64,000 bases of DNA. It comes from an uncultured Flavobacteriaceae bacterium. GTDB lineage: Bacteria; Bacteroidota; Bacteroidia; Flavobacteriales; Flavobacteriaceae. The notes beneath the pieces are model-generated. The model searched no databases and was not told the origin of the DNA. It worked only from the letters and a program-made list of their open reading frames with translations. Below are positions 1-64,000 of this stretch, in pieces (position 1 is the first letter of the stretch; each line of letters begins with the position of its first letter). The stretch is from contig CALKFR010000008.1 in assembly GCA_938084555.1 (NCBI GenBank), positions 1-64,000 of the forward strand. Direction: 5' to 3'. The position numbers and the translations under genes were made by a program.

Positions 1-48
1 GATAGAATTTTTTCTTCTCTTACTGACATTTTTTTAGTAATCTTTAAT

Positions 49-1458
49 TTAGTTATTTTTTCTTTTTTTTAATTCAGCTCTAATTTCATTTGCTCTCTCT
101 TCTGTGATACTATAATTACGCATCACAAGCATTGCTAATATTGTTCCGACCATTGGGAAAAAACAAAAGAATGCATGAAGCCCATCAACGGCAGCTTGTT
201 GATCTGTTGTTGCCAGATCAGAGTTGAAACCAACTATAGTGATAATAACTCCACTTAGCGCTCCAGCAATTCCATACCCCACTTTCACCATCCACCAGTA
301 GATCGCTCCAAAAATACCTTCTCTACGCTTTCCGGTATTTATTTCATCGATATCAATAACATCTGCAGTCATAGACATCATAATAGTAAACAAGCTTCCT
401 ATACCAAAAGAAAAGAAAGGTAATGCAATAATATACATCCAAGGTTTTCCAGGAATAAATAAGAAATAAAGCATAATATATCCTATTAATGAAATGGATT
501 GAGATAACATAAAAGCTTTTTTCTTGCCAAGTTTTTTTGACATCCAAGCTACAGCCGGAATTACAATGAAAGTAGTTCCTATTGCACCTAAGCATCCAAA
601 CATAGAAACCCATATACCGCTGGCACCAGCATCTCCATTAAATAATTTATATACAATTACAAAAAAAGTAAGAGCGGCTACTGTATTAAAGGCATTAAAT
701 ATTAAAAAAGTTGCTCCACATAATTTTCGAAATTCTTTGATTTTAAATGCAGCTACAAAACTTTCGAATATTTTCATTAAGCTATTTCCAATATTTGCTG
801 AGTTTAAGGGTTCATAGTCTTCGTTAAGTGTAGAGTCGCTTTTTATAAAAATTGCGGGTACCATAGCACAAATTGCACAGGGTATCGCAACCCAGATTGC
901 CAATTCCTTTACAGCCACATCTGCAGATGGAAACCAACTTTCATCATACATAATGATCCAGAATAAGGGTGCAATTACCCATGCCCATTGCCCAATAAAT
1001 TGAGCTATTGCCATTATATTGGTACGTTCATGAAAATCATCACTCATTTCATATCCCATGGCTACATAAGGAACACTAAAAATAGTTAGACCTAAATAAA
1101 ATACTAAAGACCATAAGAAGAAATACCAAAAGTTATATTCTACTCCATCAGCCTTACTCAGCTGCCACATAAAAATATAGGCAAGACCCATAAGAATACC
1201 TCCAATAAGAACATATTGTCTTCGTCTTCCCCATTTAGATTTTGTATTGTCTGAAATAAAACCCATAATTGGATCAGTAATTGCATCAAATATTCTAGGG
1301 AAAAGAAATACTAAAGACCACATCCAGCCAGAAAAACCTAAATCTTCAACCAAAACAACCATGAAGATTCCTAAGATTGCTGGAAACATTTGGTTGGCTA
1401 GCATCCCAAAACCAAAGGCTATTTTTTGTCCCATAGGGACTTTACTTGTTCTAGACAT
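49..1458 (-). CDS. MFS / GPH-family sugar:cation symporter
   Basis: 469 aa, about 12 hydrophobic segments; RIFDAITDPIMGFISDNTKSKWGRRR motif typical of the GPH family. Confidence 0.88.
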   Translation of the reverse strand: MSRTSKVPMGQKIAFGFGMLANQMFPAILGIFMVVLVEDLGFSGWMWSLVFLFPRIFDAITDPIMGFISDNTKSKWGRRRQYVLIGGILMGLAYIFMWQLSKADGVEYNFWYFFLWSLVFYLGLTIFSVPYVAMGYEMSDDFHERTNIMAIAQFIGQWAWVIAPLFWIIMYDESWFPSADVAVKELAIWVAIPCAICAMVPAIFIKSDSTLNEDYEPLNSANIGNSLMKIFESFVAAFKIKEFRKLCGATFLIFNAFNTVAALTFFVIVYKLFNGDAGASGIWVSMFGCLGAIGTTFIVIPAVAWMSKKLGKKKAFMLSQSISLIGYIMLYFLFIPGKPWMYIIALPFFSFGIGSLFTIMMSMTADVIDIDEINTGKRREGIFGAIYWWMVKVGYGIAGALSGVIITIVGFNSDLATTDQQAAVDGLHAFFCFFPMVGTILAMLVMRNYSITEERANEIRAELKKRKNN

Positions 1459-1463
1459 AATTA

Positions 1464-2957
1464 TTAAATCGTATTAATTAATATTGTTTGTATTGCTTGT
1501 GGATTAATTGAAATAGTAGTTTCTTTTTTATCCAATGAAAGCGAAAAGCTTTTTTGAGTTGTACCTTCATTAAAAATTACTACAGCAATTGATCCGTCCA
1601 TATTTTTAGCTGCAGTAACCATTAGATCTTTATCAGACTTTTCAACTCCTATTACTTTAGCTTCTGGTCTAATATATTTGCTAAAATGTGCCATGGTATA
1701 ATAAATTGGGGTAAAGTAAACCTCGTCTTTTTCCGGATCTACAATTACAGGAGCCACACACCAGTTTTTAAACCAGTTTGGACCTCCTTGAGTATCTAAG
1801 ACCATATTCCAATCTACCCAACCATCAACCCAATTATTTAGACAACCAATAATATCTCTGGCATACCTGTTAACGGGGGCATATTTAGGATGAAGATGTT
1901 TATCTTTTTCAGGAGCCCAATCCCATCCCCAATCTGTAGCTTCTTTACTCCAATACCAATCATCATCTTGCCATTTTGGAATTTCTGAATCTACACAACC
2001 CTCAGTTTCTATCAAGTACTTGTTAGGAGCTTTATTGTGTGCATATTGTAATGCTTCAGGGAAAAAATCATAGGTACTTTCATACCAGTGAATTGCTGTA
2101 CCATCAAAATATTTTGAGGATGAATCATCTTTATACATTTCATCTACCCATTCTTGTAAACCAGCCCTATTTTGGTCATAACCTAAGATTATTTTATCTC
2201 CATAACCATCTTTTTCTAATTTTGGACCTAAATGAAATTGAACAAAATCAGTCATTTCCTTAGGAGTGTAATGCATACTTTCCCAATTGTTTCCATTTCC
2301 ATGGGGCTCGTTTTCTACTGTAAAACCCCATATATCAATACCTTCAGTTTTGTAAGCGGTTAAGTATTTGGAGAAAAATAACGCCCAAGTATCATAATAT
2401 TTAGGAAGCAATTTACCGCCAACCCAATTATTATTGTCTTTCATCCAAGGTGCAGCAGTCCATGGAGATGCTATGATCTCGAAGCCATCTTCAGAAATTT
2501 TCATGGCGTCTTTAATCATTGGTATAAGATCGTCTTTATCTTCTTGGATAGAAAAATGCTCAAGCTCTATATCGTTCTCAACAGGAGAATATGAATAGTT
2601 TGATAGTGAAAAATCACATGAGTTCATGTGAGTTCTTGTCAGAGAATAATTTGCACCTTCTTTTGAAAAATAAGCGTTCAATATTGATTCACGATTTTTA
2701 GAACTTAATTTATTTAACAAGTGGGCGGATGCCTCTGTAAAAGAACCTCCAAACCCTGTAATTTTTTGATATGTTATTTCCGGGTTAATACTGATTGAAG
2801 AAACTTCATTAGCCATAGTAAAGCTTGTTATTTGACTTAATTTATTTCCATTTTTTGAAGTTTCTATAACTTTTACAGATAATGGTTTTTCCGATGTGCA
2901 AGAGAGGACACTCATAAAGATTAATGTTAAAAAAAAGTATATCCTGATTAATTTCAT
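1464..2957 (-). CDS. Glycoside hydrolase family 30 lipoprotein (glucosylceramidase / beta-1,6-glucanase type)
   Basis: 497 aa; lipobox VLSC; ITGFGGSFTEASAHLL, acid/base FTVENEPHG, nucleophile LIETEGCV. Confidence 0.88.
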   Translation of the reverse strand: MKLIRIYFFLTLIFMSVLSCTSEKPLSVKVIETSKNGNKLSQITSFTMANEVSSISINPEITYQKITGFGGSFTEASAHLLNKLSSKNRESILNAYFSKEGANYSLTRTHMNSCDFSLSNYSYSPVENDIELEHFSIQEDKDDLIPMIKDAMKISEDGFEIIASPWTAAPWMKDNNNWVGGKLLPKYYDTWALFFSKYLTAYKTEGIDIWGFTVENEPHGNGNNWESMHYTPKEMTDFVQFHLGPKLEKDGYGDKIILGYDQNRAGLQEWVDEMYKDDSSSKYFDGTAIHWYESTYDFFPEALQYAHNKAPNKYLIETEGCVDSEIPKWQDDDWYWSKEATDWGWDWAPEKDKHLHPKYAPVNRYARDIIGCLNNWVDGWVDWNMVLDTQGGPNWFKNWCVAPVIVDPEKDEVYFTPIYYTMAHFSKYIRPEAKVIGVEKSDKDLMVTAAKNMDGSIAVVIFNEGTTQKSFSLSLDKKETTISINPQAIQTILINTI

Positions 2958-2971
2958 TTCACTGTGTGTTT

Positions 2972-4252
2972 TTATAAAGTGTTGATATTTTTTTTGAAAG
3001 GAGGGACATGCACTTCTAAAAGCAAACTGTCCTTGTTTCCGTTATATGTTTTTGTAATTGGTTTTTTGCCCCTACCCAAACCTTTGAAAGTTCCGTTATC
3101 AACTAAATTCCATAAAGCATATTTGGCTTTTCCATCAACTGTAAACAAACCAAAGTGATTTTCTGAACCCTCTGGATTTGAAGCATCTTTCCAAATCTCA
3201 TCAAAAGCTTCAAAATAGAAACATGAGACTCCGGCTTTTGAAGACCATTCTCTCATATGCCTGTAAAATAAAGCTTCTTTATATTCATCAGTTGCTTTAC
3301 TCCCTTTGTTACCATAAAGGCCGTTTGAAAATGTAGCCCAGCCTGTTTCCCCTATGTGTACAGGTTTTTTAATCCCTAAACTTTTTACATAATTAACTAC
3401 ACTATCATATTGCGAGACAGCATAGTCTTTTGATCGTAACATAATATTATTTACCTTTTCTATATTAGGTTTTTCATAGTTAGTATACCAAAATACAGGG
3501 TTGTAATGTGTGTCATGCATGGGGTAGGTATGCATTGAAATATAATCTACTTCTTTAATAAGTTTATTTAAATCTTCTGTGTGATATTCATCACTACCAC
3601 CACCCCAAGAAGCAAAATTATCAGAACTAGTAATCCAAAGGTTTTCAGGGAGTTTTCCTGTTTTTTTCAAGTTTTGTAGATGTGACACCCATTTAAGAAT
3701 TACAGAAGGTTGAACATAGTAACTTGTTGCCCATTTTACCATAGCCTCGTTCCCAACAGCAATAATTTTTACAATACTTGGATATTTATTTGCTAATGAA
3801 ACAGCTCTAGCAATTTCACCTTCATTTTGATCGCTCTCCAATAGGTGATTTACAGGTTGATTGGTCCAAGCATTTTTACAATCTATCCAAGCCCCCAACA
3901 TTACATACATTTCAAAAGACGGGTTTTCATTCTTTAGTTCCTGTATGGCTTTTAGAATTGTTTCAGCTTGAGCTAGTTGAACGTTATAGGTCCTTAGAAT
4001 TCTAATTTTCATAGCATGAAGAATATTCATATCCTCTTTAATCTCTGCTATTGTAGGCTGAATTCCTCTTGTAGATTTTCTATAACCACCATATGAGATT
4101 GCTAAATAATCTGGATTTCCTAATATTTCTTTTGCTGTCAATTGTATCTTCTGTTTAGGGTTTTGTTGTATTTCTTTCTTTATTTTATCATTACTACAAG
4201 ATGACACTATAGATAAAATAGTTATTGTGTATAGATAAAAATTTAACCTCAT
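2972..4252 (-). CDS. GH17-like beta-1,3-glucanase/glucosidase lipoprotein
   Basis: 426 aa; lipobox SSCS; SYGGYRKSTRGIQP, AVGNEAMV and HIGETGWATF catalytic motifs. Confidence 0.8.
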   Translation of the reverse strand: MRLNFYLYTITILSIVSSCSNDKIKKEIQQNPKQKIQLTAKEILGNPDYLAISYGGYRKSTRGIQPTIAEIKEDMNILHAMKIRILRTYNVQLAQAETILKAIQELKNENPSFEMYVMLGAWIDCKNAWTNQPVNHLLESDQNEGEIARAVSLANKYPSIVKIIAVGNEAMVKWATSYYVQPSVILKWVSHLQNLKKTGKLPENLWITSSDNFASWGGGSDEYHTEDLNKLIKEVDYISMHTYPMHDTHYNPVFWYTNYEKPNIEKVNNIMLRSKDYAVSQYDSVVNYVKSLGIKKPVHIGETGWATFSNGLYGNKGSKATDEYKEALFYRHMREWSSKAGVSCFYFEAFDEIWKDASNPEGSENHFGLFTVDGKAKYALWNLVDNGTFKGLGRGKKPITKTYNGNKDSLLLEVHVPPFKKNINTL

Positions 4253-4265
4253 CGACTTTATTTTC

Positions 4266-7200
4266 CTATTTCAAATATGTGTTATTTATGTACGCTTTGA
4301 TCTGAACAACATCTCCAGTTCTTTTGAATATTTTTTCACTTGTTTTTTGATCTACAACTAATGAATCAATTTTGGAAGAAGTCCCGTCTTTAAAAGTAAT
4401 TTCCAAACGATTTTTATCAGATATATGATAAATTATTGGTATTTGACAATATGTAAATGCAAGTGAATTCACAGGAATTATTATGTTTTGACTTCCATTA
4501 AATATGCTTAAATATTCAAAAGTTGTTTCTTTAGAAATAAACTCTTCTTTTCTGAGTAAACAAGGATTAAAATATAGTTTTCCACATTTCACAAAAACAC
4601 CTAATTCTCCGAATCTTGAGATTACATCTTCTTTTACCTGCCCAGTCATTCCTGGTTGTTGAGCACCTTTTCCACCTGGTGTGTGAGAATAAGGATCTGT
4701 TGGAAAAGCCCCATATAGCTCTGGAGATTTATGTACTCCTATACCTTCATTTATTTCATAAAAGTGTTCAAGCAATTGACCTATCATTACTTCATCCTCT
4801 TCATTTGATATGGCCTGCAAACAAGATTCCTGTACAGCTAACAATAATTTTGAAACCATATGCCAATATATAGAACCTAATCCCTCATAACCATAAAATG
4901 TACCGGATCTTCCTGTAAAAGCTTTGTGATTAAAAACCTCTTCAAAAGTCTGAAGAACTTTTGGGGTTTCAGAGGCTAATAAGCTACTATATTTTGTGTT
5001 AGAAAGCTTTTCTAAAGCTTCAGTAACATCGTTTGCGTTTTTAAAGTTTCCGTTAAAGTGGTACTCACCATTTACATCTCTTTCAATAATTTGAACAGCG
5101 TTATCTTTTAACATTTCTTGAAACAGCTTTGACGATAAAACCGCATCTTCCGAAATTGTATTTCTATCTAAGAATCCTTTTAATTCTTTATAAGGGTAGA
5201 GTAAATAACTGTATTGATCTTTTCTAAAGAGCTTACTTTCTTTTAGGGCATTTAATACATTTAAAGTTTCTTTACCATTTAGGTAGCCAGAACTTAAAAC
5301 AGCAACCTGACCCTCTAACATTTCACTTAAGTAGCTTATAGAAATAGTATTGTCGTTATTTACTGTCATTAAATTGTATGCGTGATACAAATTATCTGAA
5401 CGTTTATTAGCTTCAATAGAATGTTCTAAATATAATTTGCTTAGGCTTACAAACCTTTTTAATTTATCAAAAGATAGATTTGTTTTTCTACCAGAGAATG
5501 CATGGGTGTAAATTTGCGTTCGGTAATCATCTCCTGCTTGCCCTAAATCATCTAAAATTCTTTTTTTATCAGCATCATTTATTGAGGAAGCTAATAATTT
5601 AGTGTTTTTTTCAAAGGTACTCAGTACTTTATCGAAAAACTCCAAAATTTCGTTAGAAACTTCAACTTCAGTAGTTGAGGAGTTTTCTAATAATTCTTCA
5701 AAGAAATTAAAAAAACGGGTTAAGTAATATAACGTTACCATTGAAACACCATTTCCTACAAGAGCGTTATTGGCGTCATTCCATTCAGGTCTTTGAGTAT
5801 TCATCCAGATACCTCCCTCAGGAATAAAATTAGATAATTTTGCTAATGAAGTTGCAAGAATTTTTTCTATAAAATTTGCTTTTACTATAAAGCGATGTTC
5901 ATCTCGCAATAAAGCACCATCAGCACCCAAAGATGCTCTTTCTTCACGAATTTTAGTATCCAATTGTTGGTCAAAAATTATGGTGTCTTTCGGGTTTTTA
6001 AGCAGCTCTCTATAAGATTTTATTTTATAAGGAACATTCGCATAAACAAAAAGATTTTTAGTGAAGAAACTTTCTAATCTCCCCGGTTTATGATTATTTA
6101 TAAACTCTAAAAACTTTAACAAGTAGATGATTTGATGGTCACCCCAGTATCCAATATATGACCATGGGTCATCTGGCTCAATGGTTTCCCAGTCAAAACC
6201 TCCTTTTGTTACTCTGTAAGGGTTGTAGCCATCAAAAGTTGTAGCATTTAAAAATTTATGAATCATACTTTCAATAAATTCTGGGTATGAGTGCGCTAAG
6301 GCCTCCCAGTTTTGAAAGATGTCTCTCCAGTTACCCTCATAATCTAATATTTTGGAACCATCAATTTCATTTCTTGTATTTATTGAAAATCTATTCCAAG
6401 GTCTACTTGGGTCTCCATGACGCCTGCTAAATTTTAACGGCATATACTCTAAACAAAGTCGTCTGAAGTTTTTGTCTTCGTTATCATATGCGATCTTTTG
6501 AAGCTCTGAAAGTGAAAATTCTTCTGGAAGTTTTTCTATGATTTCCTCAGAAGTAAAAGCAACTTTTGTGTTTGCTTGTTCTAAATAGTTTTTAAAATCC
6601 CACTTTTCAATTTGATAATTATTATCAAAAATCCCTCCTCGCATAATATTAAAAAGTGTGTTTGCAAAATGGCGGGTATCTTTCAGATTGTCTGAGGTAA
6701 TTTGAATAGCATCTGAGGCTGAATTTAATTCAACTAAACGTTTTGTTCCAAGATTAATATCTTCATTTACTATCTCTTCCAAAGAGGATGCTTCTTTGAT
6801 TTGTTTTGATAATTTTGCGATGCTAGAATGATTTTGATTTACATTAGCAATAATCATCCATTCTTTAAATGATTCTTTTTCTAGTATGATTTCTGAATTT
6901 AAAAAGTAAGCTCCTTTCTCGGCTTTTATGTCTATTTCCTGATCTACTGATTTTCCTAATCTAAAATTGTTTAATTGTAAAGAAGAGAGAAGGTATTTTG
7001 GGCTGTTTAATCCGAGAGACCACACCACATTAGCTTTTAGGGCTTCACTAGCTTCTGCTTTGTCAACTAATATGGCACTCAATGCAAAAATCCCTAAACC
7101 TGTTGCTTCTTCTAGTTCATTTCGCTTGTATGCATCAACAAGGTTACTAGATTGATTTTGCTCATCACTACCAATACTAGCAGGCATAATATTTTGAATA

Positions 7201-7736
7201 CCATCTAGTAAAGATACTTTTACGGCACTATCGCTTGTATTGATCAGTTTAGATTTCTTAATAAATCCAAAAGTATTACTTGAACTCCATTGGTATCTGA
7301 AAATTAATTCTAAATCATGGTTAATTTCCTCGAAAATAATTTTGTTTCCATATTTATTTTTATAAAGATTTTGGGTTGTGGAATAACTGCCTAAAGACCT
7401 GACTGCTAATGGTTCCCACATAAAATCTTGGTTATCTTTAGATACTTTGAAAATAGATTTATTTCCTGTAATGTCTGCAGATTCTGTAATTTTATCGTCT
7501 GTATAGTAGGGGAACAAAGCATACTCAGAATTTTTTCTCCCAGCAGTTAGTCCTCCATTACTTGATATAAACATCCAATGATTAGAATCACTTACAATAC
7601 TCATAAAGAAAGGACGCATTACATCATTATTTGAAATCTGATAATATATTTCATCGTCTATGATTACAGATTTCAATTTAACATCCATATTATTTAATGA
7701 GGTTTCTTTTGTTACTATATTAGTTTCGTTACTCAT
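4266..7736 (-). CDS. Large cytosolic GH94/GH149-like protein, putative beta-1,3-glucan phosphorylase
   Basis: 1156 aa with no signal peptide; RPEWNDANNALVGNGVSM resembles the GH94-type (D/E)WND catalytic-acid motif; HTPGGKGAQQPGMTGQVKEDVISR near the C-terminus; located inside a beta-glucan PUL. Confidence 0.55.
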   Translation of the reverse strand: MSNETNIVTKETSLNNMDVKLKSVIIDDEIYYQISNNDVMRPFFMSIVSDSNHWMFISSNGGLTAGRKNSEYALFPYYTDDKITESADITGNKSIFKVSKDNQDFMWEPLAVRSLGSYSTTQNLYKNKYGNKIIFEEINHDLELIFRYQWSSSNTFGFIKKSKLINTSDSAVKVSLLDGIQNIMPASIGSDEQNQSSNLVDAYKRNELEEATGLGIFALSAILVDKAEASEALKANVVWSLGLNSPKYLLSSLQLNNFRLGKSVDQEIDIKAEKGAYFLNSEIILEKESFKEWMIIANVNQNHSSIAKLSKQIKEASSLEEIVNEDINLGTKRLVELNSASDAIQITSDNLKDTRHFANTLFNIMRGGIFDNNYQIEKWDFKNYLEQANTKVAFTSEEIIEKLPEEFSLSELQKIAYDNEDKNFRRLCLEYMPLKFSRRHGDPSRPWNRFSINTRNEIDGSKILDYEGNWRDIFQNWEALAHSYPEFIESMIHKFLNATTFDGYNPYRVTKGGFDWETIEPDDPWSYIGYWGDHQIIYLLKFLEFINNHKPGRLESFFTKNLFVYANVPYKIKSYRELLKNPKDTIIFDQQLDTKIREERASLGADGALLRDEHRFIVKANFIEKILATSLAKLSNFIPEGGIWMNTQRPEWNDANNALVGNGVSMVTLYYLTRFFNFFEELLENSSTTEVEVSNEILEFFDKVLSTFEKNTKLLASSINDADKKRILDDLGQAGDDYRTQIYTHAFSGRKTNLSFDKLKRFVSLSKLYLEHSIEANKRSDNLYHAYNLMTVNNDNTISISYLSEMLEGQVAVLSSGYLNGKETLNVLNALKESKLFRKDQYSYLLYPYKELKGFLDRNTISEDAVLSSKLFQEMLKDNAVQIIERDVNGEYHFNGNFKNANDVTEALEKLSNTKYSSLLASETPKVLQTFEEVFNHKAFTGRSGTFYGYEGLGSIYWHMVSKLLLAVQESCLQAISNEEDEVMIGQLLEHFYEINEGIGVHKSPELYGAFPTDPYSHTPGGKGAQQPGMTGQVKEDVISRFGELGVFVKCGKLYFNPCLLRKEEFISKETTFEYLSIFNGSQNIIIPVNSLAFTYCQIPIIYHISDKNRLEITFKDGTSSKIDSLVVDQKTSEKIFKRTGDVVQIKAYINNTYLK

Positions 7737-7773
7737 TTGGTAAAGTGCTTTTTTATTTTTTTAATTGAATTTT

Positions 7774-9603
7774 TTAGTTTGATTGTAAAATTTGATCAAT
7801 ATAAAAATCTCCAGAAGTAGTTCCTGGACCATCAATAAAAATGACCAATCTATTGTATTTTTTTAATGAAGAAAATGAAAAACTTAATTCTTCCCATTCA
7901 TTTCCAGAATGAAATGCTGAGCGCTCAATTGAACTATTTTCATCACTAACTTTCTCTAATTTAAGCATTATTTCTACTGGCTTTATAGAGTGTAATGCTA
8001 ATTTTATAGTATTCCCATTTTCCAAGTCAATAGGAGATTTAAGATCTAAATAACTTCCTTCCCAATTATTTCCTGAGTTTGTAAATACACCTAATTTAGT
8101 TGTTAAGGTATTATTATTAGTCAGCGGATTCTTATCGCTAAGTTTAAAGGATGCTCCATTAAAAGAGGTAAATTTTAATACTATTGGGTTATTATTAAAA
8201 GCTATGTTAAACACTGGATTTGTAGCCTTCTCCCAAAGTGCATAAACGACTGAATCTTTACTTTTATTTGCGCGATCAAGATTTTTCTTATTGAGAGCTC
8301 CTTTAATATCAGCCTTAATTATGTCGATGTTATTAAAATATTCTTTCAGTAAATCGAGATTGCTATTTTTATTGAAAGGATTAAATTTATGAACTTCCTT
8401 CAATAGATAATAGGCAGTTCTGGGGTATAAGTTATAGAGGCCTTTCTCGTTAGTTGGCCCTTTAGCACAAATCCCAAACCATTCTTCATTCATATTATTT
8501 TTCCCCTCTTCAAGATCTACTGAGTATCCTCCATTAGCCCAAGTTGCAACAGTATCATGTTTGCTAACATTTTTTCTATGATCAAAATCATACTTCCACC
8601 AGCCATCACTAAATTGAAAAGTAAAACCACCAATAGTGTTTTCATACTTTCCCATACCTGCGGAATTTTCATAAATTTCTCTCCAGTTCTCTAGGAGATA
8701 ATTTGCCTGAGTTCTCTGATCTTCTTTAGAATTAAGTGAGTTATAGGCATCTGCACCAAATTCAGTAAATAAAAGAGGTTTATTCAAAGTTTCTTTAACG
8801 GATTTAAATAGATTGGTAAAGGAAGCACCTCTATATGAGTTGACTCCCAAAATATCAATATCCTTACATTCTTGTGCGATTATGTCAATAAATAGATTGT
8901 CTCCATTACAAATAGCTACAGGATGATTAGAATCTAGTTTTTTAATTATTTTTGAGGCCTCATTCATTAAACGATACATAGGCCTTCCATATTTTTCTCC
9001 CACAGCTATTTTGTTAGCCTCTTCTTTAGGGAAATCTTCAGTCTCTGCTCCAGACCAAAAAAGTCCATAATTATTTTCGTTTCCAAGCAAATACAATAAA
9101 AGGCCAGGGGTGTTTTTGTAATCACTAACCATTGTTTCAATTTCTGACAATAAAATCTCTTGCATCTTAGAATTTGAGTAATCTGTGATTGGATTCCATT
9201 TTCCGTCTACTGTCATACCATACCTTCCAAAAGAATGATTAATCATTGTATAAATACCATAATTTTCATAGATATATTGAATCCATTTTGCAGGGATATC
9301 AGAATAATGGCGAATAGTGTTGATATTCATGTCTTTTAATAGAGACATTTCATGGTCTAGTCCTAATTTTATGATTTCATCTGAACTCTTCCAAAAATTA
9401 GCACTAACAGCATCCTTGCCAATTGGAATCATATCCCAATTCATTCCATTAATTATAAATTTTTCACCATTAACAATCAACACATTTCCATGCTCATTTG
9501 ATTTTACCAAAACTTCATGAGTTTGACAAAAAGATAATGACAAACTAATGAAAAGCAATCCAAATAATTGAATTATTTTTATGTTTGAAAAATCAGGCAT
9601 CAC
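7774..9603 (-). CDS. Clan GH-A glycoside hydrolase (GH2/GH5-like TIM barrel) with C-terminal carbohydrate-binding-like domain
   Basis: 609 aa; signal peptide; NGEKFIINGMNWDM, LLGNENNYG (acid/base), LLFTEFGADAYN (nucleophile); beta-sandwich-like C-terminus ending GDFYIDQI. Confidence 0.68.
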   Translation of the reverse strand: MMPDFSNIKIIQLFGLLFISLSLSFCQTHEVLVKSNEHGNVLIVNGEKFIINGMNWDMIPIGKDAVSANFWKSSDEIIKLGLDHEMSLLKDMNINTIRHYSDIPAKWIQYIYENYGIYTMINHSFGRYGMTVDGKWNPITDYSNSKMQEILLSEIETMVSDYKNTPGLLLYLLGNENNYGLFWSGAETEDFPKEEANKIAVGEKYGRPMYRLMNEASKIIKKLDSNHPVAICNGDNLFIDIIAQECKDIDILGVNSYRGASFTNLFKSVKETLNKPLLFTEFGADAYNSLNSKEDQRTQANYLLENWREIYENSAGMGKYENTIGGFTFQFSDGWWKYDFDHRKNVSKHDTVATWANGGYSVDLEEGKNNMNEEWFGICAKGPTNEKGLYNLYPRTAYYLLKEVHKFNPFNKNSNLDLLKEYFNNIDIIKADIKGALNKKNLDRANKSKDSVVYALWEKATNPVFNIAFNNNPIVLKFTSFNGASFKLSDKNPLTNNNTLTTKLGVFTNSGNNWEGSYLDLKSPIDLENGNTIKLALHSIKPVEIMLKLEKVSDENSSIERSAFHSGNEWEELSFSFSSLKKYNRLVIFIDGPGTTSGDFYIDQILQSN

Positions 9604-9963
9604 TTCTTAAGTACAAATTTTTTTTAAAATTCATCACTTGCTAATTTAATAGTAAGATTTCACTTTTTCTTATTTAAAACCTAGACAAAAATCATACAAA
9701 ATAAATAAAAAGTATGTTTTTTGATTTTTTTTATTTGTAACTCATTCCTTAATGGGAAAAACAACTGATTAAAGGTCTCTTAAAAATCAAAAAAAACACC
9801 TCTTGTTGTAGTTTTGTATAGGTTAATCCATTATTTGTATAGTTTGATTAAATTAATTGTAATGCTGTAATCCCTACCGTTGTTACCAATAAGTTATTCC
9901 TGTAATTATATTGTTTTTTAAAACTTATTTTATAAAAATTTTATTTTTGGTGTACTTGTAAAC

Positions 9964-10005
9964 AAAAGAGTCCTAAATATTTTTTAAAATATTTAGGACT
10001 CTTTT
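9964..10005. terminator. Intrinsic terminator, 20-bp perfect stem
   Basis: AAAAGAGTCCTAAATATTTT-TT-AAAATATTTAGGACTCTTTT; lies just 3' of the GH16 gene (minus strand); T-rich on both strands. Confidence 0.85.
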
Positions 10006-10047
10006 TCTTAATTTGTAGTTAATAAAAGCGTCTACTTTAGTCTGCTT

Positions 10048-11751
10048 TTACTGGAATACTTTAACATAATCAATTTCCATAGTATCCTCTGTAAATGCAG
10101 GATCTATATCACCGCCAAGAGTTCCACCCATGGCAACATTAAGTATCAAATAAAAATCTGAATCAAACGGTAAATCTGCAGAATTTGTTAATTCATAATA
10201 CTGAATATCGTCTAGATATATTTTTATAGCACTTTCAGACCATTCAACAGTGTATAAATGAAATTCAGTAGAAGCATTTTCAACAGTGGCACTTTCACCA
10301 TAACTAGCATTATTTCCACCAGCAGTGTTAAACCAGTGAGTTGTTCCTAATACTCTAGTCTTATCGTCACCACGTTGCTCCATAATGTCTATTTCACCGG
10401 AGGATGGCCATCCTACTGTTGGATGGTTTGACCCCAACATCCATATCGCAGGCCATGTTCCTTGAGATGCAGGTAGTTTGGCTCTGACTTCAACTCTACC
10501 ATATGTAAAATCATAAAGTCCTTGAGTTTTTATTCTAGCAGAAGTAAAATTATTTCCTTCTTTTTTTGCTGTAATCTTTAATGACCCATTTTCAACAATC
10601 ACATTTTCTGAACTATCAGTATAACTTTGAGCTTCCTGATTTCCCCATCCGGCATTACCAAAAATATCTGTAGTCCCTAGATCATAAGTCCAATTGCTTG
10701 AGTTTGGCGCACCATCTGTATTAAAATCATCCTCCCATACAAGATTTGTATATTGATACCCTGGGTCTACATCCCCTTCAACAGGTTTTGTTGATGTAAA
10801 TCTTTGATACCATGCAAAACCATTGCCAGCTTGTATAATTCTAACAAATAATTCATCGTCTGAAATAGATATGATATCATAAGTACTTGCTCCTACATAC
10901 CACCCTAAAAACCCTCCATCGCTAATTTCAAAACTTGTTTGTCTGTAAGGAACTTCATTATAACTACCTTCTAAAGCTGCTTTTGAACTGGATGGGAAAA
11001 AGGAAACATTCTTCTCACCAAACATTGTAGTTGCTACTGTTTCGTCATGACATGTATCTCCAGCAACTCCTAATTCTCCAGCATAGGCTCCTGGAATAAA
11101 AGCGGGTCCAATAGTTTGTTCGAAACTAATCCCATTAGCTGTTCTGGTAAATACAAATTCATTATCATACATACAGTATTTTTCATCATCCCAAGGTTGT
11201 ATTAAATTCCACCAAGCTTCGTAAGCAAACTCTCCATTTCCATAATCATCTTCAACGGGTCCTAGTCCTACATGTAGAGGTTTATTAGCTTGCCAATACC
11301 ATTTTTTACTGCTTCCAATATCGTTAACATCTGATGATCCTGTTAAAAAGTTTTCTGCTTCCTCATCTTTGAAAGAATTAAACACGGTTACTTCTAAATT
11401 AGTGCTAGTACCTAAACCTCCAGTTCCTGTTGCATTTACGACCACATTGTAAGTATATACTCCAACATTTGCAGAATAACGGTGCTCTATGATCCCTGTT
11501 GGACTAACAGCCGTTCTGCCATCACCAAAATTGAATTGATAGTTTATTTCGTTATCTGAAGTTGCGGTAAAAACAACAACAGCACTTCCATCACCATTAG
11601 GGTTTTCATTGTCTTGACCAACAATTTCAACACTAACACTTAAGTTTGTTGGAGCTACCAGCGCTCCTACTTCATACGATTCTTCCTGACAACTCGTAAA
11701 CCCTACTAGAAGTAGAAAGAATACTGAGATGTTGTGTGTTATTTTTTTCAT
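10048..11751 (-). CDS. GH16 endo-beta-1,3-glucanase (laminarinase) lipoprotein with PKD domain
   Basis: 567 aa; lipobox FTSC; PKD-like INYQFNFGDGRTAV; GH16 catalytic GEIDIMEQRG, WPAIWMLG, YTVEWSESAIKIYLDD. Confidence 0.93.
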   Translation of the reverse strand: MKKITHNISVFFLLLVGFTSCQEESYEVGALVAPTNLSVSVEIVGQDNENPNGDGSAVVVFTATSDNEINYQFNFGDGRTAVSPTGIIEHRYSANVGVYTYNVVVNATGTGGLGTSTNLEVTVFNSFKDEEAENFLTGSSDVNDIGSSKKWYWQANKPLHVGLGPVEDDYGNGEFAYEAWWNLIQPWDDEKYCMYDNEFVFTRTANGISFEQTIGPAFIPGAYAGELGVAGDTCHDETVATTMFGEKNVSFFPSSSKAALEGSYNEVPYRQTSFEISDGGFLGWYVGASTYDIISISDDELFVRIIQAGNGFAWYQRFTSTKPVEGDVDPGYQYTNLVWEDDFNTDGAPNSSNWTYDLGTTDIFGNAGWGNQEAQSYTDSSENVIVENGSLKITAKKEGNNFTSARIKTQGLYDFTYGRVEVRAKLPASQGTWPAIWMLGSNHPTVGWPSSGEIDIMEQRGDDKTRVLGTTHWFNTAGGNNASYGESATVENASTEFHLYTVEWSESAIKIYLDDIQYYELTNSADLPFDSDFYLILNVAMGGTLGGDIDPAFTEDTMEIDYVKVFQ

Positions 11752-11782
11752 TTTATATTTTTTATTAGTGTAATAATCATGT

Positions 11783-13774
11783 TTAATTTAAGGATAACGA
11801 TACATCATCTATATTGACCAGTCCAATTTCTCCACCGATATCAAACAAAACTCTAGCATCAGGTGCTTCAAATCCTACATCTGTATAAGTAAAAGTATAG
11901 GTAGTTCTTGTAGTCGTAATGTCTAAAGGTGCACCTGTATTTGTCCAAGGCGGTCCACTGAGTCCAATACCGGCAACGATGGTTCTATCTCTATCTGACC
12001 AAGCATCAAAGGTTAATGTATAGGTATTCCCTCCAATGATTTCAACTTTTTGACTAAGATTCACATCATAAACATTTCCTGCTGCTTCGACATTGACAGA
12101 ATAATAAGTGTTTCCACTATCTGTAACTACAGGGGCAGGAGAATTATCGTCAACTCCAACAATCCAAGCATCACTTCCGTTCTCAAAATTACCATTTGTG
12201 AGAAGATTCCCAGATCCAACAATTAAAGATACATTATCAATATTCACAAGCCCAACTTCTCCACCAATATCAAACAAAACTCTTGCATCACCAGCACCAA
12301 AACCAATAGACGAGTAGGTGTAAGAAAAAGTAGTTCTGGTTGTTGTAATATCTAAGGGAGCACCGGTATTGGTCCAAGGTGGTCCACTAAGGCCAATTCC
12401 TGCAACTATTGTTCTATCTCTATCTGACCAGGCATCGAATGTTAGGGTATAAGTACTTCCTTCAGCTAATGCAACTTTTTGACTCACATTTACATCATAA
12501 ACATTACCCGCAGACTCTACATTAACAGAGTAATAGGTATTTCCTCCATTTGTTACAACAGGGGCTGGGGAATTATCGTCTACTCCAACAATCCATGAGT
12601 CACTTCCGTTTTCAAAATCTCCATTTGTTAAAAGCCCATCATCAAATCCAGGACCAGATGATGCTCTATAAAAATATAAATTATCAATAAAAACAGTTCC
12701 TACAGGATCTGCAGAAATTACAGTCTGATTTATATCAGAAAATGGAACATCTGTAAAATCAGATAAAGGAAGATCAAAACTGATCCATTCTCCCTCTTGA
12801 TCTATGGCATTTGATACTTCAAACTCAATATTATCTGTACCACCATTATATCCTGTACCATTAAAATCTACAAATTTAATTTTAAAAGTACTTACGTTTG
12901 TACTCCAAACATCAAAATGCACCATTTCCATAGTAGAGGCATCTATTGGTGAAGCTTCAGTTATGATACCCGCATAAGCTAGATCTCTATAAACTAATGT
13001 CTGATTTCCTTCAATAGCTACTTCTTCTTGAGCGGCAACTACAGACCAGCTAGTAGTGTATGAATCTACAGTAGTTTGTATGTATTGTTCACTATACATA
13101 GAAATGACATCTGCTGCATCTCTTCCCGGAGGTGAGGGTGCTTTAGCAATTGGAGATAAAATTTCTGTTACTTCAAACTCTTCTGTATACTCGGTAGTTT
13201 CAATTGCACCACCTTTAGCTACAACTTTCACGGCGTAAACTCCGGGTGTTTCGTAGTCATATGATATTTCATCACCTATATTTCCAGTAACTACAGGTTG
13301 ATCAATTCCATCTTCTCCAGAGTGAAATTCAAAAGTGGTTGCAAATTCTGCTGTAGCTGTAATATTAACTTTTCTTGAGACAGCCACATCATTTTCAATA
13401 GTTACTTCTAAGTTTCTTGGAGCTTGAAATGACATCACCAGCTCTTGGGTTATCTCAGCTGATTCACCAATTATATTTGTAGCAACAACACCCACTGTAT
13501 AAGTTCCTTCTGGATAAACATGTTGAACACTTTCTCCGTTAGCAAAGCTTACAGATTCTGATCCATCTCCAAAATCAATACTAAAAGAAGTGGCTCCTTC
13601 AGCAAATGGAGTTATAGTTGCTAAACCTGTATTGTCTTGGGTTACAATAAAGTTTACCCCAATATTAGATGGTAATGCAACATCATTTAGAAACTCTAGG
13701 TTTGTTTCATCTTTACAAGAACTTATAATTATAAGTATCAGTAAAGCTTTGTAGAATGTTTTTATTTTTTTCAT
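11783..13774 (-). CDS. PUL surface glycan-binding lipoprotein with PKD domains and two tandem CBM4/9-like modules
   Basis: 663 aa; lipobox ISSC; SFSIDFGDGSES PKD motif; two C-terminal copies starting LLTNG(D/N)FENGS(D)xWIVGVDDNSPAPVVT. Confidence 0.82.
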   Translation of the reverse strand: MKKIKTFYKALLILIIISSCKDETNLEFLNDVALPSNIGVNFIVTQDNTGLATITPFAEGATSFSIDFGDGSESVSFANGESVQHVYPEGTYTVGVVATNIIGESAEITQELVMSFQAPRNLEVTIENDVAVSRKVNITATAEFATTFEFHSGEDGIDQPVVTGNIGDEISYDYETPGVYAVKVVAKGGAIETTEYTEEFEVTEILSPIAKAPSPPGRDAADVISMYSEQYIQTTVDSYTTSWSVVAAQEEVAIEGNQTLVYRDLAYAGIITEASPIDASTMEMVHFDVWSTNVSTFKIKFVDFNGTGYNGGTDNIEFEVSNAIDQEGEWISFDLPLSDFTDVPFSDINQTVISADPVGTVFIDNLYFYRASSGPGFDDGLLTNGDFENGSDSWIVGVDDNSPAPVVTNGGNTYYSVNVESAGNVYDVNVSQKVALAEGSTYTLTFDAWSDRDRTIVAGIGLSGPPWTNTGAPLDITTTRTTFSYTYSSIGFGAGDARVLFDIGGEVGLVNIDNVSLIVGSGNLLTNGNFENGSDAWIVGVDDNSPAPVVTDSGNTYYSVNVEAAGNVYDVNLSQKVEIIGGNTYTLTFDAWSDRDRTIVAGIGLSGPPWTNTGAPLDITTTRTTYTFTYTDVGFEAPDARVLFDIGGEIGLVNIDDVSLSLN
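11786..12634 (-). repeat. Intragenic tandem duplication of a CBM4/9-like module (copies about 12206-12634 and 11786-12205, 429-nt period)
   Basis: LLTNG codons of the two copies end at 12634 and 12205; protein block TFDAWSDRDRTIVAGIGLSGPPWTNTGAPLDITTTRTT is identical in both. Confidence 0.93.
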
Positions 13775-13787
13775 AATAGTTTTTATT

Positions 13788-15257
13788 TTAATATCCTTGA
13801 TTTTGATCCCAACGATTACCAGCTAACTCTATTTCAATTCTTGGAATTGGGAAAACTTCGTTTTTATTGGGTGTAAATCCAGGAATGGAAGCTGTATTCC
13901 CAGTTCTAACTTGATCAAAAAAGTGATGGCCTTCTCCAGCCAATTCTAATTTTCGCTCATTTAAAATATTTTCTAGGGTAGCAGTTATTCTGTTGTTAGA
14001 GTCGCCAAAGGCTCTATCTCTAACTTGGTCTAGTAAATCTTGAGGATTATCTTTTTGAACAGACGCTTGTAAATTAGCTTCAGCAGCCATCAACAATACA
14101 TCAGAATAACGTATTGCTCTATAATTGTTACTTCTATTTATATTTTGATCTGGAAGCACTATGTCATCTGCATAAGGAATGTATTTTTTATTAAAATATC
14201 CTGTATGTTCTGATCCTAGATTGTAAGTAACATCAGGTCTGGAAGCTACAAAAGCATCAATATCAAAAATCGTTGCCTCTTTTCTTGTGTCCGCTGCATC
14301 ATATAGGTCTACTAGCTCCTGTATCGGAACGTTGAAACTAAAACCAGATGCGTAAGGAGTAAAATCACCATCTCTAAATCTAGGCCCCATAAATCCTACT
14401 GCAAAATTTCCTTCTAAACATTGGAAACAACCAAAACCTGCTCCTTCTTGACTTCCTGAGTATTGAACTTCAAAAATAGATTCTACATTGTTTTCATTGT
14501 TGTTTAAGAAAATAGAGGCATAATTAGAAACCAATTGATATTGTCCAGATGATATTACTTTATTAAAAGCATCTGCTGCTTCGTCATATTTATTTTGATA
14601 TAAATAAATTTTCCCTAAAAGCGCCCATGCAGCTCCTTTAGTTGCTCTTCCTTTTTGTACTTGTTGCCATGGTAAGTTTTCTATGGTTGATAATAAGTCA
14701 CTTTCTAATTGTGAATAGATTTCACTTTTTGGTGTTCTATCAATTGATTGCGTTTCAGCAATGCTAATTCTTCCATCAGTGTACATTGGTACATCTCCAA
14801 AGAATTTTATCAATTCAAAATAGTAGTATGATCTTAAGAATAAGTTTTCGGCTAAAACTCCTTGTTTTTCATCGAAATCTATTTTATCTTGAAATTCAAT
14901 GATATAATTAGCTCTACTAATTCCCGCGTACATCCACTGCCAAACACTTCTTAAGGCGCCATTATCAGGAGTGTGAATCATATCATCAATTTGTTGCCAA
15001 TCTAGAACATCTGCTTGATTTTCACCTCCACATAACGAATTGTCGGAGGCAATCTCACCAAGGATGTTGTTAAGGGCAGTAGTAGATAATAAATCATATA
15101 CCCCTATTAGTGCATCCTGAAAGTCCTGAGGATTGTTAAAGAAGTTTTCAGAATTTTGCTGTCCTTCAGGAGAAATGTCTAAATAATCATCGCACGAAGT
15201 AAAAGAAACAAATGTTAACGTGATTGCTATTAAATATATTATTTTATTTTTCATCAT
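13788..15257 (-). CDS. SusD/RagB family nutrient-binding lipoprotein
   Basis: 489 aa; lipobox FTSC; DDYLDISPEGQ N-terminus, RYSDVLLMAAEANL and C-terminal NERKLELAGEGHHFFDQVR. Confidence 0.95.
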   Translation of the reverse strand: MMKNKIIYLIAITLTFVSFTSCDDYLDISPEGQQNSENFFNNPQDFQDALIGVYDLLSTTALNNILGEIASDNSLCGGENQADVLDWQQIDDMIHTPDNGALRSVWQWMYAGISRANYIIEFQDKIDFDEKQGVLAENLFLRSYYYFELIKFFGDVPMYTDGRISIAETQSIDRTPKSEIYSQLESDLLSTIENLPWQQVQKGRATKGAAWALLGKIYLYQNKYDEAADAFNKVISSGQYQLVSNYASIFLNNNENNVESIFEVQYSGSQEGAGFGCFQCLEGNFAVGFMGPRFRDGDFTPYASGFSFNVPIQELVDLYDAADTRKEATIFDIDAFVASRPDVTYNLGSEHTGYFNKKYIPYADDIVLPDQNINRSNNYRAIRYSDVLLMAAEANLQASVQKDNPQDLLDQVRDRAFGDSNNRITATLENILNERKLELAGEGHHFFDQVRTGNTASIPGFTPNKNEVFPIPRIEIELAGNRWDQNQGY

Positions 15258-15265
15258 ATTTTGTT

Positions 15266-18200
15266 TTAAAATGATACATTAATTCCTAATGTGTATGTTC
15301 TAGTTTGAGGATATTGACCTAAATCAACTCCTGCAGCAGAAGGATTTGCGTTAGATACATCTGGGTTATAACCACTATATTTTGTAAATGTATATAGGTT
15401 ATTAGCAGCGACATATATTCGAACTTTATCCATTTTTATTTTCTCTAATGTAGAGCTTGGAATTGAATAACCAAGCTGTACGTTTTGAATTCTTAAAAAA
15501 GAAGCATCTTCAACGAAGAAGTCTGAGAAAAGATAATTATTAGAGGCATTTGTTGATGCTCTTGGAGTAGTGTTTGAAGTTCCTTCACCTGTCCATCGAT
15601 CTAAATATAATCTAGATTTATTACTGTAAGTTAGAAAGCGCTCATAACTTCGAACAGCGTCGTTACCAATTGAAGCGTAAAGAGAAGTTGCAAAATCTAA
15701 TCCTTTGTAATCTAAATTTAAATTAAAACCTAAGGTCATCTCAGGTATTGGATTTCCAATAACTGCAAGATCATCTTCACTTCCAAATTCAACTATACCA
15801 TCTCCATCTCCGTCTACAAATCTTAGATCTCCTGGCTGAGCACCCGGTTGTAATGCATGTGCATCAATTTCTGCTTGATTTTGAAAGATCCCGTCGGTTT
15901 GTAATCCATAAAAAGTACCAATTGGAAGTCCAGTTTGAAATCTTGAAGTGGTCTGCCCTAAACCAAATTGACCACTTGGAATAAATCCTGCAGCATTATT
16001 CACTTCTAAAGTTTTATTTTTTACAGTGGTGATATTCAATCCAGTAGCTAGTCTAAAATCTTCACTCAATTGTTTTTTATAGTTAATGCTTAGGTCTAAT
16101 CCTCTATTTTCGATAGTACCTGCATTTACAATTGGAGCAGAACTTCCTCCTGCGGTTGATCCTAGTAGTCCAGAAACTTCAGGTACAAGTAGTAAGTTTC
16201 GGGTTGTTTTTACATAATAATCCATGGTAACATCAAATTGATTATTGAAAAAACTAGCATCAAAACCAAAATTAACTTGTTCGTTGGTTTCCCATTGTAA
16301 GTCTGGGTTTGCTAACTGACCTAATGCATTACCATAGGAAAGTACGTTACCAAAAGGATAGGTTGCTTCAGCATTTGCTCCTTGGAGTCTTCCAATCCAT
16401 CCATAACTTCCTATTTTGTCATTTCCTGTAATACCCCAACTTCCTCTAACTTTTAAATTATTGATTTGATCAACATCAAAAAAGTCTTCTTTGGTAAGTA
16501 TCCAACCTCCTGAAACAGATGGGAAATAACCAGTTCTATTATTTGGTCCAAATCTTGTGGATGCATCTCTTCTTACCATTGCAGAGAATAAATATTTTCC
16601 ATCATAATCGTATTGAACTCTTCCAAAAAGAGAAAACCATCGATCTTCGTTTACACCAGTGGATGCGCTTCTGTTTCTTTGTACAGTTTTGTTATCAACT
16701 ACAATATTTCCATCAGGATCTAAAGAAGTTAAAATATATTCATCGTAAATATCTTGGGTATTGAACAAGTAAGCATTGCTCCAGCTATCCTCTCCGACAA
16801 GAGAACCATAACCATAGACTCCATAAAATTGTTCACTTCGGATAGAAGTTCCTAGAAGAAAACTTAGATTGTGGTTGTCAAAAGATTTTTTATAATCGAT
16901 AAAAGTTTCCCATGTATAATCTGTATAATTTTGGGTATCTTCTCCAACACCACTAAACAAATCGATAATACCATTTCCATTGGTATCTCTTATAAATTGA
17001 TTATTAGCATCTACATTAACGCTATTATTTACTTTGTTAGGACCATAATATGCAAGAGGATTATAATTTCTATTTGCAACATCTGCATAATTGAAATTAT
17101 ATCTTGAAGTTATTTTAAGATCTTCAATAACTTCATAGGATAACTCTACTTTACCTGTAAACCTGTTCACTTTAGTTTCATTGTAGGTATTGTTAATTAA
17201 AGCAAAAGGGTTGATGATTTCAATTCCTTGTTCACTGCCTATGTAAGAGTAACCTCTTGAAGGACCGCTACCATCAGTACCATCAAAAATGGGTGTTAAA
17301 GGTGAAGCATTTAATCCATAATATAAAACAGACCCTCTACCACCTTCTGGAATTGTTTTTCTGTTAATGTTAGTATATAACAAAAAGGTACTTAATTTTA
17401 ATTTATCTGTTAAATCAATACCTAAATTGTTTCTTAATGTAATTCTATTAAAGTTAGATTTTTCTGGCGAAATAATTCCTTCTTGTTGAAAAATACTCGC
17501 ACTTGTGCTATGGGTAATATTTTCAGAGCCACCACTTGCGCTAAAGGTATAGTTTGTGATTGGTGCTTGAGTAAATAACTTCTTTTGCCAATCTGTACCT
17601 GTTCCAAAACCATTAATATTTGGATAAGGAATATTGTTTCCATCAGCTATTTCTGTTTCGTTAACATATACAGCATATTCACTTGCATTCATTAAATCTA
17701 ATTGATTTGAAGCTTCCTGAATAGAAGAAAAAGAGTTAAATGTAAATTTTGTGGGTCTATTTTTCTTCCCTGATTTTGTTGTAATTAGCACAACACCGTT
17801 GGCAGCCTGAACCCCATAAATAGCAGAACTGGCATCTTTAATGATGTCCATTTTTTCAATATCATTTGGATCAATAACACTTAGGTCAGATCCAATATTT
17901 ACTCCATCTACAATTACAAGAGGTGAATTGTTACCATTTGTTGTTATTCCACGAATCCTAATATTTAATGAGGCTCCTGGAGATCCAGAATTTGCGGTAA
18001 CTTGAACTCCTGCGGCGTTACCTGTTAAAGCTTCTTCAATTCTGGCAGGGTTTTTTTCTGCTATCTTGTCTGCATTTAAAGAAGAAAATGCTCCGGATAC
18101 TAATTCTTTTCTTTGGCTTCCATAACCTACAACAACAATTTCATCTAGAGTTTCAGAACTTTCTTCAAGTGCGACATTTATAACTTCTTGATTTACTGTT

Positions 18201-18457
18201 ATCTCTTTTGTTTGATATCCAAGGTAACTAAAGACTAAAATTGAACCTTTGGGCACTCCAGAGATTTTATAATTACCATCAAAATCTGTAACATCTCCCT
18301 TGGAAGAATTTTTTACAATCACATTTACACCAAGAAGTGTTTCTCCTGTTACAGCATCTGTAACAAGACCTTTTACATTTAAAGTTTGAGCAAAAAGTGT
18401 GCTTGACATAAAAATGAACGAAACTAAAATGATCAGTTTTTTCATAAAATTTTTCAT
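15266..18457 (-). CDS. SusC/RagA family TonB-linked outer membrane protein
   Basis: 1063 aa; carboxypeptidase-like N-terminal domain, TonB box DEIVVVGYGSQ, plug NNSPLVIVDGVNIGSDLSVIDPNDIEKMDIIKDASSAIYG. Confidence 0.96.
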   Translation of the reverse strand: MKNFMKKLIILVSFIFMSSTLFAQTLNVKGLVTDAVTGETLLGVNVIVKNSSKGDVTDFDGNYKISGVPKGSILVFSYLGYQTKEITVNQEVINVALEESSETLDEIVVVGYGSQRKELVSGAFSSLNADKIAEKNPARIEEALTGNAAGVQVTANSGSPGASLNIRIRGITTNGNNSPLVIVDGVNIGSDLSVIDPNDIEKMDIIKDASSAIYGVQAANGVVLITTKSGKKNRPTKFTFNSFSSIQEASNQLDLMNASEYAVYVNETEIADGNNIPYPNINGFGTGTDWQKKLFTQAPITNYTFSASGGSENITHSTSASIFQQEGIISPEKSNFNRITLRNNLGIDLTDKLKLSTFLLYTNINRKTIPEGGRGSVLYYGLNASPLTPIFDGTDGSGPSRGYSYIGSEQGIEIINPFALINNTYNETKVNRFTGKVELSYEVIEDLKITSRYNFNYADVANRNYNPLAYYGPNKVNNSVNVDANNQFIRDTNGNGIIDLFSGVGEDTQNYTDYTWETFIDYKKSFDNHNLSFLLGTSIRSEQFYGVYGYGSLVGEDSWSNAYLFNTQDIYDEYILTSLDPDGNIVVDNKTVQRNRSASTGVNEDRWFSLFGRVQYDYDGKYLFSAMVRRDASTRFGPNNRTGYFPSVSGGWILTKEDFFDVDQINNLKVRGSWGITGNDKIGSYGWIGRLQGANAEATYPFGNVLSYGNALGQLANPDLQWETNEQVNFGFDASFFNNQFDVTMDYYVKTTRNLLLVPEVSGLLGSTAGGSSAPIVNAGTIENRGLDLSINYKKQLSEDFRLATGLNITTVKNKTLEVNNAAGFIPSGQFGLGQTTSRFQTGLPIGTFYGLQTDGIFQNQAEIDAHALQPGAQPGDLRFVDGDGDGIVEFGSEDDLAVIGNPIPEMTLGFNLNLDYKGLDFATSLYASIGNDAVRSYERFLTYSNKSRLYLDRWTGEGTSNTTPRASTNASNNYLFSDFFVEDASFLRIQNVQLGYSIPSSTLEKIKMDKVRIYVAANNLYTFTKYSGYNPDVSNANPSAAGVDLGQYPQTRTYTLGINVSF

Positions 18458-18642
18458 TGTTTAATAATTTTCCAATAAAATTAAAGTTAATTATTAAATA
18501 TTCGTTAAATTTTACCTCAATAAAAAACATACATTATAAAATTTAAATTTTTTTTTCATAGACCTAGTAGATAAAGTAAATGTAAGCCTATTGTATTGTG
18601 AAAATTATTCAATGTTATGGTGATGTATAGTTTTTGAAGTAG

Positions 18643-21429
18643 TTATATTTCTAATATATAGCTGCTTAAACTAGCTTCATGCGGTAGATTCATCTTTTTA
18701 CGTAGACGATATCTTTTAACCTCTACACTTCTTATTGATATGTTTAGTAGAGGTGCAATTTCTTTTGAAGATAAATTTAATCTGAGGTAAGTACATAGTC
18801 TTAAGTCATTTGATGTAAGGTTTGAATGTTCTGACTTTAATTTTTTCATAAAACCTTTGTCAGTGTTTTTGAAAGCTTCTTCAAATAGCTTCCAATCATC
18901 AGAGGTGTTTAAATTATCATTGATGAGCTCTATAACTTCTTTAATTTTATTATTATTAGTATTACTTAACTCCTTTTTTATGGTTCCTAGCAATTCATTC
19001 CTTTTGATTAAATTCATGGTAGAAAGTCCAAGCTCTCTATTTTTTGAATCAATATCTTTCTGCAAATCTAAATTTTTAAAATGCATTAATTGCTGCTCAT
19101 TTTCTAGTTGCTTTATTTCTAATTCTTTTTCTTTTCGTTTTAATAGTTTTGCTTGTTGATTCTTAAAGTAATTTCTATGCAAAACATTAATAATCATAAG
19201 TAAAAGAATAACTGAAATTATATATATAATCAAAGATGAAGTTTTTAAATACCAAGGTTTTGCAATATTGAAACCGTATTTAATTGTATTGGTAGTTGTT
19301 TGCGCACCAACCTTGCCTTTAATCTCAAAAGTATAGTTTCCGTGAGGTAAGTTTTCAAAGTATATTTCAGATTTTGTGGACCAATTACTCCATTCATTGT
19401 TAAGCCCCAATAATCTATATTGAAATAATGAAGGTAAATATTTATTGAAGTCTGAAATGCTGTAGAAAAATTTAATGTCATTTTCCTCATTTTTTAAAAC
19501 ACCATTTTCCGAGAGACTTAAATATTTTTGACCTCCTTGTAAAGAATTTGTTGTAATCTCATCTAACTTAATAATTTGCGTATTCTTAGTTCTGGTTTTT
19601 ATATCTGCAACTATATATCCACTTTTGGTCCCAATTATATATTTGTCATCCTCTATATAAAGAATGTTTTCGTATCCGTCTTTTGTCTCTCTATCACTAT
19701 TAGGAATTGGAATTGAAAACAATTCATATTTAGGGCTTAGTTTTTCTTTTTGGACATAAGATATATTATCATTTGTAAATGCAAATAATTTGTTGTTTTC
19801 ACTAATTAATTTTCCTGAGATATATCCTTTATCCCCAAAAATAGTACTTAATATAGTATCTTTTTTAAAATTTGAAGAGAGTGAATCAAAATAAAACACC
19901 CCTTCATTAGAGCCATAAAGAACTTTATTATTGTATTTATTTAGACTTGATTTTATGCTTTTTCTTAGGGTAGTTTTAGAAGATGATAAAACCTCTTTAA
20001 ATTCATTATCAATCTTTAATTGAAAGACACCCTTTTGTTCATGACTTACTAATAGTTCATTAGGACTAATAAACTCAAGATATCTAGACGAGATATCAAA
20101 ACCCTTTATTTTATTTCTTAAGTTCCATTTTTTACTTTTATTCTGAAGTACGTATAGCCCTTTATAATTTCCTAATAGTAATAAATCTTCTTTACCTGAG
20201 ATTTCTTTGATCAGCCAAGTTCCAAAAGTATTCGATATTCTATCTGCTTTACCTTTTGAAATTATAAATATTCCTTTGTCATGTCCACAAAAAAGAGTGT
20301 TTTTAAATTTTTGTAAAGACCAAACCTGACCTTCTGTTCCTGGGACAAAACGAAATCTATCTTTTTTATCTTTATAAAAAAGACCTTGATTAGTCCCTAA
20401 ATATAAAACTCCATCATCTAAAAAAGTTGTATAAACAGATCCTAAAACCCCCAGATCATCTTTGTATACTCTGAAAGGAACATTAAAATTAATATTACTA
20501 ATTCCATTATCTAAACCAAGCCAAACATTTTCATCAATATCTTCGAATAGTGAAAGCACTGTGTTATTTCCTAGGCCTCTACTTTGATTAATCGTAAATG
20601 AAACTTTTTTTTCTTTATTTATATATAAAATTCCATTAGACACAGATCCAAGAATAAAATCTCCATTTTTTAATCGCAAGCTATTGTAAATATTGTAATT
20701 GCGTAGTTTCGTATTAAGAAGAGGATCCCATTCCCTTATACTTTTGTTGTTTTCTTTAATGAAAAATCCGTGTTCTTTTGTTTGAAATAAGAGTTGAGCA
20801 TTATTTTCAAAAATATTAATTACAATTCTGTTTTTTAAAATTTCATCACTGCTAATTAATATTTCCTCACCATTTTTAAACTTAAAGATTCCTTGGTTTA
20901 TCTTTTGATAATATATTTCGTTATTTACTTTATAAATTTTAGTAATTGAAGTTTCAGCCTCAATAATGGCAATAGTTTTAAATTTAGAATCATATATATA
21001 TATTCTGTCTAAAGATTGAAAAAGAATCCATCGGTCAAGTTCTAAAATATTCCAAAACTCTTCATCTTCAGCTAGAGATATATTTTTATTTGAAGTAATA
21101 GAGCTGTATTCTAAAGTTCCAAAATTATTCTTCTCCCAAAATCCAAAATCCATATAACTACCGGTGTAAATTTTCTCACCAATAACTTTAACGGACCTAA
21201 CAATAGATGAATTTTTTGATTTATAAAGCTTCCACCTAGCACCATTATACATGAGAAGTCCTTTGTTATTTGCAAAATAAATAGATTTATCCTTCCCTTG
21301 AGAGATACCCCAGTTTTGATCTTCAGCGCCATAATCTTTTGGTTTAAAAACTTCAATAGGAGGAAGTTCTTGTGAAAAAACACTGAATTGGACAATTATA
21401 AAAAAATAAATAAAATTTCTAATCTTCAT
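18643..21429 (-). CDS. PUL regulator: beta-propeller + Y_Y_Y + transmembrane helix + coiled coil + LuxR-type HTH
   Basis: 928 aa; repeated propeller-like blades, Y_Y_Y-like segment ending GFNIAKPWYLKTS, TM helix, C-terminal LSSKEIAPLLNISIRSVEVKRYRLRKKMNL HTH; no histidine kinase motifs. Confidence 0.85.
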   Translation of the reverse strand: MKIRNFIYFFIIVQFSVFSQELPPIEVFKPKDYGAEDQNWGISQGKDKSIYFANNKGLLMYNGARWKLYKSKNSSIVRSVKVIGEKIYTGSYMDFGFWEKNNFGTLEYSSITSNKNISLAEDEEFWNILELDRWILFQSLDRIYIYDSKFKTIAIIEAETSITKIYKVNNEIYYQKINQGIFKFKNGEEILISSDEILKNRIVINIFENNAQLLFQTKEHGFFIKENNKSIREWDPLLNTKLRNYNIYNSLRLKNGDFILGSVSNGILYINKEKKVSFTINQSRGLGNNTVLSLFEDIDENVWLGLDNGISNINFNVPFRVYKDDLGVLGSVYTTFLDDGVLYLGTNQGLFYKDKKDRFRFVPGTEGQVWSLQKFKNTLFCGHDKGIFIISKGKADRISNTFGTWLIKEISGKEDLLLLGNYKGLYVLQNKSKKWNLRNKIKGFDISSRYLEFISPNELLVSHEQKGVFQLKIDNEFKEVLSSSKTTLRKSIKSSLNKYNNKVLYGSNEGVFYFDSLSSNFKKDTILSTIFGDKGYISGKLISENNKLFAFTNDNISYVQKEKLSPKYELFSIPIPNSDRETKDGYENILYIEDDKYIIGTKSGYIVADIKTRTKNTQIIKLDEITTNSLQGGQKYLSLSENGVLKNEENDIKFFYSISDFNKYLPSLFQYRLLGLNNEWSNWSTKSEIYFENLPHGNYTFEIKGKVGAQTTTNTIKYGFNIAKPWYLKTSSLIIYIISVILLLMIINVLHRNYFKNQQAKLLKRKEKELEIKQLENEQQLMHFKNLDLQKDIDSKNRELGLSTMNLIKRNELLGTIKKELSNTNNNKIKEVIELINDNLNTSDDWKLFEEAFKNTDKGFMKKLKSEHSNLTSNDLRLCTYLRLNLSSKEIAPLLNISIRSVEVKRYRLRKKMNLPHEASLSSYILEI

Positions 21430-21697
21430 TATTTTTGTTTTGAAGAATCTACAACCATAAAGGAATAAAATTGAATTATCTTCATTTGTTTGGTTCCCAA
21501 GTTACGTTAAATCTATTAAATACAAAGACTTTTAGTTTTTATGTATTGTTTGTGTAAAGGTTTTATGTTTTTTTTAACCTTTTTGAGAACCCACAATAAT
21601 TCAAAAAATTAACCTCATTAAAGTAAGAGGGAAAAATAAAATATCATATAATTATAAGTTTTTGTAACTTATGCTTTTAAATATAAATTCATAAACT

Positions 21698-22156
21698 ATG
21701 CCAAACTACACATTGAAAATTAACGGAAAACAAATTGAAGTTAATGTAGATGAGGACACTCCGCTTCTTTGGGTTCTGAGAGATGAATTAACGATGAAGG
21801 GTACAAAATTTGGTTGTGGAATAGCTCAATGTGGAGCATGTACTGTCCATGTAAATAATATTGCAGTAAGAAGTTGTTCTCTTCCTATATCTTCTATTTC
21901 AGAGGAATCTATTACAACTATTGAGGGACTCTCAGAAAATGGCACTCATCCCGTGCAATTAGCTTGGAAAGAAATAGATGTTCCACAATGCGGTTATTGT
22001 CAGGCCGGTCAAATAATGACCGCTTCCGCTTTTTTAAAGGATAACTCAACACCAACAAAAAAAGAAATTAGAGAGGCAATGCATGGGAATATATGTAGAT
22101 GTGCATCTTATAATAGAATTGAAAAAGCAGTTGAGCTGGCTGCAAAAAACTTATAA
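21698..22156 (+). CDS. (2Fe-2S)-binding small subunit of a molybdenum hydroxylase (IorA-like)
   Basis: 152 aa; GCGIAQCGACTVHVN and CGYCQAGQIM..NICRCASYNRI cysteine motifs. Confidence 0.93.
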   Translation: MPNYTLKINGKQIEVNVDEDTPLLWVLRDELTMKGTKFGCGIAQCGACTVHVNNIAVRSCSLPISSISEESITTIEGLSENGTHPVQLAWKEIDVPQCGYCQAGQIMTASAFLKDNSTPTKKEIREAMHGNICRCASYNRIEKAVELAAKNL

Positions 22157-22177
22157 ACTAATTCATTTTTAAAATTT

Positions 22178-24340
22178 ATGATATCTCAAAATAAATCACA
22201 TAGTTTTAGTAGAAGAAATTTTCTAAAAACATCTTTACTAGCAGGTGGAGGAATGTTAATTGGATTTAATTTGTTAAGTGCTTGTAAGCCAGATGCTATC
22301 TTACCAATAGATATATCTAAGCTAAATTTTAATGATTTTAATGCATTTATAAAAATTTCTGATGAAGGCTATGTAACAATTTTTTCACCAAACCCTGAAA
22401 TAGGTCAAGGTGTAAAAACAGCTATGCCAATGATTATAGCTGAAGAGTTAGATGTTGATTGGAACAAGGTTTCAGTGGCACAAGGAATTTACGATCCAAA
22501 AAATTATCAAAGGCAAGTTGCTGGAGGTAGCCAATCAATTCGCTTTGGTTGGGACGCCCTCAGACAAACAGGAGCAACTACAAAACAAATGTTGGTTAAT
22601 GCCGCAGCAATACAGTGGGGAGTTAATCCAAGTTCTTGTTCTGCGTCTCAAGGAATTATAAGCAATGCAAATGGTGATACTCTTGGTTACGGAGAAGTCG
22701 TAAAAGTAGCTGCTAATTTAGAGGTCCCAGAAAATATCATTCTTAAAGACCCTAAAGATTTTAAAATTATTGGACATGATATTACAAATGTAGATATTCA
22801 AAAAATAATAACAGGGAAACCACTATTTGGAATAGATTATACTTCTGAAGGAATGGTCTATGCTTCTGTTTTAAGACCACCAGCTTTTGGACACAAACTG
22901 ACTAGTTTCGATGATCAAATTTCGAGAAGTATTAATGGAGTTATAGAAGTTATTAAATTTGGTGATAAGATAGCTGTTTTAGCAACAAATACTTGGGCAG
23001 CAATGAAAGGGAAAAAAGCAATAGTAGCTCATTGGAAACAAGACACAAAACCGGAAAGTACAGAAGATCATAATTTTGAATTAATAAAGATTTTAAACGG
23101 TAATAAGTTTAATACAAATAGAGAGGATGGAAATGTAGAAACTGCTTTTAAAAATGCAGATAAAATTATTGAAAGAACATATGAGTCTCCATTCCTTCCT
23201 CACAATTGTATGGAGCCCATGAATTTTTATGCTAATGTTACTGATAAAAAAGTTCATCTTGTAGGACCTATTCAAACTCCTGCATGGACTTCAGGGAAAA
23301 TAGCAAAAATATTAAACAGAAAACCTGAGGAAATTCATCTAGAAATGACCAGAATGGGAGGAGGCTTTGGAAGAAGACTCTACGGCGACTTTGCCGAAGA
23401 GGCAGCTCAAATCTCAAATATTACTAAAAAACCAATTCAAGTTGTTTTTTCTAGAGAAGACGATATGGCAGCTGGAACCTACAGACCAGCCATTAAATAT
23501 AGAATAAAAGCCGCTATCAAAGAGGGCAAGCTTACGGCTTACCACTTAAAAGAAGCTGCTATTAACGGGAATATGTATGGATTGATTGCAAATTTTTTCC
23601 CTGCAGGATGTATTCCAAATTATAAGGTTAGTACTGAAAATTATAAAAGTAATATAACCACTGGTGCATGGAGAGCCCCTTTTACAAACTTTTTAGCATT
23701 TGCTGAACAGAGTTTTTTTAGCGAAATAGCTAATGAATTAGATGTAGATCATCCTAAGCTAATTATTGATCTTCTTCAAAATGTAAAAGGGACGACAGAT
23801 GAACGAATTCAATATTCTCCAGAAAGAATGGAGGAAACAATTAATCTAGTTATTAAAAAATCTAATTGGGGTAAAACATCTGAAGGAATTTATCAAGGTT
23901 TCTCTGCCTACTACTGTCATAATACTCATGTAGCAGAGGTAGCTGATATTGAGTTGAAAAATGGAATGCCTGTTGTTAAAAAAGTAACTGTGGCTGTTGA
24001 TTGTGGAATTGTTGTGAATCCTTTGGGAGCAAAAAATCAACTAGAGGGTGGAGTTATTGATGGAATTGGTCATGCCATGTATGGTGATTTTTCTTTTAAA
24101 AGTGGAACTCCACAGTCAGTTAATTTTGATAAGTACCGCTTAATTAGAATGGAAGAAACTCCTGAAGTAAAGTCTTATTTTGTTGAGAGTAATTTGTCAC
24201 CCACAGGGCTGGGAGAGCCAGGTCTTCCTCCAGCAGGGGGAGCAGTAGCGAACGCCATTTTCAAGGCAACAGGGCAACGCTTATTGAAACAACCTTTTAT
24301 CAATCAATTAGAAATGTCTAGAAGTAAAATTTTAGGATAA
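22178..24340 (+). CDS. Molybdopterin-binding large subunit of a molybdenum hydroxylase (IorB-like)
   Basis: 720 aa; Tat-like signal SRRNFLKTSLLAGGGML; RMGGGFGRRLYGDF; GLGEPGLPPAGGAVANAI. Confidence 0.92.
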   Translation: MISQNKSHSFSRRNFLKTSLLAGGGMLIGFNLLSACKPDAILPIDISKLNFNDFNAFIKISDEGYVTIFSPNPEIGQGVKTAMPMIIAEELDVDWNKVSVAQGIYDPKNYQRQVAGGSQSIRFGWDALRQTGATTKQMLVNAAAIQWGVNPSSCSASQGIISNANGDTLGYGEVVKVAANLEVPENIILKDPKDFKIIGHDITNVDIQKIITGKPLFGIDYTSEGMVYASVLRPPAFGHKLTSFDDQISRSINGVIEVIKFGDKIAVLATNTWAAMKGKKAIVAHWKQDTKPESTEDHNFELIKILNGNKFNTNREDGNVETAFKNADKIIERTYESPFLPHNCMEPMNFYANVTDKKVHLVGPIQTPAWTSGKIAKILNRKPEEIHLEMTRMGGGFGRRLYGDFAEEAAQISNITKKPIQVVFSREDDMAAGTYRPAIKYRIKAAIKEGKLTAYHLKEAAINGNMYGLIANFFPAGCIPNYKVSTENYKSNITTGAWRAPFTNFLAFAEQSFFSEIANELDVDHPKLIIDLLQNVKGTTDERIQYSPERMEETINLVIKKSNWGKTSEGIYQGFSAYYCHNTHVAEVADIELKNGMPVVKKVTVAVDCGIVVNPLGAKNQLEGGVIDGIGHAMYGDFSFKSGTPQSVNFDKYRLIRMEETPEVKSYFVESNLSPTGLGEPGLPPAGGAVANAIFKATGQRLLKQPFINQLEMSRSKILG

Positions 24341-24925
24341 TTTCAATAGTTTTTGATAAGCTTCTTTTGTGTCAACATCAAAAAAGGGAGTCTTTGATTT
24401 CATTTTTAAGACTTCTTTTTTATATTTTTTTACCACGGGTTTTGCACCTTCATTATTAGATAATATTGATAATTCATTAAACAATGATTTATCAAAAATA
24501 GCTGGAACTCCAGAGATATCTTCGTAGTTAGTAAGTATAATACGTTTACCTGTTTCGTCTGATAATGAAATTAATTCTTCATAATGCTCTTTGGTCACTA
24601 GCGGAGTATCTGCAAGTGTAACAATTACTCTATTGTAATCATTTTTCTTCTTTATAAGTTCAATCCCTTTACTTATTGAACTTCCCATACCATCTTCCCA
24701 ATTATTATTTTTGAGGATGGTTACTTTTTGACCTCTAATGGATTTAAAAACATCAGAAAAATGAGCACCAATAACAATAAAAACATCTGCATATTTTATG
24801 CTGTTAGCTTGTTCAATTGCGTGTAGTAGTAATGTAGTATTATTATAGGGTAATAATTGTTTAGGTTCACCCATTCTTTTAGACTCACCGGCAGCAAGAA
24901 TTAATATTGCAGTTTTAGGCATCAT
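24332..24925 (-). CDS. MobA/MocA-like nucleotidyltransferase (Mo-cofactor cytidylyltransferase type)
   Basis: 197 aa; AILILAAGESKRMGEPKQLLPY nucleotidyltransferase motif; adjacent to molybdenum hydroxylase genes. Confidence 0.88.
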   Translation of the reverse strand: MMPKTAILILAAGESKRMGEPKQLLPYNNTTLLLHAIEQANSIKYADVFIVIGAHFSDVFKSIRGQKVTILKNNNWEDGMGSSISKGIELIKKKNDYNRVIVTLADTPLVTKEHYEELISLSDETGKRIILTNYEDISGVPAIFDKSLFNELSILSNNEGAKPVVKKYKKEVLKMKSKTPFFDVDTKEAYQKLLKLS

Positions 24926-25929
24926 TTATGTATTCCAATTTGTTTATCTTTCAAATATATGGGTTTTTGATTTCTAATGACAGATAATATTTCAGCAAGA
25001 ATAGAAATAGCGATTTCTTGAGGTGTTTCTGCCCCTATATTAATACCCGAAGGACCATATATTTTATCAAAAAAAACTTCAGAAATTAAATCATTTTTTT
25101 CCATTAAATCATTTAATAATTTTTCTCTTCGTTTACTTGGGCCAAGTAATCCAATATAATTTATTTCTTTCCCAACAAGTTCCGACAGGTATTTTAAATC
25201 TTTCACATAACTATGAGACATAATCACAACTGCTGTTTGAGAATCAAAAGAAAAGTCACCTAATTCTTTTTCATTAATTCCATAATAATTAGTGGCACCA
25301 GGAAAATCTTTAATTGATTTTAGCTCGTCTATTGGAGCAACAATATCCACATTCCATCCTGTTGCTGATGCATATTTACACAATTGAACTGCATCATGTT
25401 CACAGCCAATTATAATTAATTTAAATACTGGTTTGATGGTTTGACTAAAAAGAGTCAGATTTTTTTTAGGTTTAATTTCTGATACAGATAATTCTTGATT
25501 ATTAAAATGAAAGCAAGAACTTCCCTGACTTATTTTTGAGGTTTCTTTTGAAAAATAGGAATTAATTAGAAAAGGTTTTCTTGAGGAGCATTGCTTTTCA
25601 AAAGCATCAAAAAATTTATTTGTTGGATGAAAAGGCTCAATTAAAATATATAAAATTCCTTCACATCCTAGACGGTATCGTCCATCATATTCCATTAATG
25701 TAGACGAATTGGTTTCAAAAACTTGTTTTGATTGACGTAAAATTTCCTTTTCAACACAACCACCACTAACAGCACCAATCATTTTTCCGTCTTCTTGAAT
25801 AGACATTCTAACTCCAGGTCTTCTGTAGGATGAACCATCTAAAGAAACTACTGATGCAAGTGCCGTTTTGACCCCTTTACTTTGAGCAATTTTAGCAGAG
25901 CGTATGATGTCTTTTAATTCGTGTATCAT
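24922..25929 (-). CDS. XdhC/CoxI family molybdenum hydroxylase maturation factor
   Basis: SLDGSSYRRPGVRMSIQEDGKMIGAVSGGCVE and YIGLLGPSKRREKLL; start moved from 25977 to internal ATG at 25929 (MIHELKDIIRSAK). Confidence 0.9.
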   Translation of the reverse strand: MIHELKDIIRSAKIAQSKGVKTALASVVSLDGSSYRRPGVRMSIQEDGKMIGAVSGGCVEKEILRQSKQVFETNSSTLMEYDGRYRLGCEGILYILIEPFHPTNKFFDAFEKQCSSRKPFLINSYFSKETSKISQGSSCFHFNNQELSVSEIKPKKNLTLFSQTIKPVFKLIIIGCEHDAVQLCKYASATGWNVDIVAPIDELKSIKDFPGATNYYGINEKELGDFSFDSQTAVVIMSHSYVKDLKYLSELVGKEINYIGLLGPSKRREKLLNDLMEKNDLISEVFFDKIYGPSGINIGAETPQEIAISILAEILSVIRNQKPIYLKDKQIGIHK

Positions 25930-26024
25930 ATAAGAGAATACCAAATTACAAATTTTTGAAGTTTTCTGGAGAATCATTTTTCAAGTTTTTAAAACTTTAT
26001 CTTTACCTTATAAATAAAAAGTAC

Positions 26025-26924
26025 ATGAAAACCTTAATTTACATACCTATACTAAGTTTATTTGCTCTTGGAACTACTTTTGCTCAAAAAAATAATGTAG
26101 CAGTTGACAGTTATTGGTCTCAAGGAAAAGCTGAAGTTAATGTATATAAAGTTTCTCAAAATAGATATCAGGAAAATCATTCAGGACAACTTGTAAGTGT
26201 ATTTGTGACTGAAGATTTTTTAACAAATAAACAGGTAAAAAATGAATACTATGTGAGTGAAAATTCAACATGGATACTAAAGAATATTCAATTAAAAAAA
26301 TTTACAACAGGAGTCTATGATTACTCATTATTTAACTCTGTGTTTACTCCAATAGATAGAAGTAATTTTCCAAAATCACTAAAAGTTTCTGCTTCTTCTC
26401 AAGAATGGTGTGGAACTATATATACTCAATTTAATCTCATTTTAAATTCAGATTACAAAGTAGAACATCGCTCATATTTTGAGAAAGAAGGAGATATAGC
26501 CACTAGAATTAAAAGTTCATATCTTGAGGATGAAGTTTTTACAGTTTTGAGAATGAACCCGTTATTGTTACCACTAGGTACTGTTCAGTTAATACCTCCA
26601 GCAAATTATATTCAATTGAAACATTTACAAATCCAATCTTATAAAGCTTTTACATCGTTAATTCCCTATACTAAAAAAGAGCTTTCTGGCTCAAATTTAA
26701 TGGAATATAAAATAGTGTATCCTCAGTTGAAAAGAAGTATAAATATAGTTTTTGAAAATAAAGCACCTTACAAAATTATGGGATGGTTTGAAAAATTTCC
26801 TTCTTCTTTTGACGGAAAACTTAGAACTACTAGTGTAATTTTAAAGACTCAAAAAATGTTACCTTACTGGAAACAAAATAGTTTAAAGGATAAAAAATTA
26901 AGAGAGGAATTGGGGTTACACTAA
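26025..26924 (+). CDS. Conserved secreted protein of unknown function
   Basis: 299 aa from ATG at 26025 (ORF listed from 25956); signal peptide MKTLIYIPILSLFALGTTFAQ. Confidence 0.7.
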   Translation: MKTLIYIPILSLFALGTTFAQKNNVAVDSYWSQGKAEVNVYKVSQNRYQENHSGQLVSVFVTEDFLTNKQVKNEYYVSENSTWILKNIQLKKFTTGVYDYSLFNSVFTPIDRSNFPKSLKVSASSQEWCGTIYTQFNLILNSDYKVEHRSYFEKEGDIATRIKSSYLEDEVFTVLRMNPLLLPLGTVQLIPPANYIQLKHLQIQSYKAFTSLIPYTKKELSGSNLMEYKIVYPQLKRSINIVFENKAPYKIMGWFEKFPSSFDGKLRTTSVILKTQKMLPYWKQNSLKDKKLREELGLH

Positions 26925-27823
26925 AAGAAAATTTCTTGGGCTAATCTGAAAGTATTAGCATGCGCATCTATTATAATTTTAATATCAGGTGAGTAACCAC
27001 CACCCATACTGCACATTACCGGAATGTTATGATTTTTGCAGGTTTGTAATACAAATCTGTCGCGTTCTTTACACCCCTCTATTGTAAGAGAAAGTTTTCC
27101 TAGCTTGTCTGTTTGGATAACATCTACACCACATAAATAATAGATAAAATCAGGTTGCTCTTTAGTTATTAAGTCTGGCAAGACTTCTTTTAGAATTGAT
27201 AAATATGTAGTATCGTTAGCCCCGTTTTCTAGAGGAATATCTAAATCACTTTTTTCTTTATGAAACGGATAATTACTTTTTCCATGCATTGAAAAGGTAA
27301 AAACAGTGGGATCGTTATAGAATATTTCTGCAGTCCCATTTCCTTGGTGTACGTCTAAATCAATGATTAATATTTTGTTTGCCAATTCTTTTTGTAAAAG
27401 ATACCTAGCTCCAATGGCTTGGTCATTTAACATGCAAAACCCTTCTCCTTTATTGGTAAAAGCATGATGAGTTCCGCCTGCAATATTCATTGCAATACCA
27501 TATTTGAGAGCAAATTCACTAGCTTTTATAGTGCCATCTGCAATAATCATTTCTCTGGCAATTAAATCTTCATTTAAAGGGAAACCAATTTTTCTTGCTG
27601 CTTTTTGATTGAGAGTCATATTCATTAAATCTGAAACATACTCTGGGTCATGCACCATAAAAAAATACTTGTTATTTGGAATTTCGGGTTTAAAGAAATT
27701 TTCTTCTTTGCAGGTTCCTTCATAAAGTAATTGCTGAGGGAGTAGGTCGTACTTTTCCATTGGAAACCTGTGTCCCTCTGGTAAATTGTGTTTGTAAATG
27801 GGATGATATGCTATTTTAAGCAT
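26921..27823 (-). CDS. Histone deacetylase family / acetoin utilisation-like deacetylase
   Basis: 300 aa; IAGGTHHAFTNKGEGFCMLND, ILIIDLDVHQGNGTAEIF, SMGGGYSPDI. Confidence 0.92.
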   Translation of the reverse strand: MLKIAYHPIYKHNLPEGHRFPMEKYDLLPQQLLYEGTCKEENFFKPEIPNNKYFFMVHDPEYVSDLMNMTLNQKAARKIGFPLNEDLIAREMIIADGTIKASEFALKYGIAMNIAGGTHHAFTNKGEGFCMLNDQAIGARYLLQKELANKILIIDLDVHQGNGTAEIFYNDPTVFTFSMHGKSNYPFHKEKSDLDIPLENGANDTTYLSILKEVLPDLITKEQPDFIYYLCGVDVIQTDKLGKLSLTIEGCKERDRFVLQTCKNHNIPVMCSMGGGYSPDIKIIIDAHANTFRLAQEIFF

Positions 27824-29883
27824 TAACTTATTTGTTGACCGTTACTTACTGTTTGTTCTGGTTCAACAAAAGCTAATTTTCCATCAGGAGTATCAGTCAT
27901 TAAAATCATTCCCTGACTTTCTACACCTCTAATTTTTCTGGGCGCTAAATTAGTTAATACAGTTACTTGTTGTCCAATAATATCCTCAGGAGAAAAACTT
28001 TCAGCTATACCAGAAACTATTGTTCTTATATCTAGACCAACATCTACTTTTAGTTGTAATAATTTTTTAGTTTTTGCTACTTTTACAGCCTCTAAAATAG
28101 TGCCAACTCTTATGTCTAATTTGGTAAATTCATCGAAATCTATAGTTTCTTTTTGAGGTTCTAATACTTTGTTTTTTTCCTCGTTAGCTTTTTTAGTAGC
28201 CGCTAGTTTTTCTAATTGATAATTAACTGTTTTGTCTTCAATTTTAGAAAATAATAATTCTGCTGATCCAATTTGATGATTGTTTGGGAGTAAGACCTCT
28301 TTATCAGTAACCTCATTCCATGAGCTATCAGTCTCTCCACAAATATTAAGCATTTTTTTCAATTTACTTGAGGTAAACGGTAAAAATGGTTCAGAAACTA
28401 CCGCTAAAGCAGAAGCAATTTGTAAGGCAACATACATGATTGTTTTTACTCGTTCTTGGTTTAATTTAATCACCTTCCAAGGTTCTTCGTCTGCAAGGTA
28501 TTTATTCCCTAGTCTAGCAAGATTCATTAATTCTTGTGAAGCTTCTCTAAATCGATACCGTTGAATTGACTTTCCAATACTCTCAGGAAAATTTTTGATT
28601 GCTGCCAAAGCATCCTCATCAACTTCAGTTAATTCACCAACTGAAGGTACTTGCCCACCATAATATTTGTTAGTTAAAACTACAACACGATTGATAAAGT
28701 TTCCAAAAATAGCTACTAACTCATTGTTATTTTTCGCTTGAAAATCTTTCCATGTAAAGTCATTGTCTTTGTTTTCAGGAGCATTTGCAGTTAAGGTATA
28801 GCGTAATACGTCTTGCTGATTTGGAAAGTCTTCTAGATACTCATGGAGCCAAACAGCCCAATTTTTAGAAGTTGACAATTTATTTCCTTCTAAATTTAAA
28901 AATTCATTTGCAGGAACATTTTCAGGCAAAATATAACCCTCATGTGCTTTTAGCATGCTAGGGAAAATAATACAATGAAAAACAATATTATCTTTACCTA
29001 TAAAATGAACTAATTTTGTGTTTTCATCTTTCCAATACTTTTTCCAATCTTTTCCTTCTCGCTCTGCCCATTCTTTAGTTGAAGAGATATAACCAATAGG
29101 AGCATCAAACCAAACATATAAAACTTTTCCTTCAACGCCATCTACAGGAACAGGAATTCCCCATTCTAAATCACGTGTAACCGCTCTTGGTCTCAAACCA
29201 TCATCAATCCATGATTTTACCTGTCCTAAAACATTAGACTTCCAATCATTCTTATGACCTTCTAAAATCCATTCACGTAAGAAAGGCTCATGATTGTCTA
29301 AAGGTAAAAACCAGTGTTTAGTTTTTTTAAGTGTTGGAGTATTTCCTGTAATAGCAGATTTAGGGGTTATTAAATCTGTTCCATTATGACTAGTACCACA
29401 TTGTTCGCACTGATCCCCGTAGCTTTCTTCAAATCCACATTTTGGACAGGTCCCAATAACAAATCTATCTGCTAAAAACTGATTAGCATCAGCATCATAC
29501 AATTGTTCGGTAACCTCTTCTAAAAAGGCTTCTTTCTTGTGTAGGTGTTTAAAAAAATCCGAAGCTGTTTTATGATGAATTTTTGAGGAAGTTCTGGAGT
29601 AATTGTCAAAAGAGATTCCAAAATCTTTAAATGATTGCTTAATTATTGTATGATATTTATCAATAATATCTTGAGGAGAAACACCTTCTTTTTTTGCTCG
29701 CATAGGGATAGCTACTCCATGCTCATCACTACCACATATGTAAGCAACATCTTTTCCTGTTAAACGTAAATATCTCGCATAAATATCTGCAGGAACGTAT
29801 ACCCCTGCTAAATGGCCAATATGAATGGGCCCGTTAGTGTATGGTAAAGCTGCAGTAACAGTATATCTTTTAGATGAACTCAT
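27823..29883 (-). CDS. metG: Methionyl-tRNA synthetase
   Basis: 686 aa; [18 protein letters not shown], zinc-binding [22 protein letters not shown]-terminal tRNA-binding domain. Confidence 0.97.
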
Positions 29884-29986
29884 AATATTCTTTAGAACTA
29901 ATTTTGGTTAACAAAAGTACAAAAAGGAAGTTGAACATATTTTTGAAAGCCCAATGAATTTAGATACATTTACAAAAATCATTTTT

Positions 29987-30997
29987 ATGAAGAGACGAAT
30001 TAAATCTGTATTCGTAGTTTTATTCTTTATTTCTTTTTTGTCTTTTGGACAAACAAAGAATGATTCAATTTCAAAACATATGAAATTAGTTCAACCAAAA
30101 TATCTTAATCAGGGAGACAGTATTGTTATTTTAGCTCCAGCAGGAATTCTTATTCAGAGAGAAGAAATTATTAATCAAGCCATAGAACTAGTAGAAAGTT
30201 GGGGGTTAAATGTTATCATTAGTGACCATGTCTTTAATCAAAATAATCATTTTTCAGGTACAGATGAAGAACGCACAAGTGATTTTCAGAAAGCATTAGA
30301 TAACCCCAGTATCAAAGCTATATGGTGTGCAAGAGGAGGTTATGGTAGTGGACGTATTTTAGATAAGTTAGATTATACAAAGTTTAGAGCTTCTCCAAAA
30401 TGGATTATTGGGTATTCAGACATAACTGCCTTTCATAGTCATATCCATAATCTTGGAATTCAAACCATTCATGCTATGATGGCAACTAGTCTGTCATTTA
30501 ATCCAGAGGAAACTGAGCAAAGTATTGAGACTTTGAGAAAAGTGTTGTTCGGTGAGGAGTTGAGTTATAATATAAATTCATCTAAATTTAATAAAACAGG
30601 GCAAGCAGAAGGAATACTGGTTGGAGGAAATTTAAGTATTTTACAAAATATGTTAGGAAGTGTAAGCCAAATAAATACTGATGGGAAAATTTTATTTATT
30701 GAAGAAATTGGCGAATATAAATATCATATCGATAGAATGCTACAAGGTTTAAAAAGAGCCGGATACTTCAGCAATTGTGAAGGGTTAATTATTGGCGATA
30801 TAAGTAATATTAAAAAAAACACGACTACTTGGGGAAGTTCTATTGAGCAACTTATTTTAGATGTAGTTAAAGAGTTTGATTTTCCTGTTTTATTTAATTT
30901 TCCTGCTGGTCATGAAACAGATAACAGGGCCCTTATATTGGGAAAGTCAATTATGATGAATGTTAAATCAACCACCTCTGAAGTTATATTTAAATGA
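29987..30997 (+). CDS. LD-carboxypeptidase (S66 family)
   Basis: IWCARGGYGSGRILDKLDY, IGYSDITAFHSHIH, ILVGGNLSILQNMLGS, IEEIGEYKYHIDRML; start at ATG 29987 with signal-like MKRRIKSVFVVLFFISFLSFGQ. Confidence 0.9.
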   Translation: MKRRIKSVFVVLFFISFLSFGQTKNDSISKHMKLVQPKYLNQGDSIVILAPAGILIQREEIINQAIELVESWGLNVIISDHVFNQNNHFSGTDEERTSDFQKALDNPSIKAIWCARGGYGSGRILDKLDYTKFRASPKWIIGYSDITAFHSHIHNLGIQTIHAMMATSLSFNPEETEQSIETLRKVLFGEELSYNINSSKFNKTGQAEGILVGGNLSILQNMLGSVSQINTDGKILFIEEIGEYKYHIDRMLQGLKRAGYFSNCEGLIIGDISNIKKNTTTWGSSIEQLILDVVKEFDFPVLFNFPAGHETDNRALILGKSIMMNVKSTTSEVIFK

Positions 30998-32373
30998 AAT
31001 TTATAGAAGATAGTATTGCTGCTTTTGCCTCTTTTATTTGGGGATATCCTTTATTGTTATTGTTAATAGGTGGAGGAGTTTACCTTCTCATACTCTCTAG
31101 ATTTTTACCTTTTAGATATTTTGGGCATGCCATCCAAGTACTCCGTGGTAAATATGATGATCCTAATGACCCTGGACAAATAAGTCATTTTCAAGCATTA
31201 ACAACGGCACTTTCAGCAACTGTTGGGATGGGTAATATTTCTGGAGTTGCAGTAGCAATAGCGATGGGTGGCCCTGGAGCAATTTTTTGGATGTGGATAA
31301 GCGCCATTGTAGGGATGTCTACAAAGTTTTTTACATCCTCTTTAGCCATCATGTTTAGGGGAAAAGATAGTAATGGAGTATTACAGGGCGGGCCTATGTA
31401 TTTCATTACAGAAGGTCTTGGAAAAAAATGGAAACCATTAGCTGTTTTTTTTAGTGCATGTGCAATGATTGGGGCATTACCTGTTTTTAATGTAAATCAA
31501 TTAACTCAAGCAGTTAATGATATCTTATTAAAACCAAATGGTATAGAGGTAACTAATTATACAAATTTATTTATTGGAGTTTTTCTCGTAATAATTACAT
31601 CTATAGTTGTTCTTGGTGGTTTAAAGAGAATCGGCAAGGTTACAGCAAAGTTGGTGCCTTCTATGGTACTACTCTATTTTATTTTAGTGCTTATTATTTT
31701 AATTGTAAATATTGAGGTAGTCCCCAAATACTTTGTTATGATCTTCACAGATGCTTTTTCTGCAGACTTTATAAAAGGAGAATCTGTTATGGGAGGTGTA
31801 GTAGGTGCTTTAATTATTTTAGGGATAAAACGTGGAGCATTTTCTAACGAAGCTGGTGTTGGAACTGCTCCAATGGCACATGGAGCTGCAAAAACAGACG
31901 AACCTGTTAGAGAAGGATTAGTGGCTATGTTAGGACCATTTATAGATACCATTATAGTGTGTACACTAACTGCATTAGCCATATTAGTTACAGGTGTATG
32001 GCAAACTAGTGACACCAACGGAGTGAGTTTAACAGCTACTGCTTTTGGAAATGCGATGCCCGGTGTTGGTAAATATTTACTAATGATTTGTGTTGCAATT
32101 TTTAGTATTTCATCATTATTTTCATACTCATATTATGGCACTAAATCTCTTTCATTTTTAGTAGGTTCAAAATACAAGTATTTATATAACTATTTATTTA
32201 TTTCTAGTATTCTCATTGGAGCAACTGCCAGTTTAGATACGATGATTAATCTAATAGATAGTGCCTTTGCTTTAATGGCAATTCCAACCATGTTGGCTAC
32301 TATTATTTTAGCTCCGAAAGTGATGAAAGAAGCAAAACTTTATGGTAGAAAATTAAAAAATTCTAGGAATTAG
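30994..32373 (+). CDS. Sodium:alanine symporter family protein (AGCS)
   Basis: 459 aa; LSATVGMGNISGVAVAIAMGGPGAIFWMW; GAFSNEAGVGTAPMAHGAAKTDEPVREGL; ATGA overlap with upstream gene. Confidence 0.94.
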   Translation: MKFIEDSIAAFASFIWGYPLLLLLIGGGVYLLILSRFLPFRYFGHAIQVLRGKYDDPNDPGQISHFQALTTALSATVGMGNISGVAVAIAMGGPGAIFWMWISAIVGMSTKFFTSSLAIMFRGKDSNGVLQGGPMYFITEGLGKKWKPLAVFFSACAMIGALPVFNVNQLTQAVNDILLKPNGIEVTNYTNLFIGVFLVIITSIVVLGGLKRIGKVTAKLVPSMVLLYFILVLIILIVNIEVVPKYFVMIFTDAFSADFIKGESVMGGVVGALIILGIKRGAFSNEAGVGTAPMAHGAAKTDEPVREGLVAMLGPFIDTIIVCTLTALAILVTGVWQTSDTNGVSLTATAFGNAMPGVGKYLLMICVAIFSISSLFSYSYYGTKSLSFLVGSKYKYLYNYLFISSILIGATASLDTMINLIDSAFALMAIPTMLATIILAPKVMKEAKLYGRKLKNSRN

Positions 32374-33039
32374 GTTTCCTTCTTGATAGAAAGGTTGAAA
32401 GCGAGCAAATAACTCTTCAGAATACCAATTTAACGCCCTTGTTTTTTTTACCATTTCTGCATGCTTTGGATTTTTATAAGCATAATTCATCATGGATTCG
32501 GCACTCGTCCAAAGAGAAAAAGTGGCTTGCATTAGTAAAGGAAATTCTCCAATTCCTTTTGAGAAAACTAATTCATTGTAACTGTTCATTGATTTAGATA
32601 CTGCAGGAACATTTTTCCAGAATTGGTAGGCTAGTTTTGGTTTTATAGTAGCTCTTGTAATTACTGCTAATGGTTTTGTTTTGTCAAATTCTACAGAAGT
32701 TTCAAATGGGTTTTGCTTACTCCATTTTCCATGACTTTTTACTGTATGCATTAAAATATGGCTGTAATTTAAAGTTGTTTTAGTATATTGTTTTACTACA
32801 TCAGCTTCTATAAATTCTTTAGCTAATTCTTCAGATTTAAAAACTGCTACAAATCCAAATGTTGAAAAATCTGGCTTTATAGAAAAGCCATTTCCACTCC
32901 CAGTTCCAAGTGGTTTAAAAAAAGTAAGGCCATTTATTTTTTTTTGTAAAATTGGAGAACGCCCCATTCTTTTAAAAGCATGCCATTTATTTTTTATTCC
33001 TGAATACTGGAAAAAAGAGATCAGAGTAGTTTGAGACAT
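32353..33039 (-). CDS. Spheroidene monooxygenase-like (CrtA-like) protein
   Basis: 228 aa; GIGEFPLLMQATFSLWTS and LNWYSEELFARFQPF resemble CrtA-family motifs. Confidence 0.7.
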   Translation of the reverse strand: MSQTTLISFFQYSGIKNKWHAFKRMGRSPILQKKINGLTFFKPLGTGSGNGFSIKPDFSTFGFVAVFKSEELAKEFIEADVVKQYTKTTLNYSHILMHTVKSHGKWSKQNPFETSVEFDKTKPLAVITRATIKPKLAYQFWKNVPAVSKSMNSYNELVFSKGIGEFPLLMQATFSLWTSAESMMNYAYKNPKHAEMVKKTRALNWYSEELFARFQPFYQEGNLIPRIF

Positions 33040-33100
33040 TAAAAATTATTTTTACAAAACTAAGTAATAAATGGTTTTGTATTTTAGTAAAATGTCAGAA

Positions 33101-33451
33101 CATTATGAATTAGGAAAACAAGGCGAACAATTAGCAGTAGATTATTTAACAAAAGAAGGGTATAAAATTGAAGAAAGAAATTGGAGATTTCAAAAAGCAG
33201 AAATAGACATTATAGCGAGTAGGCAAGAAACAATCATTTCTGTTGAAGTTAAGACAAGGTCGTCAAAAGATTTTGGAAATCCACAAGATTTTGTGAATTC
33301 AAAAAAAATTAAATTAATGGTATTGGCTATGAACCAATATGTTCTTATGAAAAATTTAGATATGGAGGTGAGATTTGATATTTTAGCAATCACTAAAATT
33401 AAGGGGGGATTTGATATAAATCACATCAAAGACGCGTTCTTATACTTTTAA
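33101..33451 (+). CDS. YraN/UPF0102 family putative endonuclease
   Basis: YELGKQGEQLAVDYLTKEGYKIEERNWRFQKAEIDIIA...VEVKTRSS; listed ORF starts at 33071, real start probably near 33092-33101. Confidence 0.88.
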   Translation, partial: HYELGKQGEQLAVDYLTKEGYKIEERNWRFQKAEIDIIASRQETIISVEVKTRSSKDFGNPQDFVNSKKIKLMVLAMNQYVLMKNLDMEVRFDILAITKIKGGFDINHIKDAFLYF

Positions 33452-34791
33452 TTTAATTCTTTTAAAACAAATTTTAAATCATCTATGGTTTTTGGAATAG
33501 AAATAATTTGCTTATCCATTCCTAAAATAAAATAGCTTGGTGTAGAATTAATTTGATAAGTTCTAGCTGTGGGGTTCCCCCATTTTCCTAATCCCAAAAT
33601 ATGATGCCATTTGGGCATTTTAAGACGATAACCTGACCATACTTCATCTGAATTTTCCATTGCAAAAGCGATTACTTTTGTATTGTTTTTCCCTTTCATA
33701 TATTCATATATTTCGGGAACTTCTCTTAAACAATGCGAGCAGCCAGTACTATAAAAAATAAGGAGATAACTCATTCCTCCTTTTAAAGAGGAAAGTTTTA
33801 ACTCTTTACCATTTTCTGTCCATGAAATCTCTGGTGCAACGCGCCCTATAGCAATTCTTAATTGTGCTAATATTTTATTTTTGAATTGGATATTTTGGTT
33901 TTCTTTTGGAAGCTTATCAAAATAATTAGCAAATAAATGATCTACTAGAGTTGCATTTTTAATTTCAGAAAATTTTGAAATAAGGTAATTTATTACCTCA
34001 GCTTTGAATGTAATAGTTGTAGCTTTTGCAATGGCAACTTTAGAAGCTTTTTTGTAGGTTTCTTCTTTTTGTTTTGGATCCACAGCAAAGTTTAGAAATA
34101 ACACATATTCTGAAATTTTATCGAATAAAAAAGTAGAATTATATAATGATTTATTTGAAAAATCAATGTTATCAAAAAAATGAGCGATAGAACTACTAAT
34201 ATAATTTTGGGGATTTTTAAAAATTTCTTGAGGAGTATACCTTAATGATGCTTTGATAAAATGATGAGCTAGTTTGCCTTTAGAATTATAGATATAATCT
34301 TTTTCTATCCTTTTAACTTTTTCTAAATTCTTCTTATATAACTCTTTAATTTTGGTGGAGGGATTCCTAAAATATTCACTTTGTAGTGAGTCTAGAGTGA
34401 ATTGAGTCGCATCTATTTTTTTAGTAAACGAGTAATATAATTGATTTTCTTTAGATTCCTTAAAATCAATATTTTTTTCTAAATCATTTGGATTGAATTC
34501 AAAATGGATACTTTCCTTGTTAAATAAAAAATCTATAAACCCATTTTTATTCATACTATATTTAATTCGGTAAGAGCCCGGCTCTGCCTCATTTGGTAAT
34601 GAAAACTCAAAAAAGGCTTTTTTGTTCTCTTTTCTTAGCTCTGTATTTTTTACAAAAATTTGTTTTGTCCCTTCAATTTTATACAATAAGACCCATGAAG
34701 AATTTGGTGTTGGGTTCATTGTTCCTTTTATGCTAAATTGTGAGTATGAGAGAGAGCTCATAAATAAAAATAAAACAATGATTTTTCTCAT
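33448..34791 (-). CDS. Thioredoxin-like / TlpA-family protein with DUF4369-like N-terminus
   Basis: Signal peptide MRKIIVLFLFMSSLSYSQ; LLIFYSTGCSHCLREVPEIYEYM CxxC motif; start at ATG 34791. Confidence 0.82.
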   Translation of the reverse strand: MRKIIVLFLFMSSLSYSQFSIKGTMNPTPNSSWVLLYKIEGTKQIFVKNTELRKENKKAFFEFSLPNEAEPGSYRIKYSMNKNGFIDFLFNKESIHFEFNPNDLEKNIDFKESKENQLYYSFTKKIDATQFTLDSLQSEYFRNPSTKIKELYKKNLEKVKRIEKDYIYNSKGKLAHHFIKASLRYTPQEIFKNPQNYISSSIAHFFDNIDFSNKSLYNSTFLFDKISEYVLFLNFAVDPKQKEETYKKASKVAIAKATTITFKAEVINYLISKFSEIKNATLVDHLFANYFDKLPKENQNIQFKNKILAQLRIAIGRVAPEISWTENGKELKLSSLKGGMSYLLIFYSTGCSHCLREVPEIYEYMKGKNNTKVIAFAMENSDEVWSGYRLKMPKWHHILGLGKWGNPTARTYQINSTPSYFILGMDKQIISIPKTIDDLKFVLKELN

Positions 34792-34878
34792 AATAAATAA
34801 TTTTAATTCAAAATTTAACAAGTTCAAAATTACTATTTCTTTCTTTAATTATGTACTTTAGATTTAAATAAATTAGTA

Positions 34879-35673
34879 ATGAATTTTCAAAATAAAGTAA
34901 TTTGGATTACAGGTGCTTCCTCAGGAATTGGTAAAGCTTTGGCACTAGAGCTATCAAATCTTGATGCTTTGCTAATTATATCAGCAAGAAATAAAGCAGC
35001 ATTAGAAACTGTAAAAAAAAGCTGTAAAAATCCAAGTAATGTGTCGGTTTTACCTCTAGACTTGGAAGTACATAGCTCATTCATTAAAATTACAGCAACA
35101 GCAATACAGATATTTGGAAGAATAGATATTCTTGTAAACAATGGAGGCATAAGTCAGCGTTCATTAGTAAAAGAAACTCATATTTCAGTTGATAAAAAAA
35201 TTATGGAAGTTAATTATACAGGCACTGTAGCATTAACTAAAACGATATTACCCCATTTTATAAAAAATAATAAGGGTCAGTTTGTTGTAACTACAAGCAT
35301 GGTTGGTTTAATAGGAACTCCATTAAGATCTTCTTATGCTGCATCTAAGCATGCTTTGCACGGTTTTTTTGATAGTTTACGAGCGGAGGTATATGATAAT
35401 AATATAGTGGTAACATTAATTTGTCCTGGTTTTGTTTCAACTCATATTTCAATGAATGCGCTTACAGGAGATGGAACTTCACAACAAAAAATGGATGCCG
35501 CCACTGCTAATGGAATTTTACCTAAAAGGTTTGCAAAGCTAATGGCAAAAGCAATTTATAATAAAAAAGAAGAGGTCTATATTGCTGGGTTTAAAGAAAA
35601 ATTGGGAGTATATGTAAAAAGATGGTTTCCAAGAGTATTTTCTGTTATGATCAGAAAATTAAGTGTCACTTAA
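34879..35673 (+). CDS. SDR family oxidoreductase
   Basis: 264 aa; VIWITGASSGIGKALALEL; NNGGISQRS; SSYAASKHALHGFF. Confidence 0.93.
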   Translation: MNFQNKVIWITGASSGIGKALALELSNLDALLIISARNKAALETVKKSCKNPSNVSVLPLDLEVHSSFIKITATAIQIFGRIDILVNNGGISQRSLVKETHISVDKKIMEVNYTGTVALTKTILPHFIKNNKGQFVVTTSMVGLIGTPLRSSYAASKHALHGFFDSLRAEVYDNNIVVTLICPGFVSTHISMNALTGDGTSQQKMDAATANGILPKRFAKLMAKAIYNKKEEVYIAGFKEKLGVYVKRWFPRVFSVMIRKLSVT

Positions 35674-36034
35674 AAAAATTTAAACCTTCAAAATAATGAA
35701 TAATTGCCTCTTTCATCAAAACCGTTTGTTCACCAGGTTTTAAGTTTGGAAGATCGGTTATTAACCTGTAATGTGGCCAGCCATCTTTGTCAAAGAAATC
35801 AAACTCATAATAGCCATAAGGTTCTAATAATTTACATATGGCAATATGCATTAAATTAACTTTTTCGTCTTTTTTAAATACCCTTTTTCCTTGACCTAAC
35901 TCTTGAACTCCTATTAAATAGATGATACTATCTAAATTCAGAAGATCTCCGTCAGAGAATTGTTGAGACAACTCTTTAGTTAAATAATTCCACTGATCTT
36001 TTAAGCTTGTAGAATTGTTTTGTATTTTTTTCAT
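35666..36034 (-). CDS. Conserved hypothetical protein
   Basis: 122 aa from ATG 36034 (MKKIQNNSTSLKDQW); no recognised motif. Confidence 0.6.
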   Translation of the reverse strand: MKKIQNNSTSLKDQWNYLTKELSQQFSDGDLLNLDSIIYLIGVQELGQGKRVFKKDEKVNLMHIAICKLLEPYGYYEFDFFDKDGWPHYRLITDLPNLKPGEQTVLMKEAIIHYFEGLNFFK

Positions 36035-36150
36035 TCTGTAAAGATATAAATTTAGCAACCTATTTTTAAAGAATAAATGATATCATATCGAGTAGGATTT
36101 TCTATGAGCTTTCTATACATTTGCTGGCTAAAATTTAAAATAATATAAAT

Positions 36151-37962
36151 ATGAGTATAAGTAAGAAAATCAAACTTTTTTTAGCTTTATGTATTTACAT
36201 ACAAACTTTTTCTCAAGAAAAAGATCAACAACTAGATTCTATTGTAATTAATTCTTCGAGAATTAGTTTGCCATTTAAGAAAAATTCTCGGACCATAAAT
36301 ATTATAACATCTAAAGACATAAAAAATAGTGCAGCAACTAATGTTGCAGACTTATTACAACAAGTTACTGGAGTAGATATTAGAAGAAGAGGAACCGGAG
36401 GAGGACAATCTGACTTATACATAAGAGGAGGTGGATTTGATCAAACGTTACTGTTGATTGATGGGATTAAAATGGACGATGCACAAACTGGACACCATAC
36501 AATGAATGCTGTATTACCGATTGAAGTAATTGAAAGAATTGAAATTATTAAAGGACCTGCAGCAAGAATTTTTGGACAAAATGCATTTACGGGTGCTATT
36601 AATATTGTAACTAAAAAGAGATTAAAAAATAAAGTTTCTATAAATCTAGAAGCAGGATCTTTTGGACAGTTAAATGGTTCTGCAACCTTAGGGAAAGAGA
36701 CTCAAAATTCATCGATTATCGCTCATATTGGTGCACTTACATCAAACGGATATCGCAATAATTCTGATTATAACAATCAAAATTATTTTTTAAAGGGAAT
36801 TTTTAATAAAAAGAACCAACCCATTGAAGTTATTGCTACTTTTTTTGATAAGAAGTTTGGAGCAGAGAACTTTTACACAACCAATGTAACTTTTAACGAG
36901 TATGAAGAAACCCAGAATAGCTTACTAGGAGTTTCAACTACTTTTAAATCTGATAAATTTAAAGTAATCCCAAGGATCTATTGGAGAAGAGGACAAGACA
37001 TGTTCCTTTTAAGAAGAGATGATTCAGGATTTTATAGAAACTTCCATATTACAAATAAAATAGGGGTTGAAACAAATGCTTCTTATTCATCAGATCTAGG
37101 AATTACTGGTTTTGGAGTAGATTTTTCAAGATTTTCTATACAAAGTAATAATTTAGGAGAAAGAGCCAGAACCATGTTAAACGTATTCTTAGAGCACCGT
37201 TTTAAATTAGGGGCTTTTGATATTACTCCAGGTGTAGCTGCCACGTATTTTTCAGACTTTAAATTTAATGCTTTTCCAGGGATAGATATTGGAGTTCAGG
37301 TTACAAACAAAGTAAGAGTATACGGAAATGTTGGGTACACTTTTAGGGCACCAACTTTTACTGATTTATATTATAGTGATCCTGCAACTTCAGGTAATCC
37401 AAATTTAGAACCAGAAAAAGCATTTGCTCAAGAAATAGGTGTAAAGTACAGAGTTGACAATTTTTCAGGATCTCTAGCTATTTTTAACAGAGATTCAGAA
37501 GATTTAATCGATTATATACGACCAAATACTGACGCTAGTATTTTTACAGCAGCTAATATTACCGAAGTAAGTACTCAAGGAATTGAGTTTGAAAGTGCCT
37601 ATAACTTTAAAATGAATAACTACAATCAAATCATAACTTTTGGGTACACTTATTTAGATGATGATATTTTAGATCAAAATAATGACCTGTCTCGTTATTC
37701 TTTAAACACCTTAAAACATCAATTTGTTTCTCGTTTTACATCTCAATTGTTTAATAATATACGTCAAAATATTATTTATAAACACGCAGAAAGAACAGTA
37801 GGATCAAGTTATAATGTATGGGACGCTTCTTTAATTGTAGATGTTAATAAATTTACATTTACTTTAACTGCTAATAATATTTTTAACGCTGAGTACATTG
37901 AATCTGGATTCGTACCAATGCCTCCAAGTAATGTTTTATTAGGCTTACGCTATACATTTTAA
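36151..37962 (+). CDS. TonB-dependent receptor (BtuB-like)
   Basis: 603 aa; signal peptide; DSIVINSSRI TonB-box region, plug GGGQSDLYIRGGGFDQTLLLIDGIKMDDAQTG, C-terminal NVLLGLRYTF. Confidence 0.9.
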   Translation: MSISKKIKLFLALCIYIQTFSQEKDQQLDSIVINSSRISLPFKKNSRTINIITSKDIKNSAATNVADLLQQVTGVDIRRRGTGGGQSDLYIRGGGFDQTLLLIDGIKMDDAQTGHHTMNAVLPIEVIERIEIIKGPAARIFGQNAFTGAINIVTKKRLKNKVSINLEAGSFGQLNGSATLGKETQNSSIIAHIGALTSNGYRNNSDYNNQNYFLKGIFNKKNQPIEVIATFFDKKFGAENFYTTNVTFNEYEETQNSLLGVSTTFKSDKFKVIPRIYWRRGQDMFLLRRDDSGFYRNFHITNKIGVETNASYSSDLGITGFGVDFSRFSIQSNNLGERARTMLNVFLEHRFKLGAFDITPGVAATYFSDFKFNAFPGIDIGVQVTNKVRVYGNVGYTFRAPTFTDLYYSDPATSGNPNLEPEKAFAQEIGVKYRVDNFSGSLAIFNRDSEDLIDYIRPNTDASIFTAANITEVSTQGIEFESAYNFKMNNYNQIITFGYTYLDDDILDQNNDLSRYSLNTLKHQFVSRFTSQLFNNIRQNIIYKHAERTVGSSYNVWDASLIVDVNKFTFTLTANNIFNAEYIESGFVPMPPSNVLLGLRYTF

Positions 37963-38005
37963 AAAAGGTCTCTAGCCTCTCAATTTTCATAGGGAGAAAA
38001 AGAAG

Positions 38006-38040
38006 AATTTAAAAACCAGCTAAAAGCTGGTTTTTAAATT
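38006..38040. terminator. Bidirectional intrinsic terminator between convergent genes
   Basis: AATTTAAAAACCAGC-TAAAA-GCTGGTTTTTAAATT, 15-bp perfect stem. Confidence 0.9.
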
Positions 38041-38047
38041 TAAGTTT

Positions 38048-39394
38048 TTATTGAAAAAGTCTAAAAACATCATTCCCGTTTGCAAATAGTAATAAGGTAA
38101 TTAATAAAATAAAACCAGTTACTTGAGCATATTCTAAAAATTTATCACTTGGTTTTTTACCTGAGATCATTTCCCATAAGGTAAAGACTACATGGCCTCC
38201 ATCTAATGCTGGAATGGGCAGTAAATTCATAAAACCTAACATGATGGAGAGGAAAGCAGTAATATTCCAAAAACTTTCAGCACTCCATGTAGATGGGAAA
38301 ATACTTCCAATTGAAATAAAACCACCCAACCCTTTGTAGGCTCCTGTGCTTGGATTAAAGATTTTTTTAAGCTGTTTTACGTAATTGGTTAGTGTCTCAT
38401 AAGACTTGTTAATTCCTGCCGGGATTGCTGCTGCAAGAGAGTAGTTGATATCAGCTAAATCATAGTATCCTAACTTTTCTAAGTCAGTAAAACTCATACC
38501 ATAAATTACTACACCTAACTTTCCATTATCATTAACCAATACGTTAAATGTTTTATCTTCTTCACCTCTCTTAACTGTTAACGAAATCTCTTTACCTCTG
38601 TTTTCATTAAGTAAAACCTCAACTTCATCTTGATATTTTAATGACTGTCCGTTAATTGCTGTCACAATATCTTTATCTTTTAATTCTGAGTTTGAATTTT
38701 GAGAGTTTTCTTGAAATTTAGCAAACATGAAAGGGCTTCTTGGCCTAACAATCATTCCAGCATTTTTACCTCTAGTTATTAATTTATCAATAAAATCTAC
38801 AGGTAATTCCTTTTTAATAGGAAGACCATTTCTTTCTATGGTATAATTATTACCATTAATAAACTCAATGGTGATATCTGAGAATTTTTTTATTTCTTCA
38901 CCATCAACACTTAAAATTTTGTCTCCATTTTGAAGCCCTAAACGAACTGCGAGTGAGTCTTGAACCCATACACCATCGGTCACATTTTCATTTGGAAGGT
39001 ATTTTTCACCGTAAGAGTACATTAACATGATATATATAAAAATACCTAATATAAAATTTACAAAAACCCCACCCAACATGATAATTAATCGTTGCCATGC
39101 TGGTTTAGATCTAAACTCCCAAGGCTTTGGTTCTTCTTTAAGTTGTTCAGTATCCATACTTTCATCAATCATTCCAGATATTTTCACATAACCACCTAAA
39201 GGAATCCATCCAATTCCATAAACAGTTTCACCAATCTTCTTTTTGAAGATTGAAAATTTATAATCAAAAAATAAATAAAATTTTTCAACTCTTGTTTTGA
39301 ATAATTTAGCGGGGATAAAATGCCCTAATTCATGCAACACGATTAACAACGATAAGCTTAGGATAAATTGTGAAGCTTTTATTAATATTTCCAT
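38048..39394 (-). CDS. rseP: RIP metalloprotease RseP (M50)
   Basis: 448 aa; LHELGHFIPAKLF HExxH, PDZ domains, FMNLLPIPALDGGHVVF. Confidence 0.95.
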   Translation of the reverse strand: MEILIKASQFILSLSLLIVLHELGHFIPAKLFKTRVEKFYLFFDYKFSIFKKKIGETVYGIGWIPLGGYVKISGMIDESMDTEQLKEEPKPWEFRSKPAWQRLIIMLGGVFVNFILGIFIYIMLMYSYGEKYLPNENVTDGVWVQDSLAVRLGLQNGDKILSVDGEEIKKFSDITIEFINGNNYTIERNGLPIKKELPVDFIDKLITRGKNAGMIVRPRSPFMFAKFQENSQNSNSELKDKDIVTAINGQSLKYQDEVEVLLNENRGKEISLTVKRGEEDKTFNVLVNDNGKLGVVIYGMSFTDLEKLGYYDLADINYSLAAAIPAGINKSYETLTNYVKQLKKIFNPSTGAYKGLGGFISIGSIFPSTWSAESFWNITAFLSIMLGFMNLLPIPALDGGHVVFTLWEMISGKKPSDKFLEYAQVTGFILLITLLLFANGNDVFRLFQ

Positions 39395-39516
39395 CTAGTT
39401 TAGGTCTTCAGTTTTTAAAGGCACAAATGTACGCTTTTCATTAGATGTGTAAAAAATTGTTTTAAGATGCTTTTTTAATTTAACAAACATTTATAAGGTA
39501 TTAGACACTAAATTGT

Positions 39517-39547
39517 TGTGGGATGTATTTGTTATGTATTATTTTTG
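39517..39547 (+). promoter_or_regulatory. Candidate Bacteroidota promoter for the SCO1-like gene
   Basis: TTG (39517) and TAttTTTG (39540-39547), about 20 nt spacer. Confidence 0.5.
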
Positions 39548-39563
39548 TAAAATATTTTAAGTT

Positions 39564-40238
39564 ATGGATTTAGACTTCTTTAAAAAATCAATCCCTACAC
39601 TTCGGTTTTTAGTTGTATTTTCTATAGTTGGTATCACTGTATTTTATCAATTAATGTCTCAAGAAGAACGACTTAAAATTTATAACCCCATAGACATAAA
39701 CCCCAGATTAGTTGATATTTCAAAAAAGAATTTGAAAAAAAATCATAAAATCTCAGATTTTGAATTAATTAATCAAAATGGAGAAAAAATCACCAATAAA
39801 ACGTATGAAAATAAAATTTATATCGCAGATTTTTTCTTTACACGTTGTCAATCAATATGTATAGCTATGGCTTACAATATGAGTGAATTACAAGACTATT
39901 ACAAGGAAGATGATGATATTATGTTTTTATCACATTCTGTAACACCAAGTATTGATAGTATTTCTGTTTTAAAAGAATACGCAATACAAAAAGGAGTTAT
40001 TGATGGGAAATGGAATATAACAACTGGATCAAAAAAGCATATCTATGATCTTGCGCGTAAAAATTATTTCGCAGTTTTAGATGAGGGTAGTGGTGATGAT
40101 AGTGACTTTATTCATACAGAACAATTTGTTTTAATAGACAAAGAAAGACGAATTAGAGGATTTTATGACGGCACTGAAAAAGAAGACATAAATAAAATTA
40201 AAAAAGACATCTTAATTTTAAAAAAAGAATACAATTAA
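39564..40238 (+). CDS. SCO1/SenC family protein
   Basis: 224 aa; IYIADFFFTRCQSICIAMAYNM CxxxC motif; SHSVTPSIDSI; conserved His region FIHTEQFVLID. Confidence 0.9.
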   Translation: MDLDFFKKSIPTLRFLVVFSIVGITVFYQLMSQEERLKIYNPIDINPRLVDISKKNLKKNHKISDFELINQNGEKITNKTYENKIYIADFFFTRCQSICIAMAYNMSELQDYYKEDDDIMFLSHSVTPSIDSISVLKEYAIQKGVIDGKWNITTGSKKHIYDLARKNYFAVLDEGSGDDSDFIHTEQFVLIDKERRIRGFYDGTEKEDINKIKKDILILKKEYN

Positions 40239-40244
40239 AATAAC

Positions 40245-40276
40245 TTGTTTAGAATTATTCTAATTTAGTATCTTTG
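40245..40276 (+). promoter_or_regulatory. Candidate promoter of feoAB containing a 7-1-7 dyad (TTAGAAT-T-ATTCTAA)
   Basis: -33 TTG at 40245, -7 TAtcTTTG at 40269-40276; dyad at 40249-40263 between them. Confidence 0.6.
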
Positions 40277-40294
40277 TTTACTAATTAAATTCCC

Positions 40295-40312
40295 TTCCCG
40301 CAAAAGCGGGAA
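40295..40312 (+). other. GC-rich hairpin immediately upstream of feoA start
   Basis: TTCCCGC-AAAA-GCGGGAA, 10 nt before the ATG at 40323. Confidence 0.75.
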
Positions 40313-40322
40313 TCTATTTTTA

Positions 40323-40550
40323 ATGACTACAATAGCATCTTTACATATCGGTGAATTAGCTTACATCTCTGAAGAATCTTTAAATGAGATACCACTTAAG
40401 TTATTAGAGATGGGTTGTCTTCCAGGTGCTGAAGTAAAGCTTATTCAACTTGCACCACTAAATGATCCTTTATATATCTGCGTCAATGGTAGTCACTTGG
40501 CCATTAGAAAAGAGACTGCATCTAAGATTCAAATTATTAAAGCCCAGTAA
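40323..40550 (+). CDS. feoA: Ferrous iron transport protein A
   Basis: 75 aa FeoA/SH3-like: LLEMGCLPGAEVKLIQLAPLNDPLYICVNGSHLAIRKE; directly upstream of feoB. Confidence 0.93.
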   Translation: MTTIASLHIGELAYISEESLNEIPLKLLEMGCLPGAEVKLIQLAPLNDPLYICVNGSHLAIRKETASKIQIIKAQ

Positions 40551-42670
40551 TGAGTTACAAAAAAACTATTAATGTTGCTTTAATAGGAAACCCTAATACA
40601 GGTAAAACATCATTATTTAATGAGTTAACAGGTTTAAATCAGAAAGTTGGGAATTACCCTGGAGTTACTGTAGATAAGAAAGAAGGCAAAAGTAAGCTTC
40701 AAAGCAATTTAAAAGCAATTATTACTGATTTACCAGGAACATATAGTATTAATCCAACCTCTTTAGATGAAACAATTGTTTTAAAAACACTTTTAAATTC
40801 TAAAACCGATAAAACTCCAGATGTTATTGTTGTTGTTGCGGATGTTGAAAATTTAAAAAGAAACCTACTACTCTTCTCTCAAATAAAAGATTTGGAAATA
40901 CCTACAGTTTTGGCCATTAACATGGTAGATCAAATGAAACGAAAAGGAATTTCAATAGATGTAAATTTATTGAAAAAAGAATTGAGTAATGAAGTTGTTT
41001 TATTAAGTGTTAGAAAAAACCCTAAGATAGGAGTTGAAGAGGTTAAAAAAGCAATAGTAAAATCTTACAATTCAGCAAAAGCATCTCCATTGTGTAATGT
41101 TAATAATAGAATAGATCCAGCTTATTTTGATAGATTAAAAGAAATTAATCCAAAATATTCTATTTATGAACTATGGTTAATGATTACCCAAAATAGTTTT
41201 CCTGATAAGATTTCAGAAGATGAAAAAAAAGCGCTTTTAACCTTCAAAAATGACTCAAAAAATTTAAAGAAATATCAACACAAAGAAACTATTTACAGGT
41301 ATCAGAAAATTAATGAAATATTAAAAAAAACATATCTAACAGATCGTTCTAAAGCAACAGATTTGAGAGCTAAGCTAGATAAAATTTTTACTCACAAAAT
41401 TTTTGGATATATCCTTTTTTTTACTCTGTTGCTATTGATTTTTCAATCTATTTTTGATTGGGCTACTCTTCCAATGGATTTTATAGATACTCAATTTGCT
41501 AACTTGAGTTCTTACGTAAACAAAACCATGTCAGCAGGAGTCTTAAATAACTTAATTTCAGAAGGTATAATTCCGGGAGTTGGTGGGATTATTATTTTTA
41601 TTCCACAAATTGCTATTTTGTTTCTATTTGTTTCATTACTGGAAGAAACAGGTTACATGAGTAGGGTTGTTTTTTTAATGGATAAAATTATGAGACGTTT
41701 TGGAATGAGTGGTAAAAGTGTGATTCCATTAATTTCAGGAACTGCTTGTGCTATTCCCGCCGTTATGGCTACTCGTAATATTTCAGGGTGGAAAGAACGC
41801 CTTATTACTATATTAGTAACTCCGTTTACTACCTGTTCTGCTCGTTTGCCAGTTTATGCGATTATTATTGCATTAATTATTCCTGATAAAAAGATTTTTG
41901 GAATTTTAAATTTACAAGGGTTAACTCTACTTAGTTTATATATTTTAGGTTTTACTACGGCTATTATTGCTGCAGTTATTCTTCATAAAACACTTAAAAT
42001 AAAAAACACTTCATTTTTTGTGGTTGAAATGCCAGACTATAAATTACCATCTCTAAAAAATGTGTTTTTTGATGTGATTGAAAAAACAAAGGCTTTTGTT
42101 TTTGGTGCAGGAAAAATAATTTTATCAATTTCTATAGTGCTTTGGTTTTTAGCTTCTAATGGCCCTCAATCTTATGCAGATGTAGAAAAAAATATCAAAG
42201 AAAAAACAATAAGTCAAAAAATTTCTGAAGTAAAACTCAATCAAATGATTGCCTCTGCTAAATTAGAAAACTCATACATTGGTATTATGGGTAAAAGTAT
42301 AGAACCTTTAATTAAACCATTGGGTTATGATTGGAAAATTGGAATAGCTTTGATTAGCTCTTTTGCAGCAAGAGAAGTTTTTGTTGGAACTTTAGCAACC
42401 ATTTATTCCGTTGAAAGTGACGATGATGATATCACAACAATAAAGCAACGTATGGGCTCAGAAATTAATCCAGAAACTAATACTAAAAGATTTAATTTTC
42501 CAGTTGGGATGTCTTTACTAGTTTTTTATGCATTTGCAATGCAGTGTATGGCAACTCTAGCCATTGTAAAGCGAGAAACTAAAAGTTGGAAATGGCCTTT
42601 AATTCAATTCGTAGGTATGGGTGTTTTGGCATATATTTGTTCTTTTATTGTATTTCAAACTTTAAGCTAA
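40550..42670 (+). CDS. feoB: Ferrous iron transport protein B
   Basis: 706 aa; G domain ALIGNPNTGKTSLFNELTGLNQKVGNYPGVTVDKKEG, SGTACAIPAVMATRNISGWKERL. Confidence 0.97.
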   Translation: MSYKKTINVALIGNPNTGKTSLFNELTGLNQKVGNYPGVTVDKKEGKSKLQSNLKAIITDLPGTYSINPTSLDETIVLKTLLNSKTDKTPDVIVVVADVENLKRNLLLFSQIKDLEIPTVLAINMVDQMKRKGISIDVNLLKKELSNEVVLLSVRKNPKIGVEEVKKAIVKSYNSAKASPLCNVNNRIDPAYFDRLKEINPKYSIYELWLMITQNSFPDKISEDEKKALLTFKNDSKNLKKYQHKETIYRYQKINEILKKTYLTDRSKATDLRAKLDKIFTHKIFGYILFFTLLLLIFQSIFDWATLPMDFIDTQFANLSSYVNKTMSAGVLNNLISEGIIPGVGGIIIFIPQIAILFLFVSLLEETGYMSRVVFLMDKIMRRFGMSGKSVIPLISGTACAIPAVMATRNISGWKERLITILVTPFTTCSARLPVYAIIIALIIPDKKIFGILNLQGLTLLSLYILGFTTAIIAAVILHKTLKIKNTSFFVVEMPDYKLPSLKNVFFDVIEKTKAFVFGAGKIILSISIVLWFLASNGPQSYADVEKNIKEKTISQKISEVKLNQMIASAKLENSYIGIMGKSIEPLIKPLGYDWKIGIALISSFAAREVFVGTLATIYSVESDDDDITTIKQRMGSEINPETNTKRFNFPVGMSLLVFYAFAMQCMATLAIVKRETKSWKWPLIQFVGMGVLAYICSFIVFQTLS

Positions 42671-42780
42671 TGCAAGAAATTATTGTATATATCGCTGTTT
42701 TTTTATCAGTTTTTTTCTTAGTAAAAAGTTTCTTGTTCAAGAAGCCGGCATCTGGATGTAATAAAGATTGCGATTGTTGA
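42670..42780 (+). CDS. FeoB-associated Cys-rich membrane peptide
   Basis: 36 aa MQEIIVYIAVFLSVFFLVKSFLFKKPASGCNKDCDC; ATG shares a base with the feoB stop; TM helix + Cys-rich tail. ORF track lists it only as the C-terminal end of 42586..42780. Confidence 0.85.
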   Translation: MQEIIVYIAVFLSVFFLVKSFLFKKPASGCNKDCDC

Positions 42781-42862
42781 TTTTTTCATATTATTTAGTT
42801 TTATTTAGAATCTACTTTTACAGCCAAAATAAAATAAAATTTTAACCTTAAATATTTTAATC

Positions 42863-43393
42863 ATGAACAAAAAACTTTTAGTAATAACGATACTTTTTTT
42901 TAGTGGAATTTTTTTAAACCAAGCGATAGCGCAAAATTTTAAAGGATTAGATAAAAGCCCTATGGATATGGCATCCTATCCAGATAATTATAGGATTTCA
43001 GAAAAAGTGATAAAAATCATCTATAGTAGACCTCAGCTAAAGGGAAGATCTTTGGAAAATTTAGCTAAGTTTGGAAAAAAATGGAGAACAGGAGCTAATG
43101 AGGCAACAGAAATTACATTTTATAAAGACGTTAATTTTGGGGGTACTGCAGTAAAGTCTGGTACTTATACTATGTATACAATTCCTGGAGAAGCCTCATG
43201 GACTGTAGTCTTAAGTAGTCAATTAAACGTATGGGGAGTTTATTTTCACAAAGATGAAAATGATGTGGCTAGGGTTAGTGTGCCAGTTAAAAAGTCTGAA
43301 GAAACTCTTGATCTATTTTCAATTGTAATAGACAATGAGATGACGATTCATATGGGTTGGGGAGATGTTATATTAAGTATTCCAGTAGAATAA
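42863..43393 (+). CDS. DUF2911 family secreted protein
   Basis: 176 aa; signal peptide; SPMDMASYPDNYRISEKVIKIIYSRPQLKGR; KWRTGANEATEITFYKDVNFGG. Confidence 0.88.
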   Translation: MNKKLLVITILFFSGIFLNQAIAQNFKGLDKSPMDMASYPDNYRISEKVIKIIYSRPQLKGRSLENLAKFGKKWRTGANEATEITFYKDVNFGGTAVKSGTYTMYTIPGEASWTVVLSSQLNVWGVYFHKDENDVARVSVPVKKSEETLDLFSIVIDNEMTIHMGWGDVILSIPVE

Positions 43394-43575
43394 AAGCCTT
43401 TATCTTTTCATTGTATTATTTCAGTAGTTTGAAACACCAAAGAGTTTTTGTCAAAGAATTTATAAAAAGAGTATCGAATTACTTCCAGATGTTTCAGTAA
43501 TCCCATTATTATTAGATAGGCTTTATACTTTGCAAGAATAAGTGTAAATTTGACCACTTTTAAGAAGAAAATTTC

Positions 43576-46392
43576 ATGCACTATAATTTCAAAGAAATAG
43601 AAGAAAAGTGGCAAAGTTACTGGGCTAAAAACCAAACATTTAAAGCTAGTAATGGTTCTGATAAACCAAAATATTATGTTTTGGATATGTTTCCTTACCC
43701 ATCAGGTGCAGGATTACATGTTGGTCACCCTCTAGGATATATTGCATCAGATATTTACGCTCGTTACAAAAGACATAAAGGTTATAATGTATTGCACCCT
43801 CAAGGATATGATTCTTTTGGGTTACCAGCCGAGCAATACGCTATTCAAACTGGGCAACATCCGGCAAAAACTACTGAAGAAAATATTAAAACCTATCGTC
43901 GTCAATTGGATCAAATTGGATTTTCATTTGATTGGTCTCGTGAGGTGAGAACTTCAAATCCAAGGTATTATAAATGGACACAGTGGATTTTTATTCAACT
44001 ATTTAATTCATGGTATAATAAAGATACAGACAGAGCAGAAGATATTTCAACATTAATTTACATATTTAAAAAAGAGGGGAATCTATGCGTGAATGCATCC
44101 TGTGACGAAGACATTAAAGAGTTTACTTCTGAGCAATGGGAAGCGTTTTCAAAGAAAGAACAAGAAGAAATACTATTACAATATAGATTAACATTTTTAT
44201 CAGATACAGAAGTAAATTGGTGTCCAGAATTAGGAACAGTATTGGCAAATGATGAAATTATTAATGGTGTTTCAGAGCGTGGAGGACACCCTGTGGTCAG
44301 AAAAAAAATGACCCAATGGTCTATGCGTATTTCGGCATATGCACAACGTTTATTAGATGGGTTAAAATCTATAGATTGGCCTCAGCCTTTAAAAGACTCT
44401 CAAACGAATTGGATAGGCCGTTCTCAAGGAGCAATGGTTTCTTTTAACATAAAAGGTCACAAAAATAAAATAGAAGTTTTTACTACAAGGCCAGATACCA
44501 TATTTGGAGTATCTTTTATGACTTTGGCTCCAGAACATGAATTAGTTTCGCAGATTACAACAGAAGCTCAAAAAGTAGAAGTAGAATCCTATATTAAAGC
44601 AACTTCAAAACGATCAGAACGTGATAGAATGGCTGATGTAAAAACCATTTCAGGAGCTTTTACAGGAGCGTATGCGATTCATCCTTTTTCAGGAGAAAAA
44701 GTTCAAATTTGGATTGGAGATTATGTCTTAGCAGGCTATGGTACAGGAGCTGTAATGGCCGTTCCCTGTGGAGATCAAAGAGATTATGATTTTGCTAAAC
44801 ACTTTAAAATTCCAATTCCAAACATTTTTGAAGGAGTAGATATTTCTGAGCAAGCCCATACAGACAAAGAAGGAACTATTATTACAAACTCAGACTTTTT
44901 AAGTGGACTGTCTTATAAGAAAGCATTAAAATTATCTATCTATGAGCTAGAGAAACAAGAGATTGGCTATGGGAAAGTAAACTACCGTTTACGTGATGCT
45001 GTTTTTAGTAGACAACGCTATTGGGGAGAACCTTTTCCGGTTTATTATGTTGAAGGAATGCCTCAAATGATTGATCAAACACACTTGCCAATTGTATTGC
45101 CAGAAGTTGAAAAATATCTACCTACTGAAGATGGTCAGCCTCCCTTAGGAAATGCAGATACATGGGCTTGGGACTCAGTTAACAATAAAGTTGTAGTTAA
45201 TGGTGAGATAAATAATACGAGCGTTTGGCCTTTAGAATTAAATACCATGCCAGGTTGGGCAGGAAGTTCATATTACTTTAACCGCTACATGGATCCGCAT
45301 AATGAGACTGAATTTGCTTCAAAAGAATCGCTGAATTATTGGAAAGAAGTAGACCTATATATTGGAGGGTCTGAACACGCAACGGGACACTTATTATATG
45401 CACGTTTTTGGCAAAAGTTTTTATTTGATAAAGGATTAGTTCCTGTAGACGAATTTGCAAAAAAGCTCATTAATCAAGGAATGATTTTGGGAACTAGTGC
45501 TTTTGTTTTTAGAGAAGTAGGAACTAAAAGATTTTATTCAAAAGGATTAATAAAAGGTAAAAAAGTTCATCCAATTCATACAGACGTTTCCTACGTAAAT
45601 GCTTCTGATGAATTAGACATCGAAGCATTTAAAAAATGGAGAGAAGAATTTAAAGATGCCCAATTTATTACTGAAGAAGATGGAACTTTTAAAGTTTCTA
45701 GAGAGGTAGAGAAGATGTCTAAATCAAAATACAATGTGGTGAATCCAGATCATATTTGTTCTAAATATGGAGCAGATAGTTTGCGTTTATTTGAGATGTT
45801 TTTAGGGCCATTAGAACAAGCGAAACCTTGGAAAACATCTGGTATTTCAGGGGTGCATTCTTTTTTAAAGAAATTATGGAAGTTATTCTACAACGGAGAA
45901 GAATTCTCTATTTCAGATGCTGAACCAACAGCAGAAGAATTAAAGACATTACATAAAACGATCAAAAAAGTAGAGGAAGATATTGAGAATTTTTCTTTCA
46001 ACACCTCAGTTTCAACCTTTATGATTGCTGTGAATGAGTTCATTGCTCAGAAATGTAATAAACGGGCTATTTTAGAACCCTTACTAGTTTTAATTTCTCC
46101 TTATGCACCCCATATAGCAGAGGAATTGTGGGAGAAATTAGGAAATGCTGAGTCTATTTCTACAGCTCCTTTTCCAATATTTGAGCCACAATATTTGGTA
46201 GAAAGCACAAAGAATTACCCCGTTTCTTTCAATGGGAAAATGAGATTTACAATGGAGTTACCACTAGATATGACTAAAGATGATATTGAAAAAGTAGTTT
46301 TAGCACATCAAAAAACACAGGTTCAATTAGCAGGAAGAGTTCCAAAGAAAATAATTATAGTTCCAGGAAAGATTATCAATATAGTGGGGTAG
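43576..46392 (+). CDS. leuS: Leucyl-tRNA synthetase
   Basis: 938 aa; MFPYPSGAGLHVGHPLGY, editing domain, KMSKSKYNVVNPD. Confidence 0.97.
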   Translation: MHYNFKEIEEKWQSYWAKNQTFKASNGSDKPKYYVLDMFPYPSGAGLHVGHPLGYIASDIYARYKRHKGYNVLHPQGYDSFGLPAEQYAIQTGQHPAKTTEENIKTYRRQLDQIGFSFDWSREVRTSNPRYYKWTQWIFIQLFNSWYNKDTDRAEDISTLIYIFKKEGNLCVNASCDEDIKEFTSEQWEAFSKKEQEEILLQYRLTFLSDTEVNWCPELGTVLANDEIINGVSERGGHPVVRKKMTQWSMRISAYAQRLLDGLKSIDWPQPLKDSQTNWIGRSQGAMVSFNIKGHKNKIEVFTTRPDTIFGVSFMTLAPEHELVSQITTEAQKVEVESYIKATSKRSERDRMADVKTISGAFTGAYAIHPFSGEKVQIWIGDYVLAGYGTGAVMAVPCGDQRDYDFAKHFKIPIPNIFEGVDISEQAHTDKEGTIITNSDFLSGLSYKKALKLSIYELEKQEIGYGKVNYRLRDAVFSRQRYWGEPFPVYYVEGMPQMIDQTHLPIVLPEVEKYLPTEDGQPPLGNADTWAWDSVNNKVVVNGEINNTSVWPLELNTMPGWAGSSYYFNRYMDPHNETEFASKESLNYWKEVDLYIGGSEHATGHLLYARFWQKFLFDKGLVPVDEFAKKLINQGMILGTSAFVFREVGTKRFYSKGLIKGKKVHPIHTDVSYVNASDELDIEAFKKWREEFKDAQFITEEDGTFKVSREVEKMSKSKYNVVNPDHICSKYGADSLRLFEMFLGPLEQAKPWKTSGISGVHSFLKKLWKLFYNGEEFSISDAEPTAEELKTLHKTIKKVEEDIENFSFNTSVSTFMIAVNEFIAQKCNKRAILEPLLVLISPYAPHIAEELWEKLGNAESISTAPFPIFEPQYLVESTKNYPVSFNGKMRFTMELPLDMTKDDIEKVVLAHQKTQVQLAGRVPKKIIIVPGKIINIVG

Positions 46393-46418
46393 TAATATGT
46401 TACAAATACAATTTTATT

Positions 46419-46452
46419 AAGCTGTTGTGATTTTTTCACATCAGCTTTTTTT
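46419..46452 (+). terminator. Intrinsic terminator downstream of leuS
   Basis: AAGCTGTTGTGA-ttttt-TCACATCAGCTT (11/12 paired) followed by a T tract. Confidence 0.85.
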
Positions 46453-46541
46453 CTGCCCTTACTTTACGTATCTTGTTTGTCAAATATGAATTAATCTTTG
46501 GAATGAATTTTGAAGATAATTCTTACTTTTTAATAGTATAA

Positions 46542-48008
46542 ATGTTGAAATACTTTAATAACATATCATTAAGAATTAGAATTTTTATTGCTATGATTTT
46601 GCTGATTTTTTTAGCAACTGTCCTTATTATTGGCGTTACTATTTATCAGTACAATAAACAAACTACAGACTATAATGTTAGTCGATTTGGGAGAAAGGAA
46701 GAAAGTTTAAAAAAAGAAATTGCTATACAATTATATCAACGATCAAATATTTCTGTAACAACAGAAAACTTAACAACTATTTTTCAAAAAGCTATTTATG
46801 AGATTGCTTACATTCATAATTTGGAGATAAGCATGTATGACTTAGAGGGTAAGCTTTTAATAACCTCAGATCCCTTTGGTTTAAAAGACTCAATTCCACC
46901 TGATTTATTACCCTCAAAAGTTTCAAAATTAAAATTGAGTAAAGGAGTCAGAGTATTTGAAATTACAGAAAATAATAAAATTAAAATTGAAACATCATAC
47001 ACCTATATTTTAGACTCAATTTCTGATAGAATAGGGATATTAAAATTAGAATTTAATCAAGATAATACTACGCAAGAATATGAATTACAAGTCTTTTTAA
47101 CACGCTTAATCCTTGTATACTTTTTTATGTTTTTAATTGCTATCATGTTGGCTTATTTTTTATCTAGCTATATCACTAGATCTATTAAAAGCATCACAGA
47201 TAAAATGAAACGTACTAGATTAAATGAACGAAATGAAAAAATTGTATTAAGTTCTGCCAGCGCTGAAATTGGAATACTAGTTGAAGGATATAATAATATG
47301 ATAGATGAATTAGAAGAAAGTGCTGTAAAATTAGCCACAAGTGAACGTGAACAAGCGTGGCGAGAGATGGCAAAACAAGTTGCTCATGAAATAAAAAACC
47401 CACTAACACCAATGAGACTTTCTGTTCAAAGTTTTGAGAGAAGATTTGATATAAATGATCCTGATATTAAAGTAAAATTAAAAGAATATAGTAATACATT
47501 AATTCAACAAATAGATGTTATGAGTTCTATTGCAGAAGCTTTTTCTGATTTTGCAAAAATGCCAAAGCAACGAAAAGAAAAAACAGAAATTATTGGCGTT
47601 GTAAAAATGGCTCTAGATATTTTTAGTGAGGAGTATTTAGAGTATCATCCGAAGGAGAAAGAAATCTTTGCAAATTTGGATAAAACCCAATTAATTAGAA
47701 TTGTAACGAACCTAGTTAAAAATGCAATACAAGCAGTTGAAGAAATACAAAAACCTTTAGTAATTGTAAAAGTTTTTTTAAAAAATAAGAAAATATTTAT
47801 TGAAGTTTCAGACAATGGAAAAGGGATAAAACAAGAAGTTGAGCATTTAATCTTTGAGCCTAAATTTACAACAAAAACAAGTGGTATGGGACTCGGACTG
47901 CCCATGATTAAAAACATTATTGTAGCTTATGATGGTTCAATTAACTTCACCTCTTTAGAAGGTGAAGGAACAACATTTACAGTAACGTTACCTAATAAAT
48001 TAAATTAA
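46542..48008 (+). CDS. HAMP-containing sensor histidine kinase (NtrY-like)
   Basis: 488 aa; two TM segments, HAMP, REMAKQVAHEIKNPLTPMRLS H-box, NLVKNAIQAV, DNGKGIKQEV, GMGLGLPMIKNI. Confidence 0.93.
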   Translation: MLKYFNNISLRIRIFIAMILLIFLATVLIIGVTIYQYNKQTTDYNVSRFGRKEESLKKEIAIQLYQRSNISVTTENLTTIFQKAIYEIAYIHNLEISMYDLEGKLLITSDPFGLKDSIPPDLLPSKVSKLKLSKGVRVFEITENNKIKIETSYTYILDSISDRIGILKLEFNQDNTTQEYELQVFLTRLILVYFFMFLIAIMLAYFLSSYITRSIKSITDKMKRTRLNERNEKIVLSSASAEIGILVEGYNNMIDELEESAVKLATSEREQAWREMAKQVAHEIKNPLTPMRLSVQSFERRFDINDPDIKVKLKEYSNTLIQQIDVMSSIAEAFSDFAKMPKQRKEKTEIIGVVKMALDIFSEEYLEYHPKEKEIFANLDKTQLIRIVTNLVKNAIQAVEEIQKPLVIVKVFLKNKKIFIEVSDNGKGIKQEVEHLIFEPKFTTKTSGMGLGLPMIKNIIVAYDGSINFTSLEGEGTTFTVTLPNKLN

Positions 48009-48015
48009 TAAAAAG

Positions 48016-48798
48016 ATGAATTTTGAAAATATTCTATGCACAATAAAAGAAGGATTGGCAATTATTACCATAAACAGACCTAAAAAGTTAAATGCTCTTA
48101 ATAAACAAACCATAGAAGAGTTACACGATGCTTTCAGTAATTTAGAGGATGATATTTCTGTAAAAGTAATTGCAATAACTGGAAGTGGAGAAAAGGCATT
48201 TGTAGCTGGAGCAGATATTTCTGAATTTGCAAATTTTACAGTTGATAATGGAGGAAAATTAGCCGCTAAAGGCCAAGAACTATTATTTAATTTAATAGAG
48301 AATTATTCTAAGCCTGTAATAGCAGCAATAAATGGCTTTGCATTAGGTGGAGGTTTAGAATTAGCAATGGCTTGTCATTTTAGAGTAGCTTCTGATAATG
48401 CAAAAATGGGATTACCTGAAGTATCTTTAGGTGTTATTCCTGGTTATGGAGGAACACAACGTTTACCTCAGTTGGTAGGTAAAGGAAAGGCTATGGAGTT
48501 AATTATGACAGCAGCAATGATTCCAGCAGAAAAAGCATTGGAGTTGAGATTAGTAAATTATGTTAGTTCTCTAGAAGAACTAATGCCATTGGTATATAAA
48601 TTAGCTGATAAAATAATGAGAAATTCATTAGTAGCTATAGGTGCAGCAATAAAATCAGTAAATGCTAATTTTAAAGATGGAGTTGATGGTTTTAAGGTCG
48701 AAGTATCAGAATTTGGAAATTGTTTTGGTACAGAGGATTTTAAGGAAGGAACCTCGGCTTTTTTAGAAAAAAGAAAAGCTAATTTTCCAGGAAAATAA
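48016..48798 (+). CDS. Enoyl-CoA hydratase/isomerase family protein
   Basis: 260 aa; AFVAGADISEFA; AAINGFALGGGLELAMACH; LGVIPGYGGTQRLPQLVG. Confidence 0.94.
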   Translation: MNFENILCTIKEGLAIITINRPKKLNALNKQTIEELHDAFSNLEDDISVKVIAITGSGEKAFVAGADISEFANFTVDNGGKLAAKGQELLFNLIENYSKPVIAAINGFALGGGLELAMACHFRVASDNAKMGLPEVSLGVIPGYGGTQRLPQLVGKGKAMELIMTAAMIPAEKALELRLVNYVSSLEELMPLVYKLADKIMRNSLVAIGAAIKSVNANFKDGVDGFKVEVSEFGNCFGTEDFKEGTSAFLEKRKANFPGK

Positions 48799-48826
48799 AA
48801 AAGCGAGCTCCATGACAAGCTCGCCT
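48795..48826 (-). terminator. Candidate minus-strand terminator
   Basis: GCGAGCT...AGCTCGC stem (48803-48824) with a T tract on the minus strand (48797-48802 A-rich on plus). Confidence 0.6.
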
Positions 48827-48854
48827 AAACAAATCAAAATTACGTCCGCTAACT

Positions 48855-49400
48855 TTAGAGTGAGAACTCCTTAGTATATTTACGATCGTTTACTGTAGTA
48901 ATTACTTTATAACTTCCTTTTTTCTCTTTTTGAAGAGAATAAATTTTTTCAATTAAATTTTCACCTTCAATATCATCTGAAAGAATTAATTCATCTTCAT
49001 AATAGATATCAACTTTCATTGAATAAGCCTCAAAATTTAATTTAGAAATTAAGATTTTATTTTTGGTAAACCTTATCACCGGTTTAAAAACTGTTTTTTT
49101 AGCTTCGTGATGAAAAATTGCTTTACCAGAGATTATAGTAAATGGCTTAATTTCAATTTGAAAATCTTTATCTATTTCCAATGTATAATACCCGTTTTTC
49201 AAATAGCTAAAATCAATATCCTCAATATTACTACTATGAATATTTCCAAGTTTTTCATAGATAATTTTTCCAGTAGTATTTTTTATAAATATTAGTGGTA
49301 TTTCTCTATTTATGTCTCCAAAATTGTTTCCAACAACAGAACTAGATAGCATTCCAAATACTAATGCTGCTAATATATTTTTTGTAATAACTTTTTTCAT
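48855..49400 (-). CDS. Secreted hypothetical protein with Por-secretion-sorting-like beta-sandwich features
   Basis: 181 aa; signal peptide MKKVITKNILAALVFGMLSSSVVGN; FIKNTTGKIIYEKLGN...LKNGYYTLEI resembles T9SS sorting-domain-like repeats. Confidence 0.55.
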   Translation of the reverse strand: MKKVITKNILAALVFGMLSSSVVGNNFGDINREIPLIFIKNTTGKIIYEKLGNIHSSNIEDIDFSYLKNGYYTLEIDKDFQIEIKPFTIISGKAIFHHEAKKTVFKPVIRFTKNKILISKLNFEAYSMKVDIYYEDELILSDDIEGENLIEKIYSLQKEKKGSYKVITTVNDRKYTKEFSL

Positions 49401-49595
49401 AATTAATTATTTTAATAATAATAACAATGCAAAGATGTAGTGATTCTTCCATTTGAAAAACAACAATATTGCTATATTTATACTCAAAATTAACCCTTAT
49501 AGTTATTTAGTTACTTAATAAAGGTAATTTTGAATATAAAATGGATAATTTTGTATAGATGTTTGCATATCAAGAAATGTAAATTTGTAAAGCCC

Positions 49596-50468
49596 ATGAA
49601 TAAAAAGAAACCATTTTTAGAAAAAGTATATCCTGGTTTTGGAAGTTCTGTTTTGGTTAAAAAACATACAGAGTTTTTAAAGACAAATAAAGCATCTTGG
49701 CACTTTCATCCAGAGTTGGAATTGGTTTATGTAAATAAAGGACAAGGGAAAAGACATATAGGGAATCATTTATCCTATTTTAATAATAGTCAATTATTAC
49801 TAATTGGGCCAAATCTTCCTCATAATGGATTTACAGATCGTCTTACTACCAATGGTTTTGAGACTCTAATTCAGTTTAAAGAAGATTTTTTGGGCAAAGA
49901 TTTCTTTGAAATACCAGAAATGAAGAAAATTAAAGAATTATTTGAACGTTCTAAAAAAGGAATTCTCTTTGGTTCAGAAACAAAAATTAAAGTTGGTTAT
50001 AAGATTGAGAAACTAGTAGAAAAAAAAGGCTTTAAAAAGTTACTTGTTTTTTTAGAAATTTTAAATATTTTATCTAAAACATCAGATTACACTATTCTAA
50101 ATGTAGATGGTTATGCTGTTGAAACAGAATTACAAGACAGTTCAAAACTTGATAAAATTTATAAATACATTAATACTAATTTTAAAGATCATATTAGCTT
50201 AGATCAAATTGCTAGTGTAGCAAACATGACTGTTCCTGCTTTTTGCAGGTATTTTAAAAAAGTAACAGGAAAAACATTTACTAAGTTAGTTAATGAGTAC
50301 CGGGTGGTTCATGCAACTAAGTTATTGTCTGAAAGCATGATGAGTATCACTGATATTTCCTTTGAATGTGGGTTTAACAACTTTTCACACTTTAATAAGT
50401 TGTTCAAGGAAATTACAGGTAAAAATGCTTCTGGTTATAGAAAAGAAATGAAAGATTTAATCCAATAA
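49596..50468 (+). CDS. AraC family transcriptional regulator with cupin-like N-terminus
   Basis: WHFHPELELVYVNKGQGKRHIGNH; C-terminal ISLDQIASVANMTVPAFCRYFKKVTGKTFTKLVNEYR...ISFECGFNNFSHFNKLFKEITGKNASGYR; start at ATG 49596 preferred over 49530. Confidence 0.93.
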   Translation: MNKKKPFLEKVYPGFGSSVLVKKHTEFLKTNKASWHFHPELELVYVNKGQGKRHIGNHLSYFNNSQLLLIGPNLPHNGFTDRLTTNGFETLIQFKEDFLGKDFFEIPEMKKIKELFERSKKGILFGSETKIKVGYKIEKLVEKKGFKKLLVFLEILNILSKTSDYTILNVDGYAVETELQDSSKLDKIYKYINTNFKDHISLDQIASVANMTVPAFCRYFKKVTGKTFTKLVNEYRVVHATKLLSESMMSITDISFECGFNNFSHFNKLFKEITGKNASGYRKEMKDLIQ

Positions 50469-50477
50469 ATAATCCCC

Positions 50478-50651
50478 ATGAACAGTAAAATTGATAAAGC
50501 TATTGAGTATTATACGATAAAAAGTAAAGAAATTATTGAATATGTAAACTCAAACCATAAATTAACTGCAGAGGAAATCATTCAAAGTGCTGAAGAGTTG
50601 TCAATATTAGAGTATAAATTAACAGCTTTAGAGGTTGCTAAGGAAATTTAA
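50478..50651 (+). CDS. Small conserved-looking hypothetical protein, 57 aa
   Basis: MNSKIDKAIEYYTIKSKEIIEYVNSNHKLTAEEIIQSAEELSILEYKLTALEVAKEI; starts 9 nt after the AraC stop, fills the gap to the convergent gene; below the ORF track length cutoff. Confidence 0.6.
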   Translation: MNSKIDKAIEYYTIKSKEIIEYVNSNHKLTAEEIIQSAEELSILEYKLTALEVAKEI

Positions 50652-50669
50652 ATTTTTATAGTTTTTTAA

Positions 50670-51332
50670 CTACATTAAGCCATTCCATTCATCGAAAAAA
50701 TTCTTTAGAAATTTCTCCATAAATAGGTGTCTTTTTTTAGCTAATTTTTTACCAGTTTTTGTGTTCATTTTGTCTTTTAAAAGTAATAACTTTTCATAAA
50801 AATGATTGATTGACGGAGCGTTAGATTTTTTATATTCCTCTTTATTCATCTTTAAATTAGGAGTAATTTCTGGGTCATATAATTTCCTATTTTTAAATCC
50901 ACCATAATTAAAACATCTTGCAACTCCAATAGCTCCTATAGCATCCAATCTGTCTGCATCTTGAATGATATTTAGTTCAGGAGAACTAAAATGTTTACTA
51001 GAGTCAAAAGAAGATTTATAAGAAATAAATAATATAATGTTTTCTATATGAGTAATAATTTCCTCATCTACTTCTTGGCTTTTTAAAAACGCTCTTGCTT
51101 TTTCAGGTCCGATAGACTCATTACCATCATAAAATTTTGAATCGGCAATATCATGCAATAAGGCGCCTATTTGAACAACAAAAAGATCCACTTTTTCATT
51201 TTTTGCTATGAGTAATGCATTTTTATAAACTCTGTTAATATGAAACCAATCATGACCACCCTCTGATTCTTCAAGTGTTTTCTTTACATAACGGATGGTA
51301 TTTTGTATGACTTTTTTTTTATCCATAGTCAT
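50670..51332 (-). CDS. HD domain phosphohydrolase
   Basis: 220 aa; HDWFHINRVYKNALLIA; IGALLHDIADSKF; IIQDADRLDAIGAIGVAR. Confidence 0.92.
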   Translation of the reverse strand: MTMDKKKVIQNTIRYVKKTLEESEGGHDWFHINRVYKNALLIAKNEKVDLFVVQIGALLHDIADSKFYDGNESIGPEKARAFLKSQEVDEEIITHIENIILFISYKSSFDSSKHFSSPELNIIQDADRLDAIGAIGVARCFNYGGFKNRKLYDPEITPNLKMNKEEYKKSNAPSINHFYEKLLLLKDKMNTKTGKKLAKKRHLFMEKFLKNFFDEWNGLM

Positions 51333-51411
51333 AAAAATAAAAAATCCACCTCGAATAGAAGTGGATTGAGTTGTATTTCTTTTAAATTCTGTATATAAAA
51401 AAATAGTTTTT

Positions 51412-51822
51412 TTAACAAAATTCCTTGTAGGCAGACACTAGGTTTTCAGCTATCATTTGAGCAGACCTTCCTTCAATATGATGACGTTCTAACATATGAA
51501 CTAATTCTCCGTCTTTAAACAGGGCAACCGCCGGAGAAGATGGAGGAAAAGGAATCATATGTTCTCTTGCTTTTTGTGTAGATTCTTTATCAACACCCGC
51601 AAATACAGTTGTTAGATTATCTGGTTTTTTATCAAATTGTAATGAAGCAACTGTTCCTGGTCTTGCTGTTCCTGCAGCACAACCACAAACAGAATTTACC
51701 ATCACCAAAGTAGTTCCTTTTTTTAAAATTGCAGCATCTACATCATCTGCAGAATATAAAGCTGAAAAACCGTTATTTGTTAACTCTTCACGCATCGGTT
51801 TTACTAATTCTTCTGGATACAT
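51412..51822 (-). CDS. Bacilliredoxin (BrxA/BrxB, YphP/YqiW) family protein
   Basis: MYPEELVKPMREELTNNGF; VNSVCGCAAGTARPG CGC motif; start moved to ATG 51822. Confidence 0.93.
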   Translation of the reverse strand: MYPEELVKPMREELTNNGFSALYSADDVDAAILKKGTTLVMVNSVCGCAAGTARPGTVASLQFDKKPDNLTTVFAGVDKESTQKAREHMIPFPPSSPAVALFKDGELVHMLERHHIEGRSAQMIAENLVSAYKEFC

Positions 51823-51844
51823 AATTTTTTTAAATTTTAGACTA

Positions 51845-51884
51845 CAAATATAAGGAATATAACACAATCAAAATAGTATATTTG
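51845..51884. promoter_or_regulatory. Candidate divergent promoters (bacilliredoxin, minus; TerB-DnaJ gene, plus)
   Basis: Minus-strand TATATTTG at 51845-51852 and plus-strand TATATTTG at 51877-51884, both matching TAnnTTTG. Confidence 0.5.
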
Positions 51885-51905
51885 AAGTTCAAAAATTGAT
51901 ATAAA

Positions 51906-52661
51906 ATGAGTAATTTTTCTAAATGGCTTGGTGCTGGAATTGGATTTACTTTTGGAGGACCTATTGGAGCTATCTTGGGGTTTGCTGCTGCTACTGTATT
52001 TGATAAATTTACCAAAGAAGATTTTGTAAAAGAGCAACGAGAGTTCCAAAATAAATCTCACAAACAAAAAGCACAAACACTTAGTGGTGATTTTGAAATA
52101 AGTCTATTAATATTAGCTTCTATTGTTATTAAATCAGATGGTAAAGTAGATAAAAGAGAATTAGACTTTGTTAGAAATCAGTTTGTTGGAATGTATGGTA
52201 AAGAGAGAGCTAATAAGGCTTTTCAATTATTTAAAGGCGTAATTAAAAAGCAAGTTTCTGCAAGGCAGGTTTGTATTCAGATTCGTCAACATATGCCCCA
52301 TTCCTCTAGACTTCAATTAATACACTTTTTATTTGGAATCGCTCAAGCAGATGAGTATGTTTCCGATATAGAGGTTGATGAAATAAGAAAGATTGCAGGA
52401 TATTTATATATTAATCAATACGATTTTGAATCAATCAAAGCAATGTTTTATAAGTCAACAGATAGTGCGTATAAAATTTTAGAGATAAAGACTTCAGCAT
52501 CCGATTCAGAATTAAAAAAAGCGTATAGGAAAATGGTTAAAAAATATCATCCAGATAAATTAACTAGCCTAGGAGATGAGCATTTACAGGGAGCTAAAGA
52601 AAAGTTTCAACATATTCAAGCTGCTTACGAAACAATTAAAAAAGAAAGAGGGTTAAGTTAA
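51906..52661 (+). CDS. TerB-DnaJ domain co-chaperone (DjlA-like)
   Basis: 251 aa; glycine-rich N-terminal helix, TerB-like IVIKSDGKVDKRELDFVR, C-terminal J domain KAYRKMVKKYHPDKL. Confidence 0.88.
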   Translation: MSNFSKWLGAGIGFTFGGPIGAILGFAAATVFDKFTKEDFVKEQREFQNKSHKQKAQTLSGDFEISLLILASIVIKSDGKVDKRELDFVRNQFVGMYGKERANKAFQLFKGVIKKQVSARQVCIQIRQHMPHSSRLQLIHFLFGIAQADEYVSDIEVDEIRKIAGYLYINQYDFESIKAMFYKSTDSAYKILEIKTSASDSELKKAYRKMVKKYHPDKLTSLGDEHLQGAKEKFQHIQAAYETIKKERGLS

Positions 52662-52799
52662 TATTTTTGATGATTTAAATTTATTTACAACTCACATGCC
52701 TATTATTTTCAGGGGTATTCAAGAATTCTTTTTCAAAAACAACGTTAAGGAATTACTGGAAAATATGTATTTTCGCTTTCTTATTAGAAATAGTTATTT

Positions 52800-55700
52800 A
52801 TGAGTGCAAAGTTTCCTGAATATAAAGGACTTAACTTACCGAATGCAGCAAAAGAAATGCTCAAATATTGGGAAGATAATAACATCTTTGAAAAAAGTGT
52901 GACTACACGAGAAGGAAGTAAACCCTTTGTGTTTTTTGAAGGCCCACCTTCAGCTAATGGATTACCGGGAGTTCACCACGTTTTAGCAAGAGCTATTAAG
53001 GATATTTTTCCACGATATAAAACAATGAAGGGGTTTCAGGTAAAAAGGAAAGCAGGATGGGACACACATGGCTTACCTATTGAATTAGGTGTTGAAAAAG
53101 AACTTGGAATTACTAAAGAAGACATTGGAAAGAATATTTCAGTAGAAGAGTATAATGCTGCTTGTAGAAAAGCGGTAATGCGTTATACAGATATCTGGAA
53201 TGATCTTACCCAGAAAATGGGTTATTGGGTAAATATGGATGACCCATATATAACTTATGAACCCAAATATATGGAAAGTGTTTGGTGGTTATTAAAACAG
53301 ATTTATGAGAAAAACCTGATGTATAAGGGATATACTATTCAGCCTTATTCACCAAAAGCAGGGACTGGATTAAGTTCTCATGAATTAAATCAACCAGGTA
53401 CTTACCAAGATGTTACAGACACTACTGTTGTTGCACAATTCAAAGCAATTAAAGAAACTCTTCCAGATTTTTTACAAAATCAAGGTGAGGTTTATTTTTT
53501 AGCTTGGACAACAACACCATGGACATTACCAAGTAATACCGCACTAACTGTTGGACCAAAAATAGAATATGTATTGGTAGAAACCTTTAATCAATACACC
53601 TTTGAGCCAACCAAAGTTATTCTTGCAAAAAAGTTAGTTGCCAAGCAATTCGGCGGGAAAAACAATTTTAAAGTAGATGATCTAAAACACTTACAGCAAT
53701 ACAATTCAGGGGATAAAAAAATTCCATATTGTATTATAAAGGATTTTGTAGGGAAAGATTTAGTAGGCATTAAATATGAGCAATTATTACAATATGTATT
53801 GCCTAATGATAATCCTCAAGACGCTTTTAGAGTGATTTCTGGAGATTTTGTAACCACAGAGGATGGAACAGGAATTGTACATACATCTCCTACTTTTGGA
53901 GCAGATGACGCCCTGGTTGCAAAACAAGCAACACCTGAAATTCCACCAATGCTAATTAAGGATGAAAACGATAATTTAGTTCCGTTGGTAGATTTACAAG
54001 GTAAATTCGTAAAAGAACTAGGCGAGTTTGGAGGTAAGTATGTGAAAAATGAATATTATAAAGAAGGTGAAGCACCAGAAAAATCTATAGACGTAGAGCT
54101 TGCCATTAAATTAAAAGAGGAAAATAAAGCCTTTAAGGTAGAAAAATATAAGCATAGCTATCCTAACTGTTGGAGAACAGATAAACCAATTTTATATTAT
54201 CCATTAGATTCTTGGTTTATTAAGGTTACCGATGTAAAAGAGCGGATGCATGAGTTGAATAAAACTATTAACTGGAAGCCAGCCTCAACTGGAGAAGGAC
54301 GTTTTGGGAACTGGCTAGCAAATGCTAATGACTGGAATTTATCACGTTCTCGTTATTGGGGGATTCCTTTACCTATCTGGAGAACAGAAGATAAGAAAGA
54401 AGAAATCTGTATTGGTTCTGTGGCTGAATTAAAAGCTGAAATTCAAAAGTCTATTGATGCTGGAATTATTTCAGAAGATATTTTTGCCAACTTTGAAGTG
54501 GGGAACATGTCTGATGAAAATTATGCAACTATAGATTTACATAAAAATATTGTGGATCAAATAATTTTAGTTTCTCCTTCAGGAAAGCCAATGGAACGAG
54601 AAAGTGACTTAATAGATGTTTGGTTTGATTCAGGATCTATGCCTTATGCACAATGGCATTATCCTTTTGAAAACAAAGAATTAGTAGATGGAAACAAATC
54701 ATTCCCAGCAGATTTTATAGCAGAAGGTGTAGATCAGACTCGTGGATGGTTTTATACATTACATGCTATTGGAACGATGGTTTTTGATTCTGTAGCTTAT
54801 AAAAATGTAGTTTCTAATGGATTGGTATTAGATAAAAATGGGCAAAAAATGTCTAAGAGATTAGGTAATGCCACAAACCCATTTGAAACTTTAGAAACCT
54901 ATGGTGCAGATGCTACTCGCTGGTATATGATTTCTAATGCTAACCCTTGGGATAACTTAAAATTTGATAAAGATGGTATTGAGGAAGTGAAGCGAAAGTT
55001 TTTTGGAACGCTTTACAATACCTATTCCTTTTTTAGTTTATATACAAATATTGATGGTTTTTCATATGCTGAAAAAGATATTCCTTTGAATGAAAGACCA
55101 GAATTAGATCGTTGGATTTTATCAGAACTTCACACATTAATTAAAAAAGTAGATAAGTTCTATGAAGAATATGAGCCAACAAAAGCTGCCCGAGCTATTT
55201 CAGATTTTACTCAAGACTACTTGAGTAATTGGTATGTTAGATTAAGTAGAAGAAGATTTTGGAAAGGAGATTACCAACAAGATAAGATTTCTGCTTATCA
55301 AACCTTGTACACTTGTATGCTTACAATTGCAAAAATAGGTGCCCCAATAGCTCCATTTTTTATGGATAAACTATATTTAGATTTGAATGCTGTTTCTCAA
55401 AAAGAAAACTTTGAAAGTATTCATCTAGCTGATTTTCCTGTATTTGAAGAAATATACATAGACAAAGCATTAGAACGTAAAATGGAGGATGCGCAAACAA
55501 TTTCCTCTTTAGTTCTCTCTCTAAGAGCGAAAGAAAAAATAAAAGTACGTCAGCCTCTTCAGAAAATAATGATTCCTGTAGAAAATGAAGAGCAAAAGTT
55601 ATCCATTTTAGCTGTAGCAAATCTCATAAAACATGAGGTTAATATTAAAGAGATTGAATTATTGGAGGATGCTTCTGATATTTTAGTGAAACAAATTAAA

Positions 55701-56207
55701 CCAAACTTTAAAACTTTGGGGCCAAAGTTTGGAAAAGAAATGAAGGTCATTGCAAATAGTATTCAAAACTTTACAAAAGAAGATATTCTGAAAATCGAGT
55801 TAGAAGGAAAAATATCTATAGAACTTGAAGAAAAAATTATTAATTTAGAACTTTCAGATGTTGAAATATCATCCAAAGATATTGAGGGTTGGCTGGTAGC
55901 AAATGAAGGATCAATTACAGTAGCCCTAGATGTTACTATTTCCGAAGAATTAAGAAAAGAAGGAATTGCTAGGGAGCTGATTAATAGAATTCAAAATGCA
56001 AGAAAAGATAGTGGACTTGACGTAACAGATAGAATTAAATTAACGGTTTTAAAGTTTAAGGATTTAGAAGAGTCGATTAATAAAAATAAAGAGTATATTA
56101 TGAGTGAAACATTAACTGATGAGTTAGTTTTTGTAGATCAATTAATAGATGGTTCAGCGATTGAGTTTGATACCATCAAAAGTAAAATATTAATTAATAA
56201 AAAGTAA
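52800..56207 (+). CDS. ileS: Isoleucyl-tRNA synthetase
   Basis: 1135 aa; FFEGPPSANGLPGVHHVLAR, GWDTHGLPIE, KMSKRLGNATNP. Confidence 0.97.
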   Translation: MSAKFPEYKGLNLPNAAKEMLKYWEDNNIFEKSVTTREGSKPFVFFEGPPSANGLPGVHHVLARAIKDIFPRYKTMKGFQVKRKAGWDTHGLPIELGVEKELGITKEDIGKNISVEEYNAACRKAVMRYTDIWNDLTQKMGYWVNMDDPYITYEPKYMESVWWLLKQIYEKNLMYKGYTIQPYSPKAGTGLSSHELNQPGTYQDVTDTTVVAQFKAIKETLPDFLQNQGEVYFLAWTTTPWTLPSNTALTVGPKIEYVLVETFNQYTFEPTKVILAKKLVAKQFGGKNNFKVDDLKHLQQYNSGDKKIPYCIIKDFVGKDLVGIKYEQLLQYVLPNDNPQDAFRVISGDFVTTEDGTGIVHTSPTFGADDALVAKQATPEIPPMLIKDENDNLVPLVDLQGKFVKELGEFGGKYVKNEYYKEGEAPEKSIDVELAIKLKEENKAFKVEKYKHSYPNCWRTDKPILYYPLDSWFIKVTDVKERMHELNKTINWKPASTGEGRFGNWLANANDWNLSRSRYWGIPLPIWRTEDKKEEICIGSVAELKAEIQKSIDAGIISEDIFANFEVGNMSDENYATIDLHKNIVDQIILVSPSGKPMERESDLIDVWFDSGSMPYAQWHYPFENKELVDGNKSFPADFIAEGVDQTRGWFYTLHAIGTMVFDSVAYKNVVSNGLVLDKNGQKMSKRLGNATNPFETLETYGADATRWYMISNANPWDNLKFDKDGIEEVKRKFFGTLYNTYSFFSLYTNIDGFSYAEKDIPLNERPELDRWILSELHTLIKKVDKFYEEYEPTKAARAISDFTQDYLSNWYVRLSRRRFWKGDYQQDKISAYQTLYTCMLTIAKIGAPIAPFFMDKLYLDLNAVSQKENFESIHLADFPVFEEIYIDKALERKMEDAQTISSLVLSLRAKEKIKVRQPLQKIMIPVENEEQKLSILAVANLIKHEVNIKEIELLEDASDILVKQIKPNFKTLGPKFGKEMKVIANSIQNFTKEDILKIELEGKISIELEEKIINLELSDVEISSKDIEGWLVANEGSITVALDVTISEELRKEGIARELINRIQNARKDSGLDVTDRIKLTVLKFKDLEESINKNKEYIMSETLTDELVFVDQLIDGSAIEFDTIKSKILINKK

Positions 56208-56212
56208 GAATC

Positions 56213-56590
56213 ATGTCGAATACAAGCACAAAATATTCTGATGAAGATTTACAAGAGTTTAAAGAAATCATTCTAAAGAAAATAGAACGAGCAAAAGAAG
56301 ATCTTGCCCTATTGCAAAGTTCCTATAAAAATGGGTTAAATAATGGAACAGACGATACTTCACCTCAATTTAAGTCTTTTGAGGAAGGTTCTGAAACGAT
56401 GAGTAAAGAGGCAAATGTTCAGTTGGCAATTCGTCAAGAAAAATTTATAAGAGATTTAAATAACGCTCTAATAAGAATAGAAAATAAAACATATGGAGTC
56501 TGCAGAGTTACTGGGAAACTTATACAGAAAGAGCGTTTAAAGCTAGTACCTCATGCCACTTTAAGTATTGAAGCAAAAAGACGTCAATAA
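56213..56590 (+). CDS. TraR/DksA family zinc-finger-type protein
   Basis: 125 aa; TYGVCRVTGKLIQKERLKLVPHATLSIEAKRRQ. Confidence 0.9.
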   Translation: MSNTSTKYSDEDLQEFKEIILKKIERAKEDLALLQSSYKNGLNNGTDDTSPQFKSFEEGSETMSKEANVQLAIRQEKFIRDLNNALIRIENKTYGVCRVTGKLIQKERLKLVPHATLSIEAKRRQ

Positions 56591-56594
56591 ATTC

Positions 56595-56620
56595 AAGCTT
56601 CCTAAATTAGGAAGCTTTTT
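56595..56620 (+). terminator. Intrinsic terminator downstream of the DksA-family gene
   Basis: AAGCTTCCTAA-A-TTAGGAAGCTTTTT. Confidence 0.8.
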
Positions 56621-56722
56621 AAATTCTTTAACTTTTTTAAAACTTAAGTTCACTAACTTTTTGTAAAAAACAAATAATATATCCAATTATATAGTTTTTT
56701 TTACTTCAATAATTCAAGAAAT

Positions 56723-57337
56723 ATGTCTAAAAAAAACATTGCTTTACTCACTGTAATCTTAGCAATATTTATAGATCAAGTTGTTAAAGTTTATATTAAA
56801 ACAAACTTTTTTTTAGGAGAAGAAGTAAAGGTATTTAATTGGTTTAGAATTCATTTTGTTGAAAATAATGGGATGGCTATGGGTTTTGAGTTTGGTGGAA
56901 AAGCAGGGAAATTATTTCTGACTTTATTTCGATTGGTTGCTGTCTCTGCTATTATTTATTGGTTAGTTGAGCATGTAAAGAAAGGGTCTCACACTGCAGT
57001 AATTTTAGCAATTTCATTAATATTTTCAGGAGCTGTTGGTAATATTATAGATTCTGTGTTTTATGGAGTTATTTTTAATACTCCTTCTGGCACTAACGTG
57101 GCAACATTATTTTCTAAAGAACCCTATGGTGAATTCTTTTATGGTAAGGTTGTAGACATGTTTTACTTTCCTATATGGGAAGGGGTTTTACCAGATTGGA
57201 TTCCTTTTGTAGGTGGAGATTTTTTTAGATTTTTTAATTATATTTTCAACCCAGCAGATGCCTATATTACTACAGGCGTAGTTCTTCTTTTTCTTTTTAG
57301 TAAAACAGCTTTTCCTAAAGAAAAAACAGAATCATAG
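56723..57337 (+). CDS. lspA: Lipoprotein signal peptidase
   Basis: 204 aa; IFIDQVVKVYIK; FVENNGMAMGFEF; GAVGNIIDSVFYG; FNPADAYITTGV. Confidence 0.95.
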   Translation: MSKKNIALLTVILAIFIDQVVKVYIKTNFFLGEEVKVFNWFRIHFVENNGMAMGFEFGGKAGKLFLTLFRLVAVSAIIYWLVEHVKKGSHTAVILAISLIFSGAVGNIIDSVFYGVIFNTPSGTNVATLFSKEPYGEFFYGKVVDMFYFPIWEGVLPDWIPFVGGDFFRFFNYIFNPADAYITTGVVLLFLFSKTAFPKEKTES

Positions 57338-57465
57338 TATTTTACTTTACAAGTATAATTCCTTTTCAACACTCCTTATTTTTTAAATAAATTCTTTAGT
57401 TGTCTTTATCAAGTTCCATTTCCTTGGCAATTCAATAAGAAAAAATAAAATAGTATTTTCGTTCT

Positions 57466-59253
57466 ATGCCAACTTCACTAGAAATTCAATTAAAAACTTT
57501 ACCAGATTTTCCTGGAGTTTATCAATATTTTGATAAAGAAGGCATTATTTTATATGTAGGAAAAGCAAAGAATTTAAAAAAAAGAGTTGCATCGTATTTT
57601 ACAAAAAATCATGATAACGCTAAAACTAGAATTCTTGTAAATAAAATTGTTAGCATAAAGCATATTGTTGTAGAAACTGAAACAGATGCATTATTATTAG
57701 AAAATAATCTCATTAAAAAACATCAGCCTAGGTATAATATCATGTTAAAAGATGATAAAACCTATCCTTGGATTTGCATAAAAAAGGAGCGATTTCCTAG
57801 AGTTTTTATGACGCGAAGAGTTATTAAGGATGGTTCAGAGTATTTTGGTCCCTACACAAATGTTAGAACAGTAAAAGTCTTATTAGATCTAATTAGAGAA
57901 CTATACTCACTTAGAACTTGCAATTATGATTTATCAAGAGATAAAATTTCAGCAAAAAAATACAAGGTTTGTTTAGAATATCATTTAGGGAATTGTAAGG
58001 GTCCTTGTGAAGACTTTCAGGATGAAGAAAGTTATAAAGGAACTATTAAAGCAATAAGAAATATTATACGTGGAAATTTTAAAGAAAGTTTAGACAAATT
58101 TCAGAAAATAATGCAATCACTAGCAGTAAAAATGGAATTTGAGGAGGCTCAAAAAGTAAAGGAAAAATTAAATTTATTATCCAACTATCAATCGAAGTCT
58201 ACTATTGTAAGCCCTAGTATAAACAATGTTGATGTATTTTCTATTATTTCTGATGAAAGCTATGGCTATGTTAATTTTTTTAAAATTGCCAATGGATCAA
58301 TTATTCAATCTCATACAACAGAAATTAAAAAAAAGCTAGATGAGACAGATAAAAGAATCTTAGAATTGGCAGCTGTAGAAATTAGACAGCGATTTAATTC
58401 TACATCAAAAGAGGTATATGTTCCTTTTAAAATTGATTTAGGAACTTCTATAAAGGTTACTGTCCCAAAGGTAGGAGATAAAAAGCGTATTGTAGAATTA
58501 TCAGAGCGCAATGCGAAATACTACAGACAAGAACAATTTAAACAAATTAAAATTGCAGATCCAGATAGGCATGTAAAACGAATTATGGCTCAAATGCAAA
58601 AAGATTTAAGATTATCTGAAGAGCCAAGACATATTGAATGTTTTGATAATTCAAATATTCAAGGCACTCATCCTGTTGCTGCCTGCGTTGTTTTTAAAGA
58701 TGGAAAACCCACAAAAAAAGAATACCGTCACTATAATATTAAATCTGTAGATGGTCCAGACGATTTTGCTTCTATGGAAGAGGTTGTGTTTAGACGCTAC
58801 AAGAGGCTTTTGTCTGAAGGAGAATCTCTACCTCAGTTAATCGTTATTGATGGGGGTAAAGGCCAACTATCTTCGGCCCTGAAAAGCCTAGATTTACTTG
58901 GTTTAAGAGGAAAAATAGCCATTATTGGAATTGCAAAAAGATTAGAGGAGATTTATTATCCAGGAGATTCAATTCCTATGTATTTAGATAAACGATCCGA
59001 AACATTAAAAATCATACAGTTTTTAAGAAATGAAGCCCATAGATTTGGCATTACATTACATAGAAATAAAAGAAGTAAAAGCGCTATTCAATCAGAATTA
59101 GAACAAATTCCAAATATTGGTAAGCAAACAATTACTTCTTTATTACGTAAATTTAAGTCTGCAAAACGTGTTAAAACAGCAAGTTACCTTGAGCTAAAGG
59201 AGTTACTTGGAGAGTATAGAGCAAAAAAAATCTATGATTACTATCATCAATAA
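57466..59253 (+). CDS. uvrC: Excinuclease ABC subunit C
   Basis: 595 aa; GIY-YIG domain PGVYQYFDKEGIILYVGKAKNLKKRV; IECFDNSNIQGTHPVAACVVF; C-terminal HhH. Confidence 0.97.
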   Translation: MPTSLEIQLKTLPDFPGVYQYFDKEGIILYVGKAKNLKKRVASYFTKNHDNAKTRILVNKIVSIKHIVVETETDALLLENNLIKKHQPRYNIMLKDDKTYPWICIKKERFPRVFMTRRVIKDGSEYFGPYTNVRTVKVLLDLIRELYSLRTCNYDLSRDKISAKKYKVCLEYHLGNCKGPCEDFQDEESYKGTIKAIRNIIRGNFKESLDKFQKIMQSLAVKMEFEEAQKVKEKLNLLSNYQSKSTIVSPSINNVDVFSIISDESYGYVNFFKIANGSIIQSHTTEIKKKLDETDKRILELAAVEIRQRFNSTSKEVYVPFKIDLGTSIKVTVPKVGDKKRIVELSERNAKYYRQEQFKQIKIADPDRHVKRIMAQMQKDLRLSEEPRHIECFDNSNIQGTHPVAACVVFKDGKPTKKEYRHYNIKSVDGPDDFASMEEVVFRRYKRLLSEGESLPQLIVIDGGKGQLSSALKSLDLLGLRGKIAIIGIAKRLEEIYYPGDSIPMYLDKRSETLKIIQFLRNEAHRFGITLHRNKRSKSAIQSELEQIPNIGKQTITSLLRKFKSAKRVKTASYLELKELLGEYRAKKIYDYYHQ

Positions 59254-59374
59254 TAATGGTAAATTCCATACTTATAAAAATTGAAAAACACATCTCAATG
59301 TTAATTTAACGTTAACTAAATGTTTTTTTATTGTAATAGATTTATTATATTTGACTAATCAAAAACGTATTACT

Positions 59375-59722
59375 ATGAAATTTTTTATAACATTGATGTT
59401 TATATTTTCTTTTTCTTTAGTGCAAGCACAAGAAATTGAGCCCACTTATGAAGTAGAAGGTGACAAGGTTAAAGCTACCTATTATTTTATTGATGGATCA
59501 GTTCATAAACAAGGATTTTTTAAAAATAAAAGATTGACTGGAATGTGGACAGAGTTTGATAAAAAAGGCAATAAAGTTGCCACTGGTTTTTATGAAGACG
59601 GAAAAAAAACTGGTATATGGTTAAAATGGAATAAAAATAAACTTCGTCAAGTTAATTATAAAAATAATTTGATAACTTCGGTTAATACTTGGAAAGAGGA
59701 AACAAGTTTAGCCATTAATTAA
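59375..59722 (+). CDS. Secreted MORN-repeat-like protein
   Basis: 115 aa from ATG 59375; signal peptide MKFFITLMFIFSFSLVQAQ; GFFKNKRLTGMWTEFDKKGNKVATGFYEDGKKTGIWLKW. Confidence 0.75.
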   Translation: MKFFITLMFIFSFSLVQAQEIEPTYEVEGDKVKATYYFIDGSVHKQGFFKNKRLTGMWTEFDKKGNKVATGFYEDGKKTGIWLKWNKNKLRQVNYKNNLITSVNTWKEETSLAIN

Positions 59723-59793
59723 TATCCGTAAAATAGATAATACTCGCACATGAAAATATGTGAGTTTTTTTGAGAAAATATTTTTTAAAAAAT

Positions 59794-59827
59794 AAAAAAC
59801 CCACATTGTAAACAATGTGGGTTTTTT
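59794..59827. terminator. Intrinsic terminator between convergent genes
   Basis: AAAAAACCCACATTGT-AA-ACAATGTGGGTTTTTT, 16-bp perfect stem. Confidence 0.9.
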
Positions 59828-59845
59828 TTGATATATATAAGTGCC

Positions 59846-61375
59846 TTATTTACGTACAATTTTAAATTTGTACTGCAAATAGTTGTAAGCATCTCTAGGT
59901 ATAATAGTAATCCACTTTTTGTGTTTTAGATACCAACGAAAACGAATCGATGATATTCCTTTAGTCAAATGAGAAGAAATAAAAGGATGAACGTTCAACA
60001 CCACATTTTTATTTTTAGGATTTGAAATAATTCGTTCCAAATCTGCTTCAATTTTGTCTAATAAAACAATAGGAGCTTCGACTTCTCCATTTTTATTAGG
60101 GTTTGGTTCTGTTGTTTTGATACTGAGCTCAGGTCGAACTCTTTGCCTAGTAATTTGGATTAATCCAAATTTACTCGGCGGTAAAATTTTGTGCTTTGTT
60201 CTATCTAAAGACATGTGCTCTTTTAAATGCTGAAATAGTTTATTTCTATTTTCTGAACGATGCATGTCAATAAAGTCAATAACAATAATTCCTCCCATAT
60301 CTCTTAACTGCAATTGTCTTGCAATTTCAGTGGCAGCAATTAAATTTACTTCTAATGCAGTTTCTTCTTGAGAACCAGCTTTGTTAGAACGGTTTCCACT
60401 ATTTACATCAATTACATGTAATGCTTCAGTGTGCTCAATTACTAAATAAGCCCCTCTACTCATAGAAACAGTTTTACCAAAAGATGTTTTTATTTGGCGT
60501 TCTATTCCATATTTTTCAAAGATTGGGGTAGATGACTTATGAAGTTTTACAATCTTTTCCTTTTCAGGATAGATTTCTTGAAGATACTCTTTAATTTCTA
60601 GCTTAAGAGTTTCATCATTTGTTACAATATTTGTAAAAGAATCATTCATTAAATCTCTTAAAATTGAAGAAGCTCTATTTAATTCGCTTAATACTTTTGT
60701 TGGTGTGTTAGTGTTAGCAATTCGCTTACACATTGTTTTCCAACGATCTAATGAATTTTGTAAATCTTTATCCAGTTCTGCTACTTTTTTTCCTTCAGCA
60801 ACAGTTCTTAAAATAACTCCAAAGCCTTTTGGTTTTATACTTTTTACTAATCTTTTTAGTCGCTCTTTTTCTTTTGAATCTTCTATTTTTTGAGAAACAG
60901 ATATTCTGTCTGAAAAGGGAACTAGCACCAAAAATCTACCTGCAATGGAAAGCTCTGAGCTTAACCTTGGGCCTTTTGTTGATATTGGTTCTTTTACAAT
61001 TTGTACTAATAAATTTTGACCTGATTTTATTACGTCGTTAATACTTCCATCTTTGTGAATATCTTTCTCAAAGCGAAAGTTTTTTAAAGTGAATTCTTTA
61101 TACTTACCTGTGCTTACTTTCTTAATAAAATTATTTAAAGACTGAACTTTTGATCCTAAATCATGATAGTGTAAAAATCCATCTTTAGGATATCCTACAT
61201 TTACGAAGGAAGCATTTAGCCCTGTTAATACTTTTCCAATCTTGGCTAAAAAAATGTCGCCAACAGAAAATTTATTATCAGTTGTTTCTTTGTTTAATTC
61301 TATAAGTTTTCCATCTTTTAATAAGGCAAAATCAATATCAGATGAATTTGAACGAATTATTAATTCTGTTTTCAT
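59846..61375 (-). CDS. rng: Ribonuclease G/E family protein
   Basis: 509 aa; S1-like N-terminus VGDIFLAKIGKVLTGLNASFVNVGYPKDGFLHYHDL; HVIDVNSGNRS; DMGGIIVIDFIDM. Confidence 0.94.
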   Translation of the reverse strand: MKTELIIRSNSSDIDFALLKDGKLIELNKETTDNKFSVGDIFLAKIGKVLTGLNASFVNVGYPKDGFLHYHDLGSKVQSLNNFIKKVSTGKYKEFTLKNFRFEKDIHKDGSINDVIKSGQNLLVQIVKEPISTKGPRLSSELSIAGRFLVLVPFSDRISVSQKIEDSKEKERLKRLVKSIKPKGFGVILRTVAEGKKVAELDKDLQNSLDRWKTMCKRIANTNTPTKVLSELNRASSILRDLMNDSFTNIVTNDETLKLEIKEYLQEIYPEKEKIVKLHKSSTPIFEKYGIERQIKTSFGKTVSMSRGAYLVIEHTEALHVIDVNSGNRSNKAGSQEETALEVNLIAATEIARQLQLRDMGGIIVIDFIDMHRSENRNKLFQHLKEHMSLDRTKHKILPPSKFGLIQITRQRVRPELSIKTTEPNPNKNGEVEAPIVLLDKIEADLERIISNPKNKNVVLNVHPFISSHLTKGISSIRFRWYLKHKKWITIIPRDAYNYLQYKFKIVRK

Positions 61376-61522
61376 ACTGAAATGGTTTTATACTAAATGT
61401 CTGTAAAGACAAATAATGGATTAATTTTAAACAGGTATTTAATTTAATACCAGACGAGGCTTCTACTTTATGCAGAATAAATACCTCTATTTCAATGAAC
61501 GTTTTGTTTTAAAGCAATAAGC

Positions 61523-61549
61523 AAAAAGTAAGGTTAGACCTTACTTTTT
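61523..61549 (-). terminator. Intrinsic terminator overlapping the 3' end of the 29-aa ORF
   Basis: AAAAAGTAAGGT-tag-ACCTTACTTTTT, 12-bp perfect stem with T tract on the minus strand. Confidence 0.85.
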
Positions 61550-61630
61550 CTTATGTCTGTTTGCTCTAGCTCTTTTCTTGCGTTTGTGTGTTGAGATCTT
61601 TGATCTCTTTCTTTTTTTACCACTTGGCAT
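61541..61630 (-). CDS. 29-aa highly basic peptide (candidate small ribosomal/RNA-binding protein)
   Basis: MPSGKKRKRSKISTHKRKKRARANRHKKK; 17 of 29 residues are K, R or H; between HU and RNase G/E genes; absent from ORF track because of length. Confidence 0.82.
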   Translation of the reverse strand: MPSGKKRKRSKISTHKRKKRARANRHKKK

Positions 61631-61672
61631 AATTGTCTAATTTTGTAAATCTTTCGATTTAGATTTGTATAA

Positions 61673-61963
61673 TTACTTTACTACCACTTTACTTTTTACT
61701 CCTTCAGTAAAAGTTTTTGCTGGTTTAAAAGCTGGAATATTATGAGCTGGAATTTTAATGGTAGTGTTTTTAGAAATATTTCTTCCAGTTTTTTCTGCTC
61801 TAGTTTTTATTATAAAGCTTCCGAAACCTCTTAAATAAACATTTTCTCCTTGTTCTAAAGCACTTTTAACTTCTGTCATAAATGCTTCTACTGTTGCTAA
61901 CACATCTGCCTTTTCAATTCCTGATTTGTCCGAAATTTTTGACACAATATCTGCTTTCGTCAT
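61673..61963 (-). CDS. HU/IHF family DNA-binding protein
   Basis: 96 aa; MTKADIVSKISDKSGIEKADVLATVEAFMTEVKSAL; VYLRGFGSFIIKTRAEKTGRNI. Confidence 0.96.
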   Translation of the reverse strand: MTKADIVSKISDKSGIEKADVLATVEAFMTEVKSALEQGENVYLRGFGSFIIKTRAEKTGRNISKNTTIKIPAHNIPAFKPAKTFTEGVKSKVVVK

Positions 61964-62091
61964 GTTCTATATTTTATATTTTTCCCTAAAAATTTGCTGG
62001 CAAATATATGATAATTAATCTATTCCATAAAAAGAAACATATAAAAATATATCAATTTTAAGACGTAATATTGTAAGCATAATTATTTTTA

Positions 62092-63147
62092 ATGAATTTT
62101 TCTAATACATTAATTTACTGGTATTTACAAACCAATAGAGATTTGCCATGGCGCAAAACTAGAGACCCTTATCTGGTTTGGCTATCTGAAATTATCCTTC
62201 AGCAAACAAGAGTCTCTCAAGGAATGAGTTATTACCTGGCTTTTTCTTCTGTTTTTCCAACAGTTGAAGATCTTGCAAATGCAGAGGAAAGTAAAGTTTT
62301 AAAAATGTGGCAAGGATTAGGATATTATTCTAGAGCTAGAAACCTACATTTTACGGCTAAATATATATCTAAAGAGTTGTGTGGAAAATTTCCATCAAGT
62401 TATAAAGAACTTATAAAATTAAAAGGGATTGGAGATTATACAGCCTCAGCTATATCTTCAATTTGTTTTGATGAACCTGCAGCAGTAGTTGACGGCAATG
62501 TTTATAGAGTATTAGCAAGATTTTTTAAAATTGATACGCCTATAAATAGTACAAAAGGGATTAAAGAGTTTAAAAGTTTAGCACAATCGTTACTTGACAA
62601 TAATAAACCAGGGATATATAATCAAGCAATTATGGATTTTGGTGCGCTTCAATGTAAACCTAAAAGCCCAAATTGCTTTCAATGCCCAATGAGTTCAAAT
62701 TGTATAGCTTTTGAAAAAAAACTTGTTAAAGAGTTGCCTGTCAAAGAAAAGAAACTGAAAGTTAAAAAGAAGTATTTTAATTTTTTTGTGTTTGTAACCA
62801 AGGATCGTAAAACAATTTTTGAGAAACGAAGTGGCAATGGTATTTGGCAAGGTTTATATCAATTTCCATTAATAGAAACCGTTAAGGAAACACATTTAGG
62901 AGATTTAGTTAATTCATCAGATTTTCAAGCACTTGTTCCCACGAATGCAACAATTCAATTATTTAATGAACATTCAATTATACACAAGCTATCTCATCAA
63001 CATTTATTTACAAAATTTTGGATTATAAAAACCGATCATTACAATAGAGCAACAATCAATTGGGATTCATTGGAGCTATTTCCTACATCAGTCTTAATAG
63101 CCAACTTTATGAGAGAATTCAACTCAAAATTCAATCAAATTTTTTAG
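62092..63147 (+). CDS. mutY: A/G-specific adenine glycosylase
   Basis: 351 aa; LPWRKTRDPYLVWLSEIILQQTRVSQG; LKGIGDYTASAISSI; Fe-S cluster CKPKSPNCFQCPMSSNC. Confidence 0.97.
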   Translation: MNFSNTLIYWYLQTNRDLPWRKTRDPYLVWLSEIILQQTRVSQGMSYYLAFSSVFPTVEDLANAEESKVLKMWQGLGYYSRARNLHFTAKYISKELCGKFPSSYKELIKLKGIGDYTASAISSICFDEPAAVVDGNVYRVLARFFKIDTPINSTKGIKEFKSLAQSLLDNNKPGIYNQAIMDFGALQCKPKSPNCFQCPMSSNCIAFEKKLVKELPVKEKKLKVKKKYFNFFVFVTKDRKTIFEKRSGNGIWQGLYQFPLIETVKETHLGDLVNSSDFQALVPTNATIQLFNEHSIIHKLSHQHLFTKFWIIKTDHYNRATINWDSLELFPTSVLIANFMREFNSKFNQIF

Positions 63148-63177
63148 TACATTTGATATAATAATCTAAATTAAGTA

Positions 63178-63609
63178 ATGTCTGGAACAATAAATAAAGT
63201 AATATTAATAGGTCATTTAGGAGATGAGGTAAAAATGAATTATTTTGAGGGAGGCAACTCTTTAGGGCGTTTCCCAATAGCAACCAATGAAAGTTATACA
63301 AATAAGCAAACAGGACAAAAAGTTACCAATACTGAATGGCATTCTATAGTGGTTAGAAATAAACTTGCTGAAATATGTGAAAAATATTTATCTAAAGGGG
63401 ATAAGGTTTATTGTGAGGGACGCATCAAAACTCGTCAGTGGTTACAAGATGGTCAAAAACGTTACACCACAGAAATTCATGTAGCTAATATGACTTTTTT
63501 ATCTACTAAAAAAGCAATTGAAGGATCTACTTTAACTAGTTCAGACAAATCTTCAATAATAACTTCCCCAGAGAAAAATGAAACTATTGAAGACGATTTA
63601 CCATTTTAA
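63178..63609 (+). CDS. ssb: Single-stranded DNA-binding protein
   Basis: 143 aa; MSGTINKVILIGHLGDEVKM OB fold; acidic C-terminal tip EDDLPF. Confidence 0.96.
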   Translation: MSGTINKVILIGHLGDEVKMNYFEGGNSLGRFPIATNESYTNKQTGQKVTNTEWHSIVVRNKLAEICEKYLSKGDKVYCEGRIKTRQWLQDGQKRYTTEIHVANMTFLSTKKAIEGSTLTSSDKSSIITSPEKNETIEDDLPF

Positions 63610-63630
63610 AAAACCATAAAATTTTACTAT

Positions 63631-64000
63631 TTGGATTCAGACCCTGAAATTTTATTACAACTTATGGCTCAGTTAGATCTCCTGTCTTTAACTGCAATTA
63701 TTTTTTTTATTGTATTACTTTTTTGTTCTGCTTTAATATCTGGAACCGAGGTTGCTTTTTTCTCTTTGTCGAAAACAGATATTATAAAAATTTCTGACGA
63801 AAGTAAAGAACAAAACCCAGTTGTATCACTTTTACAAAACCCAAGTAAATTACTTGCTACTATATTAATTACTAATAATTTTATAAATATTCTCATAGTA
63901 TTAATTTTTGCATCTCTTGGAGAAGTTTTTTTTAAAGAGCAAAATTTATCACTCACAATAATAGGCTTCACACTCCCGTCAAGTGTAGTTAAATTTTCAA
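63631..64000 (+). CDS. gldE: GldE-like gliding motility-associated / CorC-HlyC family membrane protein, truncated at window end
   Basis: Open frame from TTG 63631 (LDSDPEILLQLMAQLDLLSLTAIIFFIVLLFCSALISGTEVAFFSLSKTDI) or ATG 63664 to the window end; SGTEVAFFSLS is the DUF21 motif; ssb-gldE neighbourhood. Confidence 0.85.
   Translation, partial: MDSDPEILLQLMAQLDLLSLTAIIFFIVLLFCSALISGTEVAFFSLSKTDIIKISDESKEQNPVVSLLQNPSKLLATILITNNFINILIVLIFASLGEVFFKEQNLSLTIIGFTLPSSVVKFS

Follow-up and report, generated by a model that had tools for sequence, protein, structure and literature searches.

A predicted GH149 β-1,3-glucan phosphorylase within a variant 1 laminarin PUL of a marine flavobacterium

The bacterial GH149 enzyme used for the comparison made here is Pro_7066, a biochemically characterized β-1,3-oligoglucan phosphorylase with a crystal structure (PMC5827456, PMC6771811). 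Its catalytic domain contains two inserted domains, Dom1 and Dom2, that are absent from GH94 (PMC6771811). β-1,3-glucan phosphorylases also occur in GH161, where a degree of polymerization (DP) of 3 or more is required (PMC6484121). According to the founding GH149 paper, most Bacteroidetes GH149 genes are found in PULs or CAZyme clusters together with GH16/GH17 and GH3/GH30_1 (PMC5827456). Variant 1 laminarin PULs have been published for Formosa (PMC6246565) and Muricauda (PMC13188888), and also for Polaribacter and further bloom bacteria, where one version reads 'GH149-GH0-GH17-GH16_3-GH30_1' (PMC10108472).

We analyzed a 64,000-nucleotide stretch of DNA from an uncultured Flavobacteriaceae bacterium, referred to as the window, whose first 21 kb encode a comparable set of proteins:

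1–29, minus strand: first codons (MSVREEKIL...) of an apparent second GH17-like gene of GH17B type, truncated where the contig ends (position and sequence inspection)
49–1458, minus strand: MFS (GPH-type) sugar transporter, 469 aa, without GH17 fusion (PF13347, 2.1e-65)
1464–2957, minus strand: GH30 (GH30_1-like) β-glucosidase (PF02055, 8.6e-77)
2972–4252, minus strand: GH17 endo-laminarinase, FbGH17A type (6FCG, the FbGH17A structure, 655.6 bits over 417 aa)
4266–7736, minus strand: predicted GH149 β-1,3-glucan phosphorylase, complete, 1156 aa (NF058639 equivalog, 1789.9 bits; 6HQ6, 1674.6 bits)
7774–9603, minus strand: clan GH-A TIM-barrel lipoprotein (GH0/GH2-like), 609 aa (PF02836, 1.6e-10; fold nearest GH158/GH157)
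10048–11751, minus strand: PKD-GH16 endo-β-1,3-glucanase, laminarinase-like (PF00722, 5.1e-24; 4BQ1, 2.1e-59)
11783–13774, minus strand: PKD and CBM4_9 protein (PF02018, 3.1e-19)
13788–15257, minus strand: SusD-like protein (PF14322, PF07980)
15266–18457, minus strand: SusC-like TonB-dependent receptor (TIGR04056, 837 bits, cut-off 368)
18643–21429, minus strand: Y_Y_Y/LuxR-type sensor-regulator (PF07495, 2.1e-08; PF00196, 1.2e-4)

Its content of SusC/D, GH16, GH149, GH17, GH30 and MFS genes makes this locus a laminarin PUL of variant 1, as published for marine Flavobacteriia, with the reservation that the published set names GH16_3 and GH30_1 and the assignment here is to the families GH16 and GH30. 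It shares SusC/D, GH16, the GH0/GH2-like protein, GH149, GH17, GH30_1 and MFS with the loci of Formosa, Polaribacter, Cd. Prosiliicoccus and Muricauda (PMC6246565, PMC10108472, PMC13188888). Many variant 1 PULs are reported to have an MFS-GH17 fusion (PMC6246565), whereas the MFS gene of the window ends in a stop codon and the second GH17 is apparently separate. The GH17 nature of the truncated gene at 1–29 is suggested by our reading of its sequence and by the position of GH17B in published loci; the same MSVREEKIL start is also found in a complete 297-aa GH17-looking ORF (L031:7849-8742) directly after the MFS gene of a relative whose GH149 is 91% identical. The GH30 is a probable β-1,6-debranching enzyme, a function taken from FbGH30 (PMC6246565), and the PKD and CBM4_9 protein is a probable surface glycan-binding protein. 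The latter carries two near-identical CBM4_9-type repeats at its C-terminus (residues ~380–515 and ~523–660), a recent-looking tandem duplication.

The phosphorylase gene is an intact minus-strand ORF with an ATG start and without internal stop, and its matches to both the family model and a solved structure (each with E = 0) place it far beyond chance. Its sole NCBIfam match is NF058639, '1,3-beta-D-glucan phosphorylase, GH149 family', an equivalog model with a curated cut-off of 1150 bits that covers residues 17–1150 of 1156. A search of all PDB chains ranked Pro_7066 first (6HQ6/6HQ8; residues 7–1150, E = 0), and 739 of 1142 aligned residues are identical between the two proteins (64.7%, counted on pairwise alignments). 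From sequence comparison and PUL context we are highly confident that positions 4266–7736 encode a cytosolic GH149 β-1,3-glucan phosphorylase of a marine flavobacterium, and nothing that came up in the analysis speaks against this reading. The cytosolic location, already proposed in an earlier note on this DNA, fits the N-terminus MSNETNIVTKETSLNNMDV, in which no hydrophobic signal sequence was seen by inspection.

Domain limits published for Pro_7066 (PMC6771811) were mapped onto the window protein by alignment, together with the published active-site residues:

6831–7718, minus strand: N-terminal β-sandwich (Pro_7066 residues 1–303), 66% identity to Pro_7066
4602–6716, minus strand: (α/α)6 catalytic domain (Pro_7066 342–1045), 68% identity
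6450–6632, minus strand: GH149-specific insert Dom1, residues 369–429, 51% identity
4923–5180, minus strand: GH149-specific insert Dom2, residues 853–938, 49% identity
4287–4601, minus strand: C-terminal jelly-roll domain (Pro_7066 1046–1156), 47% identity
5775–5783, minus strand: WND motif W652 N653 D654, aligned to Pro_7066; D654 is the predicted catalytic acid (Pro_7066 D653)
6321–6326, minus strand: R471 D472, sugar-1-phosphate recognition (Pro_7066 R470 D471)
4860–4862, minus strand: H959, predicted phosphate-recognition His (Pro_7066 H959)
4884–4886, minus strand: E951, donor-site Glu (Pro_7066 E951)

The window protein keeps every one of the seven published active-site residues (Pro_7066 R470, D471, W651, N652, D653, E951 and H959 correspond to R471, D472, W652, N653, D654, E951 and H959), and all are invariant in the 81 sequences formed by the window protein and 80 relatives. 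The clan GH-Q set of RD, WND, donor-site Glu and phosphate His is therefore complete. The window protein and Pro_7066 belong to the same length class and have every domain in common, including Dom1 and Dom2. The differences amount to ordinary divergence, with the lowest identity in the linker (45%) and in Dom1, Dom2 and the C-terminal domain (47–51%).

The family was recognizable from sequence alone, and most of what the earlier note had read from the letters holds. Its coordinates for the 1156-aa ORF are exact, the strand being minus. It correctly read the WND motif in RPEWNDANNAL, a stretch that it placed at about 5761–5820 and that spans exactly 5760–5792 on the minus strand, and the segment it put at about 4616–4690 is PGGKGAQQPGMTGQ at exactly 4638–4679. 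SusC and SusD, together with same-strand genes for GH16, GH17 and GH30, confirm that the gene belongs to a PUL. On the other hand, the N-terminal half, said to resemble nothing nameable, contains the GH149 β-sandwich.

The note had left the choice between GH149 and a divergent sister family, and had called the protein a candidate novel phosphorylase. Only the first half of that choice stands. A sister family acting on another linkage or substrate, such as β-1,4- or β-1,2-glucans, could draw on the absence of any Pfam family at E ≤ 0.01, which would leave a Pfam-only annotation at unknown; because NCBIfam and the PDB identify the protein at once, this silence reflects a gap in Pfam rather than novelty. 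The full-length match at equivalog level (1789.9 bits against the cut-off of 1150), the identity to a verified β-1,3-glucan phosphorylase and the laminarin-specific neighbor genes all speak against such a family. Since the sequence data already contradict it, we give this reading virtually no probability, and with it the claim of novelty is rejected. The searches of NCBIfam and the PDB gave GH149 as best match, and not the non-phosphorylase family that the note had named as counting against its reading. Assignment to GH161 or GH94 is just as close to negligible: the WND/RD/His pattern of clan GH-Q is common to these families and to the GH161 enzymes 9QQK and PapP, but the match to the GH161 structure 9QQK is partial and weak (33.3 bits, E 1e-07, compared with 1674.6 bits for GH149), no GH94 chain in the PDB was found at E ≤ 1, and Pfam gave neither family. 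A frameshift or fusion as the cause of the large size was ruled out as well, as all 80 extracted relatives span 1120–1200 aa, which makes 1156 aa a normal size for the family.

Relatives of the GH149 protein are encoded in at least 590 confirmed stretches of public genomes, with one genome taken per species. Among the matches listed, the closest is 91% identical and the next, from Flavobacteriales bacterium ALC-1 and Wocania, are 79% identical; the remainder of the 80 kept from these at least 590 are mostly from Flavobacteriaceae and Saprospiraceae. A search of 39 related genomes gave a match above the family cut-off in 16, and a single copy is present in the genome of the window itself, a 1.69 Mb MAG that is 63% complete. 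In the 80 related loci the neighbors recur, GH17A in 75, MFS in 70 and both GH16 and GH30 in 60.

By analogy with Pro_7066 and the work on Formosa, we infer the activity and chain-length range of the GH149 enzyme and the cellular site of each step in the pathway. Laminarin, an algal sugar, would be cleaved extracellularly by GH16, and the products would be taken up by SusC/D. GH30 and GH17 would then debranch and shorten the fragments, and the MFS transporter would import the resulting oligosaccharides. In the cytosol, GH149 would use inorganic phosphate to remove glucose from β-1,3-gluco-oligosaccharides of DP 2 and up. In an inverting single displacement, D654 as general acid would donate a proton to the glycosidic oxygen as phosphate, bound near H959, attacks C1; R471 and E951 would line the donor subsite. 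The reaction would yield α-glucose-1-phosphate and a shorter chain, saving ATP. The degradative direction is our inference for the cell. The reaction of Pro_7066 and EgP1 is reversible in vitro (PMC5827456), so GH149 might instead work mainly in the synthesis of β-1,3-glucan from Glc-1-P; its gene, however, is part of a degradative PUL that also encodes SusCD, hydrolases and an importer, and we consider a synthetic role extremely improbable. An atypical preference of the GH149 enzyme for chain length or branching, for instance acceptance of β-1,6-branched laminari-oligosaccharides, might arise through Dom2, which is less conserved and lies close to the active-site gate; this we regard as very unlikely.

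The protein encoded next to GH149 (7774–9603) matches no family at curated equivalog level and shows a weak match to PF02836 (GH2_C), the GH2 TIM-barrel. One of its homologs scores just above the cut-off for GH72 glucanosyltransferases (PF03198, 27.2 bits compared with 25.9); no report of a bacterial GH72-type enzyme in laminarin PULs came up in a literature search. A fold model based on 24 sequences (mean pLDDT 70.1) is mostly confident for the barrel but not for the C-terminus from residue 449. In the PDB the model is nearest to GH158 and GH157, with E values of about 1e-14 to 1e-12, target-normalized TM scores of 0.47–0.57 and 13–18% identity. E176 (in GNEN) and E281 (in TEFG) are invariant in the 24 homologs. 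Homologs are found in 56 of the 80 GH149 loci, with forms of about 430 aa and about 1050 aa. Residues 478–607 (7774–8172, minus strand) resemble 8QX6, a PKD domain-containing protein (E 2.8e-12), on which a literature search found nothing; the segment is a candidate laminarin-binding module. It is attached to the barrel where many homologs have an extension of ~600 aa. Published laminarin PULs probably list this protein as 'GH0' or 'GH2', which would make it a known but unclassified component.

Overall, the GH149 enzyme and its locus are of known kinds with nothing new in either. The locus adds one more genome to the well-described laminarin pathway of marine Flavobacteriia.
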